In this document: positions 1 to 64,000 of the stretch, one piece after another
Layout: the number at the start of each line of letters is the position of its first letter
How positions within the stretch are numbered: position 1 is the stretch's first letter
Assembly (NCBI RefSeq): GCF_004343075.1
Contig: NZ_SLXP01000007.1
Location: 1-64,000, forward strand
Reading direction: 5' to 3'
Length of the DNA stretch: 64,000 nucleotides
Source of the DNA: Rhodovulum marinum
GTDB lineage: Bacteria > Pseudomonadota > Alphaproteobacteria > Rhodobacterales > Rhodobacteraceae
The notes under the pieces: model-generated
Databases searched by the model: none
What the model was told of the DNA's origin: nothing
The model's input: only the letters and a program-made list of their open reading frames with translations
Program-made: the position numbers and the translations under genes

Positions 1-122
1 TGGCACAGGCCGGTGGCCTTGATCTCGACCAGGACCTCGCCCGCCTTCGGGCCGGCAAGCTCCACCTCCGTCACCTCAAGAGGCTTCCCCGCCTCGTACG
101 CAACCGCCGCACGCGTCCGCAT
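1..122 (-). CDS. S-(hydroxymethyl)glutathione dehydrogenase / class III alcohol dehydrogenase, N-terminal part (cut by window edge)
   Basis: Only the first 40 codons are inside the window; the gene runs off the left edge. The start MRTRAAVAYEAGKPLEV and the ending ATGLC match the N terminus of class III alcohol dehydrogenases; the last visible residue, Cys40, fits the first catalytic zinc ligand of the family. A good AGGGAGA ribosome site lies about 8 bases upstream of the ATG. The family oxidises the glutathione adduct of formaldehyde to S-formylglutathione in the cytoplasm, which fits the quinoprotein-relay genes next door. It is divergent from the exported protein at 279, with a 156-base region between them that probably holds both promoters. 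In Rhodobacter and Paracoccus this gene is called adhI, flhA or gsh-fdh. Confidence 0.85.
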   Translation of the reverse strand, partial: MRTRAAVAYEAGKPLEVTEVELAGPKAGEVLVEIKATGLC

Positions 123-278
123 CCCAGATGTCTCCCTGTCGTATGGCACTCTTATTTTTCTTAAGTGAGGCGAGTATGCGAAGGCACACCGGGACCGGCA
201 ATTGCGACCTTGGTGGGTATTGGGCGGCGTGGACTTGCGCCCGATCCTCGCTAGACTTCGCCACAGGGAGGAGAATCC

Positions 279-890
279 ATGTCAGCACGCGCGATTTCCG
301 GGGCGCTGGCCCTTGTCCTGGGTCTTGCGACGGCCGCGGGGGCTGCCGATTTCTCGGACCCGACATGGCCCTGCATCCAGCGCAAGGTGGAGCGGCTGTC
401 GCCCGGCATCATGTGGCCCTACCCGATCGAGGAACAGAGCTTCGACGCCGAGACCGAGGCCGCGGTGCAGGACCTGGCGGGCCGGATGGCGCTGCGCCGG
501 GTGACGCTGGAAGAGCTGAACCCGCTGGTCGCCGCCTTCACCGCCGCCCATGGCCGCGACCGGGCGCTGTTGGGGCATCTGTTCATGGCGGCCTTCGACA
601 CGCTGGCGGCCCAGCGCCAGGCGATCATGGCCGGCATCGCCGACTATTCGCTGAGCCAGATCGCGCTGGCCGAGCGGATCGACGCCACCCGCAGCGAGAT
701 GACCCGCCTGATGGACGCCGAGACACCCGATTACGACCGCGTCGACGCCCTGGAGGAACAACTGGCCTGGGACGAGCGCATCTATACCGACCGCGCGAAA
801 TCGCTGACCTATGTCTGCGAGACGCCGGTGATCCTGGAAAAGCGGCTGTTCGCGATTGCGCAGATGCTGGTGCAGGCCGCCGGGGAGTAG
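279..890 (+). CDS. Exported protein of unknown function beside quinoprotein-relay genes
   Basis: 203 residues. Residues 1-22 form a clear Sec signal peptide (hydrophobic core ALALVLGL, likely cleavage after AGA). The mature part is mostly helical with only two cysteines, Cys32 and Cys180, one near each end, which could form a disulfide in the periplasm (inference). A strong GGGAGGAG ribosome site precedes the ATG. The stop lies only 3 bases from the stop of the convergent metallohydrolase. I do not recognise the family. Its position between formaldehyde dehydrogenase and the quinoprotein-relay genes suggests a periplasmic accessory role in alcohol or C1 oxidation, but no motif shows an activity. 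Confidence 0.7.
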   Translation: MSARAISGALALVLGLATAAGAADFSDPTWPCIQRKVERLSPGIMWPYPIEEQSFDAETEAAVQDLAGRMALRRVTLEELNPLVAAFTAAHGRDRALLGHLFMAAFDTLAAQRQAIMAGIADYSLSQIALAERIDATRSEMTRLMDAETPDYDRVDALEEQLAWDERIYTDRAKSLTYVCETPVILEKRLFAIAQMLVQAAGE

Positions 891-893
891 GAC

Positions 894-1934
894 CTACTCC
901 CACTCCAGTTCGGTAAAGGCGACGGTGGCGTTGCGCGCGTTATAGGCGTCGAACAGCTGCCAATGCGGGCGTTCGGCGGCGGCGATCCGCTCGACCGCCG
1001 CGCCGAGGCGGTCGCCCGCGGCGATGGCGGCGCTTGTATCGGCGGCCAGCACGTCCAGGTAGCGCCGCGTATCGGCCGCGCCCGCGGGCCAGGGCAGGAC
1101 CGGGCCGCCATGGCCGGGCACGACCCCGGCGGCGGTCTCTGCGCCCATCTCGTCCAGAACCGCCTGCCAGCCGCGCAGCGACCCGTCCAGCGCGGGGGTG
1201 TGGGCGTCGAACACCAGGTCGCCCGCGAAGACCAGCCCGCTTTCGCTGTCATGCACGGTCAGGTCGGTGCCGGTATGGGCGGGCGGCCAGGCGCGCAGGC
1301 CCAGCACCCGGCCGCCCAGGTCGATCTCGGCCCGGTCGGCAATGGCGCTGTCGATCCGCGGCACCGCCGTGCCGATCAGCCGGTCGGGCCCGATCAGGGC
1401 GGCCAGGCTTTCCAGGTAGTTCGCCTGCCGGTCGGCCAGCGCGCGCGCCAGCCCCGCATGGCCCACCACCTGCGCCCCGGTTTCGGCCAGCACGGTCGCG
1501 CCGAAGACATGGTCGGGATGCATGTGGGTCAGGATCACGTGGCTGACCGGCAGATCGGTGCGTGCCCGGATCGCGCGCCAGATCGCCTCGCCCATCCAGC
1601 GCGCGCTGCCGGTGTCGATCACCGCGACCGACGCGGCGCCGATCACGAAGCCCAGGTTCGCCACGTCGCCGCCATTGTCACGGTCGGGCTCGGCGACCGT
1701 GCCGCGATGCACGAACACCCCCGGCGCCACCTCGTCGAAACCCAGCGCGGGGCCAGCGGGCCGGCAACCCGCCGCCCCCTGCGCGACCAGCCCATCAAGG
1801 CGCGCCACCGGCGGGCGGGCGGCCAGCGCGGCGCGGCACCCGGCCTCGGTCCCGGCCTCGTAGCCCGGCAACAGGACGGGCCGGCACATCTCGCCCGACA
1901 GGGCAAGGCACAGCGTCAGAACGGCCTCGAACAT
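894..1934 (-). CDS. Quinoprotein-relay-type zinc metallohydrolase (metallo-beta-lactamase fold), exported
   Basis: 346 residues from the ATG at 1934, chosen because a perfect AGGGAGG site sits about 6 bases upstream and the first 15-18 residues look like a short signal peptide; a longer open frame upstream lacks these. The metallo-beta-lactamase signature H-x-H-x-D-H is at residues 137-142, followed by a His in PAHTGTD, an Asp in FAGDLVFD and a late PGHGG His, a complete binuclear zinc set. The N-terminal region with several cysteines plus this fold matches the proteins named quinoprotein relay system zinc metallohydrolase, found with PQQ-dependent dehydrogenases and SoxYZ-like carriers. The substrate is unknown. 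The neighbouring SoxYZ-like gene supports the assignment; SoxH-type hydrolases are the nearest alternative. Confidence 0.8.
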   Translation of the reverse strand: MFEAVLTLCLALSGEMCRPVLLPGYEAGTEAGCRAALAARPPVARLDGLVAQGAAGCRPAGPALGFDEVAPGVFVHRGTVAEPDRDNGGDVANLGFVIGAASVAVIDTGSARWMGEAIWRAIRARTDLPVSHVILTHMHPDHVFGATVLAETGAQVVGHAGLARALADRQANYLESLAALIGPDRLIGTAVPRIDSAIADRAEIDLGGRVLGLRAWPPAHTGTDLTVHDSESGLVFAGDLVFDAHTPALDGSLRGWQAVLDEMGAETAAGVVPGHGGPVLPWPAGAADTRRYLDVLAADTSAAIAAGDRLGAAVERIAAAERPHWQLFDAYNARNATVAFTELEWE

Positions 1935-2067
1935 CGGCGCCTCCCTTTCCGGCACAGCCTGCGCCCGCACGCAGGCGTGATCCATACCGACCAATGGAGA
2001 ATGTCTTTCTGCCCGGTTTCGTGACATAGTCGACCATCAGGATCGCGTATCAGGGAGGACGCGCCCC

Positions 2068-2889
2068 ATGAAAGCCGTGCCAATGAAGGCCGTGATCGCC
2101 GCCACCATCGCCGCGCTGGCCTGCGGCCCGGCGCTGGCCGAGGACACCCGCCAGAATCCGCTGACCGACAGCTATATCTGGACCGAGTTGCGCGGCGACA
2201 TCGTCGGCGATGTCGAGATCGCCGATGGCGCCGGCGCGTTCGAGGTCGACGCCCCCTACCGCGCGAACGACGCCGCGACCGTGCCGGTCACGATCCGCCA
2301 GACCGACCCGGCGGTGACGATCCGCGGCGCCAAGGTGGTGATCGACGAGAACCCCGCCCCCGTGGCCGCCGATTTCACCTTCGGCCCCGGCATGGCACCC
2401 CTCGACATGGAAATCCGGGTGCGCGTGAACCAGTATTCCAACGTCCGCGTGATCGCCGATACCGACCGCGGCGCGCTGATGACCGGCCGCTTCGTCAAGG
2501 CCTCGGGCGGCTGCTCGGCCCCGGCCACGCGCGACCCGGAACAGGCGCTGGCCGCGATGGGACAGATGCGGCTGAAACATTTCGGGCAGACGCCCGCGAT
2601 GTCGACCGCCCGGCGCGAGGCGCAGATCATGATCCGCCACCCGAACTACTCGGGGCTGCAACGCGACCAGGTCACCCAGCTGTTCATCCTCGCCCATTTC
2701 ATCGACCGGCTCGAGGTCTGGCAAGGCGACGAGAGGCTGTTCACCATGGCGGGCGGCATCTCGATCAGCGAGAACCCGGTATTCCGCTTCGCCTATACCG
2801 ACAACGGCGCGCCCGCGCTGAGGGTCGTGGCCCATGACACCGAGGGCAACCGCTTCGAACGCGTGCTGCCGAAAGACGGCCAGATCTAG
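2068..2889 (+). CDS. Fused SoxYZ-like carrier protein, quinoprotein-associated, periplasmic
   Basis: 273 residues with a signal peptide (about residues 1-24, cleavage after ALA). An N-terminal SoxY-like half (about 30-160) ends in a Gly-Gly-Cys-Ser motif with Cys149, comparable to the swinging-arm cysteine of SoxY; a SoxZ-like half (about 165-273) follows in the same chain. This fused form is the type described as a quinoprotein dehydrogenase-associated SoxYZ-like carrier. The probable role is to carry a covalently bound intermediate on the cysteine in the periplasm; what it carries is not known. The GGGAGGA ribosome site 8 bases before the ATG fixes the start. It is divergent from the zinc metallohydrolase, its likely functional partner. 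Confidence 0.82.
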   Translation: MKAVPMKAVIAATIAALACGPALAEDTRQNPLTDSYIWTELRGDIVGDVEIADGAGAFEVDAPYRANDAATVPVTIRQTDPAVTIRGAKVVIDENPAPVAADFTFGPGMAPLDMEIRVRVNQYSNVRVIADTDRGALMTGRFVKASGGCSAPATRDPEQALAAMGQMRLKHFGQTPAMSTARREAQIMIRHPNYSGLQRDQVTQLFILAHFIDRLEVWQGDERLFTMAGGISISENPVFRFAYTDNGAPALRVVAHDTEGNRFERVLPKDGQI

Positions 2890-2897
2890 GACGCCCC

Positions 2898-3018
2898 CTT
2901 CTTCTGGCCGGAAATATCCCCGCCGGAGGCCCGCGCGCGTGAGCGCGCGCCACGCCCAACGCCGGGCAAGCGCGGCGCAGCCGCGGGCGGCCCGGGGGCG
3001 GGAGCGCCCCCGCCCCGG
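2898..3018. repeat. GC-rich intergenic palindromes between convergent genes, diverged relative of the two-hairpin element
   Basis: This 130-base gap between two convergent genes opens with TTCTTCTGGCCGGAAATATC, which resembles the head (TTTTTCTTGGCCGAAATAC) of the elements at 34577 and 53021. It then contains a perfect GCGCGCG/CGCGCGC hairpin around 2932-2953 and a second stem CGGGGGCGGGAGCGCCCCCG near 2993-3012. Both could terminate transcription from either side. The second hairpin type of the other copies (CGCCTTGG/CCAAGGCG) is absent, so this is a diverged or partial copy. Confidence 0.5.
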
Positions 3019-3019
3019 A

Positions 3020-3400
3020 TCAGAAACAGAGGATCTCGGCCTCGGCCTGGGCCCGGCGCAACTCGGCCACCAGCGCGTTCGCCATGGCCGAGCTGCGAAA
3101 GATCGACATCCGCTCGCCGCCGACCTGGCGCATCGACAGCACCGTTTCGGCCTGGACATAGGCCTCGTAGGGCAGGATCGAGGCGATCACGTCGATCGAA
3201 CAGGCGCATTTCTCCAGCACGTCGCGCCCCTGCCCGTTCGTCGCCATGCAGGCGAAGACGTAATCGGCGCGCGCCGCGGTCGGGTAATCGTTCAGCCGCG
3301 CCGCCATGCCGGCGCCGCCGCCCAGGCCCTGGGCCGGGCCGGGCACGGGCGTGCCCAGCAGCAGGCCGGCCGCGGCCAGTGCGGGAAGGAACCGCCTCAT
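3020..3400 (-). CDS. Small exported cysteine-containing protein of unknown function
   Basis: 126 residues. Residues 1-23 form a signal peptide (FLPALAAAGLLLG core). The mature protein has four cysteines: Cys51, a C-A-C pair at 65 and 67, and Cys125 next to the C terminus, arranged so that two disulfides are possible. I do not recognise the family. It overlaps the stop of the 226-residue exported protein by 4 bases (ATGA), so the two are translationally coupled and form the last two genes of the regulator/FIST/kinase operon. Placement next to the SoxYZ-like carrier suggests a periplasmic helper in the same oxidation system (inference only). Confidence 0.7.
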   Translation of the reverse strand: MRRFLPALAAAGLLLGTPVPGPAQGLGGGAGMAARLNDYPTAARADYVFACMATNGQGRDVLEKCACSIDVIASILPYEAYVQAETVLSMRQVGGERMSIFRSSAMANALVAELRRAQAEAEILCF

Positions 3401-4077
3401 CGCAAAGCCCCCCCCGCCGCGCCGGGGTCCAGCGTCAGGCGCGAGGCATAGAACGGGTCGCCCCCGGCCGGGTCGGCAAGCTCGGCGCTCAGGCTGTGAT
3501 ACCAGCCGGGCACCGCGTCCGACATCGTCACCGTCACCGCCAGATCGGCAAAGCCGCGCATCCGCGCCCGGTTCGGATCGTCCTCGAACGGGTGCAGCGT
3601 CAGCGTCCGGGCCTGGACCTCGCCGCCGCCGAAGGGCGCCTCGACCTCTTCGACCTCGGCCGAGCGGACCAGCGATTCCTTCAGCCGGTTGCGGATGTAG
3701 AAGGGACTCCCGCCCGAGGTTTCGGCGACGTCACGCACCAGCGATTCCAGGAAGTACATCACCACCGGGTTGCCGACCTCGGCCGGAAACGCGCCGATGG
3801 CGCTGAAACTGTCGCCGCGGGTAAAGCGCAGCACCGCGCGTTCCGGCGTTTCGCCCGCGAAGGACAGTTCCACCGCGCCGGTGGCGGCCTCGGCGGCCTC
3901 GGGGTTGGCGCGGTTCGTCACCTCGCGCGCATAGACCAGCGTGGCCGCGCGCGGCACCGCGTCCAGCGTGCCGCCCTTGAACAGCATGTCGTAGGTTTCG
4001 GTGCCCTGGGTATCGGCCAGCGCCGCGCCCCCGGCGATCAGCGCCGCGGCCAGAAGCCCGGTCAGTGTCTTGCGCAT
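3397..4077 (-). CDS. Exported protein of unknown function, co-transcribed with the sensor kinase
   Basis: 226 residues with a signal peptide at 1-21 (LLAAALIAGGAALA). The rest looks like a soluble beta-rich domain without cysteines or known catalytic motifs. The residues around VYAREVTNRANPEAAE and DAVPGWYHSLSAELAD look structured, but I cannot name a family. A strong GGGAGGAC site precedes the ATG. It starts 45 bases after the stop of the hybrid kinase and overlaps the next gene by 4 bases, so it is probably the fourth gene of the signalling operon. A sensing-related or periplasmic oxidation role is possible but not shown. Confidence 0.7.
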   Translation of the reverse strand: MRKTLTGLLAAALIAGGAALADTQGTETYDMLFKGGTLDAVPRAATLVYAREVTNRANPEAAEAATGAVELSFAGETPERAVLRFTRGDSFSAIGAFPAEVGNPVVMYFLESLVRDVAETSGGSPFYIRNRLKESLVRSAEVEEVEAPFGGGEVQARTLTLHPFEDDPNRARMRGFADLAVTVTMSDAVPGWYHSLSAELADPAGGDPFYASRLTLDPGAAGGALR

Positions 4078-4122
4078 CTGTCGTCCTCCCTGCGCGCCAG
4101 CCTAACCCGGCGCCGGTCGCTG

Positions 4123-6363
4123 TCACGCGATACTTTGGTCGGTCGCCACCGACGCGGCGCGGGTCTTCCAGTCGATCAGCGGGCGCAGCCGCGACAGCTG
4201 CACCGGTTTCCTGAGCACGGTGAAATCGCCCTCCAGCCCCGCGCGCACCAGGTCCTCGCCCTGGTCGGCGGTGATCATGATCGCGGGGATGGGGCTGCCG
4301 GTGGCCGCGCGCAAGGCGGCGATGGCGGCCACGCCGGTATCGTCGCCGTCCAGCTGGTAATCGGCCAGGATCACGTCGGGGGCCATGCCGATCTCGTCCA
4401 CCAGCCGCACCGCCTCGGCGGTGGATCCCGCCGCCAGCACGCTGGCCCCCCAGCTTTCCAGCTTTTGCGTGGTGGCGAACAGCACGCTGGGGTCGTTCTC
4501 GACGATCAGCACGATCAGGTTCAGGTCGCCCTCGTCCTCGTCCGGCGCAGCACCCGGCCCGTCGAGGCCGGGACAATCGGGCCGCGCGGGCGCGGTGTCC
4601 AGTTCGATCGCGAAGACCGACCCCACGCCCGGTTCCGAGCGCACCGACAGCCGGTGGCCCAGGTTGCGGCAGGTGCGTTCGACGATGGACAGGCCCAGCC
4701 CCATCCCCGAGCCGGGCGGCACGTTGCCCGCGCGGGTGAATTCCTCGAAGATGCGGGCCTGGTCCTTGGGCGAGATGCCGATCCCGGTATCCCAGACTTC
4801 CAGCACCACCCGGCCGCCGCGCCGCCGGCAGCCGACCAGAACGCGGCCCGTTTCGGTATACTGGATCGCGTTCACCACCAGGTTCTGCAGCGAGCGCGTC
4901 AGGTATTGCCGGTCGCTGCGCACCCAGGCGGTACAGGGCACCATATCCAGCCGCAGCCCCTTTTTCGCGGCGACCATGGCCTGGTCCTCGACCACCGGGC
5001 GCATCACCGAGCCGATGCAGAATTCCGTGGGCGTCAGCGCCGAGCCGGTGCTTTCCAGCCGCGACAGGTCCAAGAGCGCGTGCAAGAGCGATTCCATCGA
5101 GGCGAAGGAGCCCGCCAGCCGGTCGGTCAGGGTCGCCAGCTCGCTGCCCGCGGCCATGTCGGACAGGGTCGAGATCAGGAGTTTCGCGGCGTTCACCGGT
5201 TGCAGAAGGTCGTGGCTGGCCGCCGCGAGGAACCGCGTCTTGGATGACATCGCGGCCTCGACCTCTTCCTTGGCGAGGCGCAATTCCTCTTCGACGCGGC
5301 GCTGTTCCTCGTGCTGTTCGCGCAGCCGCCTGTTCGCCTCGGTCAGTTCGTGGGTGCGTTCGCGCACGCGCTTTTCCAGCAGGTCGGTCGCGCGGGATTC
5401 CAGCGTGACATCGGCGATATCGACGAGAAACCCGCGGTCGGGCAACAGGTGCACATGCAGGTCCAGCACCCGGCCGCTGGCGTGGTGCAGCCGCTTGCGC
5501 AGCCGTCCCTCGCGGCGCAGCTCGGCGGGCCAGTGGTCGATATCGGCCATGTCGGCCTCGGCCACCAGGCGGTTGTCGCGCACGTAGCGCAGGATCGTGG
5601 TGAACTCGGTCCCGTCCTGCACCAGCGTGTAGGGCACGCCCAGCAATTCGCGGAACCGGCCGTTGCGGATCGTCACCTCGCCCGCGCGGGAAAAGGTGCA
5701 GATGCCCAGCGACATGTGATCGAAGGCGGCCTGCAGGTAATGGGCCTGCATGTCGATCAGCAGGTCTTTCTCCATCCGGTTCTTGCGGACGATATCGGTG
5801 ATCTCGGTCTGCAGAAGGATGATGTTGCCCGAGCGCGTGCGCTGCTGGCTGATCTGGAACCAGCGGTCGTGGTCCAGTTCCAGCACGAAGGCCGCGCTGG
5901 CCCCGCCCGCGGGGCCGCGGATCGCCTCGGCCAGGTCGCGGCAGGCCTTGTCGGGGTCGGCCAGGTGGCGGCTGGTCTGCAGCGCGCGGAAATAATCCTC
6001 GACCGTCAGGCCGGGCAGGATGCGGGCCGAGATGTCGGGCAGGATCGACTGGAACAGGTCGTTGCAGACCTGAAGCCGCCCCTCGTTGAACAGCGCAAAG
6101 CCGCCCTCCATCGCGTCCAGCGCCTCGGTCAGGCGGCGCTGGGTCTGCTCGCGGTCGAAGCGGGCCATTTCCAGTTCGGTCGAGGTGCGTTCCAGGTCGC
6201 GTGTCTTGGCCCAGACCTGGCCCTGCAACGCCACCGCCGACTGGAACAGCGCATAGGCCGATCCGCCCACCTCGTGCTGGCGGCTGGCGCGGCGGATCAG
6301 GGCGTCGATGATGCGCGCCTGGCGTTCGATGGTGATTTCGGGGGGATCGCTGGGGTCGATCAT
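4123..6363 (-). CDS. Hybrid sensor histidine kinase with PAS domains and receiver domain (FlhS-like)
   Basis: 746 residues from the ATG at 6363, which overlaps the FIST gene stop by 4 bases; a longer frame upstream runs into FIST and is not used. Order: N-terminal helical region (to about 75), PAS (about 80-190), second PAS (about 210-320), coiled coil (330-372), HisKA with phospho-acceptor His384 in SHDLLQP, HATPase (about 480-590, N box NLVVNA, G boxes DTGIG and GMGLG), and a receiver (about 615-738) with Asp668 in LADYQLD. There are no membrane segments, so sensing is cytoplasmic. Kinases of this type with a LuxR regulator (FlhSR in Paracoccus, RfdSR in Rhodobacter) control formaldehyde and methanol oxidation genes; the neighbours fit that role. 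The exact signal is not visible. Confidence 0.88.
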   Translation of the reverse strand: MIDPSDPPEITIERQARIIDALIRRASRQHEVGGSAYALFQSAVALQGQVWAKTRDLERTSTELEMARFDREQTQRRLTEALDAMEGGFALFNEGRLQVCNDLFQSILPDISARILPGLTVEDYFRALQTSRHLADPDKACRDLAEAIRGPAGGASAAFVLELDHDRWFQISQQRTRSGNIILLQTEITDIVRKNRMEKDLLIDMQAHYLQAAFDHMSLGICTFSRAGEVTIRNGRFRELLGVPYTLVQDGTEFTTILRYVRDNRLVAEADMADIDHWPAELRREGRLRKRLHHASGRVLDLHVHLLPDRGFLVDIADVTLESRATDLLEKRVRERTHELTEANRRLREQHEEQRRVEEELRLAKEEVEAAMSSKTRFLAAASHDLLQPVNAAKLLISTLSDMAAGSELATLTDRLAGSFASMESLLHALLDLSRLESTGSALTPTEFCIGSVMRPVVEDQAMVAAKKGLRLDMVPCTAWVRSDRQYLTRSLQNLVVNAIQYTETGRVLVGCRRRGGRVVLEVWDTGIGISPKDQARIFEEFTRAGNVPPGSGMGLGLSIVERTCRNLGHRLSVRSEPGVGSVFAIELDTAPARPDCPGLDGPGAAPDEDEGDLNLIVLIVENDPSVLFATTQKLESWGASVLAAGSTAEAVRLVDEIGMAPDVILADYQLDGDDTGVAAIAALRAATGSPIPAIMITADQGEDLVRAGLEGDFTVLRKPVQLSRLRPLIDWKTRAASVATDQSIA

Positions 6364-7523
6364 GCCAGCACCCGCCGCCGCGGTTCGAAGAAGGCCACGC
6401 CCACGAAGGTCTGGTTCACATGCACCCCGCAATGCTGTTCGCCGTAGGTGTTGAAGCCCAGCACCCGGCGGTCGCGCAGGATTTCCGACACCCGGCCGGT
6501 CAGTTGCTTTTGCCCGATTTCCAGCTTTCGCAGGAAGCAGTCGAAGCCGAGGATGAAATCGGGGGCGCGGCCGGCCTCGTCGGTGACGTCGAGGCCCTGG
6601 TCCAGCGTGCGCAGGATTTCCTGGCCCTGGCCCAGCGTCAGCAAGAGCCCGTCGTCGATCGCCGACAGGAAGGCCAGCGCGCCGTCGCCGGTGACCTTCT
6701 GGATCGCGCGGACGTGGTAGATGGAATTGTTGCGCACCAGAACCGGGTGTTCGGCAAAGATCTCGGGCGACAGCTGGTCGACCGGACAGCCGACGAGGCG
6801 GGCGTATTCCTGGGCCGCGGGGGCGCCGTTCAGTTCCAGCACCAGCCGTTCCTCGGGGATGGCGTCGGTGACCACCATCAGGTGTTCGGTCGGCAGGAAA
6901 TGGTCGAAGCCCAGCCCGGCGAATTCAAGGTCGGTTTCCAGCAGGATCAGCAGCGCCGCGTCGGAATGGAACGCGCCGTTCTGGAACACCGCCGTGCGGC
7001 GAAAGTTCATACCGTCGCCGGCGGACCCGCCGAACACCGGCAGATCGTCCAGCCCGGCGGCCAGCGCGGCGACCAGCATGTCCTCTTGCCTGGACAACCC
7101 GTCGGCGAAGATCAGCGCCAGCCGGTTCCAATGCGCGGAATGCGAGAATTGCGCGGCCAGCTTGCGCGCATCGGCCGAGACCTTTTCGATCGGGCAGGGG
7201 CCGAGCGGTTCGATCAGCATGGACGCACAACGGAAATGCGCCCGCGGGAAGGCCAGCATCATCAGCGCGTCGTCTTCGTAGCCCTCGGGCGTGATCTGGC
7301 CCGCGGTGGTGCAGCCGAACACCGGCAGCCCGGCCAGCGTGCCGCCCAGCGCCGCCGCCAGCGCGCCCAGGTCCATCCGGTCGGGCACGAAGACCAGCAC
7401 GAAGCAGCTTTGCGCCAGGTCCAGCTGGGCCGCGGCCTCGGCCACGGCCCGGGCCGGATCGGCGGCCCGGGACAGGCCCACGCCGACCGCGCCCGCCCCG
7501 GGCCTGTCGCGCATCTGCAGCAT
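6360..7523 (-). CDS. FIST domain sensor protein (FIST_N plus FIST_C)
   Basis: 387 residues of soluble FIST protein: FIST_N about 38-220 (FGCTTAGQI and FGGSAGDG signatures) and FIST_C about 230-365 ending with NTYGEQHCGVHVNQT. FIST domains are thought to bind small ligands such as amino acids or other metabolites and often accompany kinases. Here the gene lies between the response regulator and the hybrid kinase and overlaps the kinase start by 4 bases, so it most likely supplies the input to the kinase (inference). An alternative start is the ATG three codons in, at 7514. The ligand cannot be told from sequence; a C1 or alcohol-derived compound is a reasonable guess from context. Confidence 0.88.
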   Translation of the reverse strand: MLQMRDRPGAGAVGVGLSRAADPARAVAEAAAQLDLAQSCFVLVFVPDRMDLGALAAALGGTLAGLPVFGCTTAGQITPEGYEDDALMMLAFPRAHFRCASMLIEPLGPCPIEKVSADARKLAAQFSHSAHWNRLALIFADGLSRQEDMLVAALAAGLDDLPVFGGSAGDGMNFRRTAVFQNGAFHSDAALLILLETDLEFAGLGFDHFLPTEHLMVVTDAIPEERLVLELNGAPAAQEYARLVGCPVDQLSPEIFAEHPVLVRNNSIYHVRAIQKVTGDGALAFLSAIDDGLLLTLGQGQEILRTLDQGLDVTDEAGRAPDFILGFDCFLRKLEIGQKQLTGRVSEILRDRRVLGFNTYGEQHCGVHVNQTFVGVAFFEPRRRVLA

Positions 7524-7540
7524 CGCCGCCGCCCCCGCCC

Positions 7541-8275
7541 CTATTGGCTGAGGAAGGCGCGGGCGTCCGCGTCGCCAAGCCCGGTGCCGGTATCGAGGCT
7601 TGCGCTTTCGACCAGAACGGCCGCCTGGGTCCGGTTCTGCACGCCCAGCCGGCGCAGAAGCGCGGTGATATGCGCCTTGACCGTGGCCTCGGCCAGCGAC
7701 AGTTCATGCGCGATCTGCTTGTTCGGCTTGCCCGCGCAGATCAGTTTCATGATGCGGGCCTGTTGCGGGGTCAGTTCGGCGATCTTCTGGCTGACCTCCT
7801 GCACGGTGGGCATGCGCGGGCGCACCTGCGCGGTACGGCAGGCGGCGCGATAGGCCGGCGGCAGGTAACGGCGCCCGGCGCGCAGTTCGATCAGCGCGGT
7901 CTTCAGCTCGTCGGTGGACGCGTCCTTGGGGATGAAGCCCGCCGCGCCACCCTCCATCAGGGCGTGCACCACCTCGACCGAGGTCAGCGCCGAGATCACC
8001 AGCATGGGCACGTCGGGGATGCGTTCACGCAGGCGCAGGAACCCGCTGATACCGGTGACGTCGGGCAGCTTGAGATCCAGCATCACCAGGTCGGGGGTGA
8101 AATCGGGGCCGAGCTGGGCCAGCCCCTCGCCCAGCGAGGTGGCGGTGCGGATCGTGCAGCCGTCGAAGACGTGGCGCAGCGCCATGGTCAGGGCGTCGCT
8201 GTAAAGCGGATGGTCGTCGATCACGAGGATCGAGCGTATCCGGCTTGCGCTGGGCGCAACCGTGTCCTGTGTCAT
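7541..8275 (-). CDS. LuxR-family response regulator (FlhR-like)
   Basis: 244 residues from the ATG at 8275, which has GGGAGGAC upstream; an upstream ATG in the same frame lacks a ribosome site. The receiver domain has the acidic pair in VIDDHP and the phosphorylation site Asp67 in MLDLKLP. A LuxR-type helix-turn-helix lies at about residues 170-235 (LTPQQARIM, KQIAHELSLAEATVKAHI). It is the first gene of an operon with the FIST protein (17-base gap) and hybrid kinase. By analogy with FlhR or RfdR it would activate the formaldehyde dehydrogenase and quinoprotein genes to its left; this is inference from context. Confidence 0.88.
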   Translation of the reverse strand: MTQDTVAPSASRIRSILVIDDHPLYSDALTMALRHVFDGCTIRTATSLGEGLAQLGPDFTPDLVMLDLKLPDVTGISGFLRLRERIPDVPMLVISALTSVEVVHALMEGGAAGFIPKDASTDELKTALIELRAGRRYLPPAYRAACRTAQVRPRMPTVQEVSQKIAELTPQQARIMKLICAGKPNKQIAHELSLAEATVKAHITALLRRLGVQNRTQAAVLVESASLDTGTGLGDADARAFLSQ

Positions 8276-8348
8276 CGAAAAGTCCTCCCGGGCGGAAGGA
8301 TAGCAACACTTGAACAGATGGCGCAACGCCGCAGGCGATGCGAACCCG

Positions 8349-8780
8349 TCAGGGCGCGGCCTTCAGCCGGTCGAGATACCCGCCGGCCCCGCGCCGCGCG
8401 GCGCGGCGCCAGTCGGCCCCGGTCTGGCGGGCGGCCAGGGCGGCGGCGATCTCGACCTCGTCGAAGCCGCAGGCGCGCGCCATGGGATACTGGTCGGCGA
8501 CCAGGTGGCCCGCCGCCCTGAGCCGGCCGCGAAAGCCCATCCGCCGCAACTCGCGCGCCAGGGTGAAGCCGCGCCCGTCGGAAAACACCGGGAAGGCGAT
8601 GCGGATCGCGGCGATCCGGGGCAACAGCCCGGCCAGCGCGGCAGGATCGTCGCCGGGCGCAAGATCGACGCATCGCGGCGCGCCGGGGTCGAGATCGGCC
8701 AGCGGCACGAAGCAATCGCCCGGCCCCGCCGGGGCGATGCCGGCATCGGTGACCAGAACGGTGTCGCCCGGGCCGGTCAT
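8349..8780 (-). CDS. DUF934-family protein of the assimilatory sulfite reduction operon
   Basis: 143 residues from the ATG at 8780, which overlaps the cysH stop by 4 bases. DUF934 proteins follow cysI/cysH in many alpha- and betaproteobacteria and are usually described as accessory to sulfite reduction; the biochemical role is not established. The recognisable stretch is the C-terminal half (FPVFSDGRGFTLARELRR, HLVADQYPMARACGFDEVE), which is the family signature. It is the last gene of the cysG-DUF2849-cysI-cysH-DUF934 operon. Confidence 0.85.
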   Translation of the reverse strand: MTGPGDTVLVTDAGIAPAGPGDCFVPLADLDPGAPRCVDLAPGDDPAALAGLLPRIAAIRIAFPVFSDGRGFTLARELRRMGFRGRLRAAGHLVADQYPMARACGFDEVEIAAALAARQTGADWRRAARRGAGGYLDRLKAAP

Positions 8781-9526
8781 CCCGCACCCCCCGCCCCGGC
8801 CCGGCGCAGCACGCGGCCGCCCGCGAAATGGATGCCGCATTCTTCCTTGGCGCGGCCGCGCCAGCGCCCGGCGCGCGGGTTTTCGCCGGGCGCGACGGGG
8901 CTGGTGCAGGGCGCGCAGCCGATCGAGGCATAGCCGCGGGCGACCAGCGGGTGCCGCGGCAGGGCATGCACGTCGATATAGCGGCGCAGATCCGCAGCGG
9001 ACCAATGCAGCAGCGGGTTGACCTTGACCCGACCGGCCGGGTCCAGTTCGACCGGGGCGATGGCGGCGCGTGCGCCGGTCTGGTGCCGCTTGCGCCCGGT
9101 GATCCAGGCGCCGTAGCCCGCAAGCGCCGTTTCCAGCGGCCGCACCTTGCGCAGCGCGCAGCAGCGGTCGGGGTCGGTTTCGTGCAGCGTGCCATCGGGA
9201 TCGGCGGCGGCCAGCGCCAGCGGGTCGGGGCGCACCACCCGCACCCCGGTCAGGCCCAGCGTTTCGGCCACCCCGCGCTGGTAGGCCAGCGTTTCGGGGA
9301 ACAGCATCTCGGTATCAATGAACAGCACCGGCAGGCCCGGGTCGATCCGCGCGACCATGTGCAAGAGCACCACCGATTCCGCCCCGAAGGACGACACCAG
9401 CGCGATGCGCCCGGCGAAGGCGTCCAGCGCGCGGGTGAGCACCGTTTCGGGCGGGGCGCCGTCGAGCGTGGCGTTCAACGCGGCCACCTGTTCCCCGGCG
9501 GGGTCGAACCCGGTCTCAGGCCGCAT
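8777..9526 (-). CDS. cysH: Adenylyl-sulfate (APS) reductase, CysH
   Basis: 249 residues. The PP-loop region reads VSSFGAESVVLLHM. The pair Cys-Cys in DRCCALRK and the C-x2-C in GCAPC give the four ligands of a 4Fe-4S cluster, which marks the APS-reducing (plant-type) class rather than the PAPS-only enterobacterial form. The C-terminal KEECGIH motif carries the redox cysteine. It reduces APS to sulfite for cysteine synthesis. The ATG at 9526 has GGGGAGG upstream inside cysI and overlaps its end by 11 bases; longer starts lie further inside cysI and have no site. Confidence 0.93.
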   Translation of the reverse strand: MRPETGFDPAGEQVAALNATLDGAPPETVLTRALDAFAGRIALVSSFGAESVVLLHMVARIDPGLPVLFIDTEMLFPETLAYQRGVAETLGLTGVRVVRPDPLALAAADPDGTLHETDPDRCCALRKVRPLETALAGYGAWITGRKRHQTGARAAIAPVELDPAGRVKVNPLLHWSAADLRRYIDVHALPRHPLVARGYASIGCAPCTSPVAPGENPRAGRWRGRAKEECGIHFAGGRVLRRAGAGGAG

Positions 9527-11171
9527 CGTCCGCCTCCCCTTCGCCATAAAGCGCCTGCTGGAACGGGGCGAGGCCGACCCGCCGGAACACCTCGGCAAAG
9601 GTTTCGCCCGCGTCGCGGCGCAGGTCGAGATAGGCCAGCACGATCCGTTCCACCGCGCCGACGATCTGATCGGCGGAAAAGCCCGGCCCGGTGCGCTGGC
9701 CGATCGCCGCGGTGTGCGTCGGGTCGCCGCCCAGCGTCACCTGGTAGGTCTCGACGCCCGCGCGTTCGAGACCCAGGATTCCGATATCGGCCACATGGTG
9801 ATGCGCGCAGGCATTGATGCAGCCCGAGATGTTCAGCCGAAGCGGGCCGATCTGGTGTTCCAGCCTGAGCGCCTCGAAATGCTGTGCGATCCGCTGCGCG
9901 ACGGGAATCGACCGCGCGGTCGCCAGCGCGCAGTAATCCAGCCCCGGGCAGGCGATGATGTCGGACACGAGCCCCGCGTTGGCGGCGCCCAGCCCGGCGC
10001 CCGCCAGCGCATCGAACAGCGCGGGCAGGTCGGCCTTGCGCACATGGGGCAGCACGACGTTCTGGCGTGGCGTGATGCGCAATTCGTCATGGCCGTAGCG
10101 CTGGGCCAGGTCGGCCAGCATCCGCATCTGCGCCGCGGTCGCATCGCCCGGCACCTGTCCGGGCGTTTTCAGCGAGACGGTGACGATGGCATGGTCCGCG
10201 CGGCGGTGGGCGGCCAGGTTGGTGTCGCACCAGGCGCGAAAAGCGGGGCTGCCGGGCGGGATCGCCGGCGGGCCGTCCCGAAAGGCGGGGGGCGCGAACT
10301 GCGCCTTGATCCGGGCCAGCATCTGCTGGTCTGCACCGCGGAATTCGGCCCGCGTCTGCGCGAAACGCGCCTCGACCAGGTCGCGCAGGCGGTCAAGGCC
10401 CATCTCGTGAACCGCGATCTTTATGCGCGCCTTGTACTTGTTGTCCCGCCGGCCCAGCCGGTTGTAGACGCCGAGGATCGCCTCGACGTAAGGGAGCAGG
10501 TCCGCCGCGGGCAACGCCGCGCGCAGCACCCGGCCCAGCATGGGCGTGCGCCCCAGCCCGCCGCCGACGCTGACCTCGAACCCGATCCCGTCGCCCAGCC
10601 GCACCAGCCGCAGGCCGATATCGTGGGCGGCGGTCACGGCGCGGTCTTCCTCGGCGCCGGTGATGGCGATCTTGAACTTGCGCGGCAGGAACTGGAATTC
10701 CGGGTGGTCGGTGGACCATTGCCGCAACAGTTCGGCGTAAGGCCGGGGATCGGCGATCTCGTCCGCGGCGGCCCCGGCGAAGGGGTCGGCGGTGACGTTG
10801 CGTACGCAATTCCCCGAGGTCTGGATCGCGTGCATGCCCACATCGGCCAGCGCCTCCAGCATGTCGGGCACGTCGCGCAGGTGGGGCCAGTTGAACTGGA
10901 TGTTCTGGCGCGTGGTGAAATGGCCATAACCGCGGTCCCAGCGGTCCGCGATCATCGCCAGCTGGCGAATCTGGCGGGCGTTCAGCGTGCCATAGGGGAT
11001 CGCCACGCGCAGCATGTAGGCATGCAGTTGCAGGTACAGGCCGTTCATCAGGCGCAGCGGCTTGAACTCGTCCTCGGTCAGGCGGCCGTCGATGCGGCGT
11101 TCCACCTGGTCGCGGAACTGGCGCACACGGGCGCGGACGAAATCGTCGTCGAACTGGGAATAGGCATACAT
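9516..11171 (-). CDS. cysI: Sulfite reductase (nitrite/sulfite reductase family), CysI
   Basis: 551 residues, the usual length. Two ferredoxin-like and two sirohaem-binding halves are present; the coupled 4Fe-4S/sirohaem ligands are the C-x5-C in ACPGLDYC and C-x3-C in SGCINAC near the C terminus, and arginine-rich sites such as TTRQNIQFNW line the sirohaem pocket. It reduces sulfite to sulfide with six electrons. The start MYAYSQFDDDFV follows an AAGGAT site 5 bases after the DUF2849 stop. No CysJ-type flavoprotein is nearby, so electrons may come from ferredoxin (inference). Confidence 0.93.
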   Translation of the reverse strand: MYAYSQFDDDFVRARVRQFRDQVERRIDGRLTEDEFKPLRLMNGLYLQLHAYMLRVAIPYGTLNARQIRQLAMIADRWDRGYGHFTTRQNIQFNWPHLRDVPDMLEALADVGMHAIQTSGNCVRNVTADPFAGAAADEIADPRPYAELLRQWSTDHPEFQFLPRKFKIAITGAEEDRAVTAAHDIGLRLVRLGDGIGFEVSVGGGLGRTPMLGRVLRAALPAADLLPYVEAILGVYNRLGRRDNKYKARIKIAVHEMGLDRLRDLVEARFAQTRAEFRGADQQMLARIKAQFAPPAFRDGPPAIPPGSPAFRAWCDTNLAAHRRADHAIVTVSLKTPGQVPGDATAAQMRMLADLAQRYGHDELRITPRQNVVLPHVRKADLPALFDALAGAGLGAANAGLVSDIIACPGLDYCALATARSIPVAQRIAQHFEALRLEHQIGPLRLNISGCINACAHHHVADIGILGLERAGVETYQVTLGGDPTHTAAIGQRTGPGFSADQIVGAVERIVLAYLDLRRDAGETFAEVFRRVGLAPFQQALYGEGEADDAA

Positions 11172-11175
11172 CGGC

Positions 11176-11460
11176 TTATCCTTCGGCGGGGCGCGCGGGG
11201 CCGCGGGCGCGGACCCGTTCGCGGAACTCGACGGGGCGGGGGCCGAACGCCCCCGGCCGGACGGCGGCAAGATAGGGGGCCACCACGCGGTCGGGCCGGG
11301 CCGCGGCCTGGGCAAGGCGCGCCTGGGCCCGGGCGGGTTCGGACAGCAGCTCGGCATCGGCCAGCGCGCGCGACCAGTTGCCGCCCGGGGTCAGCCAGAT
11401 CGCGTCCCCGGTCAGCAGGTCGTTCGCCGTGACGACGGCGGGCAGGGCGATGCGGGTCAT
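11176..11460 (-). CDS. DUF2849-family small protein of the cys operon
   Basis: 94 residues, starting MTRIALPAVVTANDLLTG and containing the WLTPGGNWSRAL motif typical of DUF2849 proteins. These are regularly found between cysG and cysI in alphaproteobacteria; the function is unknown. The ATG overlaps the cysG stop by 4 bases, and the stop is 4 bases before the cysI start, so all three are one transcript. Confidence 0.85.
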   Translation of the reverse strand: MTRIALPAVVTANDLLTGDAIWLTPGGNWSRALADAELLSEPARAQARLAQAAARPDRVVAPYLAAVRPGAFGPRPVEFRERVRARGPARPAEG

Positions 11461-12818
11461 GGCGCCACCTCGGCAAGCGGCGCCGGGGCGGCGGTTGCCG
11501 CGCGCGGGGCGAGGCCCAGCATGAGAACCGCGGGCCCCCGCAGGTCGGCCGCGGCAATCTCTGCCGCCAGCCGGCCCAGACGGGCGGCGAGGATGCGTTC
11601 GTCCGGGCGGCCCGCGTTCTCGACCACGCTGACGGGCGTGTCCGGGCGCGCGCCATGCATCAAGAGCCGCCCCTGGATGAACCGCGCGGCGCGCTTGCCC
11701 ATGTAGATCGCGGCGACGGTGCCGGGGCGGGCCAGCGCGGCCCAGTCGTGATCGGCCAGCCCGTCGGTTTCCTGCCCGGTGAGCAGGCGCAGTTCGGAAT
11801 TGCGGCCGCGCCGGGTCAGGCTTTGGCCCAGCCGCGCGGCCGCCGCCGAAGCGGCGGTGATCCCGGGCAGGATCGCCCAGTCCAGCCCCGCCGCCGCGCA
11901 GGCATCGATTTCCTCGTCCAGCCGGCCGAACACCCCCGGGTCGCCCGATTTCAGCCGCACCACCAGCGCGCCCGCCCGTGCACGGTCGACGATCAGGCGG
12001 TTGATCGCGTCCTGCGGCATCGCGGGGCCAAAGCCGGTCTTGCCCGCCTCGACGATCTCGGCCTCGCGCCGGGCAAGTTCCAGGATCGGCTGCGGCACGA
12101 GCCGGTCGTGGATCACAACGTCGGCCCGGTCGAGCGCGCGGCGCGCACGCAGCGTCAGGTCGTCGGGATCGCCGGGGCCTGCGCCGACGAACAGGACGCG
12201 GCCCGGGACCGGCGACGGGGCGTCCTGCGGGGCGGGCGCCGCGGGCGCGGTGTCGCCCGCCAGCGCGCGGTCGAACAGCGCGGCCCAGTAGGCGCGGCGC
12301 GCCCGGCCCGGCGGCAGCGCCTCGGCCTGCGGGCGCAGCGCGCGGGCACGGTCCAGCACCCGGCCCAGACCGGCGGGCAGGTGTTCCTCCAGATGCGCCT
12401 TGATCTTGCGCGCCAGAACCGGCCCCGCGCCCTCGGTGCCGATGGCGACGACCAGCGGGTCGCGGTCGACCAGCGCGGGCGTCAGGAAGGCGCTGGCCTG
12501 AAGGTTGTCGACGATGTTGCAGGGCACGCCGGAAGCGGCGGCAAGTGCCGCGACGCGGGCGTCTTCCTGGGCCTCTTCGTTGGCGGCATAGACCAGCCGC
12601 AGCCCGGCCATGTCCGCCGCCCCGATCGGGCGGGGCAGCACGATCAGGCGGCCCTTGGCCGCCCATCCGGCGATAACCGGGTCGATCTCGGCGGCGTGAA
12701 CCTCGATCCGGGCCTCGGTTTTCAGCAGCAGGCGCAGCTTGGCCACCGCGGCGGCGCCGCCGCCCGAGACGGCCACGCGCTGATCGGCGACACGCAGGAA
12801 GACGGGAAAGAACTTCAT
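11457..12818 (-). CDS. cysG: Sirohaem synthase, CysG (uroporphyrinogen-III methyltransferase / precorrin-2 dehydrogenase / ferrochelatase)
   Basis: 453 residues. The N-terminal part (about 1-200) is the NAD-dependent precorrin-2 dehydrogenase/ferrochelatase with the nucleotide loop VSGGGAAAVAK; the C-terminal part (about 208-440) is the SAM-dependent uroporphyrinogen-III methyltransferase with VGAGPGDPDDLTLRA and RLKSGDPGVFGR. It makes the sirohaem needed by CysI, its operon partner. The start codon follows a GAGGTG site. First gene of the operon. Confidence 0.94.
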   Translation of the reverse strand: MKFFPVFLRVADQRVAVSGGGAAAVAKLRLLLKTEARIEVHAAEIDPVIAGWAAKGRLIVLPRPIGAADMAGLRLVYAANEEAQEDARVAALAAASGVPCNIVDNLQASAFLTPALVDRDPLVVAIGTEGAGPVLARKIKAHLEEHLPAGLGRVLDRARALRPQAEALPPGRARRAYWAALFDRALAGDTAPAAPAPQDAPSPVPGRVLFVGAGPGDPDDLTLRARRALDRADVVIHDRLVPQPILELARREAEIVEAGKTGFGPAMPQDAINRLIVDRARAGALVVRLKSGDPGVFGRLDEEIDACAAAGLDWAILPGITAASAAAARLGQSLTRRGRNSELRLLTGQETDGLADHDWAALARPGTVAAIYMGKRAARFIQGRLLMHGARPDTPVSVVENAGRPDERILAARLGRLAAEIAAADLRGPAVLMLGLAPRAATAAPAPLAEVAP

Positions 12819-12915
12819 CGGACACCTCGTGAAAAGATGCCGGATTTAGAACATTTTTCCGCCATTGGCGCCATATGAGCGGGCGAATAAGGATATTTTC
12901 ACTCCGCTTGCGGCA
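12819..12915 (-). promoter_or_regulatory. AT-rich upstream region of the cysG operon (candidate promoter/operator)
   Basis: The 97 bases before cysG are clearly richer in A and T than the surroundings and include ATTTAGAACATTTTTCC and, in the other half, GAATAAGGATATTTTCAC (both as written on the plus strand). The repeated short units (GAACATTTTTCC and GGATATTTTCAC) could be binding sites for an Lrp/AsnC- or CysB-type regulator. This is a guess from composition and similarity of the two words; no known consensus was matched with confidence. Confidence 0.35.
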
Positions 12916-13001
12916 CATGCCGAAACACCGGCCCGGCGCGGGCGGGGTTGGCGTGCCGCCCGGCCCGGGCCGGGCGCGCCGCGTGGGAAACCCGCCCCGC
13001 C

Positions 13002-13808
13002 CTAGCCGCGCATCGCGAAGAAATGGTCCGTGGGCCCGTGCCCCCGCCCCACCGTCAGACGCCCCGCCCCGCGGATCGCGCCCAGCGTATAGGCCTTGGC
13101 CTCCCGCGCGGCCTGCAGCGGGTCGCGGCACAGCGCAAGCTGGGTGGCCAGCGCCGCCGACAGGGTGCAGCCGGTGCCGTGGGTGTTCGCCGTCGCCACG
13201 CGCGGGGCGGGCAGCCAGACGCGCGTGCCGGATGAGAGGAACAGGTCGGGGCTGTCCGCGCCCGAAAGATGCCCGCCCTTCAGCAGAACCGCCCCCGCGC
13301 CCAGCGCGGCCAGCGCGGCCAGCGCCTCGCCCTGGCGCAGCATGTCGTCCTCGGTCGCGGCCTCGGGGATGCCCAGCAGGTCGGCGGCCTCGGGCAGGTT
13401 GGGGGTGATGACCGTGGCGATCGGCACCAGCGCCGCGCGCAGGGCGGCGACCGCGTCCTCGGCCAAGAGCCGGTCGCCGCCCTTGGCGACCATCACCGGG
13501 TCCAGCACCACCGGCACGCCGCGCCCTGTCAGCACCTCGGCCACGGCGTGGACGATGGCGGCCGAGCCCAGCATGCCGATCTTGACCGCGTCCACGCGGA
13601 TGTCGTCGAACACGGCGGCGACCTGGGCCGCGACGAAATCGGGCGCGAGCAGTTGCGCGGCGCGCACCCCTTGGGTGTTCTGCACGGTCAGCCCGGTCAG
13701 CGCGGCCATGCCATAGCCGCCATTGGCCGAGATCGCCTTGAGATCGGCCTGGATGCCGGCCCCGCCCGAAGGGTCGGACCCGGCGATGGAAAGGATGTTG
13801 GGGATCAT
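13002..13808 (-). CDS. thiD: Hydroxymethylpyrimidine/phosphomethylpyrimidine kinase, ThiD
   Basis: 268 residues of the ribokinase fold: start MIPNILSIAGSDPSGGAGIQADLK, middle VLDPVMVAKGG, and anion hole NTHGTGCTLSAA with the catalytic Cys/Asp-type region. It phosphorylates HMP and HMP-P for thiamine synthesis. The ATG overlaps the thiE stop by 4 bases, and it is the last gene of thiM-thiE-thiD, a salvage set behind the TPP riboswitch. Confidence 0.94.
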   Translation of the reverse strand: MIPNILSIAGSDPSGGAGIQADLKAISANGGYGMAALTGLTVQNTQGVRAAQLLAPDFVAAQVAAVFDDIRVDAVKIGMLGSAAIVHAVAEVLTGRGVPVVLDPVMVAKGGDRLLAEDAVAALRAALVPIATVITPNLPEAADLLGIPEAATEDDMLRQGEALAALAALGAGAVLLKGGHLSGADSPDLFLSSGTRVWLPAPRVATANTHGTGCTLSAALATQLALCRDPLQAAREAKAYTLGAIRGAGRLTVGRGHGPTDHFFAMRG

Positions 13809-14410
13809 GCGGTGCTCCATGTCCGGGCAAGGGTGCGGGCGGCCTGTTCGGGGTCGGGCGCGGCGGAAATGGCCGAGACGACGGCGAGCCCGGCGCAGCC
13901 CGCGGATTTGAGATCGGGGATGTCGGCGGCCCCCACCCCGCCGATGGCGACCGCGGGCACCGGGGCCGCGCGGACGATGCGGGCCAGCCCGTCGAGGCCC
14001 AGCGGGGCGGCGTGGTCGGGCTTGGTCGCGGTGGCGCGGACGGGACCGACACCGATGTAATCGACCACCCCCGGCGAGAGGGCGGCAAGTTGCGCCCCGG
14101 TCTCGATCGACAGGCCCAGGATCGCGCGCGGGCCGAGCGCCGCGCGGATCCGCGCCGGGTCGCCATCGGATTGGCCGATATGCAGCCCGTCCGCCGCGGC
14201 GGCCAGCGCGACGCGCAGCCGGTCGTTCACGATGAGCGGCACGCCCAGCGGCGCAAGCCGGGCGCGCAACCGGCGGGCCCGGGCGATCATCGCGGCATCG
14301 GGGGCGTGCTTGTCGCGGAGTTGCACCATGGTGGCCCCGCCGCGCACCGCCGCCAGGACCAGCGCATCGGGCGCGCCGTCGGGCGTGACGAAATAGACGG
14401 ACAGGGTCAT
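13805..14410 (-). CDS. thiE: Thiamine-phosphate synthase, ThiE
   Basis: 201 residues, a TIM barrel with QLRDKHA near residue 30, the loop VNDRLRVAL, HIGQSD, the pyrophosphate loop GVGPVRATATKPD, and the late AIGGVG phosphate-binding motif. It joins HMP-PP and thiazole phosphate into thiamine monophosphate. It overlaps thiM and thiD by 4 bases on each side, so the three are translationally coupled. Confidence 0.94.
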   Translation of the reverse strand: MTLSVYFVTPDGAPDALVLAAVRGGATMVQLRDKHAPDAAMIARARRLRARLAPLGVPLIVNDRLRVALAAAADGLHIGQSDGDPARIRAALGPRAILGLSIETGAQLAALSPGVVDYIGVGPVRATATKPDHAAPLGLDGLARIVRAAPVPAVAIGGVGAADIPDLKSAGCAGLAVVSAISAAPDPEQAARTLARTWSTA

Positions 14411-15198
14411 GCCGCCGCCACCCGTGCCCCGGCGGCCAGATCGTCGGGCGTGACCGCGGCCAGCGCATCGAGGAAGGCGACCTGGAAACTGCCGGGGCCG
14501 CGCGCCCCGTCGCCCGCGCGTTCGCCCGCCAACCCGTAATAAGCCAGTGCGGCGGTGGTGGCGGCGGCGCGGTCATCCGCCCCGGAGACGAAGGCCCCGA
14601 CGATCCCGGTCAGCGAACAGCCAAGCGCGGTGACCAGCGGCATCAGCGGGTGGCCGTTCGACACATGCCAGCCGCGCGTGCCGTCGGTCACGAAATCGAC
14701 CGGGCCGGTGACGGCGACCACGGCGCCGGTCTGCGCGGCCAGGGCCCGCGCGGCGGCCTCGGCCTCGGCCACGCCATCGGTGGCATCCACGCCCTTGCCG
14801 CCGACGCCCCGGCCCGCCAGCGCCAGGATTTCCGAGGCATTGCCGCGCACCACGGCGGGCCCCATATCCAGCAGCCGCGCGGCGGTGTCGCGCCGCAACC
14901 GGCTGACCGCAACGGCCACCGGGTCGAAAACCCAGGGGATGGCGTTGTCGCGGGCGGTTTCCACGGCCTTGAATATCCCGCGCATCCACGCGGCGTCGGC
15001 GGTGCCGAAATTGATCGTCAGCGCCCCCGACAGGGCGGTGATCTCGGCGATCTCTTCCTCGGCATGAGCCATGGCCGGCGAGGCGCCCGCCGCCAGCAAG
15101 ACGTTCGCCATAACGTTCATCGCCACGAAATTGGTGATGTTCAGCACCAGCGGCGCCTGCGCGCGCATGGTGGAAAGGTGGCTGCCCCAGTCGGTCAT
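14407..15198 (-). CDS. thiM: Hydroxyethylthiazole kinase, ThiM
   Basis: 263 residues: LVLNITNFVAMNVMANVLLAAG at the N terminus, VFDPVAVAVSRLRR, VRGNASEILAL and the C-terminal catalytic loop TALGCSLTGIVGAF with the family Cys. It phosphorylates the thiazole alcohol in thiamine salvage. The ATG at 15198 has a GGAAGGAG site; a longer open frame upstream passes through the TPP riboswitch and is rejected. Confidence 0.94.
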   Translation of the reverse strand: MTDWGSHLSTMRAQAPLVLNITNFVAMNVMANVLLAAGASPAMAHAEEEIAEITALSGALTINFGTADAAWMRGIFKAVETARDNAIPWVFDPVAVAVSRLRRDTAARLLDMGPAVVRGNASEILALAGRGVGGKGVDATDGVAEAEAAARALAAQTGAVVAVTGPVDFVTDGTRGWHVSNGHPLMPLVTALGCSLTGIVGAFVSGADDRAAATTAALAYYGLAGERAGDGARGPGSFQVAFLDALAAVTPDDLAAGARVAAA

Positions 15199-15261
15199 TC
15201 CGTGCTCCTTCCGACGAGGCGGCAGGAATGACGGGAATGCGCGCCGATGGGGCAAGGCATT

Positions 15262-15342
15262 CGCGACTCCCTCCGCCAGCATGATCTGGTTCAGGTTCAA
15301 AGGGTGCTTCTCAGCCCGGGTGGCCCCGGACGCCCCTGTCAC
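15262..15342 (-). promoter_or_regulatory. TPP riboswitch (thi box) upstream of thiM
   Basis: On the minus strand the leader reads GGGGCGTCC...GGGCTGAGAAGCACCC, then TTTGAACCTGAACCAGATCA, then TGCTGGCGGAGGGA. These are the conserved CTGAGA and ACCTGA...GATCATGCTGGCG...GGGA parts of the thi box. It sits 64 bases before the thiM start. There is no obvious terminator hairpin with a U run between aptamer and start, so control is more likely at translation initiation, by hiding the GGAAGGAG site (inference). Confidence 0.93.
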
Positions 15343-15475
15343 GCGCGCATGGAAGCACGCCAAAGCGCCGAGCGAAAGCCCCGCGGCGCGGAAATTGCGC
15401 CGCAGCCCCGGGACCGCTTGCTTTCCCCGGGGCGCGGGCGTGCTAGGGTCTGCGGTGACCTGCACGGAGAACGCC

Positions 15476-17335
15476 ATGGCCCTGACCGCCCGTTCGACCC
15501 TTGCCGCGGCGCTTGTCGCCGGTCTTGCCGCCCTGCCCGCGCGGGCCGACGAGGGGGCGACGGTCACCCGGCACGGCATTTCCGCCTTCGGCGCGCTGAA
15601 ATACCCCGAAGGTTTCGCCCATTTCGACTATGTGAACCCCGACGCGCCCAAGGGCGGCACGATGAGTTTCCGCGGCACCGGGGCCTCGCGCACCTTTGAC
15701 AGCCTGAACCCGTTCATCCTGGCGGGCGAACCGGCGCAGGGGCTGGAGCGCATCTATGACACGCTGATGGTGCGCGCCCATGACGAGCCCGACGCGGTTT
15801 ACGGCCTGCTGGCCGAAAGCGTGACCTATCCGCCGGACCGGTCCTGGGTGGTCTACCGGCTGCGCGCGGGCGCGCGGTTCGCCGATGGCGACCCGGTCGA
15901 GGCCGAGGACGTGGTGTTCACGCTTGAGACGTTGCAGGCCCAGGGCGCGCCCGCCTACCGCATCCGGCTGAAGGACGTGGCCGGTGTCACCGCGCTGTCG
16001 CCGTCCGAGGTGCGGGTGGAGTTCGCCGAAGGGGCGGCGACGCGCGATTTGATCGCCGATGTGGGCCAGGTGCCGATCCTGCCTGCGCATTACTATGACA
16101 CCGTGGCCTTCGACCGCTCGACGCTGACGCCGCCGCTGGGGTCGGGGCCCTACGTGGTGCAGGAGGTCGACGCGGGCCGGTCGATCACCTATTGCCGCAA
16201 CCCCGATTACTGGGCGGCGGAGTTGCCGGTGAATGTCGGCAAGAACAATTTCGACTGCTATCGCTATGAGTATTTCGCCGACAACACCGGCGCGTTCGAG
16301 GCGTTCAAGACCGGTGCCTACCTGTTCCACGAGGAATTCACCTCGGCGCTGTGGGCCACGAATTACGGCTTTCCGGCCATCGAGCGGGGCTGGATCCTGC
16401 GCGAGGTGATCGGGGATGACCGGCCCTCGGGGGCGCAGGGGTTCTGGATGAACCTGCGGCGGCCGCAATTCGCCGACCCCCGCGTGCGCGAGGCCATCGC
16501 GATGATGTTCAACTTCGAATGGTCGAACCGGACGCTGTTCTATGGGCTTTACCAGCGCACCGACAGTTTCTGGGAAAACTCGGGGATGCAGGCCGAAGGG
16601 CTGCCGCAGGGGGACGAACTGGCGCTGCTGGAGGAATTCCGCGACGCGTTGCCCGACAGCGTGTTCACCGCCCCGGCCGTCACACCGCGCGTTCTGTCGC
16701 CCGAGCGCAACCTCGACCGGCGTGCGCTGCGCGAGGCGGGCGCGCTGCTGGACGCGGCGGGCTGGACGACCGACGACCGGGGGCTGCGCCGGAACGCGGC
16801 GGGCGAGACGCTGCGGGTGGAATTCGTGTCGGACAGCCCCGCCTTTGAACGGATCGTGCTGCCCTATATCGAGAACCTGACCCGGCTGGGGGTGGACGCG
16901 GTGCAGACCCAGGTGGACGCCGCGCAGATGCAGCAGCGCCAGGAAGAGTTCGACTATGACGTGACCATCGCGCGGTTCGTGCTGCCGCTGAGCCCGTCGA
17001 TCGAGTTGCGCACCCTGTTCGGCAGCGAAAGCGCCGAGGCGCCGGGCAGCAACAACCTGGCGGGGATCGCCGACCCGGTGGTGGATGCGTTGATCGAACG
17101 GGTGCTGGCCGCGCCCGACCGCGCGACGCTGGAAACCCGGGTCAGGGCGCTGGACCGGGTTTTGCGGGCGAAACACCTGTGGGTGCCGAACTGGTACAAG
17201 GGATCGCACTGGATCGCCTATTGGGACGTGTTCGGAAAGCCCGCCGAAAAGCCGCCCTATGACCGGGGCACCGATTACTGGTGGTGGGACCAGGCGAAAT
17301 ACGAGGCGTTGCAGGCCGAAGGCGCGCTGCGTTAG
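15476..17335 (+). CDS. Extracellular solute-binding protein, family 5 (YejA-like oligopeptide/microcin C type)
   Basis: 619 residues with a signal peptide at 1-24 (ALVAGLAALPARA). Family 5 features: KYPEGFAHFDYVNPDAPKGG near the N terminus, LAESVTYPPDRSWVVYRLR, and the C-terminal WVPNWYKGSHWIAYWDVF...TDYWWWDQAK, which is typical of YejA. The protein would deliver oligopeptides or related compounds to an ABC importer, but no yejBEF-type permease or ATPase genes follow; they must lie elsewhere. The start has a GGAGA site. A long in-frame extension upstream is an artefact of GC-rich sequence. Confidence 0.88.
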   Translation: MALTARSTLAAALVAGLAALPARADEGATVTRHGISAFGALKYPEGFAHFDYVNPDAPKGGTMSFRGTGASRTFDSLNPFILAGEPAQGLERIYDTLMVRAHDEPDAVYGLLAESVTYPPDRSWVVYRLRAGARFADGDPVEAEDVVFTLETLQAQGAPAYRIRLKDVAGVTALSPSEVRVEFAEGAATRDLIADVGQVPILPAHYYDTVAFDRSTLTPPLGSGPYVVQEVDAGRSITYCRNPDYWAAELPVNVGKNNFDCYRYEYFADNTGAFEAFKTGAYLFHEEFTSALWATNYGFPAIERGWILREVIGDDRPSGAQGFWMNLRRPQFADPRVREAIAMMFNFEWSNRTLFYGLYQRTDSFWENSGMQAEGLPQGDELALLEEFRDALPDSVFTAPAVTPRVLSPERNLDRRALREAGALLDAAGWTTDDRGLRRNAAGETLRVEFVSDSPAFERIVLPYIENLTRLGVDAVQTQVDAAQMQQRQEEFDYDVTIARFVLPLSPSIELRTLFGSESAEAPGSNNLAGIADPVVDALIERVLAAPDRATLETRVRALDRVLRAKHLWVPNWYKGSHWIAYWDVFGKPAEKPPYDRGTDYWWWDQAKYEALQAEGALR

Positions 17336-17394
17336 CGGGCTTTGACCGGGGGCGCGGGCGGGCGTACCCTGCGGCGGCACAAGGAGGATCAGCG

Positions 17395-17664
17395 ATGGCG
17401 GGCGGATGGGCGCGCGACGGCGCGGTGAACGAACAGATCGACGCCTCGATCAACGACGAGCTGGCGCGGCTGAAGGCGCAGCGCAGGCCCGTGGGCGAAA
17501 GCCTGAGCCATTGCGCCGAATGCGACGAGCCGATCCCCGAGGCGCGGCGGCGGGCGATCCCCGGCGTCAAGCTGTGCATCGATTGCCAGGGGGCGCGGGA
17601 TGCGCGGCCCGTTCAGCGCGGCGGCATCAACCGGCGCGGGTCCAAGGACAGCCAGTTGAAATAG
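17395..17664 (+). CDS. DksA/TraR-type C4 zinc finger protein
   Basis: 89 residues; the second half carries a four-cysteine zinc finger C-A-E-C (17 or so residues) C-I-D-C typical of the short TraR/YbiI class of DksA-like proteins. It lacks the long coiled coil of full DksA, so an RNA-polymerase-binding function is possible but not assured. AAGGAGG precedes the ATG. It follows the YejA-like gene by 59 bases and ends 4 bases before the stop of the convergent Bat operon. Confidence 0.82.
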   Translation: MAGGWARDGAVNEQIDASINDELARLKAQRRPVGESLSHCAECDEPIPEARRRAIPGVKLCIDCQGARDARPVQRGGINRRGSKDSQLK

Positions 17665-17668
17665 GCCC

Positions 17669-18844
17669 CTAAAGCGTGGCGAGGAACCGGCAGCGGAACG
17701 CGGCGGCGTCGAAGGCGCCCGGCGCGCGGCCATAGATCGCGCAGTCAAGCGCGCGCAGCAGCACCGCCCGCGCCGGGTCTGGCGCAGCGCTTTGGTCAAG
17801 CCCCGCCGCGGCCCGGCGCATCAGGGCCAGGTCGCCCGACCGCGCGCCGTGGCGCAGGGCGGCGCGCAGGCGCAGGCGGGCAGCCATCTGGGCCCGGCGC
17901 GGTAGCGCGCGCCCGGCCAGCAGCCCGCCCAGCCCCAGCAGCACCCCCGCCCCCAGCCCGCCGAGGACCGCGCCCCGGTGCAGCGCACCGGCGACGGGTG
18001 GTTCGGCGGCGGTGTCCCCCGCCGGGGCGACCCCGGCATAGGCGACCCGCGTGGGCGAGATCGTGACGCGGCGGGGCACGCGCGCGAGGGTGTCGTAATA
18101 GTCGAGCGAGAACGGCTCGACGATCGCCGAGACCGGGCCGCCGGGCCGGATCGTCCAGCGCCAGAAGGCGATGGCGACCGGGCCGTCGGGCGACAGTTCC
18201 ACCAGCCGCTTTTCCGGGTGCGGAAAGATGTCGGCGCTGGGCGAGGTCAGGTCGGGCATCGGCGGCAGCATCTCGGGCGCGATGCCCGTCGCCTCGACGC
18301 GGATCACCCGAAGGACGCCCGCGCCCGGGGCCAGCTGGTCGGGCGGGTTCGACCATTGGTCCGAGATTTCCAGCCGCTTGAGCGGCAGCCAGCGGTCGGG
18401 CGGGGCGGGCGCGGGCAGCACCTCGATCGTGACGGGGGCGGAGCGGATTTCGTGCGGGAACCAGCGGTTCGCGGAATCGATCAGGTCCAACTTGTGAACG
18501 TAGGGCGCGATGGTCAGCCGCCCCGCGCGCTGGGGAAACAGGGCCATGCGGCGGCGGAAATTCTTGACCTTCTTGCCGCGCACGGTGGTGTCGTACCAGT
18601 AGTCATAGCCCAGCTGCATCCAGCTGAAGCCGTCGAGTTCTGGCTGCGCCAGCGACTCGCGCGCGATGTGGCGGGTATAGCGGCCGTGGATCGTCACCAG
18701 AACCAGTTCGCCCACGTAAGGCGTGGCCGCCCCCGGTTCGACCGTCACGGTCAACGACAGTTCGCCCTCGGTCACGGTGTCGGTCTGGGCCGCGGCGAGA
18801 GGTGCGGAGAGGATCAACAGGATAAGGGCAAGGACCCGTTTCAT
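17669..18844 (-). CDS. BatD-like exported protein with C-terminal membrane segment
   Basis: 391 residues: signal peptide 1-19, a periplasmic beta-rich domain (residues about 25-270, with LSLTVTVEPGAATPYVGELV), a transmembrane helix about 300-320 (GGLGAGVLLGLGGLLAG) and a cytoplasmic helical tail. This layout and its place after two VWA genes and a TPR gene match BatD of aerotolerance (Bat) operons. The role is unproven; Bat systems have been linked to stress tolerance and envelope protein handling. The ATG overlaps the preceding stop by 4 bases; last gene of the operon. Confidence 0.75.
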   Translation of the reverse strand: MKRVLALILLILSAPLAAAQTDTVTEGELSLTVTVEPGAATPYVGELVLVTIHGRYTRHIARESLAQPELDGFSWMQLGYDYWYDTTVRGKKVKNFRRRMALFPQRAGRLTIAPYVHKLDLIDSANRWFPHEIRSAPVTIEVLPAPAPPDRWLPLKRLEISDQWSNPPDQLAPGAGVLRVIRVEATGIAPEMLPPMPDLTSPSADIFPHPEKRLVELSPDGPVAIAFWRWTIRPGGPVSAIVEPFSLDYYDTLARVPRRVTISPTRVAYAGVAPAGDTAAEPPVAGALHRGAVLGGLGAGVLLGLGGLLAGRALPRRAQMAARLRLRAALRHGARSGDLALMRRAAAGLDQSAAPDPARAVLLRALDCAIYGRAPGAFDAAAFRCRFLATL

Positions 18845-19524
18845 CGCGGGTCCTCCGGGGCGGGCGGGGACAGGCCGGCCTCGGCGCGGCGCTTGTGTTC
18901 GGCGGCGATGCGGGCCCCCAGATAGGCGCCGGGCACATCCTCGAGCGTTTCCAGCCAGCGGGCATTGGCGCGCACATGCTTGTCGTCGAACACCTTGCGC
19001 ACGGCGCCCTCGGCCTCGCTGAACAAGAGCGGCAGGCCCATGTTCGCGCCGGTATTGGTGACCGCGTCGCCGGTGCCCGCCGCGCGGCCGCTGCCCTGCC
19101 CGGAGGGCGCGGACAGACGCGGCCCCTCGCGGTCGCCGCGCCACCAGGCGACCGAATCCGGGTCGACCGCCATCCCGCCATAGGCGGCGGCGACGAGGTC
19201 GAAATTCGCGCGCGCCGCGTGGTCGGCGGGGTTCAGCGCGGCGGCCATGTCGAAGGCCTCAAGCGCGGCGGCGAACCGGCCATCGCGGGCCAGCGCCACG
19301 CCGCGGTTGTAGTGGGCGGACGGGCCTGCCTGTTCGAACGCCTCGGCCGCCTCGGCGAACCGGCCGGCGCGGGCCAGCGCCGCGCCCTTCCACGCGGGAT
19401 CGGGCAAGAGCGGCACCGCCAGCCCCGGCAGGCCCAGCGCGAGCGCAAGGCGGCCGAACGGGGCGGCCCCGCCCATCAGCGCGGCGAGGCCGAGACACAG
19501 AAGGGCGGCCAGCGCGATCCTCAT
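18841..19524 (-). CDS. BatE/BatC-like TPR membrane protein
   Basis: 227 residues. An N-terminal signal or anchor (about 1-40) is followed by TPR-like repeats (FAEAAEAFEQAGPSAHYNRGVALARDG and the next unit, about 50-110) and a hydrophilic C-terminal region with a Gly/Ser-rich stretch. It lies between the VWA protein (start overlap 4 bases) and BatD. TPR proteins of Bat operons are thought to hold the complex together; the function here is inferred from operon position. Confidence 0.72.
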   Translation of the reverse strand: MRIALAALLCLGLAALMGGAAPFGRLALALGLPGLAVPLLPDPAWKGAALARAGRFAEAAEAFEQAGPSAHYNRGVALARDGRFAAALEAFDMAAALNPADHAARANFDLVAAAYGGMAVDPDSVAWWRGDREGPRLSAPSGQGSGRAAGTGDAVTNTGANMGLPLLFSEAEGAVRKVFDDKHVRANARWLETLEDVPGAYLGARIAAEHKRRAEAGLSPPAPEDPR

Positions 19525-20417
19525 GGCGCGGCCCTGCGAAACAGCAGCAAGAGCGGGAAAAGCGCGAGGATCAGCAGGTAGCGGCCCAGATCGGCGCGGA
19601 ACAAGAGCGCATAATCTTCGCGCGCGAGACGGTCGCCCGCGCCGGTGGCCAGCGCCGCCCGCAACGCGTCCAGATCGGCGGGCGCGTGGACCGCGCCGCC
19701 GCCCGCGCGCGCCAGCGTTTCCAGCGCCTCGCCCGGCGCGGTGCCGATCCGCACCACCGACAGCGCGGCGCCGGCCCCGGCGATCCGGTCCGCAGCCGCC
19801 ATCGCCCCGGCCCCCACACCGCCGCCATCGGTGATCAGGACCACGTCTCCGGCCAGGATGTCGGCCTGGGCCAGCAGGTCGGCGGCCATGGCCAGCGCAC
19901 GTTCGGGCCGGGTTCCGGGATCGGGGACCGTGCCCGGCTCGATCACCGACACGGTCAGGCCCAGCTGCGCGGTGTCGCGCGTGAACGGCGCGGCGAGGTA
20001 GGCGTCGCCCGCATAGACCACCAGCGCCGCGGGTTTCGCGCCCAGCGCGCCCAGCCCGATCCGCGCGGCGGCGACCGCGTCGGGCCAGCCCGGCCCCGCG
20101 ACCATCGAGGGCGAGGCGTCGAGGACGAACACCGCCCCGTCGAGATTGCGAAAGGCGCTGGCCCCGCTGCGGTCCACCGCGGGGCCGGTCAAGGCAAGCA
20201 CCACGATCCCGGCGGCCAGCGGCGCCAGCAGGGCGGCCCCGGCCGCGCCGCGCCCGTCGACCCGGCCGATGGCGCGCATCGCGCGCAGAAGGCCCGGATC
20301 GGCCGCGCGCATCCAGTCGCCAAGCCCGCGCTGGCGGCGCCAGGCCCACAGCCCGAGCCCCGCCACCAGCGGCAGCGCCAGAAGCCATTCGGGCCGGAGC
20401 AGCGCAAGCCCGCTCAT
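19521..20417 (-). CDS. VWA-domain membrane protein, BatB-like
   Basis: 298 residues from the ATG at 20417, which overlaps the preceding stop by 4 bases. N-terminal membrane segments (about 8-25 and 55-80), a von Willebrand A domain with a MIDAS-like D-A-S-P-S motif (VFVLDASPSM), and a C-terminal transmembrane helix (LLILALFPLLLLF). The second serine/threonine positions of the metal site are less clear than in the neighbour. Companion of the BatA-like protein. Confidence 0.78.
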   Translation of the reverse strand: MSGLALLRPEWLLALPLVAGLGLWAWRRQRGLGDWMRAADPGLLRAMRAIGRVDGRGAAGAALLAPLAAGIVVLALTGPAVDRSGASAFRNLDGAVFVLDASPSMVAGPGWPDAVAAARIGLGALGAKPAALVVYAGDAYLAAPFTRDTAQLGLTVSVIEPGTVPDPGTRPERALAMAADLLAQADILAGDVVLITDGGGVGAGAMAAADRIAGAGAALSVVRIGTAPGEALETLARAGGGAVHAPADLDALRAALATGAGDRLAREDYALLFRADLGRYLLILALFPLLLLFRRAAP

Positions 20418-21370
20418 TCCGGCCCCCGCACCGTCAGCACGAGGCAAAGCGCGCCGCCAAGCATCGCGGGCCAGATCCAGAGGGGGCGGTGGATCTCGGC
20501 GGCCAGCCCGTCGCCCGCCGTGGGTTCCAGCCGGTCGATGGCCTGGGCCACGGCTTCCAGGTCGGCGGTGGTGCGCACGCGGAAGCTTTCGCCGCCGCTC
20601 GTTTGGGCGATGCGGCGCAGTGCTGCGGCATCCACCGCGCCGGGTTCACCGGGATCGGCGGTGGTGAAATCGCGGGGCCCCATGGCGATGGTGTGGACGC
20701 GCACGCCCATCCCGGCGGCAAGGGCCGCCACGCCGTCGGGACGGGCCGCGCCCGCGTTGTTCGCGCCATCCGACAACAGGATCACCACGCGGCTGTCGGC
20801 GTCGGACCCCTGCAGCCGTTTCAGCGCCAGGCCCAGCGCATCGCCGATATTGGTGGCGCGCCCCGAAATGCCGATCTCGGCCCCTTCGATGGCGCGCGCG
20901 ACGGCCTGGGTGTCGAAGCTGGGCGCGGCGGCGACATAGGCCTCGGAGCCGAAGACGACCAGCGCGACGCGGTCGCCCTTGCGCCCGCGGACGAAACGGG
21001 CGGCGACCCGCTTGACCGCGTCGAGGCGGCTGGCGGTTTCGCCGTCCAGTTCGAAATCCTCGCGCACCATGGACCCCGACAGGTCGAGCGCCAGCACCAG
21101 GTCGCGCCCGCTGACCGGCAGGGCGGGCGTGGGCACCAGCTGGCGCGGCCCGGCCAGCGCCACCACCAAGAGCGACCAGGCCAGCGCCCCGAGCCACAGG
21201 CCCCGCCGCGCGCCCGCCGCGCGCCCCGACAGCCCGGACAGCCGCCGGCCCAACCCGTCGGGTACCACCAGCGCCGCGCCGATCCCGGCGCCGGGGGGCA
21301 GAAGGCGCAGCGCCAGGAGCGGCAGGGGCATCAACAGCAGCGCCAGCGGATCGGCGAAACCGAAGGTCAT
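20414..21370 (-). CDS. VWA-domain membrane protein, BatA-like
   Basis: 318 residues: membrane segments at the N terminus (about 8-25 and 58-76), a VWA domain with an intact MIDAS (D-L-S-G-S in LALDLSGSM, with downstream T in GRATNIGDAL and D in LLSDGANN), and a C-terminal helix at about 295-313. Metal-binding VWA proteins of this kind work with MoxR AAA+ ATPases. The gene overlaps both neighbours by 4 bases. Confidence 0.82.
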   Translation of the reverse strand: MTFGFADPLALLLMPLPLLALRLLPPGAGIGAALVVPDGLGRRLSGLSGRAAGARRGLWLGALAWSLLVVALAGPRQLVPTPALPVSGRDLVLALDLSGSMVREDFELDGETASRLDAVKRVAARFVRGRKGDRVALVVFGSEAYVAAAPSFDTQAVARAIEGAEIGISGRATNIGDALGLALKRLQGSDADSRVVILLSDGANNAGAARPDGVAALAAGMGVRVHTIAMGPRDFTTADPGEPGAVDAAALRRIAQTSGGESFRVRTTADLEAVAQAIDRLEPTAGDGLAAEIHRPLWIWPAMLGGALCLVLTVRGPE

Positions 21371-21708
21371 GGCCGCGGCTTCCCGCGCAGCATCGCCCTG
21401 AGCCGTTCCGCGGACGGCAGGCCGCCCGGCGCGTAAAGGGTCGGGCGCAGCGCCGCGAATTGCGCGGGCCGTTCGCGTTTGAGCGCGTGCAAAAGGGCGA
21501 TACGGTCCTCTTCGGTGCCGGTTTCGGGGGCGGCGATTTTCCGGGGGCGCGCGGTCAGGCCGCGCAGGACGGGCGCGAGGGCGGCGGCCAGCAAGAGGCC
21601 GATGCCCAGCGCGGCCAGCGCCTCGGCGGGCAGGCCGCCCGCGGCCTCGGGCGGCAGGCGCACGGGGTGCAGCGCCTCCAGCAGGGTGTCGACCTCATGC
21701 GGGGCCAT
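21367..21708 (-). CDS. Small membrane protein of the MoxR/Bat operon (DUF4381-like position)
   Basis: 113 residues with one membrane helix at about 30-48 (LAALGIGLLLAAALAPVL) and a basic cytoplasmic tail. Genes in this position, between DUF58 and the VWA pair, often encode DUF4381 proteins; the sequence is too short and divergent for me to be sure. It overlaps the DUF58 gene by 14 bases and the BatA gene by 4, so it is surely translated with them. Confidence 0.65.
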   Translation of the reverse strand: MAPHEVDTLLEALHPVRLPPEAAGGLPAEALAALGIGLLLAAALAPVLRGLTARPRKIAAPETGTEEDRIALLHALKRERPAQFAALRPTLYAPGGLPSAERLRAMLRGKPRP

Positions 21709-22570
21709 CGGCGCCCCCGAGCCGGGTGGACAGGTCCTCGACCGGCCAGGCCGGATCGAGCGGCAGCGGGGTCAAACCGGCAATCCGGGGCGGGGTCTGG
21801 GCCCCTGCCCCCGCCAGCCGCACCGCCAGCCGCCGCCCCTCGCCGGTGCGGATCGGGTAGCGCCCCGCGGGCAGCGCATCGGCCCCGTCCCCGACATGCC
21901 ACAGCGTCACCGGGCAGCGCCGGTCGATCTGGGCCAGCCGGTCGTCGAGCCGGGGGCCGCGGGTGTCGAGGCCGCTGGCGATCACCACGCGCGCGCCGGT
22001 CGGCGCCACGCGCGCGACCGCGGCCAGCGCGTGATCCAGCGGCGGGTCGGCGATGCGGTGGCGCGCGGCCTCCAGCGCGGCGCGGTGCGCGGCGACCATC
22101 CCGCCGATCACCGCCAGCATGCCGCGCGTCTTGGGGCGTGGGCGGATCAGCACGGGCGGGCCGTCGATCAGCGCGGCCAGCGCGACGCGCCCGCCCGCCT
22201 CGGCCACCTGCCAGCCCAGCAGCGTCAGCGCCTCGGCCGCCGCGACCGAGCGGAAGGCACGGCGCAGCCCCCACAGCATCGAGGGCCGGAAATCGGCGAC
22301 CAGCACGGTGGTCCGGTCGCGTTCGTCCTGGAAGGTCTTGACGTGCAGCTCGCCGGTGCGGGCGGTGGCCTGGGCGTCGAGATGGCGGATGTCGTCGCCC
22401 GCGACATAGGCGCGGATGTCGTTGAATTCCTGCCCCTGCCCGCGCCGCCGCAGGACCACGCCGCCGGGCAGGCCCGAGGGCGCCCGCACCTCGCCCGGAT
22501 GGCGCAGCGCCAGCGGCCGCAGCGCGATCAGCGCGTCCTCGGTCAGGGTGGCGCCGGGCGGGGCGGGCAT
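21695..22570 (-). CDS. DUF58-family protein
   Basis: 291 residues. The DUF58 signature D-I-R-x-Y-x-x-G-D-x-x-R-x-x-D is seen as NDIRAYVAGDDIRHLD at about residues 50-65, followed by FQDERDRTTVLVADFRPSM. The start ATG at 22570 overlaps the last base of the MoxR stop (TGATG); a GTG one codon upstream is an alternative. DUF58 proteins have a degenerate VWA fold and accompany MoxR ATPases. Confidence 0.85.
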   Translation of the reverse strand: MPAPPGATLTEDALIALRPLALRHPGEVRAPSGLPGGVVLRRRGQGQEFNDIRAYVAGDDIRHLDAQATARTGELHVKTFQDERDRTTVLVADFRPSMLWGLRRAFRSVAAAEALTLLGWQVAEAGGRVALAALIDGPPVLIRPRPKTRGMLAVIGGMVAAHRAALEAARHRIADPPLDHALAAVARVAPTGARVVIASGLDTRGPRLDDRLAQIDRRCPVTLWHVGDGADALPAGRYPIRTGEGRRLAVRLAGAGAQTPPRIAGLTPLPLDPAWPVEDLSTRLGGADGPA

Positions 22571-23526
22571 CACAGGGGGTCCACCCGGCCCAGCAAGTCG
22601 GCGATCACGTCGCGGGGGCTGCGGCCCTCGGCGCGCGCGCGCCAGGTCAGCGACAGCCGGTGCGACAGGGCATCGGTCGCCACCTCGGCCACGTCCTCGG
22701 GCAGGGCATGGTCACGCCCGTGCAGGAAGGCGCGCGCCTTGGCCGCCGCGGCCAGCGCCAGCGAACCGCGGGGCGAGACCGCGTGCTCGATCTCGGATTG
22801 CATCGCCTCGGCGCGGGTCGCCATGACCAGCCGCACGATGTAGTCGCGCAAGGGATCGGCCAGGTGCACCGCCATCGCCGCGCGCCGCGCCGCGTGCAGC
22901 GCGTCGAGCGACAGCGCCCGGGGCGCCGCCGGGGGGGCGTCCTGCTCGGATTCGACGAGGTCGAGGATGCGGCGTTCGGTCTGCGCATCCGGCAGGGCAA
23001 GGTCGACATGCAGCAGGAACCGGTCGAGCTGGGCCTCGGGCAGGGGAAAGGTGCCCTCGTGCTCGATCGGGTTCTGGGTGGCCACCACCATGAACGGGTC
23101 GGGCAGCGCGCGGGTTTCGCCGCCGCTGGTGACCTGCGCCTCGGCCATCGCCTCCAGCAGGGCCGACTGCACCTTGGGCGGCGCGCGGTTGATCTCGTCG
23201 ACCAGCACGAGGTTGTGAAACACCGGGCCGCGGACGAATTCGAACCCGCCCCGGTCGGGGCGGAAAACGGGCGTTCCGGTCACGTCCGAGGGCAGCAGGT
23301 CGGGGGTGCACTGGATGCGGGCGAAACTGCCGTCCACGGCGCGGGCCAGCCAGCGCACGGCGCGGGTCTTGGCCAGCCCCGGCGCCCCCTCGACAAGCAC
23401 GTGCCCGCCGGCCAGCAGGCCGATCAAAAGCCGTTCGACCAGCACGCCATGGCCGATCAGGCCCTGTTCGAGGTAGTCCTTGACGCCGATGAGATCGCCC
23501 ACCGGCGGTGCTGCGTCCGGGCTCAT
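22570..23526 (-). CDS. MoxR-family AAA+ ATPase
   Basis: 318 residues: Walker A GAPGLAKT near 47-54, Walker B LVLVDEINRAPPKVQSALLEAM, sensor 1 VVATQNPIEHEGTFPLPEAQLDRF. MoxR ATPases act as chaperone-like motors on VWA-domain partners. This is the first gene of the seven-gene operon MoxR-DUF58-small membrane protein-BatA-BatB-TPR-BatD. GGGAGGAC precedes the ATG. A second MoxR/VWA pair, CbbQ/CbbO, is 14 kb away and belongs to the RuBisCO system. Confidence 0.9.
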   Translation of the reverse strand: MSPDAAPPVGDLIGVKDYLEQGLIGHGVLVERLLIGLLAGGHVLVEGAPGLAKTRAVRWLARAVDGSFARIQCTPDLLPSDVTGTPVFRPDRGGFEFVRGPVFHNLVLVDEINRAPPKVQSALLEAMAEAQVTSGGETRALPDPFMVVATQNPIEHEGTFPLPEAQLDRFLLHVDLALPDAQTERRILDLVESEQDAPPAAPRALSLDALHAARRAAMAVHLADPLRDYIVRLVMATRAEAMQSEIEHAVSPRGSLALAAAAKARAFLHGRDHALPEDVAEVATDALSHRLSLTWRARAEGRSPRDVIADLLGRVDPL

Positions 23527-23693
23527 CTGTCCTCCCCGCCCTGTCGGGCGCTGTGCTGGGGATCACGGTCGCCGGTCGGACGCGATCAGGCAAGTGAGCA
23601 ATTCGGATCGGTCCGGCCGGATCGCGCGCCCGATTGAACGACAGTCCCGGGGGGGCTATGGAACGGGCCTCGCATCCGCAGGGAGGGACCGTC

Positions 23694-24215
23694 TTGCCCC
23701 AGATCATCCTTGTGACCGGCGGCGCCCGGTCCGGCAAGAGCCGCCATGCGGAGGCGCGCGCCCGCGGCTTGCCGGGCGAGCGGGTCTATATCGCCACGGC
23801 CCGGGCGGATGACGACGAGATGCGGGCGCGGATCGCCAGGCATATCGCCGACCGAGGCGACGGCTGGACCACGATCGAAGCGCCGGTCGACCTGGTGGGG
23901 GCGCTGGATCGAAGCGACGGGCGCGGGCCCAGGCTGGTCGATTGCCTGACGCTTTGGCTGTCGAACCTGATGCTGGAAGGGCGCGACTGGGAACCCGAGG
24001 CCGCGGCGCTGGTCGCGGCGCTGGCCCGGCAGAAAAGCCCGGTGGTGATGGTCTCGAACGAGGTCGGCATGGGCATCGTGCCCGACAACGCGCTGGCGCG
24101 CGCGTTTCGAGATGCCCAGGGCTGGCTGAACCAGCGCGTGGCCGCCATCGCCGACGAGGTGGAATTCGTCGTCGCGGGCCTGCCGATGCGGGTGAAGGGG
24201 CCCTCGCCCGCCTGA
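23694..24215 (+). CDS. cobU: Adenosylcobinamide kinase / adenosylcobinamide-phosphate guanylyltransferase, CobU/CobP
   Basis: 173 residues if the TTG at 23694 is the start; a GGGAGGGAC site lies 6 bases upstream and gives the usual CobU length. ATG codons at 23634 and 23658 are alternatives without a good site. The start reads PQIILVTGGARSGKSRHAE with the P-loop GGARSGKS, then VDCLTLWLSNLM and VSNEVGMGIVPDNALARAFRD, the family signatures. It makes GDP-cobinamide in late cobalamin synthesis. It stands alone here, with no other cob genes in the window. Confidence 0.93.
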   Translation: MPQIILVTGGARSGKSRHAEARARGLPGERVYIATARADDDEMRARIARHIADRGDGWTTIEAPVDLVGALDRSDGRGPRLVDCLTLWLSNLMLEGRDWEPEAAALVAALARQKSPVVMVSNEVGMGIVPDNALARAFRDAQGWLNQRVAAIADEVEFVVAGLPMRVKGPSPA

Positions 24216-24339
24216 CGCCGGCGCCGCGGCCCCACGCGGCGCGCCCCTGCCCGAACCGGGTTCCAAGGATCGAAGAGTGGTTCTTCGCCCATCTGCCGAT
24301 CGAGGGCGTGATGTCGGGGCGCGTCCCGGGCGGTTGCCC

Positions 24340-25233
24340 CTAGCCGTCGTCCTTCAACAAGAGGACCAGCGCCAGCACGGTCAGCGCGATGCCGCCCAGC
24401 ACCAGCCCGCGCGGCACGCCGTTGCCCAGCGCGATTTCCCAGCCGATGACCCAGGTGGGCGTCAGGTAGGTATAGGCCATCACCTTGGCGGATGGCAGCC
24501 GCAGCGCCGCGTATTGCAGCAGCACGAAGGTCGCCGCACTGGCGAAGATCGCGAGATACAGCGTCACCCACCAGACCTGCGCGGGCAGCGCGGCCCAGTC
24601 GGTCGCCCGGATCGCCGGCATGCCGTAGGCCGCCAAGAGAACCAGCGCCGCCAGCATCATGCCGAAGGTGAAGACCACCGCCGGCTCGCCCCGGTTGAAC
24701 CTGCGCACCAGCGGCGTATAGGCGGCATGGGCCAGCGCGCCGGCGAAAAAGATCGCCTCGCCCCGGCCCAGGTCGAAGGCGATCAGCGCCGCCGGGTCGC
24801 CGCGAAAGATCACCCAAAGCGCCCCAGCCGCCCCGATGGCCAGCGCCAGGCCCATCCGCCCCGTGATCCGCTGGCGCAGGAACAGCCAGCCGAAGCCCGC
24901 CGACATCAGCGGCGTCAGCGTGAAGATCGCCGCGGTGGACACGGGTGCGGCGGTCTTCAGCGCCTCGAACATCAGAACGAAATAGGCGGCGAACAGCGCG
25001 CCCAGCACCAGAAACCGCCAGGGCGCGCGGAACTGTTGCCGCTTCAGCCCCGGCCCAAGCGCCGCCGCCGCGCCGATCACCGCGCCCGCGATGACGAAGC
25101 GCACCGCGGTCAGCGCCACCGGGTCGATCTGGGTGGCGATGGTCTTGCCGAAGCTGAACGAGCCCGCGACCAGCGCCGAGAAAGTGAGCATGGCAAGGTG
25201 GCCGCGCCGGGCCTCGCCGCCGCTCAGGGCCAT
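24340..25233 (-). CDS. EamA/DMT-family transporter (10 transmembrane helices)
   Basis: 297 residues with two EamA repeats of five helices each (for example MLTFSALVAGSFSFGK, FLVLGALFAAYFVLMF, VWWVTLYLAIFASAATF). Members export amino acids or metabolites across the inner membrane; the substrate here is unknown. The ATG at 25233 has AAGGAGG upstream and lies 10 bases inside the end of the LysR gene, so the two are one transcript. The 124 bases between its stop and cobU hold no gene I can support. Confidence 0.85.
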   Translation of the reverse strand: MALSGGEARRGHLAMLTFSALVAGSFSFGKTIATQIDPVALTAVRFVIAGAVIGAAAALGPGLKRQQFRAPWRFLVLGALFAAYFVLMFEALKTAAPVSTAAIFTLTPLMSAGFGWLFLRQRITGRMGLALAIGAAGALWVIFRGDPAALIAFDLGRGEAIFFAGALAHAAYTPLVRRFNRGEPAVVFTFGMMLAALVLLAAYGMPAIRATDWAALPAQVWWVTLYLAIFASAATFVLLQYAALRLPSAKVMAYTYLTPTWVIGWEIALGNGVPRGLVLGGIALTVLALVLLLKDDG

Positions 25234-26099
25234 TCGCGCGCCGCCTCCTTCAGCCGGGCGGTCAGGGCCTGCACCTTGGCGGTGCGGTGCAGGTCGACAT
25301 GGGTGACCAGCCACAGCGCCACGTCCCAGTCGGACTGGGCCGGGCGCATCTCGACGAGGTCGGGCATGGCCCGCGCCTGCCAGACCGGCACGAAGCCGAT
25401 CCCCGCCCCGGCCTCGACCGCCTCGACCGCGCCGCGCATGTCGCTGACGCGGAAGGTGATCCGGTCGGCCGGCACGTTGGCCCGCAGCCAGCGATAGAAG
25501 GGCGCGCGGTGGTTTTCCTCGGCCGGGCCGACGAAGCGGTGCGCCGACAGGTCGTCGCCCAGGGGGCCATGCGCCTGTTCATAGGCCCGGCTGGCATAAA
25601 GCGCGCTGTGCTGGACATGCAGTTTCTGCACGATGTTGTCGGGTTCGTCGGGCTGGGCGCCCGCGCGCACGGCGACATGCGCCTCGCCGTATTCCAGCCG
25701 GTAAAGCCGCGGGTCGGCCAGCAGACGCACCGACAGGTCGGGGTGATCGGCCTGGAACGCGGCAAGGACAGGGAGAAGCAGCGGCGTCAGCGAATCCACC
25801 GTGGTCACCGCCAGATCGCCGGTCATCGCCGTGCCGTGACCGCGCAGCCGGCCCGCAAGCTGGCTGAACTGGTCGGCGGTGACCTGGGCCACCTGCAACA
25901 GTTCCTCGCCGGCCTCGGTCGGCGTGTAGCCGCGGGCATGGCGCTGGAACAGCCGGACGCCCAGCCGGTTTTCCAGCGCGTCGACATGGCGGATCACGGT
26001 GGCATGGTGCACGCCAAGCGCCTCGGCCGCGCCGCTGACCGTGCCCAGCCGCGCGACGTGATAGGCCGTGCGGACCTCGTCCCAGTTGTCCAGTTCCAT
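25224..26099 (-). CDS. LysR-family transcriptional regulator
   Basis: 291 residues: winged helix at 5-65 (GTVSGAAEALGVHHATVIRHVDALENRLGVRLF) and a substrate-binding domain (about 90-290). It is divergent from azoR with a 100-base AT-richer gap (26100-26199) and upstream of the EamA transporter, so it probably controls both, in answer to a quinone, azo compound or similar electrophile (inference). Confidence 0.88.
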   Translation of the reverse strand: MELDNWDEVRTAYHVARLGTVSGAAEALGVHHATVIRHVDALENRLGVRLFQRHARGYTPTEAGEELLQVAQVTADQFSQLAGRLRGHGTAMTGDLAVTTVDSLTPLLLPVLAAFQADHPDLSVRLLADPRLYRLEYGEAHVAVRAGAQPDEPDNIVQKLHVQHSALYASRAYEQAHGPLGDDLSAHRFVGPAEENHRAPFYRWLRANVPADRITFRVSDMRGAVEAVEAGAGIGFVPVWQARAMPDLVEMRPAQSDWDVALWLVTHVDLHRTAKVQALTARLKEAAREWP

Positions 26100-26199
26100 A
26101 TGTGCGCCACCTCACAGTTCATGTTGATTTTGGGAAATTGTGTTCGCTCACGCAAGAACCATCTTTCGCACACGTCACCCCGAACCACGGAGATTCCCC

Positions 26200-26793
26200 A
26201 TGCCGCACACCATCCTGCGCATCGACAGTTCGGCCCGGATCGACGGGTCGGTCTCGCGCGAACTGACCGACCGCATCGTCGCCCGCCTTGCCGACGCCGA
26301 GACCTGCATCGTCACCCGCGACCTGTCGGGCGGGCTGCCGCTGTTGAACGCCGCGTGGATCGGCGCCAATTTTACGCCCGAGACCGACCGGACCGAGGCG
26401 CAGCACGCAGAACTCGCCTTGTCGGACGAGTTGATCGCCGAGTTGCGCGACGCCGACACGGTGGTGATCGGCCTGCCGGTCTATAATTTCGGCCTGCCCG
26501 CCGCGCTGAAGGCCTGGGTCGACTTGGTGGCGCGGGCCGGGGTCACCTTCCGCTATACCGAGGCTGGGCCCAAGGGCTTGCTGGGCGGCAAGCGGGTGAT
26601 CGTGGCGCTGGCGTCGGGCGGGACGGGGATGGGGTCCGAGATCGACTTCGCCACGCCCTATCTGCGCCATGTGCTGGGTTTCCTGGGCATCACCGACGTG
26701 ACCTTCGTGGGCGCCGACAGGCTGGCGCTGGATGCCGAGGGGGCGCTGGCGGCCGCGCACCGGGCGGTGGACGCCCTGCCCCGCGCCGCCTGA
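26200..26793 (+). CDS. azoR: FMN-dependent NADH-azoreductase / quinone reductase, AzoR
   Basis: 197 residues of flavodoxin-like fold: start MPHTILRIDSSARIDGSVSREL, VIGLPVYNFGLPAALKAWVD for FMN binding, ASGGTGMGSEIDF and YLRHVLGFLGITDV. It reduces azo dyes and quinones with NADH; protection against electrophilic quinones is the likely natural role. A CGGAGA site precedes the ATG. It is divergent from a LysR regulator. Confidence 0.9.
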   Translation: MPHTILRIDSSARIDGSVSRELTDRIVARLADAETCIVTRDLSGGLPLLNAAWIGANFTPETDRTEAQHAELALSDELIAELRDADTVVIGLPVYNFGLPAALKAWVDLVARAGVTFRYTEAGPKGLLGGKRVIVALASGGTGMGSEIDFATPYLRHVLGFLGITDVTFVGADRLALDAEGALAAAHRAVDALPRAA

Positions 26794-26799
26794 CCGGCC

Positions 26800-26825
26800 G
26801 GCCTGCCCGCCCCCACGGGCAGGCC
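26800..26825 (+). terminator. Hairpin downstream of azoR
   Basis: GGCCTGCCC, an 8-base loop, then GGGCAGGCC: a perfect 9-base stem 7 bases after the azoR stop. There is no following U run (GCGCTTG), so termination would depend on stem strength or Rho. The rest of the 250-base gap to ffh (26826-27043) holds a possible promoter (TTGACT at 26830-26835, 17 bases, CTTAAG) and no gene. Confidence 0.6.
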
Positions 26826-27043
26826 GCGCTTGACTCCGGCGCCCATCCGTGGCTTAAGCCGCGCCGATATCCGGAAAGGTGCAGACCCTTCCGGTCCCGG
26901 GACCATATCCGGGATCGCCCCCCGTCAGCGCGGTTGCGCCCACGGGGGCAAATCGCGTTTGGCGCATCGCGTCACGCTGACAAATCAGGCGTCCCCACCC
27001 ACATTCGGGGGCAAGGTGCAACGGTCGACGGAGGGCCCCGCCC

Positions 27044-28533
<1,490 letters not shown>

Positions 28534-28537
<4 letters not shown>

Positions 28538-29091
28538 CGGCGACGGCCCGCATACCCGATCCGGCGACTGCCGCGATCACGATCCCGGCGCTGGACACCG
28601 GGCGGCTGGTGCTGCGGGCCCCGTGCGCGGCCGACGTGCCGGTGCTGCGCGCGTTCTATGCCTCGGACCGGTCGCGTTTCGTGGGCGGGCCGAAATCGGC
28701 CGAGGACAGCTGGCGGCAACTGGCCACCGAGATCGGGCATTGGGCGCTGCGCGGCTATGGCCGCTGGATCGTCGAGGAAAAGGCGACCGGCCGGGCCGCG
28801 GGCCTTGTCGGGCTGTGGAACCCGGACGGCTGGCCGGAACCGGAAATCGGCTGGGACCTGTTCGAGGGCTTCGAGGGCAAGGGCTATGCCACCGAGGCCG
28901 CGGCGGCGGCGCGCGACCATGCCTATGGCGTGCTGGGCTGGCCCACCGCGATCAGCCTGGTCAACCCCGCCAACACCGCCTCGGCCCGGGTGGCCGAACG
29001 GCTGGGCGCCACGCCCGAAAAGACGGTCGAACTTGCCCGGTTCGGCACCGTCATCATCTACCGCCACCCCGGCCCCGCGGGGGTGCGGTGA
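28534..29091 (+). CDS. GNAT-family acetyltransferase (first of a tandem pair)
   Basis: 185 residues starting at the GTG that overlaps the ffh stop (GTGA). RimJ-like GNAT fold: DTGRLVLRAPCAADVPVL, FVGGPKSAEDSW, WDLFEGFEGKGYATEAAAAARDHA with the acetyl-CoA loop, and NTASARVAERLGA. The substrate is unknown; the RimJ/RimL-like type acetylates protein N termini or small amines. Translationally coupled to ffh and to the second GNAT gene (TGATG). Confidence 0.87.
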
Positions 29092-29696
29092 TGGCCCATA
29101 GCGCGATCCCCGTCATCGAAACGGACCGGCTGGTGCTGAAGGGCCCCGCGCCCGAGGACTATCCGAATTTCGAGGCGACCTTCACCAGCTACCGCGCGCG
29201 GTTCATGGGCGGGCCGCTGTCCGAATACGAAAGCTGGATGCTGTATGCCGCCGAGATCGGGCATTGGCAGATCCACGGCTTCGGCATGTGGATGATCCAC
29301 GACCGCGACACCGATGCAACCTGCGGGATGGCCGGCGGCTGGTATCCCAAGGGCTGGCCCGAACGCGAAATCGCCTGGGTGATCTGGCCCCGCGTCGAGG
29401 GCCGCGGCATCGCGCTGGAGGCGGTGCACGCCGTGCGCGGCTGGCTGTACGACCGGATGGGCTGGGACACGGCGGTGACCTATGTGGACCCCAAGAACGT
29501 CAGTTCCGTCCGGCTGTGCGAACGGCTGGGCGCAGAGATCGACGAGGCGGCCCCGACCATCGACAGCCATGACGTGGCCTATCGGCACCCCTCTCCCGCG
29601 CGGCTGCGATCCAGCCAGCTGACCGATGGGATCCTCATGGAAATCCGATGCTATCGCGATCCCGTTTTCCGCACGAAAGGAGTGCCCCTTGACTGA
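29091..29696 (+). CDS. GNAT-family acetyltransferase (second of a tandem pair)
   Basis: 201 residues of the same subfamily as the gene before it: ETDRLVLKGPAPEDYPNF, FMGGPLSEYESW, IWPRVEGRGIALEAVHAVR, NVSSVRLCERLGA. The shared motifs (F-x-G-G-P, R-L-G-A) indicate an old duplication. The ATG overlaps the preceding stop. The acetyl-CoA loop is R-x-E-G-R-G-I-A rather than the more usual pattern but is probably functional. Confidence 0.87.
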   Translation: MAHSAIPVIETDRLVLKGPAPEDYPNFEATFTSYRARFMGGPLSEYESWMLYAAEIGHWQIHGFGMWMIHDRDTDATCGMAGGWYPKGWPEREIAWVIWPRVEGRGIALEAVHAVRGWLYDRMGWDTAVTYVDPKNVSSVRLCERLGAEIDEAAPTIDSHDVAYRHPSPARLRSSQLTDGILMEIRCYRDPVFRTKGVPLD

Positions 29697-29985
29697 CGAC
29701 GCCACCCGCGCCGCCGAGGTTTTGGCCGAGCACCGCGCCAGCATCGACCGGCTGGACGCGATCCTTGTCTACACGCTGGGCGAGCGGTTCAAGCACACCC
29801 AGGCGGTGGGCCGGCTCAAGGCGCTGCACGGGCTGCCGCCCTCGGACCCCGCGCGCGAGGAAAACCAGATCGCCCGGCTCGAGGCATTGGCCCTGGAGGC
29901 CGATCTCGACCCGGAATTCGCCAAGAAATTCCTGGCCTTCATCATCCAGGAAGTCATCCGTCACCATATCGAACACCAGAAATAG
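29689..29985 (+). CDS. Chorismate mutase, AroQ class (type II)
   Basis: 98 residues if the TTG at 29689 is the start; AAAGGAG lies 7 bases upstream, and the gene overlaps the GNAT stop by 8 bases. An all-helical AroQ domain: [20 protein letters not shown] near the N terminus with the catalytic Arg and Asp, KALHG, then [13 protein letters not shown] and [17 protein letters not shown]. It converts chorismate to prephenate. The TTG start may keep its level low. No other aromatic genes are nearby. Confidence 0.85.
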
Positions 29986-30026
29986 GCGGGCCTTCCGCCG
30001 AACGCCAAAAACAGGAGAAACTGACC

Positions 30027-30392
30027 ATGGCACTGAAACTTCGTCTCGCCCGCGGCGGCTCGAAAAAGCGTCCCTTCTACCGCATCGTGGTGGCCGACAG
30101 CCGCATGCCCCGCGACGGCCGCTTCATCGAGAAGCTGGGCACCTACAACCCGCTGCTGGCCAAGGACAGCGAGGACCGCATCAAGATGGACCTCGACCGG
30201 GTGAAGCACTGGGTCGCCCAGGGCGCCCAGCCGACCGACCGCGTCGCCCGCATGCTGGAAGCGGCCGGCGTGCTGGCCAAGAAAGAGCGCGCCAACCCCA
30301 AGAAGGGCGAGCCCGGCGCCAAGGCCAAGGAGCGTGCCGAGGAGAAGGCCGCGAAGGCCGCCGCCCCCGCCGAGGAAGCATCGGCCGAGTGA
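30027..30392 (+). CDS. rpsP: 30S ribosomal protein S16
   Basis: 121 residues. The first 80 or so are the conserved S16 core ([40 protein letters not shown]), with a lysine/alanine/glutamate-rich tail of about 35 residues that is common in alphaproteobacteria. CAGGAGA ribosome site. First gene of the rpsP-rimM-trmD-rplS region. Confidence 0.97.
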
Positions 30393-30410
30393 TCGGCCGG
30401 CGCCCCGCCC

Positions 30411-30554
30411 ATGCTGCGGCTTTTCGCGATCCTGTTCCTGTTCGGCGGCGTCTGGCTCGGGATGAAGCTCGAGCGGTCGATCCTTGCGGATCGGTGCCGG
30501 GATGCCGGCGGGCAGGTGGATCCGCGGGGCCTGTGCATCGGGGCCACGCGATGA
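30411..30554 (+). CDS. Short membrane protein, 47 residues, between rpsP and rimM
   Basis: The frame [23 protein letters not shown]... has one hydrophobic helix (about residues 3-18) followed by a positively charged tail with two cysteines, Cys29 and Cys42. The stop is 7 bases before the rimM start, and it begins 18 bases after the rpsP stop, so it fills the gap exactly and would be co-transcribed with them. No strong ribosome site is visible (only GCCCC before the ATG). The function is unknown; similar short open frames at this place in related genomes would confirm it. Confidence 0.55.
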
Positions 30555-30561
30555 GGCGCGC

Positions 30562-31071
30562 ATGAGCGAGACACGGGTCTGTGTCGGGGCGATCGCCGGG
30601 GCCTTCGGGGTTCGGGGCGAGGTGCGGCTGAAAAGCTTTTGCGCCGACCCCACGGCGATCGCCGATTACGCGCCGCTGTTCACCGAGGACGGCGCGCGGT
30701 CTTTCGACGTCACGCTGACCCGCCCTGTGAAGGGCGGGTTCGCCGCGCGCCTGTCGGGCGTCGCCACCAAGGAACAGGCCGACGCGCTGCGCGGCACCCA
30801 GCTTTATGCCGACCGTGCCGTGCTGCCCTCGCTGCCCGAGGACGAGTATTACCACGCCGACCTGATCGGTCTGGAGGTGCTGGACACCGGCGGCACGGTG
30901 CTGGGCCGGGTCCGCAGCGTGCAGGACCACGGCGCGGGCGCGTTGCTGGAAATCCACGGTCCGGGGCTGTCCTCGACCGTGTTGCTGCCCTTTACCAATG
31001 CCTGCGTGCCGACCGTCGATCTTGCGGCCGGGCGCCTCATTGCGGACCCGCCCGAAGGGCTGTTTCCCTGA
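30562..31071 (+). CDS. rimM: 16S rRNA processing protein RimM
   Basis: 169 residues from the ATG at 30562: [21 protein letters not shown] at the N terminus (RimM domain, 5-85), the typical [14 protein letters not shown] junction and a PRC-barrel domain to the C terminus ending [15 protein letters not shown]. It assists maturation of the 30S head and binds S19. A start further upstream in the same frame lies inside the small membrane protein and is rejected. Confidence 0.95.
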
Positions 31072-31099
31072 GCCGCGGAAAACAGGAACGAGAACCGTC

Positions 31100-31447
31100 A
31101 TGTCCACTCCGAACATCTTCTACGCGATCATCCTGCTGGGCGCCTTCCTGGCCGGGCAATCCCAGAACCCGGCCTGGGTCATCCTGATCATCGCCGCGCT
31201 GGCCAGCGTGGCGCGCATCGCCGACCCCGAGACCCGCGCGGCCAACGCCGCGCAGGGCAAGTCGCTGGCCAAGGCGCTGCCGATGCTGGTCATCAACCAG
31301 ATCATCTGGGTGAACCTTGCCTTCCTGATCGGCTTCGGCATCGTCTGGGCCTTCGGCGCGCCGCTGGTCGCGCTGCCGCTGTGGCTGCCGCTGGTCGTGT
31401 CGGCGCTGGGGCTGGGCGGGTTCCTGGCGCTGTCGCTGAAGGGCTGA
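31100..31447 (+). CDS. Membrane protein of unknown function between rimM and trmD
   Basis: 115 residues with four likely transmembrane helices (about 7-20, 24-40, 60-80, 90-110) and a short polar loop DPETRAANAAQGKSLAK. The family is not recognised. It starts 28 bases after the rimM stop and precedes trmD by 38 bases, so it is probably in the ribosome operon. Confidence 0.72.
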   Translation: MSTPNIFYAIILLGAFLAGQSQNPAWVILIIAALASVARIADPETRAANAAQGKSLAKALPMLVINQIIWVNLAFLIGFGIVWAFGAPLVALPLWLPLVVSALGLGGFLALSLKG

Positions 31448-31485
31448 GGCTTTCGCCTTTCGCCGCTTCCGGCCGGAGACCGCCC

Positions 31486-32331
31486 ATGACGGACACGCCC
31501 AAGGCCCCCGGGCCCCGCTCGCACGGGCGGCTCTCGATCTCGGCGAGCCTGCAGCCCCGCGACCTGATGGACGGCCGCCCGCGCCTGAAAGGCGCGTGGA
31601 CGGCGCGGGTCGTGACCCTGTTCCCCGAGGCGTTCCCGGGCGTTCTGGGCCTGTCGCTGACGGGTCGCGCGCTGGACCTTGGGCTTTGGGCGCTGGAAAC
31701 CATCGACCTGCGCCCCTTTGGCGAGGGCAAGCACCGCAATGTCGACGACACGCCGGCGGGGGGCGGTGCGGGCATGGTACTGCGCCCCGACGTGATGGGC
31801 GCCGCGCTCGACCAGGCGGCGATCGGCACGCCCGGCGACCGCGCCCGCTGGCCGGTGGTCTACCTGTCGCCCCGGGGCGCGCCGTTCACGCAAGCGATGG
31901 CCCACCGGTTCGCGCAGGCCGACGGGATCACCCTGATCTGCGGCCGGTTCGAGGGGCTGGACGAACGCGTGATCGAGGAATACGCCGTCGAAGAGGTATC
32001 TTTGGGCGATTTCGTCCTGACGGGCGGCGAGATCGCCGCACAGGCCTTGATCGACGCAAGCGTCCGCCTTATACCCCGCGTACTCGGGAATCAGGCATCC
32101 ACCGAGGAGGAATCCTTTTCCGAGGGCCTGCTTGAACATCCGCAGTACACACGGCCCGCCGTCTGGAAAGGCCGCGCGATTCCCGACATTCTCCTGTCGG
32201 GCCATCACGCGAAGATCGCCGACTGGCGCCGGGCCATGGCCGAAAGGCTGACCAAGGAACGCCGCCCTGACCTCTGGCGGGCTTACCGTGAGCGTCACGG
32301 TAGGGACCCGGACGGAGACCAAGAGCTCTGA
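31486..32331 (+). CDS. trmD: tRNA (guanine-37-N1)-methyltransferase, TrmD
   Basis: 281 residues. SPOUT knot motifs: [57 protein letters not shown] and [14 protein letters not shown]. It adds the m1G37 mark that prevents frameshifting. The catalytic body begins about residue 40 ([18 protein letters not shown]), so the protein has an extra basic stretch of about 38 residues compared with the Escherichia coli enzyme; no other start with a ribosome site closer to the core was found. Confidence 0.95.
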
Positions 32332-32383
32332 GGGTTGCATCACCTTCGCGGAACGAACCGCGAGCAGAGATGGAGACGATGCG

Positions 32384-32761
32384 ATGGACCTGATCGCAAA
32401 GCTCGAGGCGGAACAGATCGCCGCCCTCGACAAGAAAATTCCGGATTTCAAGCCGGGCGACACGATCCGCGTGGGTTACAAGGTGACCGAGGGCACCCGC
32501 ACCCGCGTGCAGAACTATGAAGGCGTGTGCATCGCCCGCAAGAACGGCAGCGGCATCGCCGGAAGCTTTACCGTCCGCAAGATCTCGTTCGGCGAGGGTG
32601 TGGAGCGGGTGTTCCCGCTGTACTCCACCAATATCGACTCGATCGAGGTCGTGCGCCGTGGCCGCGTGCGCCGCGCCAAGCTCTACTACCTGCGCTCGCG
32701 CCGGGGCAAATCGGCCCGGATCGCCGAGGACAGCACCTACAAGCCCAAGGCCGAGGCGTAA
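32384..32761 (+). CDS. rplS: 50S ribosomal protein L19
   Basis: 125 residues: [95 protein letters not shown]. It sits at the 30S/50S interface. A GGAGA site lies 5 bases before the ATG. A longer upstream frame extends into the trmD end and is not used. Confidence 0.96.
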
Positions 32762-32772
32762 GGAGAGGGTCC

Positions 32773-32994
32773 ATGAAAAAAGAAATCCATCCCGACTACC
32801 ACCTGATCGACGTCAAGCTGACCGACGGCACGGTGGTGCAGATGAAATCGACCTATGGCAACGAAGGCGACACCCTTGCGCTGGACATCGACCCGTCGGT
32901 GCACCCGGCCTGGACGGGCGGCAGCTCGCGCCTGATGGACACCGGCGGCCGCGTGTCGAAGTTCAAGAAGAAATACGAGGGCCTGGGGTTCTGA
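32773..32994 (+). CDS. rpmE: 50S ribosomal protein L31, zinc-free type
   Basis: 73 residues starting [20 protein letters not shown] and ending with [14 protein letters not shown]. It has no C-x-x-C zinc ribbon, so it is the cysteine-free form. AGGAGAGG precedes the ATG, 11 bases after rplS. It ends just before a hairpin with a short T run, closing the operon. Confidence 0.95.
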
Positions 32995-33019
32995 ACCCCG
33001 CCCGATTCGCCTACGGACA

Positions 33020-33046
33020 CGCCGCCCCCCCGGGGCGGCGTTTTCG
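33020..33046 (+). terminator. Intrinsic terminator after rpmE
   Basis: Stem CGCCGCCCC / GGGGCGGCG with a 3-base loop, followed by TTTTCG, 25 bases after the rpmE stop. This is the clearest intrinsic terminator in the window and ends the rpsP-rimM-trmD-rplS-rpmE operon. Confidence 0.85.
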
Positions 33047-33128
33047 TTGCGGGCCGGCGTTAAGGCGGCGTTCACCTCTGGCGGAGATAGTCATCCCGGG
33101 GGCATTTGCATCACCGGAGGCAAGACGC

Positions 33129-33599
33129 ATGACCGACTGGGACGCCCTGATCCCGGGCATCGACGCCGCGCTCAAGAAACACATGGCCTGGAAATCCGCA
33201 TTGCTGAGCGCGCTGCATTCCGGCACGTCCGAGATGTCGCCCTACGAGGCCGCCTGCGACCATGCCTGTGACTTCGGGCGCTGGTTCCACGGCCCCGATA
33301 TCCCCGATGCCGTGCGCATCCTGCCGATTTACCGAAGGGTCGCGCAGCTGCACGCCGAATTCCACGCCAATGCCGCAAAGGTGCTGCTGCACGCCACCGG
33401 CGGGCGCAAGACCGAGGCGCGCGAGGTGCTGAACGGCCCGTTCGAGGCGGCCTCGGCCGCGTTGATGCGGGCGCTTCAGGACTGGAAGCATGACCTGTCC
33501 ACCGCCCCGCGCACCGGTGCCGCGCTGTCACCGGCCGCCCCGCCGGTTGCAGCCGCCCCCGCGGCCCCGGCAATGCCACCGGGCCACCCGCCGGTCTGA
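33129..33599 (+). CDS. Stand-alone CZB (chemoreceptor zinc-binding) domain protein with proline/alanine tail
   Basis: 156 residues. Residues 11-110 form a CZB four-helix domain with the zinc ligands His18 (KHMAWK), Cys47 in CDFGRWFHG, His75 and His79 in HAEFH. A Pro/Ala-rich tail (from about 130) is of low complexity. CZB domains bind zinc and sense zinc or oxidants such as hypochlorous acid, usually inside chemoreceptors; free-standing ones are thought to act as sensors for other proteins. GGAGG site 8 bases before the ATG. No chemotaxis gene is nearby. Confidence 0.85.
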   Translation: MTDWDALIPGIDAALKKHMAWKSALLSALHSGTSEMSPYEAACDHACDFGRWFHGPDIPDAVRILPIYRRVAQLHAEFHANAAKVLLHATGGRKTEAREVLNGPFEAASAALMRALQDWKHDLSTAPRTGAALSPAAPPVAAAPAAPAMPPGHPPV

Positions 33600-33669
33600 C
33601 CGCCCCGCCCCGGCGCGGCTTTCCCGCGACACGCACGCCACGGGTGACACCTTGCCCTCAACTCCGGCT

Positions 33670-33697
33670 TTGACTACGGGTCGCCACAACATATGGT
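33670..33697 (+). promoter_or_regulatory. Candidate sigma-70 promoter upstream of mipZ
   Basis: TTGACT at 33670-33675, a 16-base spacer and TATGGT at 33692-33697, 52 bases before the mipZ start. It lies in a locally AT-richer stretch and is the best promoter match in the 150-base gap between the CZB gene and mipZ. Confidence 0.55.
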
Positions 33698-33749
33698 GGT
33701 TGGCGACTCTGCCTCCCACAGGCCAACAGATCGCAGGGGGACATCGGAC

Positions 33750-34559
33750 GTGGCGCATATCATCGTCGTCGGCAACGAAAAGGGGGGTGCCGGCAAATCC
33801 ACCGTGTCCATGCATGTCGCCACCGCGCTGGCGCGGCTGGGCCACCGGGTCGGCGCGCTGGACCTCGACCTGCGCCAGCGCAGCTTCGGCCGCTACATGG
33901 AAAACCGCCGCGCCTATCTCGACCGCGAAGGCATCGACCTGCCGATGCCCGATTACCGCGAGTTGCCCGACATCGCGCCCGACCAGCTGGAACCGGGCGA
34001 GAACATCCACGACCGCCGCATCGCCGAGGCCATCGCCGGGATGGAACAGCAGAAGGACTTCATCCTGATCGACTGTCCCGGCTCGCATACCCGTCTCAGC
34101 CAGGTCGCGCACACGCTGGCCGACACGCTGATCACGCCGCTCAACGACAGCTTCATCGATTTCGACCTGCTGGCCCGCCACGACGGCGCGACGGGCAAGA
34201 TCCTCGGCCCGTCGGTCTATTCCGAAATGGTCTGGAGCGCGCGGCAGATGCGCGCCCAGGCCGGGCTGAAACCGATCGACTGGGTGGTGCTGCGAAACCG
34301 GCTGGGCGCCCAGCAGATGCACAACAAGCGCAAGATGGGCGAGGCGCTGGAAAACCTGTCGCGCCGCATCGGCTTCCGCGTGGCGCCCGGCTTCTCGGAA
34401 CGGGTGATCTTCCGCGAACTGTTCCCCAATGGCCTGACGCTGCTGGACCTGCGCGATATCGGCGTGACGGGCATGAACATCTCGAACGTCGCCGCGCGGC
34501 AGGAATTGCGCGACCTCATGGTTGCGCTCAAGCTGCCCGGCGTCGAGGTCGCTTTCTGA
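33750..34559 (+). CDS. mipZ: Cell-division positioning ATPase MipZ (ParA/MinD family)
   Basis: 269 residues beginning at a GTG with AGGGGGA upstream. Deviant Walker A KGGAGKST at residues 11-18, the DLDLRQRSFGRYMENR segment, FILIDCPGSHTRLSQVAH, and ITPLNDSFIDFDLLA with the MipZ signature, then WVVLRNRLGAQQMHNKRK and RELFPNGLTLLDL. MipZ forms a gradient from ParB-bound origins and inhibits FtsZ away from midcell. It is single here, with no parAB beside it, as expected. It ends at the two-hairpin element shared with cbbR. Confidence 0.93.
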   Translation: MAHIIVVGNEKGGAGKSTVSMHVATALARLGHRVGALDLDLRQRSFGRYMENRRAYLDREGIDLPMPDYRELPDIAPDQLEPGENIHDRRIAEAIAGMEQQKDFILIDCPGSHTRLSQVAHTLADTLITPLNDSFIDFDLLARHDGATGKILGPSVYSEMVWSARQMRAQAGLKPIDWVVLRNRLGAQQMHNKRKMGEALENLSRRIGFRVAPGFSERVIFRELFPNGLTLLDLRDIGVTGMNISNVAARQELRDLMVALKLPGVEVAF

Positions 34560-34576
34560 AAACACCTGCCCGGGAC

Positions 34577-34652
34577 TTTTTCTTGGGCGAAATACCCCGG
34601 GGGTCTGGGGGCAGAGCCCCCAGCCGGTCGCCTTGGCGAAGCCAAGGCGAAA
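34577..34652. repeat. Two-hairpin intergenic element between mipZ and cbbR
   Basis: Begins with TTTTTCTTGGGCGAAATACC. Hairpin 1 at 34605-34623 is CTGGGGGC / GCCCCCAG with loop AGA. Hairpin 2 at 34628-34650 is TCGCCTTGGC / GCCAAGGCGA with loop GAA, then AACCCG. It sits between two convergent genes and could end transcription from both. Copies with the same two parts are at 53021-53186 and 56161-56214; a relative is at 2898. Confidence 0.8.
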
Positions 34653-34664
34653 CCCGGACGCCCC

Positions 34665-35609
34665 TCACCCGCCCGCCGCCGCCGGCAGGGCGGGCGGCAA
34701 TTCGGGTCCCGCCTCGACCGCGGTACGGGCCCTGGCCACCAGGTGATCCTGGAACGCCTCGGCCGCCACCGACAGGTGCTTGCCGCGCGGATAGGCCACC
34801 TGCCATTGCCGCATCAGGGGAAACCCGGCCAGGTCCAGCACCTTCAGAACCCCGGTCTGCCCCTCCAGCGCCAGCGTATCGCGGGACAGCAACGCCAGCC
34901 CCAGCCCGCCGATGACCGCCTGCTTGATGGCCTCGTTCGACCCCAGTTCCATCCGCATCGGCAGCGTCAGCCCGCGCGCACGAAAGAACCGCTCGGCCGC
35001 CAGCCGCGTCCCGGATCCCGCTTCGCGCAGGATGAAGGGTTCGCGCGCGATCCGCTCGGGCGCGATGTTCCGCTGCCCGACCAGAGGGTGGTCATAGCGC
35101 GCCACCGCCACGATGGGGTTGTCGGCGATGGCGGTGGCGACCACGTCCAGCCCGTCGGGGACAGAGCCCAGCACGCACAGGTCGTCCTCGTTGGCGGCCA
35201 GGCGTTCCAGCATCGCTTGCCGGTTGGTCACCGTCAGCGCGACCTCGATGCCGGGGTTCTGCGTGCAGAAATCGCCCAGCAGCCGCGGCATGAAATATTG
35301 GGCGGTCGACACGATGGCCAGCTTCAGCCGCCCCTCGCGCAGCCCGCGCATGTCCGCAAGCCGCATCTTCATCCGCTCCAGCCCTTCCAGCGTGTCGCGC
35401 GCGCCCTCCAGCACCACGCGGCCCGCATCGGTCAGGAACATCCGCTTGCCGACCCGTTCCATCAGCGCCATGCCCAGCCGTTCCTCCAGCTGCCGGACCT
35501 GGGCAAAGACCGCCGGCTGGGTCAGGTTCAGCTCCTCGGCGGCGCGGGTATAGCTTTCGTGCCGGGCCACGGCCTGGAACACGCGGAACTGGCGGATGGT
35601 GACGGGCAA
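34665..35609 (-). CDS. cbbR: LysR-family regulator of the Calvin cycle, CbbR
   Basis: 314 residues starting at a TTG (35609), with GAAAGG about 10 bases upstream; no ATG in this frame precedes the conserved start PVTIRQFRVFQAVARHESYTRAAEELNLTQPAVFAQVRQLEE. The C-terminal effector domain (about 90-295) contains the SGTRLAAERFF and GSNEAIKQAVIGGLGLALLSRD stretches of CbbR. It is divergent from cbbLSQO; CbbR activates the operon in answer to metabolites such as RuBP. It is convergent with mipZ. Confidence 0.92.
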   Translation of the reverse strand: MPVTIRQFRVFQAVARHESYTRAAEELNLTQPAVFAQVRQLEERLGMALMERVGKRMFLTDAGRVVLEGARDTLEGLERMKMRLADMRGLREGRLKLAIVSTAQYFMPRLLGDFCTQNPGIEVALTVTNRQAMLERLAANEDDLCVLGSVPDGLDVVATAIADNPIVAVARYDHPLVGQRNIAPERIAREPFILREAGSGTRLAAERFFRARGLTLPMRMELGSNEAIKQAVIGGLGLALLSRDTLALEGQTGVLKVLDLAGFPLMRQWQVAYPRGKHLSVAAEAFQDHLVARARTAVEAGPELPPALPAAAGG

Positions 35610-35738
35610 ATATCATAACCTTTCATCTATTGTGGAAATAAAAACTATTCATTTTTGCATATTGACGCAAGCGGCCATAGTGCCCCCGACCCGACTCGGA
35701 TCGGGTGGAGGAACGGCACAAATCTCGGAGGAGGCGAC
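35610..35738. promoter_or_regulatory. cbbR/cbbL intergenic control region with CbbR-type dyad
   Basis: A very AT-rich stretch (35610-35670) in an otherwise GC-rich window. It contains the dyad TTTC-N10-GAAA at 35621-35638 and other T-N11-A pairs (for example in AAAACTATTCATTTTTG), as expected for LysR-type binding sites upstream of cbbL. TTGACG at 35662 could be part of a promoter, but no good -10 box follows it. GGAGGAGG before the cbbL ATG is the ribosome site. Confidence 0.6.
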
Positions 35739-37157
35739 ATGGCCAAGAAATACGATGCCGGTGTCAAGGAATACCGGTCGACCTATTGGGAACCCGATTA
35801 CAAGGTGAAGGACAGCGACGTCCTGGCCGTGTTCAAGGTGATCCCGCAGCCCGGCATCGACCGCGAGGAGGCCGCGGCCGCCGTCGCCGCCGAAAGCTCG
35901 ACCGGCACCTGGACGACGGTCTGGACCGACCTGTTGACCGATCTGGACTATTACAAGGGCCGCGCCTACGCGATCGAGGACGTGCCGGGCAGCGATGACG
36001 CGTTCTACGCCTTCATCGCCTACCCGATGGACCTGTTCGAGGAAGGCTCGGTCGTCAACGTCTTCACCTCGCTGGTGGGCAACGTGTTCGGCTTCAAGGC
36101 GGTGCGCTCGCTGCGGCTGGAGGACGTGCGCTTCCCGCTTTGGTTCGTGACCACCTGCTTTGGCCCGCCGCACGGCATCAATGTCGAGCGCGACAAGATG
36201 GACAAGTATGGCCGCCCGCTTCTGGGCTGCACGATCAAGCCGAAACTGGGCCTGTCGGCCAAGAACTACGGCCGCGCCGTCTATGAATGCCTGCGCGGCG
36301 GCCTGGATTTCACCAAGGACGACGAGAACGTCAACTCGCAGCCCTTCATGCGCTGGCGCGACCGCTTCGACTTCTGCCAGGAGGCGATCGAGAAGGCCGA
36401 GAAGGAAACCGGCGAGCGCAAGGGTCACTACATGAACGTGACCGCGCCCACCGTGGAAGAGATGTACAAGCGCGCCGAATACGCCAAGGAGATCGGCACG
36501 CCGATCATCATGTCGGACTACCTGACGCTGGGCTGGGCGGCGCATAACTCGCTGTCCAAGTGGTGCCGCGACAACGGCATGCTGCTGCACGTGCACCGCG
36601 CCATGCACGCCGTGATCGACCGCAACCCGAATCACGGCATCAACTTCCGCGTTCTGACGAAACTGCTGCGCCTTCTGGGCGGCGACCACCTGCATTCGGG
36701 CACCGTCGTGGGCAAGCTGGAAGGCGACCGCGAGGCGACGCTGGGCTGGATCGACATCATGCGCGACCGCTACATCAAGGAAGACCGCTCGCGCGGGATC
36801 TTCTTCGACCAGGACTGGGGCGGGATGCCGGGCGTGTTCCCGGTGGCCTCGGGCGGCATCCACGTGTGGCACATGCCGGCGCTGGTCTCGATCTTCGGCA
36901 ACGACTCGGTCCTGCAGTTCGGCGGTGGCACGCTGGGCCATCCCTGGGGCAACGCGGCGGGCGCCGCGGCGAACCGGGTCGCGCTGGAGGCCTGCGTTCA
37001 GGCCCGCAACGAGGGCCGCGAGATCGAGAAGGAAGGCAAGGACATCCTGATCAACGCGGCCAAGCACAGCCCCGAACTGAAGATCGCCATGGAGACGTGG
37101 AAAGAGATCAAGTTCGAGTTCGACACCGTGGACAAGCTGGACACCCAGCACCGCTAA
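35739..37157 (+). CDS. cbbL: Ribulose-bisphosphate carboxylase large chain, form IA (green-type)
   Basis: 472 residues. Catalytic Lys167 in TIKPKLG and the carbamylated Lys193 in DFTKDDEN are present, with the loop-6 [10 protein letters not shown] and the C-terminal DTVDKLD. The sequence is the green-type form IA found in sulfur-oxidising and hydrogen-oxidising bacteria and in Rhodobacter capsulatus form I, not the red-type IC of R. sphaeroides. It has the CbbQO activase genes after it and no carboxysome shell genes, which is the IAq class. It fixes CO2 on RuBP. Confidence 0.97.
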
Positions 37158-37177
37158 TCGCTTAGGGAGAGAGAAAC

Positions 37178-37531
37178 ATGAGCGTTCAGGACTACACATC
37201 GCGCCTGTCCGACCCGGCCAGCCGCAAGATGGGCACCTTTTCCTACCTGCCGGAAATGGACGACGCGCAAATCCGCAAGCAGGTGGAATGGATCGTGAAA
37301 CACGGCTGGAACCCGGCCGTCGAACACACCGAGCCCGAGCATGCCACGTCGAACTACTGGTACATGTGGAAGCTGCCGATGTTCGGCGAAACCGATGTCG
37401 ACGCCATCCTGGCCGAGATCAAGGCCTGCGCCGAGGCCAATCCCGGCAACCATGTCCGCCTGATCGGGTACAACAACTTTACCCAGAGCCAGGGCGCCAA
37501 CATGGTGGTCGTCCGCGGCAAGATGGTCTGA
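37178..37531 (+). CDS. cbbS: Ribulose-bisphosphate carboxylase small chain, form IA
   Basis: 117 residues, starting [42 protein letters not shown] (core fold), with [21 protein letters not shown] and [18 protein letters not shown]. This lacks the long C-terminal hairpin of red-type small subunits, in agreement with the green-type large subunit. It begins 20 bases after cbbL with a GGAGAGAG site. Confidence 0.96.
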
Positions 37532-37586
37532 TGCACCTTGGCCCGCCGCGCCGCACGCGCGGCGGGCCGATCGCAGGGAGGCGAGG

Positions 37587-38390
37587 ATGACGGATGTGAT
37601 CGAGCAATACCGCGTGACGGGCGAACCCTATTACCGGCCCGTCACCGACGAGGTGGCGATGTTCGAGGCGGCCTATGCCGCCAAGATGCCGGTGATGCTG
37701 AAGGGGCCGACGGGCTGCGGCAAGACGCGCTTCGTCGAGCACATGGCCTGGAAGCTGGGCAAGCCGCTGGTGACGGTCGCCTGCAACGAGGACATGACCG
37801 CATCCGACATCGTGGGCCGGTTCCTGCTGGATGCGGACGGCACCCGCTGGCAGGACGGGCCGCTGACATTCGCCGCGCGGCACGGCGCGATCTGTTACCT
37901 GGACGAAATCGTCGAGGCGCGGCAGGACACCACCGTGGTGATCCACCCGCTGACCGACAACCGGCGCGTCCTTCCCTTGGAAAAGAAAGGGGAAATCCTG
38001 CGCGCGCACCCGGATTTCCACCTCGTGATCTCGTACAACCCGGGCTATCAAAGCCTGATGAAGGACCTGAAACAGTCCACCAAGCAGCGCTTTGGCGCGC
38101 TGGATTTCAACTATCCCGAACATGCCGTCGAGGTCGAGATCGTGGCCCACGAATCCGGCGTCAACGCCGAGGACGCGGACAAGCTGGTGTCGATCGCCGA
38201 ACGCGCGCGCAACCTCAAGGGGCACGGGCTGGACGAGGGGATTTCCACCCGGATGCTGATCCATGCGGGCAGCCTGATGGCGCAGGGCATCGCGCCGGTC
38301 GCGGCCTGCCAGATGGCGCTGGTGCGGCCGATCACCGACGACCCCGACATGCGCGACGCGCTTGACGCCGCCGTCACGACCTATTTCTGA
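37587..38390 (+). CDS. cbbQ: RuBisCO activase AAA+ ATPase, CbbQ
   Basis: 267 residues of the MoxR AAA+ clade: Walker A GPTGCGKT at 40-47, Walker B ICYLDEI, sensor 1 [17 protein letters not shown] and arginine finger region STKQRFGAL. CbbQ hexamers with CbbO remove inhibitory sugar phosphates from form I and form II RuBisCO. GGGAGGCGAGG precedes the ATG, 55 bases after cbbS. Confidence 0.95.
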
Positions 38391-38393
38391 GCC

Positions 38394-40685
38394 ATGTCGA
38401 CGCTCGACGAGTTTGCCGAGCTGACCGCCGAGCTGGACGCGGCCCAGCGCGAGGTGCTGGACCAATGCTGGCCCGATGCGGTGCGGGTGCTGTCGCCCCG
38501 GGGCCTGGATAACTGGCTGAAGGGGGCGGTGGCGCTGGGTCACATGGGGCGGGGCGATCACATCGTGCGCACCTGGATCGAGGTCGTGCCGGTGCTGGCG
38601 CGCGACCTGGGCGAGGATATCGTGCCCGATTTCGCGCAGACGCTTCTGGGCTTTGCCTCGCGCACCTCGGGCGCGGTGATCGAGCGGGTGATCGCGACCG
38701 CCCCCACCGCGTCACGCCGGTTGTCGGACCCCGACCTGTTCCTGGCCTACCTGCAGTTGCTGAACCAATTGCTGGCGCAGGCGCCCCGCGGTCTGCGCCC
38801 CATGCTGGAACACCTGGAAGAGTTGCTCGACGTCCTCACGCTGGGCGGGTTGCGCCGTTGGGCCAACTGGGGCGCGCAGGCGCATCGCACCGATTTCGAG
38901 GAACTGACCCGCTATTTCAGCCTGGAAAGCGCCGAATCACAGGCGATCCTGCAAAAGGAACGCAAGGGAACGCTGTTCGTCGATATCCACCGCCGGATCG
39001 GGATGTATCTGAGGGCACTCTGGGGCCGCGATTTCCTGATGCGCCCGACCGCCGGCGATTTCGAATCCCGCGAGGGCGCGCGGCCCTTTATCGCCGATTT
39101 CTTCCTGCACCTGCCGGATGCCTATGACGACTGGAACGGCGTGCCGGGGCTGGATCTGTACCGCGCCGCCGCGGCGCATGCCTCGGCCCATGTGGTCGCC
39201 ACGACCAGGGCGATTCCCGGCGACGAGTTGAACGCGCTGCAACGGGCCTGTGTCGGGCTGATCGAGGATGCGCGGATCGAGGCGCTGGCCATTGCCCGGT
39301 TCCCCCGCCTGCGCGACCTGTGGCGGCAGTTCCACGCGCCCACGGGCGACGGGGCGATGGGGGCGCAGTTCGACCGGATCGCCTTGGCGCTGCTGGACCC
39401 GGAGTGGGAAACCGACGACCCGGTGGCGGCATGGGCGCGTGGGGCGTTTGCCGGGGCCGACCTGTCGGATGCCGCAATATCGCGCGACCTGGGCCTGCAG
39501 CTGGCGCACCAGTTGCGCGACCGCCCCTATTCGGCCTATCGCGACGTGCAGGGCGCGCCCTATCGCGACGACAACCGCTATATCTGGGAATTCGAGGAGA
39601 TCGACTGGGAGAAGGGCTTTGCCCCCGCGCCGGAACAGGTGCGGAAATACGTCAGCGTCTCGGAAATGGTCAACGAGGTCGAGGTCGAGACCGCGGGCGA
39701 CGACGCCCAGGAAATCTGGGTCGCCGAACACGAACTGTTCGACGATGACGGTCTGTCCTTCAACGAGAAGGAAGGCAAGGAACCCACCGCGCCCCCCGTC
39801 CCCTATGACGAATTCGACTACCAGATCCAGATGGCGCGCCCGGCCTGGGCGACCGTGCTGGAAAAGCGCCCGCGCCTGGGCGACCCGGCCGAGATCGAGA
39901 CGATCCTGGCCGAGAACCGCAAGCTGACCCAGCGGATGCGGCACCTGCTGGACGCGATGCAGCCCCAGGGCGTGCAGCGCATCCGCAAGCTGGAGGATGG
40001 CGACGAGATCGACATCAACGCAGCCCTCGGCGCCATGATCGACATCCGCATGGGCCGCCAGCCCGACCCGCGGGTGATGATGCGGTCGGTCCGCAAGGTG
40101 CGCGACATCGCGGTGATGACGCTCCTGGACCTGTCGGAATCGACGAACGACAAGGTCGCCGGGCAGGACCAGACCGTGCTGGACCTGACCAAGGCGGCCA
40201 CCGTCCTGCTGGCGGAAGCCATCCACAAAGTGGGCGATGCCTTCGCGCTGCACGGGTTCTGTTCCGACGGGCGGCACAACGTGTTCTACCAGCGCTACAA
40301 GGATTTCGATCAGCCCTGGAACGAGATGCCCAAGGCACGGCTGGCGGGGATGCAGGGGCAGTTGTCGACGCGCATGGGGGCCGCGATCCGGCATGCGGGG
40401 GCGCACCTGTCGCGCGTCGCGGCGGCGAAAAAGCTGATGCTGGTCATCACCGACGGGGCGCCCGCCGATATCGACGTGCGCGACCCGCAATACCTGCGCC
40501 AGGACGCCCGCGCCGCGGTGCAGGAGGTCGCCAAGCAGGGCGTGATCCCGTTCTGCCTGACGCTGGACCCGCGCGCCGACAGTTACGTCGCGCAGATCTT
40601 CGGGCAGCGGAACTTCTTCATCCTCGACAACGTGGAACGTCTGCCCGAGCGGCTGCCCCAGCTTTATGCCGGGCTGACGCGCTAG
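38394..40685 (+). CDS. cbbO: RuBisCO activase adaptor with VWA domain, CbbO
   Basis: 763 residues. N-terminal helical region (about 1-450), an acidic linker (about 425-470, EVEVETAGDDAQEIWVAEHELFDDD), and a C-terminal VWA domain (about 575-763) with MIDAS D-L-S-E-S near residue 579 (LLDLSESTND) and TDGAPADIDV. CbbO links the CbbQ ring to RuBisCO through the VWA metal site. It begins 3 bases after cbbQ and ends the operon. Confidence 0.95.
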   Translation: MSTLDEFAELTAELDAAQREVLDQCWPDAVRVLSPRGLDNWLKGAVALGHMGRGDHIVRTWIEVVPVLARDLGEDIVPDFAQTLLGFASRTSGAVIERVIATAPTASRRLSDPDLFLAYLQLLNQLLAQAPRGLRPMLEHLEELLDVLTLGGLRRWANWGAQAHRTDFEELTRYFSLESAESQAILQKERKGTLFVDIHRRIGMYLRALWGRDFLMRPTAGDFESREGARPFIADFFLHLPDAYDDWNGVPGLDLYRAAAAHASAHVVATTRAIPGDELNALQRACVGLIEDARIEALAIARFPRLRDLWRQFHAPTGDGAMGAQFDRIALALLDPEWETDDPVAAWARGAFAGADLSDAAISRDLGLQLAHQLRDRPYSAYRDVQGAPYRDDNRYIWEFEEIDWEKGFAPAPEQVRKYVSVSEMVNEVEVETAGDDAQEIWVAEHELFDDDGLSFNEKEGKEPTAPPVPYDEFDYQIQMARPAWATVLEKRPRLGDPAEIETILAENRKLTQRMRHLLDAMQPQGVQRIRKLEDGDEIDINAALGAMIDIRMGRQPDPRVMMRSVRKVRDIAVMTLLDLSESTNDKVAGQDQTVLDLTKAATVLLAEAIHKVGDAFALHGFCSDGRHNVFYQRYKDFDQPWNEMPKARLAGMQGQLSTRMGAAIRHAGAHLSRVAAAKKLMLVITDGAPADIDVRDPQYLRQDARAAVQEVAKQGVIPFCLTLDPRADSYVAQIFGQRNFFILDNVERLPERLPQLYAGLTR

Positions 40686-40702
40686 CCCCCCTGGAATGAA
40701 AT

Positions 40703-40728
40703 CCGCCCCGGCCGTTCGGCCGGGGCGG
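40703..40728. terminator. Bidirectional hairpin between cbbO and the cytochrome gene
   Basis: A perfect 11-base stem CCGCCCCGGCC / GGCCGGGGCGG with loop GTTC, 17 bases after the cbbO stop. TGTCGTTTCC follows. It is well placed to end transcription of both convergent units. Confidence 0.75.
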
Positions 40729-40769
40729 TGTCGTTTCCAGTGAACGCAGCGGGTCCCGCCCGCCCCGGA

Positions 40770-42344
40770 TCACTCCTGGGACAGCGTCGCGATATAGGCG
40801 TAGATGTCGCGCACTTCCTGCGGGTTGCGGGCGTTGTAGGTCATGTTGCCGCGGGCCTTGGGATCGCCGAGGTATTCACGCAGGAACTCGGTCGGGTTCT
40901 GCGAGTATTCGACGACCAGGTCCTCGGTCCAGACCAGGCCCGCTTCGCCGGCCGCGATCATCGACTTCGAATAGCGGAACCCTTCGACGCTGCCGGCAAC
41001 GCGGCCGGGCGTGCCGTACTGGTTCGGACCGACGCGGGCGCCGTTGCCGGCCAGCATCTCGCCCGAGGGGCTGGTGACCACGTGGCAGGTGGCGCACTGG
41101 CGGAACGCCTTCTCGCCAGCGACCGGATCGCCGGTGAAGGCGGCCGCGACGACGGCGGCTTCCTCAGCCGGGGCTTCCTCGGCAGCGGCTTCCTCAGCCG
41201 GGGCCTCTTCGGCAACGGCTTCCTCGGCCGGGGCCTCTTCGGCAACGGCTTCCTCAGCCGGGGCCTCTTCGGCAACGGCTTCCTCAGCCGGGGCCTCTTC
41301 GGCAACGGCTTCCTCGGCCGGGGCTTCTTCGGCAACGGCTTCCTCAGCCGGGGCTTCTTCGGCGACGGCTTCCTCGGCCGGGGCCTCTTCGGCGGCGGCT
41401 TCCTCGGCCGGGGCTTCTTCAGCGGCGGCTTCCTCAGCCGGGGCTTCTTCAGCGGCGGCTTCCTCGGCCGGGGCCTCTTCGGCGGCGGCTTCCTCAGCCG
41501 GGGCCTCTTCGGCGGCGGCTTCCTCAGCCGGGGCCTCTTCGGCGGCGGCTTCCTCAGCCGGGGCTTCTTCGGCAACGGCTTCCTCAGCCGGGGCCTCTTC
41601 GGCGGCGGCTTCCTCGGCCGGGGCCTCTTCGGCGGCGGCTTCCTCGGCCGGGGCCTCTTCGGCCGGGGCCTCTTCGGCAACGGCTTCCTCGGCCGGGGCC
41701 TCTTCCACCAGCAGGGCCGACTTGCCGGCCAGGGCCGCGGCGCGCTGGGCAAGATCGGCGTATTCGGCAGCCAGCGCCGCCGCCTGCTCGGCCAGCGTCA
41801 TCGCGCTTGCCGCGGCTTCGGGCGTATCGACGACCGGGGCTTCGACAGCTTCCATCCCCGGCGGTTCCGGCTGCGGGTTGATTTCCGACGACACAGCCTC
41901 GGCCGGCACTTCTTCAGCGACGGCTTCTTCGGCCGGGGCTTCTTCAGCAGCGGCTTCCTCGGCCGGAGCTTCCTCGGCAGCGGCCTCTTCAGCCGGGGCT
42001 TCTTCAGCAGCGGCCTCTTCAGCCGAGGCTTCCTCGGCCGGGGCTTCCTCGGCCGGAGCTTCCTCGGCAGCGGCTTCCTCTGCCGGGGCTTCCTCGGCGG
42101 CGGCTTCCTCTGCCGGGGCTTCCTCGGCGGCGGCTTCTTCGGCCGGGGCTTCTTCGGCGGCGGCTTCTTCGGCCGGGGCCTCTTCCGCAACGGCTTCCTC
42201 GGCGGGCGCCTCGACCGCGGCCGCTTCTTCGACGGCTGCCGGTTCGGGCTTCGGCGACCCACTATAGGTCACGGCATAGAACGCGAGACCGATCGCCGGT
42301 GCGGCGACGATCAGGCGGATCAGGTTCTGCTTGTTATCGGCCAT
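40770..42344 (-). CDS. Membrane-anchored c2-type cytochrome c with a giant Ala/Pro/Glu repeat linker (cytochrome c-y-like)
   Basis: 524 residues. Residues 8-27 form an uncleaved-looking membrane anchor (LIRLIVAAPAIGLAFYAVTY). Residues 38-150 and 214-397 are tandem decapeptides A-P-A-E-E-A-(A/V)-A-E-E, broken at 151-213 by a different helix-prone stretch (TLAEQAAALAAEYADLAQRA). The haem domain is 405-524: C-A-T-C-H at 417-421, axial ligand Met501 in GNMTY, and a cytochrome c2-like pattern (GEKAFRQCATCHVV, GPNQYG). Cytochrome c-y of Rhodobacter has the same plan with a linker of about 70 residues; here it is about 370. It should carry electrons between the bc1 complex and oxidases or reaction centres. 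GGATGGAAG precedes the ATG. Confidence 0.88.
   Translation of the reverse strand: MADNKQNLIRLIVAAPAIGLAFYAVTYSGSPKPEPAAVEEAAAVEAPAEEAVAEEAPAEEAAAEEAPAEEAAAEEAPAEEAAAEEAPAEEAAAEEAPAEEAPAEEASAEEAAAEEAPAEEAAAEEAPAEEAAAEEAPAEEAVAEEVPAEAVSSEINPQPEPPGMEAVEAPVVDTPEAAASAMTLAEQAAALAAEYADLAQRAAALAGKSALLVEEAPAEEAVAEEAPAEEAPAEEAAAEEAPAEEAAAEEAPAEEAVAEEAPAEEAAAEEAPAEEAAAEEAPAEEAAAEEAPAEEAAAEEAPAEEAAAEEAPAEEAAAEEAPAEEAVAEEAPAEEAVAEEAPAEEAVAEEAPAEEAVAEEAPAEEAVAEEAPAEEAVAEEAPAEEAAAEEAPAEEAAVVAAAFTGDPVAGEKAFRQCATCHVVTSPSGEMLAGNGARVGPNQYGTPGRVAGSVEGFRYSKSMIAAGEAGLVWTEDLVVEYSQNPTEFLREYLGDPKARGNMTYNARNPQEVRDIYAYIATLSQE
41154..42233 (-). repeat. 30-base tandem repeat arrays coding the acidic cytochrome linker
   Basis: Two arrays, 41154-41705 and 41895-42233, are built of a 30-base unit (plus strand core GGCTTCCTC[A/G]GCCGGGGC, then [C/T]TCTTCGGC[A/G]). 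Adjacent units differ at only a few bases, mainly at silent positions and at the Ala/Val codon, so the array has probably grown by slippage or unequal recombination. A few units are 15 bases, half the decapeptide. The 189 bases between the arrays (41706-41894) are unique sequence. Confidence 0.92.
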
Positions 42345-42727
42345 CTTCCATCCTTTTTCTGTCCGCTGCCCCCGGAGGGCGCGCGCCTCCCGTGGCAGGA
42401 CGTCCTCCTGCGGGTTCTCTGGCGGGAGCCCCAGTTCTCTCCCGCGTCCGGCCGTTCAAGCACCTGACCACCCGCAAGGTCACGGACCTTCGGGACGGCA
42501 CATTCGCTGTCGGCCGAGGCGGACAATAGCGCGCCCCTTCCCGGATGACAGCCCGCGATCCCTGCCTGCGACGCTGATACGCGCCCCGGGCGCCTTGCAA
42601 TGGCCGGTTCACTGGATGTTACGGGCTTTTTCGGCACGATCCCGCGCCCCGCGCCGGCCACGCGGGCCGGATCACGCACCCGGCGCGATTCGCAATCAGC
42701 AATCGGATCGGCGTTGATGAGGGGGAG
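42345..42727. other. Intergenic region upstream of the cytochrome gene
   Basis: 383 bases between the cytochrome start and the tRNA-Arg 3' end. It should contain the cytochrome promoter, but I see no clear boxes. Open frames here have no ribosome sites or familiar residues, so no gene is called. A short hairpin CCGCGCCCCGCGCCGGCCACGCG lies at 42640-42665. Confidence 0.4.
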
Positions 42728-42804
42728 TGGCGCGCTGGGGAGGATTCGAACCCCCGACCCCTTGATTCGTAGTCAAGTACTCTATCCAACTGAGCTACCA
42801 GCGC
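42728..42804 (-). tRNA. tRNA-Arg (anticodon ACG)
   Basis: Read on the minus strand: acceptor GCGCTGG pairs with CCAGCGC, D arm GCTC, anticodon stem CTTGA/TCAAG with loop CTACGAA (anticodon ACG, read as ICG after deamination), T arm GGGGG-TTCGAAT-CCTCC, discriminator G, and CCA encoded in the genome. All arms pair (one G-T in the T stem). It decodes CGN arginine codons, mainly CGC/CGU. Confidence 0.97.
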
Positions 42805-42882
42805 GTGGGTGGTGCATGTAACGCCGGTGATCCGGCTTTGCAAGGGGCAAACCGACCTGAGGCCCGATCGCGTTTCTTCGGG

Positions 42883-44298
42883 TCAGGAGACACCACCGTC
42901 CGGCCCGTACAGCACCGCCTCGGATTTCGGCAGGCGGATCTCGAACTCGGTGCCGGTCGCGTCACTTCGCTTGAGCACCAGCGTGCCGCCATGGCCGCGC
43001 ACCAGTTCGACCGAGATCGCAAGGCCGAGGCCCGTGCCGCCCTTGCGCGTGCCGCCCTGGAAGGGCTGGAACAGGTGCTCGCGCGCCTTGGGCGGCAGGC
43101 CGGGGCCGGTATCGGTGACGTGGATCGTCCAGGCCTCTTCGTCCTCGTCGGCACGGATGCCGATTTCGCCGGGCCGGGCGGCGGCGGCGATCGCCTGGCG
43201 GGCGTTGCGGATCAGGTTGGTCAGCACCCGGTGCAGCTGTTCGGGATCGGCCCTGAGCGTCAGGCCCGCTGGCACGTCCTCGGCAAAGCTGACCTCTTCC
43301 TCGCCGGCGGCAAGACGTTCGGCATCGACGACATCGTTGACGATGGCGGCCAGTTGCACCCGTTCCAGCCGGGGCGGCGGTTCCTGGGCGCGGCCGAAGG
43401 CCAGCGTCGTCTCGCACAGGTTCACCGCGCGGCTGATCGCGCCGACGATCTTGGGCGCGGCGCGGTTCACGCCGGGGTCGTCGCTGCGTTCCATCCGGTC
43501 GGCGAACAGCTGGGCGGTGGTCAGGATGTTGCGCAGGTCGTGGCTGATCTTGGCGACCGCGCTGCCCAATTGCGCCAGGCGTTCTTTCTGGCGCAGCGCG
43601 CCCGTCAGTTCATTTTGCAGGGATTGCAGCGTGGTTTCGGCCTCGTGCAATTCGCGCACGCGCGCGGTGGGCGAGATGATGCGGCGGGTATCCTCGGGCG
43701 CCTCTGCGTAAAGCTGCATGGCGCGGACCACCCGCTTGATCGGCGTGACCAGCAGGCGGCGCACCGCGAGGAACAGCAACAGCGCCGTCAGCACCGAGAT
43801 CACCGCCGACAGCAGAAGGATGCGCAAGCCGTAGTCGATCATCGCCATGCGCAGCGATTCGGTGCCCATCGTCACCTCGATCAGCAGGCCCGCGCCGCGC
43901 ACGGGTTCGCCGATGACCCGGATCACCCGGGGCTGGGGATCGGCCAGCTGGCGCAGCGCGTCCGCGATCAGTTCGGCCGGTCCGGCGCTGCGCAGGTCGA
44001 AACTTTCGTGGACGGGCTCGGGGATGGGCGAGGAAAGGACCAGTTCGCGCGCCTGGTCGCGGCGCAGGACGACGTTGTAGACGCCCGCATTGGCAAGCAG
44101 TTCCTTTTCCAGGTCCTCGCCGATCATCTCGTCGGTGGCCAAGAGCGCCAGCGAGGCGATCTGGGCGCGTTCCAGCCGCGACAGCAGGTAATCCTCGCGG
44201 AAGCGCGCCACCGAGGGCACGAAGATCAGCACCTCGGCCAGCATGACGAACAGGATCGTCAGCATCAGGAAGCGGCCGGAGAGCGAATTCAGGAACAT
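42883..44298 (-). CDS. Membrane-bound sensor histidine kinase
   Basis: 471 residues: transmembrane helices at about 10-30 and 158-180 flank a periplasmic sensor of about 125 residues; then a HAMP linker, a coiled-coil, HisKA with His in KISHDLRNILTTAQL (about residue 255), and HATPase with N box NLIRNARQAIAAA, DTGPGLPPKA and GGTGLGLAIS. No response regulator is adjacent, so the partner is elsewhere. It ends 79 bases from the tRNA gene and starts 27 bases after the flavoprotein stop. Confidence 0.9.
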   Translation of the reverse strand: MFLNSLSGRFLMLTILFVMLAEVLIFVPSVARFREDYLLSRLERAQIASLALLATDEMIGEDLEKELLANAGVYNVVLRRDQARELVLSSPIPEPVHESFDLRSAGPAELIADALRQLADPQPRVIRVIGEPVRGAGLLIEVTMGTESLRMAMIDYGLRILLLSAVISVLTALLLFLAVRRLLVTPIKRVVRAMQLYAEAPEDTRRIISPTARVRELHEAETTLQSLQNELTGALRQKERLAQLGSAVAKISHDLRNILTTAQLFADRMERSDDPGVNRAAPKIVGAISRAVNLCETTLAFGRAQEPPPRLERVQLAAIVNDVVDAERLAAGEEEVSFAEDVPAGLTLRADPEQLHRVLTNLIRNARQAIAAAARPGEIGIRADEDEEAWTIHVTDTGPGLPPKAREHLFQPFQGGTRKGGTGLGLAISVELVRGHGGTLVLKRSDATGTEFEIRLPKSEAVLYGPDGGVS

Positions 44299-44324
44299 GC
44301 CTTGCGCCTAATGGGCCCCGGGGA

Positions 44325-45737
44325 TCAGGGCACGAGGCGTTGAATCAGCCGCACGGCCCGCTTGACCCAGGGGTTCTCGAACAGTTTGGGCGAAAAATAA
44401 GCACCCGCCGCCCGCTTGTTAACCTCGCCCAGCGTCGGATAGGGCGCAACCATGTTCGCGACGGCGGTCATTTTCAGGTTGTTGGCGAGCACCAGCGCCC
44501 AGGGGCCGATCAGCTCGCCCGCCTCGGGGCCGGCGATGGACACGCCGACGGGACGGCCGCGGACGACCATGACCTTGATTCGGCCCTCGGTGCGGCCCGC
44601 GGCGATGGCGCGGTCGTTGCCGGCGAAATCGAACCGGGCGACGGTCAGCTTGTCGCCATGCTCGGCGCGGGCCTCGGCCTCGGTCGGGCCGATCTGGGCA
44701 AGCTCGGGGTCGGTATAGGTGACGCGCGGAATATGCGCGGTCTTCGCCTTGCCGGGCAGGCCCAGGAGGATCGGGCGGATCACCACGCCCGCGTGATAAC
44801 CCGCGACATGGGTGAACTGCATCCCCCCCGCGGCATCGCCGATGGCATAGATGCGGCGGTTGGTGCTGCGCAGGTCGGGGCCGACCTTGACGCCGGCGCG
44901 CGTCGTTTCGACGCCGGCCGCGTCGAGGTTCAGCCGGTCGAGCGCGGGGCGGCGCCCGGCGGCGACCAGCAGGTGCGTGCCGGTGACTGTGCCCTGCCCG
45001 GTCTCGACCGTGATCGCGCCGTCGGCCCCGCTGACGCGGTCGGCCTGCGCGCCCTCGACGATCCTGATGCCCTCGGCGCGCAACCGGTCCAGCACGATGG
45101 CGGCCAGTTCCGGATCGTCGCGGTTCAGCGCGCGGTCGCCCTCGATCACGGTGACCTGCGCGCCCAGCCTGCGGTGCGCCTGGGCCATTTCCATCCCGAT
45201 GGGACCGCCCCCGATGACGATCAGGTGGCCGGGGCGGTCGCGCAGGTCGAACAGCGTTTCGTTGGTCAGGTAGGGCACCGCGTCCAGCCCCGGGATCGGC
45301 GGCACGACGGGGCGCGAGCCGGTGGCGATCACGAATCGACGGGCGCGGATGATGTCGCCGCCGGCCTCCAGCTCTCGATCGTTCAGGAACCGACCCCAGG
45401 CCTGGATCACGCGCACGCCCAGCCCTTCGAATCGTTCGACGCTGTCATGGGGTTCGATGGTGGCGATGGCGGCGTGCACATGCGCCATGGCGGCGGCGTA
45501 GTCGACCCGCGGTTCTGCGGGCGCCACGCCGAAGCCGCCCTTGCGCACGGTCTGCGCCTGTTGCGCCGCCGCCAGCAACGCCTTGGACGGGACGCAGCCG
45601 TAGTTCAGGCAGTCGCCGCCCATCTTGTGGCCCTCGACCAGCACGACGCGGGCGCCCATCTGCACCGCGCCGGCGGCCAGCGACAGCCCGCCCGAACCTG
45701 CGCCGATGATGCAGAGATCTGTCTTGATCCGGGCCAT
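44325..45737 (-). CDS. FAD-dependent pyridine nucleotide-disulfide oxidoreductase, MerA-like without metal-binding tail
   Basis: 470 residues. FAD site IIGAGSGGLSLAAGA, redox pair Cys43 and Cys48 in GGDCLNYGCVPSK, NAD(P) site VIGGGPIGMEMAQAH, and IYAIGDAAG. The C-terminal H-P-x-x-x-E of lipoamide dehydrogenases is Y-P-T-L-G-E (Tyr433) here, as in mercuric reductases, but the C-terminal Cys-Cys pair of MerA is absent. These MerA-like proteins commonly sit beside TVP38 membrane proteins, as here (1-base gap). The substrate is unknown. Confidence 0.87.
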   Translation of the reverse strand: MARIKTDLCIIGAGSGGLSLAAGAVQMGARVVLVEGHKMGGDCLNYGCVPSKALLAAAQQAQTVRKGGFGVAPAEPRVDYAAAMAHVHAAIATIEPHDSVERFEGLGVRVIQAWGRFLNDRELEAGGDIIRARRFVIATGSRPVVPPIPGLDAVPYLTNETLFDLRDRPGHLIVIGGGPIGMEMAQAHRRLGAQVTVIEGDRALNRDDPELAAIVLDRLRAEGIRIVEGAQADRVSGADGAITVETGQGTVTGTHLLVAAGRRPALDRLNLDAAGVETTRAGVKVGPDLRSTNRRIYAIGDAAGGMQFTHVAGYHAGVVIRPILLGLPGKAKTAHIPRVTYTDPELAQIGPTEAEARAEHGDKLTVARFDFAGNDRAIAAGRTEGRIKVMVVRGRPVGVSIAGPEAGELIGPWALVLANNLKMTAVANMVAPYPTLGEVNKRAAGAYFSPKLFENPWVKRAVRLIQRLVP

Positions 45738-45738
45738 C

Positions 45739-46467
45739 TCAGGCGGCCCCGCGGCGGATCAGGCGGACCGCCATGGGCAGCGCGGCCAGCGCCGCAAGAC
45801 CCAGAAGCGGGCCCAGGATATGGGGTTCGAAGATGATGCCGAGGTTCGGCGTCTCGCCCCGGGCGAACACCTCGCCCAGCCCGGCGCCGACCCAGGTGTA
45901 GACCAGCGCGCCCGGCATGATCCCGAAAAAGGTGGTGAAGGCGAAGCGGCCCAGCGACACCCCCACCAGCGCGGGCAAGAGGTTGGCCACGAAGAACGGC
46001 ACCGCGGGCACCAGCCGGATCAGGAACAGGACCGAAAGCTCGTTCTCGCGCAGCCCCTCGCGCAGGCGTTTCACCCGGCCTTCCGAGGCGTCGATGCGCG
46101 CGGCCAGCCGGTCGCCCAGCCCCCAGCGCGCAGCCAGGAAGATCAGCACCGCCCCCATGGTCGCCGCGGCCACGTTGAACAGCACGCCGGGAAAGACCCC
46201 GAACAGGAACCCGCCCGCCAGCGTCGCCACCGTCGCACCGGGCAGCGAGAAGGCGACAATCACGACATAGGCCGCGACGAAGCCCAGAACGGTGCGCGCA
46301 TAGTTCGCGTCGCGGACCCCGATCAGCGCCTCGCGATGGTCGGCCAGCGCCTGGAACGACAGCTGGTCGCGCAAGGTGAGCGCGCCCAGCGCCGCCACCG
46401 CGAGGATCACGATCAGCGGCAGGCGGCGGGCAAGGCCGGGCTTCGGGGTCTGTGTCATGTCGCTCAT
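45739..46467 (-). CDS. TVP38/TMEM64 family membrane protein (DedA superfamily)
   Basis: 242 residues with five or six helices. The family motifs F-x-x-G-x-x-F and G-x-x-x-G are seen as LAGGFLFGVFPGVLFN and RLVPAVPFFVANLLPALVGVSLGRFAFTTFFGIMPGALVY. DedA-type proteins are linked to lipid flipping and proton-motive-force upkeep. M1 at 46467 or M4 at 46458 may be the start. It is upstream of the MerA-like flavoprotein in the same operon. Confidence 0.87.
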   Translation of the reverse strand: MSDMTQTPKPGLARRLPLIVILAVAALGALTLRDQLSFQALADHREALIGVRDANYARTVLGFVAAYVVIVAFSLPGATVATLAGGFLFGVFPGVLFNVAAATMGAVLIFLAARWGLGDRLAARIDASEGRVKRLREGLRENELSVLFLIRLVPAVPFFVANLLPALVGVSLGRFAFTTFFGIMPGALVYTWVGAGLGEVFARGETPNLGIIFEPHILGPLLGLAALAALPMAVRLIRRGAA

Positions 46468-46657
46468 TCTGTCCGGCCGTCCCAAGGTTGTGCATCCCCC
46501 GGAACATGCGATTTCGCCGCGCCGGGCGACAGGGCCCTCACGCCGCGTTGATCGCCGGTGACGGAGAGGACCGGTTCCGCGGCGCAAATGCAACGGCTTC
46601 GTAACATTCCCGCGGACGAACGGGGCAAATGTTGCAACAATTCCGGCCGGGGATGAA

Positions 46658-46686
46658 TTGACTTGTCCCGCCCGACCCCCTAAAGA
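46658..46686 (+). promoter_or_regulatory. Promoter of the rpmH-rnpA-yidD unit
   Basis: TTGACT at 46658-46663, a 17-base spacer and TAAAGA at 46681-46686, 71 bases before rpmH. This is a near-consensus housekeeping promoter in a locally AT-richer region. The 290-base gap 46468-46757 also contains the divergent start side of the TVP38 gene; no other gene is supported in it. Confidence 0.75.
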
Positions 46687-46757
46687 GCGGGCTTCGAACA
46701 TCATGGGGCCTTCGAATCCGCACGCGGTTTGGGCCTGAGCGAACGGAGCGAAGCGCG

Positions 46758-46892
46758 ATGAAACGCACTTTCCAACCCTCGAACCTGGTCCGCAAGCGGC
46801 GCCACGGTTTCCGCGCCCGCATGGCCACCAAGGCCGGTCGCAAGATCCTGAACGCCCGCCGCGCCCGCGGCCGCAAGCGGCTGAGCGCGTAA
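46758..46892 (+). CDS. rpmH: 50S ribosomal protein L34
   Basis: 44 residues, [20 protein letters not shown] at the start and [11 protein letters not shown] at the end, fully conserved. CGGAGCG lies 7 bases before the ATG. It is first in the conserved rpmH-rnpA-yidD-yidC order. Confidence 0.97.
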
Positions 46893-46917
46893 GACCCGCG
46901 CCATCACGCTGGACGAC

Positions 46918-47334
46918 ATGACACCGCCGGGGGCGAACGTGGCAGGCGACAGGCCGGAGACCACGCAAGCGCCCCCGGCGGTTTCGTCCTGTCTGCATGT
47001 CCTGACGAAACGGGCGGATTTCCTGCGCGCGGCCCGCGCCCGGCGGCAGGGCACGCCCGGATTCACCCTGCAGGCCCGCCAGCGCGCCCCCGGCGAGGCC
47101 GAGGGTATCCGCGTCGGTTTCACCTGTTCGAAAAAGGTCGGCAACGCCGTGGCGCGCAACCGCGCCAAGCGGCGCCTGCGCGAGATCGCACGTCTGGTGC
47201 TGCCCGCCGATGGCCGGCCCGGCTGGGATTACGTGCTGATCGGCCGGCCGGGGATCACCGCCACCCGCGATTTCGCCGAGATGCAGGCCGACCTGCGCCG
47301 CGCGCTGGCCAAGGTGCACGGGGGCGACCGATGA
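46918..47334 (+). CDS. rnpA: Ribonuclease P protein component
   Basis: 138 residues. The RnpA core starts about residue 27 (LHVLTKRADFLRAA) and contains RVGFTCSKKVGNAVARNRAKRRLREIAR with the RNR motif for pre-tRNA binding, then DYVLIGRPGITATRDFAEM. The first 25 residues (rich in Pro, Gly and Ala) are an extension; the start could be further in, but no ribosome site decides. The stop overlaps yidD. Confidence 0.93.
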   Translation: MTPPGANVAGDRPETTQAPPAVSSCLHVLTKRADFLRAARARRQGTPGFTLQARQRAPGEAEGIRVGFTCSKKVGNAVARNRAKRRLREIARLVLPADGRPGWDYVLIGRPGITATRDFAEMQADLRRALAKVHGGDR

Positions 47335-47579
47335 CCCCGCTGGCCCGCCTTGTCGCGCTGCCGATCCGGGCCTACCGGCTGATCCTCAGCCCGTGGATCG
47401 GGTTCAACTGCCGCTATCAGCCGACCTGTTCGGCCTATGCGCTGGAGGCGCTGGAAAAGCACGGCGCGCTGCGCGGCGGCTGGATGGCGGCGAAACGCAT
47501 CCTGCGCTGCAATCCCTGGGGCGGCTGCGGCTATGACCCGGTCCCCGACCCCAAGGACCGCGACGCCCCCGGGCGCTAG
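47331..47579 (+). CDS. yidD: Membrane protein insertion efficiency factor YidD
   Basis: 82 residues: MTPLARLVALPIRAYRLILSP amphipathic helix, then the signature CRYQPTCSAYALEALEKHGALRGGWMAAKRILRCNPWGGCGYDPV with its conserved cysteines. It helps YidC-dependent insertion. It overlaps rnpA by 4 bases. A hydrolase gene and ttcA lie between it and yidC. Confidence 0.96.
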   Translation: MTPLARLVALPIRAYRLILSPWIGFNCRYQPTCSAYALEALEKHGALRGGWMAAKRILRCNPWGGCGYDPVPDPKDRDAPGR

Positions 47580-47582
47580 GGC

Positions 47583-48530
47583 TCAGGGCCGAAGCGCCAG
47601 GTTGCCCTGCGCGGTGGGCAGGCGGGTCGGGAATTCGTGCCGGTCCAGGTCCCCCTGCACCGTCAGGAACACGTCCTGCATGAAATGGGCATCGTCGAAA
47701 TACCAGTTATGCGCCACCGTCGGTGCATCGCCCAACATGTCCTTGTGCCGGTCGAAATACTCGCCGCAATAGACATTCACGGCCTTGCCGGGCAGCGCGT
47801 CGGGCAGGCCGATCCGGCCCGCCCGGGGCGCCACGCCGATCCGCTTGATGTTGGACAGCGACAGCACCGAATCGTACGGGTTGTAATAGTTGGTCAGCCG
47901 CACGCAGTGCCGGTAGAGCGAGGAGGATTTCGGGTTGCCGTCCTCCATCGAGGCGGCCGAGATGTCGGCGCCGACCAGCATCACCTGGCTGACCGCCCAG
48001 CTGTGCGCGGCAACGGCGGGCCGGTCGTCGGCATCGTCGAACGCCTCGCGTACCACGTAGGCGCCCATTGAATGGGCCAGGATATGAACGTTGATCCGGC
48101 AATCGGGCCGTTGCAGCGCGGCAAAGGCGGCGATCCCCTCGTCGACCAGGCGGAACGCGGTCTGCTTGGCGTCGGTGCGATCCTCGAGGTAGTTCAGCGC
48201 GCTGTCGGCGCTGGGCCAGTCGAAGCTGACGACGACGCCCTTGAACCCGTGCGCCTCCAGGCCCTTGCGGATCTTGCGGTGGCGGTCGAGCATGGTTTGC
48301 TGGCTGTTGTTGTAGCCGTGCACGTTCATCACGATATCGCCCGCGGGCAGCCCGTCGAAGGTGCCGGATTTCGCCTCTTCCTGGACCCGGGCGAACCAGT
48401 CGCGCTTGGTGATCCGGTGATCGGGCACCGGCGTGGCCGCGCCTTCGGGCACCGCCAGGAAATGCGTGGCCCCGGGTTCCGAGGCGAATTGCCCGCCACG
48501 CACGCTGCGCACGCAAAAGATGAAGTCCAT
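47583..48530 (-). CDS. Alpha/beta hydrolase (DUF900 type)
   Basis: 315 residues from the ATG at 48530 with GGGGAGAG upstream. The HGYNN oxyanion loop ([12 protein letters not shown]), nucleophile Ser in AHSMGAYV and a C-terminal His (TVAHNWYF) make a full Ser-His hydrolase set, with an acid in SFDWPS or DADDRP. DUF900 proteins resemble lipases/esterases; the substrate is unknown. It is reversed inside the rnpA-yidD ... yidC block, 3 bases from the yidD stop, and splits the usual order. Confidence 0.85.
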
Positions 48531-48654
48531 GGCCGCTCTCCCCGGTTTCCTGCAAGGCTTGGCCCAGTGTCGCCCCGTTCCGGCGAATCGCAAAGGGCTT
48601 TACGCGGGGCGCGGCGATTGCGATATCGCGGGCAGGCCCCCAAGGACGCGCGCC

Positions 48655-49512
48655 ATGTTCGACAATGCCGACGATATCCACCCGCTGTTCGAGGGCGCGC
48701 CCTCGACCACCGAGTTCAAGAAACTGCGCAAGCGGATCGTGCGCCACACCCGCGAGGCGATCGAACAGTACGGCATGATCGAGCGCGGCGCGCGCTGGCT
48801 GGTGTGCCTGTCGGGCGGCAAGGACAGCTATACGTTGCTGGCGGCGCTGCACGAGCTGAAATGGCGCGGGCTTCTGCCCGTGGACCTGTTGGCGTGCAAC
48901 CTGGACCAGGGCCAGCCGGGGTTCCCAGCGACGGTTCTGCCGGAATTCCTTGAAAAGATGGGGGTGCCGCACCGGATCGAATACCGCGACACCTATTCCA
49001 TCGTGATGGACAAGATCCCCCAGGGTCGGACCTATTGCGCGCTGTGTTCGCGGCTGCGGCGGGGGCACCTGTACCGGATCGCGCGCGAAGAGGGGTGTTC
49101 GGCGGTCGTGCTGGGCCATCACCGCGACGACATCCTGGAAACGTTTTTCATGAACCTGTTCCACGGATCGCGGCTGGCCACGATGCCGCCCAAGCTGGTC
49201 AACGAGGAGGGCGACCTGTTCGTCTATCGCCCGCTGGCCCATGTCGCCGAGGCCGATTGCGAGAGATTCGCCCGCGCCATGAACTATCCGGTGATCCCCT
49301 GCGACCTGTGCGGCAGCCAGGACGGGCTGCAACGCAAGCAGGTGAAAGCGCTGATCGACCAGTGGGAAAAGAACCACCCCGGCCGCCGGCAAAAGATGTT
49401 CCGCGCGCTGATGAACGCGCGGCCCTCGCACCTGCTGGACCCTGCGCTGTTCGACTTTGCCGGGCTGACCCGGGGGGCGCCGCCCACGGCCCGCGAAACC
49501 GACGCCGGCTGA
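48655..49512 (+). CDS. ttcA: tRNA 2-thiocytidine(32) synthetase, TtcA
   Basis: 285 residues. PP-loop SGGKDS at 53-58, the C-x-x-C in TYCALC and a later PCDLCGSQ cysteine set that holds a 4Fe-4S cluster, and [14 protein letters not shown]. It thiolates C32 of some tRNAs. Start [16 protein letters not shown]; frames upstream are long but lack a site. Confidence 0.94.
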
Positions 49513-49683
49513 CGGCGCGGCCGCCCGCCTGCCCGGCCAAGGCGCACGCCATCGGCCAGGGCCTGTAAACACTGCGTCAACACCGGCGCGGCCCAGCCGC
49601 ATGCGTCGGGAAAACAGCTTGACCTTGGTGGGTGCAATCTGTTGAACCACCCACACCTTCAAAGGACAGGGCAGCGGTCTCCC

Positions 49684-51522
49684 ATGGACGAACAAGGCAA
49701 GAATCTCCTGCTCGCGACGGCGTTGAGCTTCCTCGTGATCCTGGTCTGGTACTGGCTGTTCCCGCCGGAACAGCAGGCCCAGCTGCCCGAACCCGCCGCG
49801 GTCGAGATGACCGAGGCTGCCCCCGGCATCGCCTCGACCCCGCCCGCGCCCGCCACGGGCCAGGCCCCCGCCGGCACCGCCGAGACCGCCCCCGCGCCCG
49901 GCGCTGACGCGCCCCGGCTGGAGATCAACACGCCGCGGCTGACCGGTTCGGTCTCGCTTCTGGGCGGGCGGATCGACCAGCTGGCTTTGAAAGACTACAA
50001 GGAAACGCTCGACCCGGACTCGGAGATCGTGTCGCTGCTGTCCCCTGTCGGCAGCACCCGGCCCTATTACGCGCTTTACGGCTGGGCGCCCGCGGGACAG
50101 CTGTCCTATGAAGAGGTGCCCGGGGCCAACACGCTGTGGACGGTCGAAAGCGGTGGAACGCTGGGCGTGAACAGCCCGGTGACGCTGGTCTGGGACAACG
50201 GCGCGGGCCTGGTCTTCCGCCGCACGATCAGCGTGGACGAGGACTATCTCTTCCGGATCGACCAAAGCGTCGAGAACCGCAGCGGCGAAACCGTGCGCCT
50301 GGCGCCCTACGGCATCGTCGCGCGCCATGGCGAGCCCGAAACCTCGCGGTTCTTCATCCTGCACGAGGGCGTCGTTCGCCAGACGGACAAGGAACTGAGC
50401 GAACTCGACTATGGCGACATGCGCGACCTGGCATTCGTCGACCGCGAGGCCGCCCAGGCCGAGGTCAGCCAGGTCGAGGAAAACGGCTGGGTCGGCTTTA
50501 CCGACAAGTACTGGATGACCACGCTGATCCCGGCGCCGGGCCAGCGCTTCACCTCGGTTGCGAAATATGTCGAGGGCGCGGATATCTACCAGGTCGAGAC
50601 GCGTCTTCCGCTGATCGAGGTCGCCGCGGGGGCGAGTGGTGGAACCGAAACGATGCTGTTCGCCGGCGCCAAGGAATGGGAAACCATCCGCCATTACGAG
50701 CACGACCTGGGCATCTACCGCTTCATCGACTCGATCGACTGGGGCTGGTTCTTCTTCTTCACCAAGCCGATCTTCTGGCTGCTGCACTGGCTGAACGCGG
50801 CGATGTCGAACGCCGGCATCCCCGGCAGCATGGGGTGGGCCATCATCGGCCTGACCATCGTCATCAAGGCGATCCTGCTGCCCTTGGCCTACAAGTCCTA
50901 CACCTCCATGGCGAAGATGAAGGAACTTCAGCCGAAGATGGAGGAACTGAAGGAGCGGGCCGGCGACGACCGTCAGAAGCTGCAACAAGAGATGATGGCG
51001 CTGTACAAGAAGGAAAAGGTGAACCCGGCGGCGGGCTGCCTTCCGCTTCTGGTGCAGATCCCGATCTTCTTCTCGCTCTACAAGGTGATCTTCGTCACGA
51101 TCGAGCTGCGCCACGCGCCCTGGATCGGCTGGATCCGCGACCTGTCGGCGCCCGACCCGTCGTCGATCCTGAACCTCTTCGGCCTGCTGCCCTATGCGAC
51201 GCCGGAGCCGGGCTCGATCTTCGCGATCTTCTCGCTGGGCGTTCTGCCGATCATCTTCGGCATCTCGATGTGGCTGCAACAGAAGCTGAACCCGACGCCG
51301 ACCGACCCGACGCAGGCGATGGTGTTCGCCTGGCTGCCCTGGATCTTCATGTTCATGCTGGGCGGGTTTGCCAGCGGCCTGATCATCTACTGGATCGCGA
51401 ACAACACGATCACCTTCATCCAGCAATACGCGATCATGCGCAGCCACGGCTATCACCCCGACGTGTTCGGCAACATCAAGGCAAGCTTCCAGAGGAAGAA
51501 GCCCGAACCGAGCAAGAAATGA
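49684..51522 (+). CDS. yidC: Membrane protein insertase YidC
   Basis: 612 residues. N-terminal anchor (MDEQGKNLLLATALSFLVILVWYW), a large periplasmic domain of about residues 60-345, and five C-terminal helices with the insertase core (GWAIIGLTIVIKAILLPLAYKSYTSMAKMKELQPKM, AGCLPLLVQIPIFFSLYKV). The linker 35-75 is rich in Ala, Pro and Glu. It inserts membrane proteins with or without SecYEG. The gene ends with an ATGA overlap to the MOSC gene. Confidence 0.96.
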   Translation: MDEQGKNLLLATALSFLVILVWYWLFPPEQQAQLPEPAAVEMTEAAPGIASTPPAPATGQAPAGTAETAPAPGADAPRLEINTPRLTGSVSLLGGRIDQLALKDYKETLDPDSEIVSLLSPVGSTRPYYALYGWAPAGQLSYEEVPGANTLWTVESGGTLGVNSPVTLVWDNGAGLVFRRTISVDEDYLFRIDQSVENRSGETVRLAPYGIVARHGEPETSRFFILHEGVVRQTDKELSELDYGDMRDLAFVDREAAQAEVSQVEENGWVGFTDKYWMTTLIPAPGQRFTSVAKYVEGADIYQVETRLPLIEVAAGASGGTETMLFAGAKEWETIRHYEHDLGIYRFIDSIDWGWFFFFTKPIFWLLHWLNAAMSNAGIPGSMGWAIIGLTIVIKAILLPLAYKSYTSMAKMKELQPKMEELKERAGDDRQKLQQEMMALYKKEKVNPAAGCLPLLVQIPIFFSLYKVIFVTIELRHAPWIGWIRDLSAPDPSSILNLFGLLPYATPEPGSIFAIFSLGVLPIIFGISMWLQQKLNPTPTDPTQAMVFAWLPWIFMFMLGGFASGLIIYWIANNTITFIQQYAIMRSHGYHPDVFGNIKASFQRKKPEPSKK

Positions 51523-52265
51523 CCGCCCGCCTGGCGCAGATCTGGCGCCACCCCATCAAGGGGCACGGCGCAGAGGCGCTGCAGGCGGTGACGCTGGAAA
51601 CCGGGCGGACGATGCCCTGGGACCGGACCTGGGCCGTGGCGCACGAAGCGGCGCGGACCGACGGCACCACGTGGGCGCCTTGCGCGAATTTCTCGCGCGG
51701 GGCCAAGGCGCCGGAACTGATGGCGATCATGGCGCGGCTGGACAAGGCGGCGGAAACCGTCACCCTGACCCATCCCGACCGGCCCGAGATCACCTTTTCC
51801 CCCGAGACCGAGGCCGACCGCTTCCTTGACTGGGTCGCGCCGCTGATGCCGGCCGACCGCGCCGCCTCGGCCCGGATCGTGCGGGCGCCCGGGCGCGGCA
51901 TGACCGACAGCGATTTCCCCTCGGTCAGCCTCCTCGGGCTGGCCTCTCTGCGGGCGCTGTCCGACGCGGTGGGGCGCGACCTGGACCCGCGCCGGTTCCG
52001 CGGCAATTTCTGGATCGAGGGGCTGGCCCCCTGGGCGGAATTCGACTGGATCGGCCGCCGGATTCGCCTGGGCGAGGCCGAACTGGAGGTGCGGGAACGC
52101 ATCGGGCGCTGCATGGCGACGACCGTGGACCCCGAGACGGGCAAGCGCGACACGGACACGCTGGGCGCGCTGGAACGCCACTGGGGCCATACAGACCTGG
52201 GCGTCTATGCCGAGGTGATCCGCGGCGGGCGCGTGACGCTTGGCGACGAGGTGACCGTGCCATGA
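51519..52265 (+). CDS. MOSC-domain protein
   Basis: 248 residues. N-terminal MOSC beta-barrel-like region (LAQIWRHPIKGHGAEALQ) and the MOSC core with DLDPRRFRGNFWIEG, WIGRRIRLGEAELEVRERIGRCMATTVDPETG. The conserved Cys of the ERIGRC motif may hold sulfur or molybdenum cofactor. The substrate is unknown. Overlaps yidC and engB by 4 bases on each side. Confidence 0.88.
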   Translation: MTARLAQIWRHPIKGHGAEALQAVTLETGRTMPWDRTWAVAHEAARTDGTTWAPCANFSRGAKAPELMAIMARLDKAAETVTLTHPDRPEITFSPETEADRFLDWVAPLMPADRAASARIVRAPGRGMTDSDFPSVSLLGLASLRALSDAVGRDLDPRRFRGNFWIEGLAPWAEFDWIGRRIRLGEAELEVRERIGRCMATTVDPETGKRDTDTLGALERHWGHTDLGVYAEVIRGGRVTLGDEVTVP

Positions 52266-52915
52266 GCACCCTGCCCTTCCCCCTGGCCCCCGAGCCCGAC
52301 ACCGCCACCGCCGAACGCGGGCGTAAGCTGTTCGCGGGACAGGTCGATTTCCTGAAAGGTGTCGTGGCGATGGACGGGCTGCCCCCCGCCGACCGCGCCG
52401 AGGTCTGCTTTGCCGGCCGCTCGAACGTGGGCAAGTCCAGCCTGATCAACGCGCTGACCAACCGCAAGGGGCTGGCGCGCGCGTCGAACACGCCGGGCCG
52501 CACGCAGGAAATCAACTATTTCACCCTCGGCGACAGTCACTTCCTGGTCGACCTGCCCGGCTATGGCTATGCCGAGGCGCCGGTCGCCGTGGTCGAGAAA
52601 TGGCAACGCCTGCTGAAAGCCTATCTAGCCGGGCGCCAGACCCTGCGCCGGGCCTTCGTGCTGATCGACGCGCGGCACGGGGTGAAACCCGTGGACGAAG
52701 AGATCATGGGGCTGCTGGACAGCGCGGCGGTGACCTTCCAGGCGGTGCTGACCAAGGCCGACAAGGTCAAGGCCAAGGACATGGACCGCGTGCTGGACCA
52801 GGTGCGCGGTCGGCTGGCCACCCATCCGGCGGCCTTTCCCGAAATCGTTCTGACCTCATCGGAAAAAGGCGACGGAATCGCCACGCTGCGCGCGATCATC
52901 GCCGGGATCGCCTAG
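52262..52915 (+). CDS. engB: Ribosome biogenesis GTPase EngB (YihA/YsxC)
   Basis: 217 residues. G1 GRSNVGKSS, G3 DLPGYGYAEAP, G4 TKADK and G5 SSEKGDG are intact. It is needed for late 50S subunit assembly. ATG overlaps the MOSC stop. It is the last gene before the large hairpin/poly-C region. Confidence 0.94.
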   Translation: MSTLPFPLAPEPDTATAERGRKLFAGQVDFLKGVVAMDGLPPADRAEVCFAGRSNVGKSSLINALTNRKGLARASNTPGRTQEINYFTLGDSHFLVDLPGYGYAEAPVAVVEKWQRLLKAYLAGRQTLRRAFVLIDARHGVKPVDEEIMGLLDSAAVTFQAVLTKADKVKAKDMDRVLDQVRGRLATHPAAFPEIVLTSSEKGDGIATLRAIIAGIA

Positions 52916-53020
52916 GACGAACGGCTGGCCCGGCGGGTGCCACCGCCCGCGGCAGCCGCAAAACCCGTCGCGCATCCCCCCGCCCCTTCGGACGCCCCGC
53001 ACCTCCCCCCGGCCGCGTCT

Positions 53021-53186
<166 letters not shown>

Positions 53187-53264
53187 AACCCGAAGCCCCG
53201 GCGCACCGGCCAAGGGGCCCCTGAACGCCCGCCTTCGGGATCGGACAACCGCCCATCCCGTGGC

Positions 53265-53996
53265 TCAGACATGCTGACCGGCATTCACCTCGATCTCGGT
53301 GCCCGTGACATAGCTGGAATCCGCCGAGCACAGGAAAAAGATCACGCTGGCCACCTCCTCGGGTTGACCCAGCCGCCGGAGCGGCAGCCCCGCGACGATC
53401 TTCTCGGTGCCGGGCGACAGGATCGAGGTTTCCACCTCGCCCGGCGCGATGGCGTTCACCCGCACCCCCATCGGTCCGAAATCATGCGCCATCTCGCGGG
53501 TCAGCGCCGCCAGCGCCGCCTTGGACGTGGCATAGGCCGCCCCCGCGAAGGGGTGCACCCGGCTGCCCGCGATCGAGGTCACGTTGACCACCGCGCCCCT
53601 GGCCGCGGCCAGTTCGTCCTGCAAGCCGCGGGCCAGCACGATGGAGGCAAAGAAATTCACGTTGAACACGTGCCCCCAGGTGCGCAGGTCGGTTTCCAGC
53701 GTGTTCAGCCGCCCGCCATCTTCGGTCTTGGGCGAAATCCCGGCATTGTTGACCAGCGCGTGCAGCTTGCCCCGGGGCAGCTTGCCGCGGATCACCTCGA
53801 TGGCGCCCTTGGTCGCGGCGGCATCGGCCAGGTCGATCTGGATGTGGTTCTCGGCCCCGCCGGGCCAGGGACAGCGCGGGTCGAAGGGATGGCGCGAACA
53901 GGTCAGAACCCGCCAGCCCTCGGCCGAAAACCGTTTCACGGTGGCATGCCCGATGCCGCGGCTTGCGCCGGTCAGCAGCAGAATCTTTTCTTCCAT
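53265..53996 (-). CDS. Short-chain dehydrogenase/reductase (SDR)
   Basis: 243 residues: cofactor loop [14 protein letters not shown], catalytic Ser in VTSIAGS, Tyr and Lys in YATSK, and the C-terminal [11 protein letters not shown]. Classical SDR length. The substrate is unknown. Convergent with engB; the start is divergent from argB, with a 113-base gap. Confidence 0.9.
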
Positions 53997-54109
53997 GGCC
54001 TGCTCCCCTGTTGCGGCGCCACCCTACGCGGGCCGGCCCGAAAGACAATCGCCCTTGGCGCGAGGCCCTTGGCGGGATAACAGATGCGCCCAGGAACCGG
54101 ACCCGAGAG

Positions 54110-54979
54110 ATGAGAAAACAGACCGCCATGAATCGCGACTGGATCGCCACCGCCCGGACGCTGTCCGAGGCGCTCCCTTATCTGCAGCGCTATACCGGCG
54201 CGATCGTCGTGATCAAGTTCGGCGGCCACGCCATGGGCGACGATGCCGAGATGGAGAGTTTCGCCCGCGACGTGGTGCTGATGCGGCAGGTCGGCGTGAA
54301 CCCGGTGATCGTGCATGGCGGCGGGCCGATGATCAACGAGATGCTGGCCAAGCTAGGCGTGAAGTCCGACTTCGTCAAGGGCAAGCGGGTGACCGACGCG
54401 GCCACCGTCGAGGTGGTCGAGATGGTCCTGTCGGGTCGGGTGAACAAGCGGATCGTGCAGGCGATCAACGACCAGGGCGGGCGCGCGGTGGGCCTGTCGG
54501 GCAAGGATGGCGGGTTGATGACCTGCGACCAGACCGACCCGGACCTGGGGTTCGTCGGCACGCCCGCCGAGATGGACGCCACCGTGCTGCACAGCCTGTT
54601 CGAGGCGGGCTTCATCCCCGTGGTGGCGCCCTTGGGCGCGGGCCGCAACGGCGAGACGTTCAACGTCAACGGCGACACCGCCGCGGGCGCCGTGGCCGCC
54701 GCGCTCAAGGCCGACCGGCTGCTGCTGCTGACCGACGTGGCCGGCGTCAAGGACGAGACCGGCGAGGTGGTCACCGAGCTGAGCCCCGACCATATCCGCG
54801 ACATGACCGAACGCGGCGTGATCGCCGGCGGCATGATCCCCAAGACCGAAACCGCGCTGGCCGCCATCGCGGGCGGGGTGCGCGCGGTGGTGATCCTGGA
54901 CGGGCGCGCGCCCAATGCCTGCCTGCTGGAACTGTTCACCGATCACGGTGCCGGGTCGCTGATCCGTGCGCCGCGCTGA
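54110..54979 (+). CDS. argB: Acetylglutamate kinase, ArgB
   Basis: 289 residues from the ATG at 54110; the ATG at 54128 ([12 protein letters not shown]) is an equally possible start. [13 protein letters not shown] phosphate loop, [39 protein letters not shown] and a long N-terminal helix typical of arginine-regulated enzymes. It phosphorylates N-acetylglutamate in arginine synthesis. In related genomes it is placed downstream of yidC-engB, as here, apart from the SDR gene. Confidence 0.95.
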
Positions 54980-55048
54980 ACGGGGTAGGCGCATGGCCAA
55001 AGCTGTGACAGGATGCCCGCACCCGACGAGCAGCATGACGGCCCGCCG

Positions 55049-55555
55049 ATGACTTTGCGCCTGATCCTGGTCCGCCACGCGAAATCCGGCTGGGACGATC
55101 CGGCGCAGGACGACCACGACCGGACGCTGAACGCCCGCGGCCGTGACGCCGCGCCCAGGATCGCCGCGTGGCTGGCCGCGCGCGGGCATATCCCCGCCGA
55201 GGTCGTCGCATCGACCGCGCGCCGGACCATCGAAACCTGGGAGCTGATGGCCCCAACCCTGGGCGAATGCACGGTCATGCGCCGCGACCCGGCGCTGTAT
55301 CACGCGCCTGCGCAGCGCATGCTGGAGGTGCTGAACAATTGTGCCGCCTCGCCCGTGCTGATGCTGGGCCACAATCCCGGCATCGGCGAATTCGCGTCCC
55401 GGCTGTTGCGCACGCCGCCTGACAATCCGCGCTTTGCCAGCTACCCGACCTGCGCCACCCTTGTCGCCGAATTCGACGCCGAGGACTGGAGCGAGGTCGG
55501 GTTCGCCAGCGGCCGGCCCGTGGATTTCGTCACGCCCAAGCAGATCGACGCCTAG
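55049..55555 (+). CDS. SixA-like histidine phosphatase
   Basis: 168 residues if the ATG at 55049 is used (start MTLRLILVRHAKSGWDD); an ATG at 55013 is also possible and adds 12 residues. The phosphohistidine motif R-H-A-K is near the N terminus and a second His is in LMLGHNPGIGEF. SixA-type enzymes remove phosphate from histidine kinases or phosphocarriers. Transcribed after argB with a 69-base gap. Convergent with the ferredoxin, with 18 bases between stops. Confidence 0.87.
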   Translation: MTLRLILVRHAKSGWDDPAQDDHDRTLNARGRDAAPRIAAWLAARGHIPAEVVASTARRTIETWELMAPTLGECTVMRRDPALYHAPAQRMLEVLNNCAASPVLMLGHNPGIGEFASRLLRTPPDNPRFASYPTCATLVAEFDAEDWSEVGFASGRPVDFVTPKQIDA

Positions 55556-55573
55556 ACCCGCCGGCCCGCGGGG

Positions 55574-55945
55574 TCAGTCGGCACCGCCCGGGTTGCCCGA
55601 GAAGGTGATCGTCACGTCCTCGTCGCGCGCGATGAACTGGCAGGCCAGCCGGTAACGCGGCGGCATGTCGTTGACCTCGGCATTCTCGATCTCTTCCTCG
55701 GTGATCTTGCCCAGTTCCTTGAGCTTGCTCTTCTCCTTGTCGGTCAGCATGATCCCCTTCTTCTGCGTCGGGTCGTCATAGCTGACCTCGATCAGGCAGG
55801 ACCCGCAATTGCCGTCGCGGCAGTCGAACGGGATCGGGATGCGGTGTTCCTCGGCGAGGGCGAGAATCGTCTTGGTATCGCCCGCGATGGCATAGACCGC
55901 CTTGTCCTTGTGCATCAGCGGCGAAGAAAATGTCACGATGGCCAT
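55574..55945 (-). CDS. 2Fe-2S ferredoxin
   Basis: 123 residues from the ATG at 55945 with an AAGGAA site. The cluster ligands are C-x5-C-x2-C in DCRDGNCGSC and the fourth Cys in RLACQF, as in plant-type 2Fe-2S ferredoxins. There is an extra region before the last Cys with TDKEKSKLKELG. It resembles Rhodobacter ferredoxins of the FdV/FdVI type. The redox partner is unknown. A long upstream extension (to 56113) is not used. Confidence 0.88.
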   Translation of the reverse strand: MAIVTFSSPLMHKDKAVYAIAGDTKTILALAEEHRIPIPFDCRDGNCGSCLIEVSYDDPTQKKGIMLTDKEKSKLKELGKITEEEIENAEVNDMPPRYRLACQFIARDEDVTITFSGNPGGAD

Positions 55946-56256
55946 GTCGCTTGTTCCTTGTCTGGCCGCCCTCCGGCAGGCGGCGGGTTTCGGTTCGAAC
56001 CGGTCGCACGTCTCCACCTGTGGGGAAGCAGCAACCGTGCCAGACGGCGCGTGGACAGCGCTTGACCGCCGGGCCGGCCCCTGTGCGGCCTCGGAGGGTG
56101 GGTTTCGTCGCAAAGGCGACAGCGCCGGGCGGTATGTGACAGGCCCGCGCTGACGCGAAAGGGGCCGGGGGCGTCAGCCCCCGGCCCCCGGTCGCCTTGG
56201 CGAAGCCAAGGCGAAACCGATCTGCCTAACCGCACCGGCGGTCGCGCCGCGCGGGG
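55946..56256. other. Intergenic region between ferredoxin and bztD
   Basis: 311 bases. It should hold the promoter of the ferredoxin gene (minus strand); no clear boxes were found. Its right end (56161-56214) is a two-hairpin element described separately. No protein gene is supported. Confidence 0.4.
56161..56214. repeat. Two-hairpin intergenic element downstream of bztD
   Basis: Hairpin 1 is GGGGCCGGGGGC / GCCCCCGGCCCC with loop GTCA (56161-56188). Hairpin 2 is TCGCCTTGGC / GCCAAGGCGA with loop GAA (56192-56214), identical in stem and loop to that at 34628-34650. The TTTTTCTT head is absent. It lies 43 bases past the bztD stop and likely ends the bzt transcript. Confidence 0.8.
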
Positions 56257-57048
56257 TCAGTGCCCCAGGATCTGGCTCAGGAACAGCTTGGTCCGCTCGG
56301 ATTGCGGGGTGTTGAAGAACGCCTCGGGTTCGTTCTGTTCGACGATCTGGCCCTGGTCCATGAAGATCACCCGGTTCGCGACCTGGCGGGCAAAGCCCAT
56401 CTCGTGGGTGACGCAGATCATGGTCATGCCCTCTTCGGCCAGCTCGATCATGGTATCGAGCACTTCCTTGATCATCTCGGGGTCCAGCGCCGAGGTGGGT
56501 TCGTCGAACAGCATGATGTTGGGCTTCATGCACAGCGACCGCGCGATCGCCACCCGCTGTTGCTGGCCGCCCGACAGCTGGCCGGGATACTTGTTGGCCT
56601 GTTCGGGGATCTTGACCTTTTCCAGAAAGTACATGGCGGTTTCCACCGCTTCCTTCTTGGGCACCTTGCGCACCCAGATCGGCGCCAGCGTGCAGTTTTC
56701 CAGGATCGTCAGGTGCGGGAACAGGTTGAAATGCTGGAACACCATCCCGACCTCGGACCGGACCTGGTCGATATGTTTCAGGTCGTTGGTCAGTTCGATC
56801 CCGTCCACCACGATGCTGCCCGACTGGTGTTCCTCCAGCCGGTTGATGCAGCGGATCAGCGTCGATTTCCCCGACCCAGACGGGCCGCAGACCACGATCC
56901 GCTCGCCCTTGTTGATCGTCAGGTTGATGTCGCGCAGCACGTGGAACGCGCCGTACCACTTGTTCATGTTGGTGATCTGGATCGCGACCTCGTCCGAGAC
57001 CGACATCCTGGAACGGTCGACTTCGCGATCGATGGCAAGTTCAGACAT
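56257..57048 (-). CDS. bztD: Glutamate/glutamine/aspartate/asparagine ABC transporter ATP-binding protein, BztD
   Basis: 263 residues: Walker [11 protein letters not shown]-loop [13 protein letters not shown], signature [13 protein letters not shown], Walker [15 protein letters not shown], switch His in VTHEMGFA. Polar amino acid uptake ATPase. A GGAGCC site precedes the ATG, 12 bases after the bztC stop. Confidence 0.95.
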
Positions 57049-57060
57049 GGCAAAGGCTCC

Positions 57061-58377
57061 TCAGCGGTGCTCGGTCTGAAGCTTGCGCTCCAGATACATC
57101 GAGTAGCGGGACATGGAGAAACAGAAGACGAAGAACATGAAGGCGATGAAGCCGTACAGTTCCCAGACGATGCCGTTCCATTCGGCGTTTGCGCGGATCG
57201 AGTTCGAGAAGCCCAGCGGATCCAGAAGCCCGATGATCGAGACCAGCGTGGTGTCCTTGAACACCCCGATGAAGGTCGAGACGATGCCGGGGATCGAGAT
57301 TTTCAGGGCTTGCGGCATGATGATCAGCCGCTGCGCCTTCCAGTAGTCGAGGCCGAGGGCATCGGCCGCCTCGTACTGGCCCTTGGGCAGGGCGGCCAGC
57401 CCGCCCCGGATCACCTCGGCCATGTAGGCCGAGGCGAACAGCGTGACCATGATGATCACCCGCAGGATGATGTCGAAATCGGTGCCCGGCGGCATGAAGT
57501 AGTTCAGCAGAAGCGAGGCCACGAACAGCAGGGTAATCAGCGGCACGCCCCGGATCAGTTCGATGAATCCGGTGCAGATCGCCTTGATGATGAGCAGGTT
57601 CGATTGCCGGCCCAGCGCCAGCAGCACCCCGATCGGCAGCGAACAGGCGATCGCCACGACCCCGATGGTGATCGACAGCATGAAGCCGCCGAAATTGCGG
57701 CTGTCCACCGCCTCGATCCCCAGCGGCAGGACCGACTGCATCAGCCCCGCCCAGCCCGAGGCCAGCAAGAGCCACCACAGCACCGGCACCAGCCCCGCCG
57801 CGATGGCGCCCAGCAGCGCCCCCGCGACCGACGCCACCACGCGGAACGCCACATAGCCCAGCACGAAGCCCAGCGCGACAGCCACCGGCACCCAGGCCGA
57901 ACCGCCCCACAGCAGCCACGGCACCAGGAAAGGGGCCGCAACCGACAGCCACAGCATCTTGCGCGGCAATGCCGTGAACAGCACCGGGCCCAGCGCGGCC
58001 AGGGTCAGCGCAAAGGCCAGGATCGGACGCCAGTACAGTTCCGAGGGGTAGAAGCCGAAGATCAGCTGCAGATAGCGTTCGCGGATCACCGCCCAGCAGG
58101 CCCCCTCGGCATGGGGGCCATAGGCGGCGTCGATCTGCGCGCGGCACTCGTTCAGCGAGTTCGCGGTCCAGCTGGACTGGAACACCCAGGGCAGGATCGC
58201 GGCCAGCACCTGGTAGATGAACGCCACGGACAGAAGGGTCAGGATGGCGTTGAACCAGTTGGAGAACAGGTTCGCCCGCATCCATCCCAGCACCCCGACC
58301 GAGGTGGCCGGCGGCGCCTGTTCGGGCAGCATGGTGTCGCGCACATAGGCGGCGGTATGGGCATGGGTTCCGCTCAT
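57061..58377 (-). CDS. bztC: Amino acid ABC transporter permease, BztC
   Basis: 438 residues with 8 or more helices. The N-terminal domain has extra segments with a large loop, and the C-terminal part has the EAA motif region (AALPKGQYEAADALGLDYWKAQRLIIMPQALKISIPG) that meets BztD. The double-length permease is typical of Bzt. One base separates it from the bztB stop (TAA). Confidence 0.93.
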   Translation of the reverse strand: MSGTHAHTAAYVRDTMLPEQAPPATSVGVLGWMRANLFSNWFNAILTLLSVAFIYQVLAAILPWVFQSSWTANSLNECRAQIDAAYGPHAEGACWAVIRERYLQLIFGFYPSELYWRPILAFALTLAALGPVLFTALPRKMLWLSVAAPFLVPWLLWGGSAWVPVAVALGFVLGYVAFRVVASVAGALLGAIAAGLVPVLWWLLLASGWAGLMQSVLPLGIEAVDSRNFGGFMLSITIGVVAIACSLPIGVLLALGRQSNLLIIKAICTGFIELIRGVPLITLLFVASLLLNYFMPPGTDFDIILRVIIMVTLFASAYMAEVIRGGLAALPKGQYEAADALGLDYWKAQRLIIMPQALKISIPGIVSTFIGVFKDTTLVSIIGLLDPLGFSNSIRANAEWNGIVWELYGFIAFMFFVFCFSMSRYSMYLERKLQTEHR

Positions 58378-58378
58378 C

Positions 58379-59800
58379 TTACCGCTCCACCAGTTTGACG
58401 CGGTTGTTGTACCAGTTCATCACCACCGAGATCAGCAGCGAGATGACCAGGTAGCACAACATCAACAGCAGCACGCATTCCAGTTCGCGCCCGGTCTGGT
58501 TCATGGTGATCCCGCCCAGCGTGCCGGTGATGTCCATGTAGCCGACCGCGATCGCCAGCGAGCTGTTCTTGGTCAGGTTCAGGTATTGCGAGATCAGCGG
58601 CGGGATGATGACCCGCAGCGCCTGCGGCAGGATCACCAGCGACATGATGCGGTTGGGCCGCAGGCCCAGCGCCGCGGCGGCCTCGGTCTGGCCCTTGGAA
58701 ATCGCCAGGATGCCGCCGCGCACGATTTCCGCGATGAAGGCCGCGGTATAGAAGGACAGGGCCAGCCACAGCGCGATCAGCGAGTTGCGCATGTGGATGC
58801 CGCCGTCGAAGTTGAACCCGGTCAGTTCCGGCCGTTCCAGCCGCACGCCCAGCGCCATAAGCACCATGATGACCGGCACGAAGACGACCGCCAGTTGCAC
58901 CCAGATCGTGCGCGGGCGCAGGCCGGTCGCCTCTTGCTTGCGGTCGGCCCAGCGGCCGATGGCCCGCGCGCCCAGCAAAGAGCCGCCGAACACGCCGAGG
59001 ATCACCAGCCAGTCCAGCGCCGACGAGGCGGGCTGCGCGCCGGTGGGGGCGGCGCCGGACTGCCCCTGCGGCGCCTGGCCGGGGGCCGCGGCACCGGGTG
59101 CCGCGCTGCCGCCGCCGGTCGCGATCCGGCTGCTGCCGCCGGTCATGCCGACCACGCCGGTCGGCGGGGCGGGGCTGACCGGGGCCGCCTCGGGCGCGGG
59201 CGCCTCGGGGTTGCCGCCCAGCGAGCGGTCGAAGACCGGCTTGGGGATATAGAAGCCGCGATTGGTCAGCGCGACGCTGTCGGCGAACAGCATGCTGGCC
59301 TGGGGCGTGTCGCCGCGGAAATCCCGCGGGGCGGGCAGGCTTTCGATCAGGATCGCCATGGCGAAGACGATCCACAACAGAACCGGCACGTTGCGGAACA
59401 TCTCGACATAGACGGTCATGATCCGCCCGACGAGCCAGTTCCTGGACAACCGCAGCACGCCCACCAGAACGCCCACCACGGTGGCCAGCACACAGCCCAG
59501 CACCGCCACCAGAAGCGTGTTCAACAGCCCCACGACCGACGCCCGCAGGTGGCTGTCCTGGTTGTCGTAGGGGATCAGCGTCTGGTTGATGTCATACTGG
59601 GCAGGCCCCGACAGGAAGCCGAAATTGATCGGCTTGCCCAGCGCCGCGAGGTTCTGCGCGGTGTTGGAGATCAGCCACGCGGCCAGCAACATGAAGGCGA
59701 TCAGGGCGACGACCTGGATGGTCAGCGACCGGTATCGCGTATCGTAGATCAGCATGCCGAGTCGGAACGAGTCCTTCGGCGGATCCGTCATCGTCGTCAT
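58379..59800 (-). CDS. bztB: Amino acid ABC transporter permease, BztB, with low-complexity insert
   Basis: 473 residues. Helices in the N-terminal part and the C-terminal EAA motif region (GGILAISKGQTEAAAALGLRPNRIMSLVILPQALRV). Residues about 196-260 are a Pro/Ala/Gly/Ser stretch (PEAPAPEAAPVSPAPPTG...) in a loop, which makes the protein longer than the roughly 400 residues I recall for Rhodobacter BztB. The start is M1 at 59800 (M4 possible). Confidence 0.92.
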   Translation of the reverse strand: MTTMTDPPKDSFRLGMLIYDTRYRSLTIQVVALIAFMLLAAWLISNTAQNLAALGKPINFGFLSGPAQYDINQTLIPYDNQDSHLRASVVGLLNTLLVAVLGCVLATVVGVLVGVLRLSRNWLVGRIMTVYVEMFRNVPVLLWIVFAMAILIESLPAPRDFRGDTPQASMLFADSVALTNRGFYIPKPVFDRSLGGNPEAPAPEAAPVSPAPPTGVVGMTGGSSRIATGGGSAAPGAAAPGQAPQGQSGAAPTGAQPASSALDWLVILGVFGGSLLGARAIGRWADRKQEATGLRPRTIWVQLAVVFVPVIMVLMALGVRLERPELTGFNFDGGIHMRNSLIALWLALSFYTAAFIAEIVRGGILAISKGQTEAAAALGLRPNRIMSLVILPQALRVIIPPLISQYLNLTKNSSLAIAVGYMDITGTLGGITMNQTGRELECVLLLMLCYLVISLLISVVMNWYNNRVKLVER

Positions 59801-59904
59801 GGCGGGCGCTCCCTGTAGCTCCCTCCCGGTAACAGCTTTCAGGTGCGCGCCGGATATCGGCGCGCCCTGTCCGGGGCCGGTTTTTCTTGTCTTGCCAGAT
59901 AGGC

Positions 59905-59932
59905 GAAGGGCGCGGGATGTCCCGCGCCCTTC
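59905..59932 (-). other. Intercistronic hairpin between bztA and bztB
   Basis: A perfect 12-base stem GAAGGGCGCGGG / CCCGCGCCCTTC with loop ATGT, 12 bases after the bztA stop. No U run follows on the minus strand, so it is more likely an mRNA-stabilising or partial-termination hairpin that keeps binding protein in excess over the permease (common between periplasmic binding protein and permease genes). Confidence 0.75.
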
Positions 59933-59944
59933 GATCCGTTTTCC

Positions 59945-60964
59945 TTACCGGAAGGGCGGCGCGTACATCAGGCCGCCATCGGTCCACTGCGCGTTCAGAC
60001 CGCGCGCCAGGCCGATCGGGGTGTTCTCGCCGATGTGCTTTTCGAACAGTTCGCCATAGTTGCCGCCGGCCTTGATCGCCTTGACGGCCCAGTCGGCGGG
60101 CAGGCCCAGCATCTCGCCCAGGTTGCCCTCGGTGCCGAGCAGGCGGTTGATCTCGGGGTTCGAGGTCGGGTTGGCCGCCAGTTCGTCGATATTGGCCGAG
60201 GTCACGCCGTATTCTTCGGCGGCGATCAGCGCGTTCAGCGTCCAGCGCACGATATCGGCCCACTCGTCGTCGCCATGGCGCACCAGCGGCCCCAGCGGTT
60301 CCTTCGAGATGATCTCGGGCAGGATGACATGCGCGGTCGGATCCTCGAAGGTGGCGCGGGTCGCGGCCAGGCCCGAAGCGTCGGTGGTGTAGGCGTCGCA
60401 GGCACCGGCCAGGTACTGCTGCTGCGCCTCGGCGTTGGTTTCGATCGGTACCGGTTCATAGCTGATGTTGTTCACGCGGAAGAAATCCGCGAGGTTCAGC
60501 TCGGTCGTGGTGCCGGTCTGGATGCAGACGGTCGCGCCGTCCAGTTCCTTGGCCGAGCTGACACCCAGCGATTTCGGCACCATGAAGCCCTGACCGTCAT
60601 AATAGTTCACGCCGATGAAGGTGAACTTGAGGTCCACGTCGCGCGAGAAGGTCCAGGTGGTGTTGCGCGCCAGCACGTCGATTTCACCCGAGGCGAGCGC
60701 GGTAAAACGCGTCTTGCCCGTGGTCGGCACGAATTCCACGGCCGACTGGTCGCCAAGCACGGCCGCCGCCACCGCACGGCACACCGCGACGTCGAAGCCC
60801 TGCCAATCGCCATTCGCATCCGGCGCGGCGAACCCGACGAGACCGGTATTCGTGCCGCAGTTCAGCTTGCCGCGTGCCTTGACGTCGTCCAGCGTCGCCG
60901 CGGCCGCCCCGCCGGCAACAAGGCTGGCGACGGTCAGCGCGCCAAGAATAACGGATTTCTTCAT
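59945..60964 (-). CDS. bztA: Amino acid ABC transporter binding protein, BztA
   Basis: 339 residues from the ATG at 60964 with GAAGAGG upstream. Signal peptide 1-22 (VASLVAGGAAAA); DDVKARGKLNCGTNTGLVGFAAPDANGDWQGFDVAVCRA, IDVLARNTTWTFSRD, and CIQTGTTTELNLADFF. Family 3 binding protein for glutamate, glutamine, aspartate and asparagine. First gene of bztABCD; a 225-base upstream region (60965-61189) holds the promoter. Confidence 0.95.
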   Translation of the reverse strand: MKKSVILGALTVASLVAGGAAAATLDDVKARGKLNCGTNTGLVGFAAPDANGDWQGFDVAVCRAVAAAVLGDQSAVEFVPTTGKTRFTALASGEIDVLARNTTWTFSRDVDLKFTFIGVNYYDGQGFMVPKSLGVSSAKELDGATVCIQTGTTTELNLADFFRVNNISYEPVPIETNAEAQQQYLAGACDAYTTDASGLAATRATFEDPTAHVILPEIISKEPLGPLVRHGDDEWADIVRWTLNALIAAEEYGVTSANIDELAANPTSNPEINRLLGTEGNLGEMLGLPADWAVKAIKAGGNYGELFEKHIGENTPIGLARGLNAQWTDGGLMYAPPFR

Positions 60965-61189
60965 GTTTACCTCTTCCTGAGTTCTCCGCCGCTCTGGCGG
61001 CATTTTTATTCAACCCCGGCAGGGCGGGGGTCTCGCATGAGAGAACGACCCCCCTCAGCGCCGCAAGTTTGGGCAAATTCCCGCCAAGAGGTCAAGGGCG
61101 CACTGCCGCCGATGTCCCCACGAAAACCCACATTTCGCCGCAGTTTCACGATGCACAGAAAATAAGCGGGACGGCCCGGAGGCCGGGCA

Positions 61190-61909
61190 TCAATCGGATG
61201 CGCGGGCCAGATCCAGGAATCGCCGCGCCTGCAGAAAGTCGCCCCGCTTGGCCGCCACGATCCCGGCGGCCTCGTCGTCGACGCCCCATTGTTCCTCTTG
61301 CCAGGTCTCGTCGATCCGCGAGATTTCCCACAGCCGTTCCACCGGGGCGACCGCGTCCTCCGTCGCCGCCAGCCCGATCACCAGCGACCCCGACAGCGCC
61401 ACCAGGTCATGCAGCGCGGTCAGCGCGAACGCATCCAGCCCGGTCACGCGGGCGCGCAGCGCAGCCAGGCTCGCCTCGGGCTGGGCACAGGGGATCACGC
61501 CCGCGGTGGGCACCAGCGGCGCGCCCAGCGCGTCGCGCGCCCAGTCCAGCAGCGGGTCCCAGGCAGCCGCCTGCCGGGCGACCAGTTCCGCGGGGCTGTC
61601 CGCCCGGTGGCACAACAGGTCGCTTTCGCCATAGGCCGCGATCAGCGCGGCCACCTCTTCATGCTGGGCGCGAACCTTGTCGATGGCGGCATTGGCCGCA
61701 CGGGTCACGGGCATGGTGCGCGGCTGAACCTCGCGCTCCTGCGCGTCCCACTCGGCGGCGATCGCCGCGGCCATGGCCCGGGTCGGCACCACCAGCGCGG
61801 CCTTGGCCGGCGTGCGCACCGCCCGGCCGTCCAGCAGCACGGTGAAACCGTCCTCGGCCTCGCCCATCTCGGCCAGCGTCCAGAACCGTTTCAGCGCCCA
61901 TTCCGCCAT
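61190..61909 (-). CDS. ATP12-family F1-ATPase assembly chaperone
   Basis: 239 residues with the ATP12 signatures: MAEWALKRFWTLAE, FTVLLDGRAVRTPAKAALVVPT, AAEWDAQEREVQPRTMPVTRAANAAID and AYGESDLLCHRADSP, QAAAWDPLLDW. ATP12 binds the F1 alpha subunit during assembly and is characteristic of alphaproteobacteria and mitochondria. 3 bases after the HAD gene stop. Confidence 0.9.
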   Translation of the reverse strand: MAEWALKRFWTLAEMGEAEDGFTVLLDGRAVRTPAKAALVVPTRAMAAAIAAEWDAQEREVQPRTMPVTRAANAAIDKVRAQHEEVAALIAAYGESDLLCHRADSPAELVARQAAAWDPLLDWARDALGAPLVPTAGVIPCAQPEASLAALRARVTGLDAFALTALHDLVALSGSLVIGLAATEDAVAPVERLWEISRIDETWQEEQWGVDDEAAGIVAAKRGDFLQARRFLDLARASD

Positions 61910-61912
61910 GTC

Positions 61913-62578
61913 TTACCTGTCCCAGAACCGGGCAAGCGCCGCGGGCAGCGCGTCGAACCCGTCGATCACCGCATCCGCCGCCGCCAGCCGCGCCCGCGGG
62001 TGAAAGCCCCAGCTGACCCCCAACGTGCGCACGCCCGCCGCGCGCCCCATCTCGATGTCGAATTCCGTGTCGCCGATCATCACCGCGCGGTCCGGCGCGA
62101 CCCCGGTCTCCTCCAGCGCCGCCAGCACCATCGCCGGGTGCGGCTTGGACGGGTGGTTGTCCGAGACCTGCGTGGTCACGAAATGATGGCCCAGCCCGTG
62201 CGCCTCGAGCAGGTGATCCAGACCCCGCCGCGACTTGCCCGTGGCGATGCCCAGCAGGTTGGTCTCGACCGCGGCCAGCGCCTCGACCGCGTCGCGCGCG
62301 CCCGGGTAAAGCGGCGAGGCGGCATTGCCGACCCTCAGCGCGAAGAACCGCTCGCGGTAGCGATCCACCATGCGCGCGCGGGTCGGTTCGGGCAGGTCCG
62401 GGGCCAGCTGCGCCAGCCCCACCGGCAACGACAGGCCCACCACGCCCAGGATATCTGCCAAGGGCGGCACGGGCAGCCCCTCGCCCTCGAAGGCGGCGGC
62501 CATCGCCGCGGCGATATGCGACTGGCTGTCGACCAGCGTGCCATCCACGTCGAAGATCACCAGCCTGAGGTCGGTCAT
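61913..62578 (-). CDS. HAD-superfamily hydrolase (phosphoglycolate phosphatase-like)
   Basis: 221 residues from the ATG at 62578, overlapping the rluC stop by 4 bases. Motif I DVDGTLVDS, motif II Thr/Ser in GIATGKSRRGLD, Lys in KPHP and GDTEFDIEM (motif IV). A cap domain lies at about 15-85. Phosphoglycolate phosphatase activity would suit a RuBisCO-containing host, but the gene is in an rRNA-modification operon and the substrate is not certain. Confidence 0.88.
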   Translation of the reverse strand: MTDLRLVIFDVDGTLVDSQSHIAAAMAAAFEGEGLPVPPLADILGVVGLSLPVGLAQLAPDLPEPTRARMVDRYRERFFALRVGNAASPLYPGARDAVEALAAVETNLLGIATGKSRRGLDHLLEAHGLGHHFVTTQVSDNHPSKPHPAMVLAALEETGVAPDRAVMIGDTEFDIEMGRAAGVRTLGVSWGFHPRARLAAADAVIDGFDALPAALARFWDR

Positions 62579-63618
62579 TCGAGATCCTCGAACGGGTCGG
62601 CGGGCACATCGGCCTCGGCCCATCCCAGCATGTCCCAGGTGCGGCGCATGTGTTCGGGCAGCGGCGCGGTGATCGCCAGCGCGCGCCCCGTCACCGGGTG
62701 AACCAACCGCACCGACCGCGCGTGCAGGTGCAGCTTGCGGCTGATCTCGCCGCCCAGCTGCGCGCCCCAGCCCTCGCCCTCGTTGACCTGGCCCGAACCG
62801 CCATACTTGCCATCCCCCACGATCGGGTGGCCGATCTCGGCCATGTGCGCGCGCAGCTGGTGGGTGCGGCCCGTGACGGGCACCAGCGCGCACCACGACA
62901 CCCGCTTGCCCAGCGAGGACAAGACCGCGTAATCGGTGACCGCCCGCTTGGCCCCGGGGGTGCCATCCACCGCATCGGGCAGGATGCAGTGCATCTTCTC
63001 GCCCTCGCCGCCCTTGCCATGGCCCGGCGCCTTGACCAGCCCGTAACGGATCGTGCCCATCGCCGGGCTGGGCGTGCCTGCCACCGCCGCCCAGTAGATC
63101 TTGCGCGTCTCGCGCGCCCGGAACGCCGCGGTCAGCGCCTTGGCCATGGCGCGGGTGCGCGCCAGCAGCAATACGCCCGAGGTGTCGCGGTCCAGCCGAT
63201 GCACCAGCCGCGGCTTGTCCTCGGCCCCGAAGCGGAGCGCCTCGGCCAGCCCGTCCACGTGGCGGCTCTGCCCGCTGCCGCCCTGCACCGGCAGGCCGGG
63301 CGGCTTGTTCAGCGCGAGGATGTGGTCGTCGCGATAGATCACGCAGCCGCGGATCATCGCGGCATCGGCCTCGCTGACCGCGGGGCGCGGCGCGGCCGGC
63401 GCGGCACCGGGCTCGGGCAGCGGCGGAATGCGCACCTGCTGGCCCTCGTCCAGCCGGGTCGCGGGCTTGACCCGGCCACCATCCACCCGGATCTCGCCCT
63501 TGCGGCACATCTTCTCGATCCGGCCCTGGGAGACGTGCGGGAACCGCCGGCGGAACCAGCGGTCCAGCCGCTGGTCGCCCTCGCCCGCGGCGACGGTCAG
63601 GGTCTGCACCCCGCTCAT
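62575..63618 (-). CDS. 23S rRNA pseudouridine synthase, RluC/RluD family
   Basis: 347 residues. N-terminal S4 domain (LDRWFRRRFPHVSQGRIEKMCRKGEIRVDGGRV) and catalytic domain with HRLDRDTSGVLLLAR (Asp is the nucleophile), GRTHQLRAHMAEIGHPIVGDGKYG. Closest to RluC. Overlaps crcB by 4 bases and the HAD gene by 4. Confidence 0.9.
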   Translation of the reverse strand: MSGVQTLTVAAGEGDQRLDRWFRRRFPHVSQGRIEKMCRKGEIRVDGGRVKPATRLDEGQQVRIPPLPEPGAAPAAPRPAVSEADAAMIRGCVIYRDDHILALNKPPGLPVQGGSGQSRHVDGLAEALRFGAEDKPRLVHRLDRDTSGVLLLARTRAMAKALTAAFRARETRKIYWAAVAGTPSPAMGTIRYGLVKAPGHGKGGEGEKMHCILPDAVDGTPGAKRAVTDYAVLSSLGKRVSWCALVPVTGRTHQLRAHMAEIGHPIVGDGKYGGSGQVNEGEGWGAQLGGEISRKLHLHARSVRLVHPVTGRALAITAPLPEHMRRTWDMLGWAEADVPADPFEDLE

Positions 63619-63995
63619 GCGAAAATCCCCCGCGCCAGCCACAGCCCCACCGCGATCGCCGCCAGCGACAGGATCACCGAGGCCGCGACATAGCCCGCCG
63701 CCAGCCCGGCCTGACCGCGCTCGTAGATCGTCATCGCGTCCAGCGAGAAGGCCGAGAACGTGGTGAACCCGCCCAGCAGCCCCGTCATGAAGAACGGCGC
63801 CAGGTGGGTGCCGCCCTTCTTCGCCAGGACCACCACCAGAACGCCCATCAGGAAAGACCCCAGGATGTTCACCGTCAGCGTGCCCCATGGGAATCCCGGC
63901 CCGATCAGGCGAATCGTGGCCACCCCCGTGAGATAGCGCCCCACGGCCCCGATGGCGCCGCCAAGGGCCACCTGCAATATCGTCATGCCGGTCAT
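63615..63995 (-). CDS. crcB: Fluoride channel CrcB (Fluc)
   Basis: 126 residues with four helices and the signatures GGAIGAVGRYLTG, WGTLTVNILGSFLMG and TGLLGGFTTFSAFSLD. Fluc channels export fluoride as dimers. M1 at 63995 or M4 at 63986 may be the start. The promoter and any fluoride riboswitch lie beyond the window edge. Confidence 0.93.
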   Translation of the reverse strand: MTGMTILQVALGGAIGAVGRYLTGVATIRLIGPGFPWGTLTVNILGSFLMGVLVVVLAKKGGTHLAPFFMTGLLGGFTTFSAFSLDAMTIYERGQAGLAAGYVAASVILSLAAIAVGLWLARGIFA

Positions 63996-64000
63996 GTGCC

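Follow-up and report, generated by a model that had tools for sequence, protein, structure and literature searches.

A long acidic tether with a conserved central helix in a probable cytochrome c2m of Rhodovulum marinum

What kind of electron carrier is held to its membrane by a chain of several hundred acidic and alanine residues? This question is raised by a gene in the window, by which we mean the whole 64,000-nucleotide stretch of DNA that was analysed here (Rhodovulum marinum, contig NZ_SLXP01000007.1). The gene codes for a c-type cytochrome with a single haem in which a membrane anchor, a linker and a haem domain follow each other. This order of parts had already been recognised in a reading made from the sequence alone, and it was borne out in the present analysis (Table 1). 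Genomes and loci are designated by G and L numbers where they have to be told apart.

Table 1. Features of the c2m-type gene, its product (aa, residue numbers) and the adjoining region.
Feature	Position in the window	Strand	Details
Cytochrome c2m-type gene	40770..42344	-	524 aa, 52.8 kDa without haem, ATG start
N-terminal membrane anchor helix, aa 5-26	42267..42332	-	AlphaFold2 helix; conserved residues in 14 orthologues
Whole linker, aa 28-404	41133..42263	-	377 residues, net charge -125
Membrane-side acidic arm, aa 28-183	41796..42263	-	pLDDT mostly <50
Conserved lead-in VEAPVVDTPEAAASAMT, aa 167-183			Within the membrane-side arm, whose repeat ends at about aa 150
Conserved central helix (zipper-like segment), aa 184-213	41706..41795	-	Heptad motif; sequence identity; AlphaFold2 helix
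Haem-side acidic repeat arm, aa 214-404	41133..41705	-	Tandem array 41155-41693; pLDDT mostly <50
c2-type haem domain, aa 405-524	40773..41132	-	PF00034; PDB match 1cxa
Haem-binding motif CATCH, aa 417-421	41082..41096	-	C417, C420 and H421 invariant in 14 orthologues
Met501, presumed sixth haem ligand	40842..40844	-	Invariant; aligns with the Met of KGKMTF in 1cxa
Presumed cbbLSQO (RuBisCO form I and activase-type genes), convergent neighbour	35739..40685	+	Open reading frames
11-bp GC hairpin between the convergent ends of cbbO and the c2m-type gene	40703..40728	.	

The N-terminus would attach the protein to the membrane as a putatively uncleaved anchor, and N4, N7, L8, R10, L11, A14, P16, A17 and G19 were invariant in this region among 14 orthologues. 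The role of Met501 as haem ligand is presumed. An AlphaFold2 model computed with 14 sequences as input had a mean pLDDT of 45.5, with low values in both linker arms; apart from the haem domain and the anchor, it contained only the central helix and a short helix beside the haem domain (residues 394-400). The linker is composed of 42% Ala, 33% Glu and 10% Pro, with 10-13% Pro in its arms, and its net charge agrees well with the roughly 120 negative charges counted earlier. At the DNA level two tandem arrays with a period of 30 bp were found, one of 18 copies (41155-41693) and one of 10.2 copies (41897-42203). The sequence-only reading had described the linker as nearly all repeat. Its length and acidity were described correctly; however, about 60 residues in the middle (approximately 150-213) are non-repetitive and hold a conserved helix of 30 residues which had been overlooked. 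Just before the lead-in of this helix lies the motif INPQPEPPG (41856-41882, minus strand), which among the 14 full-length copies was present in the window protein and L010 only.

Sequence variation within the repeat was used to identify the frame under constraint. Across the 41155-41693 array, heterozygosity averaged 0.021, 0.058 and 0.223 at positions 1, 2 and 3, respectively, of the minus-frame codons, and adjacent copies of the 18-copy array (17 codon-aligned) showed 22 synonymous versus six non-synonymous codon differences. Since the variation sits at the third position of minus-frame codons, it is the peptide that is kept. The overlapping antisense open reading frame (40728-42467, plus strand) was therefore rejected as a real gene and is considered a shadow.

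Orthologues of the tethered protein were detected in all 16 Rhodovulum genomes. Two of them are incomplete, one being cut by a contig end (G002) and the other interrupted by an assembly gap (G010), and these were excluded from the length statistics. The 14 full-length orthologues, the window protein included, comprise 455-574 amino acids with linkers of 308-427 residues (mean 361, standard deviation 32) and net charges of -89 to -136. The named matches nearest to the window haem domain were those of Rv. euryhalinum, Rv. adriaticum, Rv. bhavnagarense, Rv. visakhapatnamense and Rv. imhoffii, whose contigs belong to the genus genomes searched here, and this places the window in Rhodovulum. Acidic residues of the haem-side arm follow each other with a period of 5 or multiples thereof in the window protein and L010-L014, of 13 in L019-L021 and of 14 in L022; almost no period was detectable in L015-L018 (best correlation <=0.34). 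The acidic fraction per arm is 0.28-0.45 across the orthologues, and both arms together contain between zero and five basic residues (K, R, H). Length and acidity of the tether hence persist while the repeat unit and the sequence drift between species. A second conserved tether module, TREAxTGSEEPxIGGD, was observed in five orthologues (L014-L018), where it follows an amphipathic Ala-rich stretch; it is absent from the window protein. The module is located on the haem side of the central helix in L015-L018 and on the membrane side in L014, and the L015 segment gave no Pfam match above cut-off.

Occurrence beyond the genus was assessed by matches to the haem domain in 147 genomes, i.e. the genome of the window and those of relatives (E <= 1e-20). 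At this threshold each of the 16 genus genomes gave two matches, the tethered protein and a c2-like protein, and the c2-like partners sampled from seven of the 16 (L002, L044-L047, L049, L055) all possess a signal-peptide-like start. Among the 94 loci L024-L117, read with the first ATG as start, six encode the tethered protein (L038-L043, with L038 cut by a contig end), all of them in Rhodovulum, and further matches in other genera were judged by the length of the open frame alone. Three long open frames were rejected as candidates for further long-linker proteins. The 484-aa frame of G075 turned out on reading to be a signal-peptide c2, as did the 578-aa frame G010 C36 (L047), and the 535-aa frame of G069 places a cytochrome c in frame with a different protein. 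The latter locus (L120, G069:C31) is an N-terminal haem-NirK fusion, in which a c-type cytochrome domain shares one open frame with what we take to be a copper nitrite reductase-like protein.

On the genome, the c2m-type gene converges with genes which, judged from their sequence, we take to be cbbLSQO, with a presumed start of cbbL. This cbb neighbour is kept in five of six loci (L038-L042, of which L038 stems from a MAG of Rhodovulum) and was not found within 10 kb of the Rv. imhoffii c2m locus (L043). The GC hairpin between the convergent ends is possibly a shared terminator; such a call is weak on its own, as three terminator-like sites were found versus 3.2 expected by chance, and is supported by the position between convergent genes. 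Elsewhere in the window, a run of 65 C (53096-53160) lies between a gene for an EngB-like GTPase (52262-52915) and one for a short-chain dehydrogenase (53265-53996, minus strand). Such a run is unusual in a bacterial genome and might stem from slippage or from an error of sequencing or assembly.

The haem domain was then used to place the protein among the c-type cytochromes. When searched alone, it matched PF00034 with 24.1 bits (cut-off 21.3), and the best match in the PDB was cytochrome c2 1cxa (E 4.6e-34), which presumably is that of R. sphaeroides. Scans of the full-length protein against Pfam and NCBIfam yielded composition-driven matches to Extensin, HC2 (the latter above cut-off), Rv3852 and histone-like families, and one match to cytochrome c-550 that was below cut-off. 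A tree was calculated from 40 rows comprising the 16 tethered-copy domains, seven soluble c2 proteins of Rhodovulum, c2 of related genera, and the cy-like and SoxD-like domains of the window genome. The soluble c2 of Rhodovulum and the 16 tethered domains formed one group (98/98) located among the c2 of related genera, and all c2-type rows were split from the cy-like and SoxD-like rows (100/97), the former being a single row on a long branch whose cy label is our own judgement. Within the group, the tethered domains did not make up one clean clade (2 changes). The Rv. imhoffii tethered copy (L022, G009) was placed with its own soluble c2 (L044) at a weak 87/77, and the soluble c2 L047 was found beside the other 15 tethered domains at 85/18. 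Gene conversion between paralogues, or repeated origin, is possible, and conversion would account for the mixed grouping of tethered and soluble forms. The c2 of a MAG titled Rhodovulum sp. SAT37 (L064, PALT01000033.1) grouped with Thalassobacter (94/77) and not with Rhodovulum; this MAG is probably misnamed.

The tether holds a conserved helix at its centre. In all 15 sequences that reach it (the contig of G002 ends before), a Leu-Ala pair recurs every seven residues four times (L184, L191, L198 and L205, with an additional L212). Written as heptads, every one of the 15 sequences has Leu at d and Ala at e in each of the four turns, the a positions are Ala, Tyr and Ala in 14, 15 and 15 of 15, and b, c, f and g account for most of the variation. 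The copy that diverges most (G010) departs from the window protein at 11 of the remaining 16 positions in the 24-residue core, but all four Leu and all four Ala residues of the pattern are kept. Mean pairwise identity among the 14 full-length orthologues was 80% for this segment, which was picked by eye before the comparison and whose richness in Ala inflates the figure; the haem domain and the anchor reached 72% and 69%, respectively. The segment holds four to six of the four to eight leucines present per linker and was predicted by AlphaFold2 as the sole long helix in the linker, with a modest pLDDT of 55-67 for the block.

The heptad pattern was compared with its frequency in shuffled sequences. 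In 20,000 shuffles of each whole linker, the Leu-Ala pattern was recovered in none for the window protein and none for L022, and Leu at every seventh position occurred once and never, respectively. When shuffling was confined to the segment, 495 of 100,000 sequences derived from the window protein had Leu at every seventh position and 19 had the Leu-Ala pattern; the corresponding numbers for L022 were 165 and 6 of 100,000. The pattern is thus a rare but not impossible outcome of shuffling within the segment. In 149 genomes of the family (one per genus), a search with the segment at E <= 0.001 returned the genome of the window only, with one match. Comparison with known coiled-coil families gave the Bap31 coiled coil as best Pfam match (E 0.0094 and 0.087, neither of which reached the curated cut-off), and comparison with the PDB gave designed antiparallel coiled coils and a four-helix bundle at E values of 0.056-1.7, none of which is significant. 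It is known that Ala-rich helices readily resemble coiled coils. Judged from the heptads and the model, the segment is most likely a short coiled coil that would hold two or more chains of c2m together, or link c2m to a partner. To us, a conserved helix within such a tether is new.

Taken together, the window protein is with good confidence the cytochrome c2m of its species: a duplicate of c2 that arose in the Rhodovulum lineage, is tethered by an anchor and a long disordered polyacid, and would donate electrons to the reaction centre, with the zipper-like helix of the tether most likely joining chains. The name goes back to Kimura et al. 2007 (J Biol Chem 282:6463, PMID 17197696; listed among the references of PMC5646944), who are reported to have described cytochrome c2m of Rhodovulum sulfidophilum as a membrane-bound donor to the reaction centre. 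The protein reportedly has a c2-like haem region and a deduced mass of about 50 kDa, runs at about 100 kDa on SDS gels, and phototrophic growth is said to be lost when both c2 and c2m are absent. The identification rests on this reported content together with the title of that paper; the name 'cytochrome c2m' was unmatched in the open-licence literature searched, a body of literature to which the paper does not belong. The calculated mass of the window protein (Table 1) compares with 49.9 kDa (504 aa) for L018, the orthologue from G001, which is probably Rv. sulfidophilum, and with the reported 50 kDa. PufLM and PufC were each present in 16 of 16 Rhodovulum genomes, which is only consistent with a donor role redundant with c2. 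Counting against this reading is the slight acidity of the haem domain (net -3, pI 5.2), on account of which docking by a classic positive patch is not obvious.

According to the mechanism that we propose, the single haem would take up an electron from the bc1 complex and pass it to the reaction centre, the donor role being the one reported for c2m, most likely by way of the PufC cytochrome bound to the reaction centre. The tether would keep the haem head no more than about 10-20 nm away from the anchor, and selection would act on its bulk properties, i.e. length, acidity and scarcity of basic residues, rather than on its sequence. The zipper-like helix in the middle would split the tether into two arms and most simply would join chains, giving rise to a carrier with multiple anchors and multiple heads. 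In a tentative elaboration, which we put forward as a possibility short of an even chance, c2m is an oligomer whose mid-tether coiled coil bundles two or more chains, such that several anchors meet in a common knot about 10 nm out, from which several haem heads extend on free arms of about 175 residues. If true, the two halves of a bc1 dimer could be served simultaneously by one such carrier, as could bc1 together with several reaction centres, and electrons might pass among the carrier's own heads.

Several other explanations of the locus have to be weighed against this proposal. A much shorter true linker, lengthened by misassembly of the repeat, might be suspected from two of the 16 genus genomes, whose assemblies break inside the repeat (at a contig end in G002 and an N gap in G010). 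For the class as a whole, this explanation is already refuted and its probability is close to nil: the linkers of the other 14 genomes are long, four long-linker copies (L013, L014, L017, L018) lie on contigs of 3.7-4.1 Mb, and the linkers of L015-L018 cannot be repeat artefacts because they are long yet hardly periodic. For the window, whose assembly consists of 38 contigs, the exact repeat number may nevertheless be somewhat wrong, because assemblies break in the repeat. Misassembly, as well as the existence of close relatives with normal linkers, had been named from the outset as objections to be checked, and all 14 full-length versions, including that of the window, were found to have a long linker. 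The protein had initially been grouped with the cytochromes c-y. On this account it would be a true c-y protein (CycY/CycM) whose linker has grown five-fold by repeat expansion, and its succession of anchor, linker and one-haem domain is indeed that of c-y proteins. Yet its haem domain falls with the c2 proteins of Rhodovulum and apart from the cy-like protein of the same genome (with the reservation that one cy-like row on a long branch was available), and it is 62% identical to the genome's own soluble c2. In addition, this cy-like protein is a separate anchored cytochrome of 168 amino acids with a short linker, relatives of which coexist with the tethered protein in 16 of 16 genus genomes. 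Membership in the c-y family was therefore rejected as highly improbable; as judged from the sequences, the likeness is one of shared plan, not of descent.

Two further alternatives concern the tether itself. It had been suggested to span 55 or 130 nm and to let one cytochrome serve distant complexes, in which case it would act as a long-range cable joining such complexes or spanning the lumen of intracytoplasmic membranes. These numbers stand as upper limits, the contour length of 377 residues being 57 nm as helix and 132 nm when extended, and a helical rod is conceivable in the haem-side arm of L020, which is poor in Pro (1.9 per 100). They do not stand as a working reach: the root-mean-square end-to-end distance computed for a disordered chain by means of a scaling law is about 16 nm for 377 residues as compared to 6 nm for 69. 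From this value it follows that c2m would reach neighbouring, non-touching complexes and not very distant ones. Moreover, the arms of the window protein contain 10-13% Pro and are mostly below pLDDT 50 (Table 1), and repulsion between charges would be partly screened in a salty periplasm. A cable function is therefore very unlikely. A more serious competitor, plausible but not to be called probable, is that the central helix does not self-associate and instead docks on another protein or on the membrane, thereby fixing the tether to a complex (bc1, or PufC and the reaction centre) or to the bilayer. Being amphipathic, with a single invariant Tyr and a face of Leu and Ala, such a helix could bind a groove or lipid, and the near-invariant polar residues Q187 and E194 (14 of 15 sequences each) may exceed what pairing needs. 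On the other hand, conservation of the coiled-coil type is what is seen here: Leu-Ala keeps a strict seven-residue register through four turns, and positions b, c and f vary more. The c2m protein with a tether zipper that joins chains thus remains our preferred reading.

Among known systems, cytochrome c2m of Rv. sulfidophilum is the closest. With its mass, domain and function taken as reported, it shares with the window protein the genus, the presumed membrane anchor, the C-terminal haem domain derived from c2 and a mass of about 50 kDa, and it occurs beside a soluble c2 and a reaction centre with PufC. It belongs to another species, and in L018, its probable copy, the 357-residue linker shows next to no period, whereas the window protein has a strict ten-residue repeat. 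A central zipper helix is not known to us in this protein or in cytochrome cy of R. capsulatus. The soluble c2 of Rhodovulum has the same haem domain but carries a signal-peptide-like N-terminus (146-aa precursor in the genome of the window) in place of anchor and linker. The swinging-arm linkers of pyruvate dehydrogenase E2 are also Ala-Pro-rich flexible arms that carry a head between active sites, but they are shorter than the tether described here and belong to an unrelated protein. In R. capsulatus cytochrome cy, in line with the position of the cy-like row in the tree, the haem domain is of another lineage.

Cytochrome cy (CycY) of R. capsulatus is described as a tethered single-haem carrier consisting of a transmembrane helix of 30 residues, a flexible linker of 69 residues and a haem domain of 100 residues (PMC7876108). 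With its 377 residues, the linker of the window protein is indeed about five times as long, as had been estimated from the sequence. According to the same source, fast electron transfer to the reaction centre requires the full 69 residues, but for respiration about 45 are enough (PMC7876108). Tether length is thus known to tune electron transfer in cytochrome cy, and Rhodovulum represents a natural experiment at the opposite extreme: within one genus, 14 full-length versions with drifting tethers exist beside a c2 paralogue and an anchored cytochrome with a short linker, a set that allows a direct test of how length, charge and knot of the tether determine the reach and rate of the carrier.
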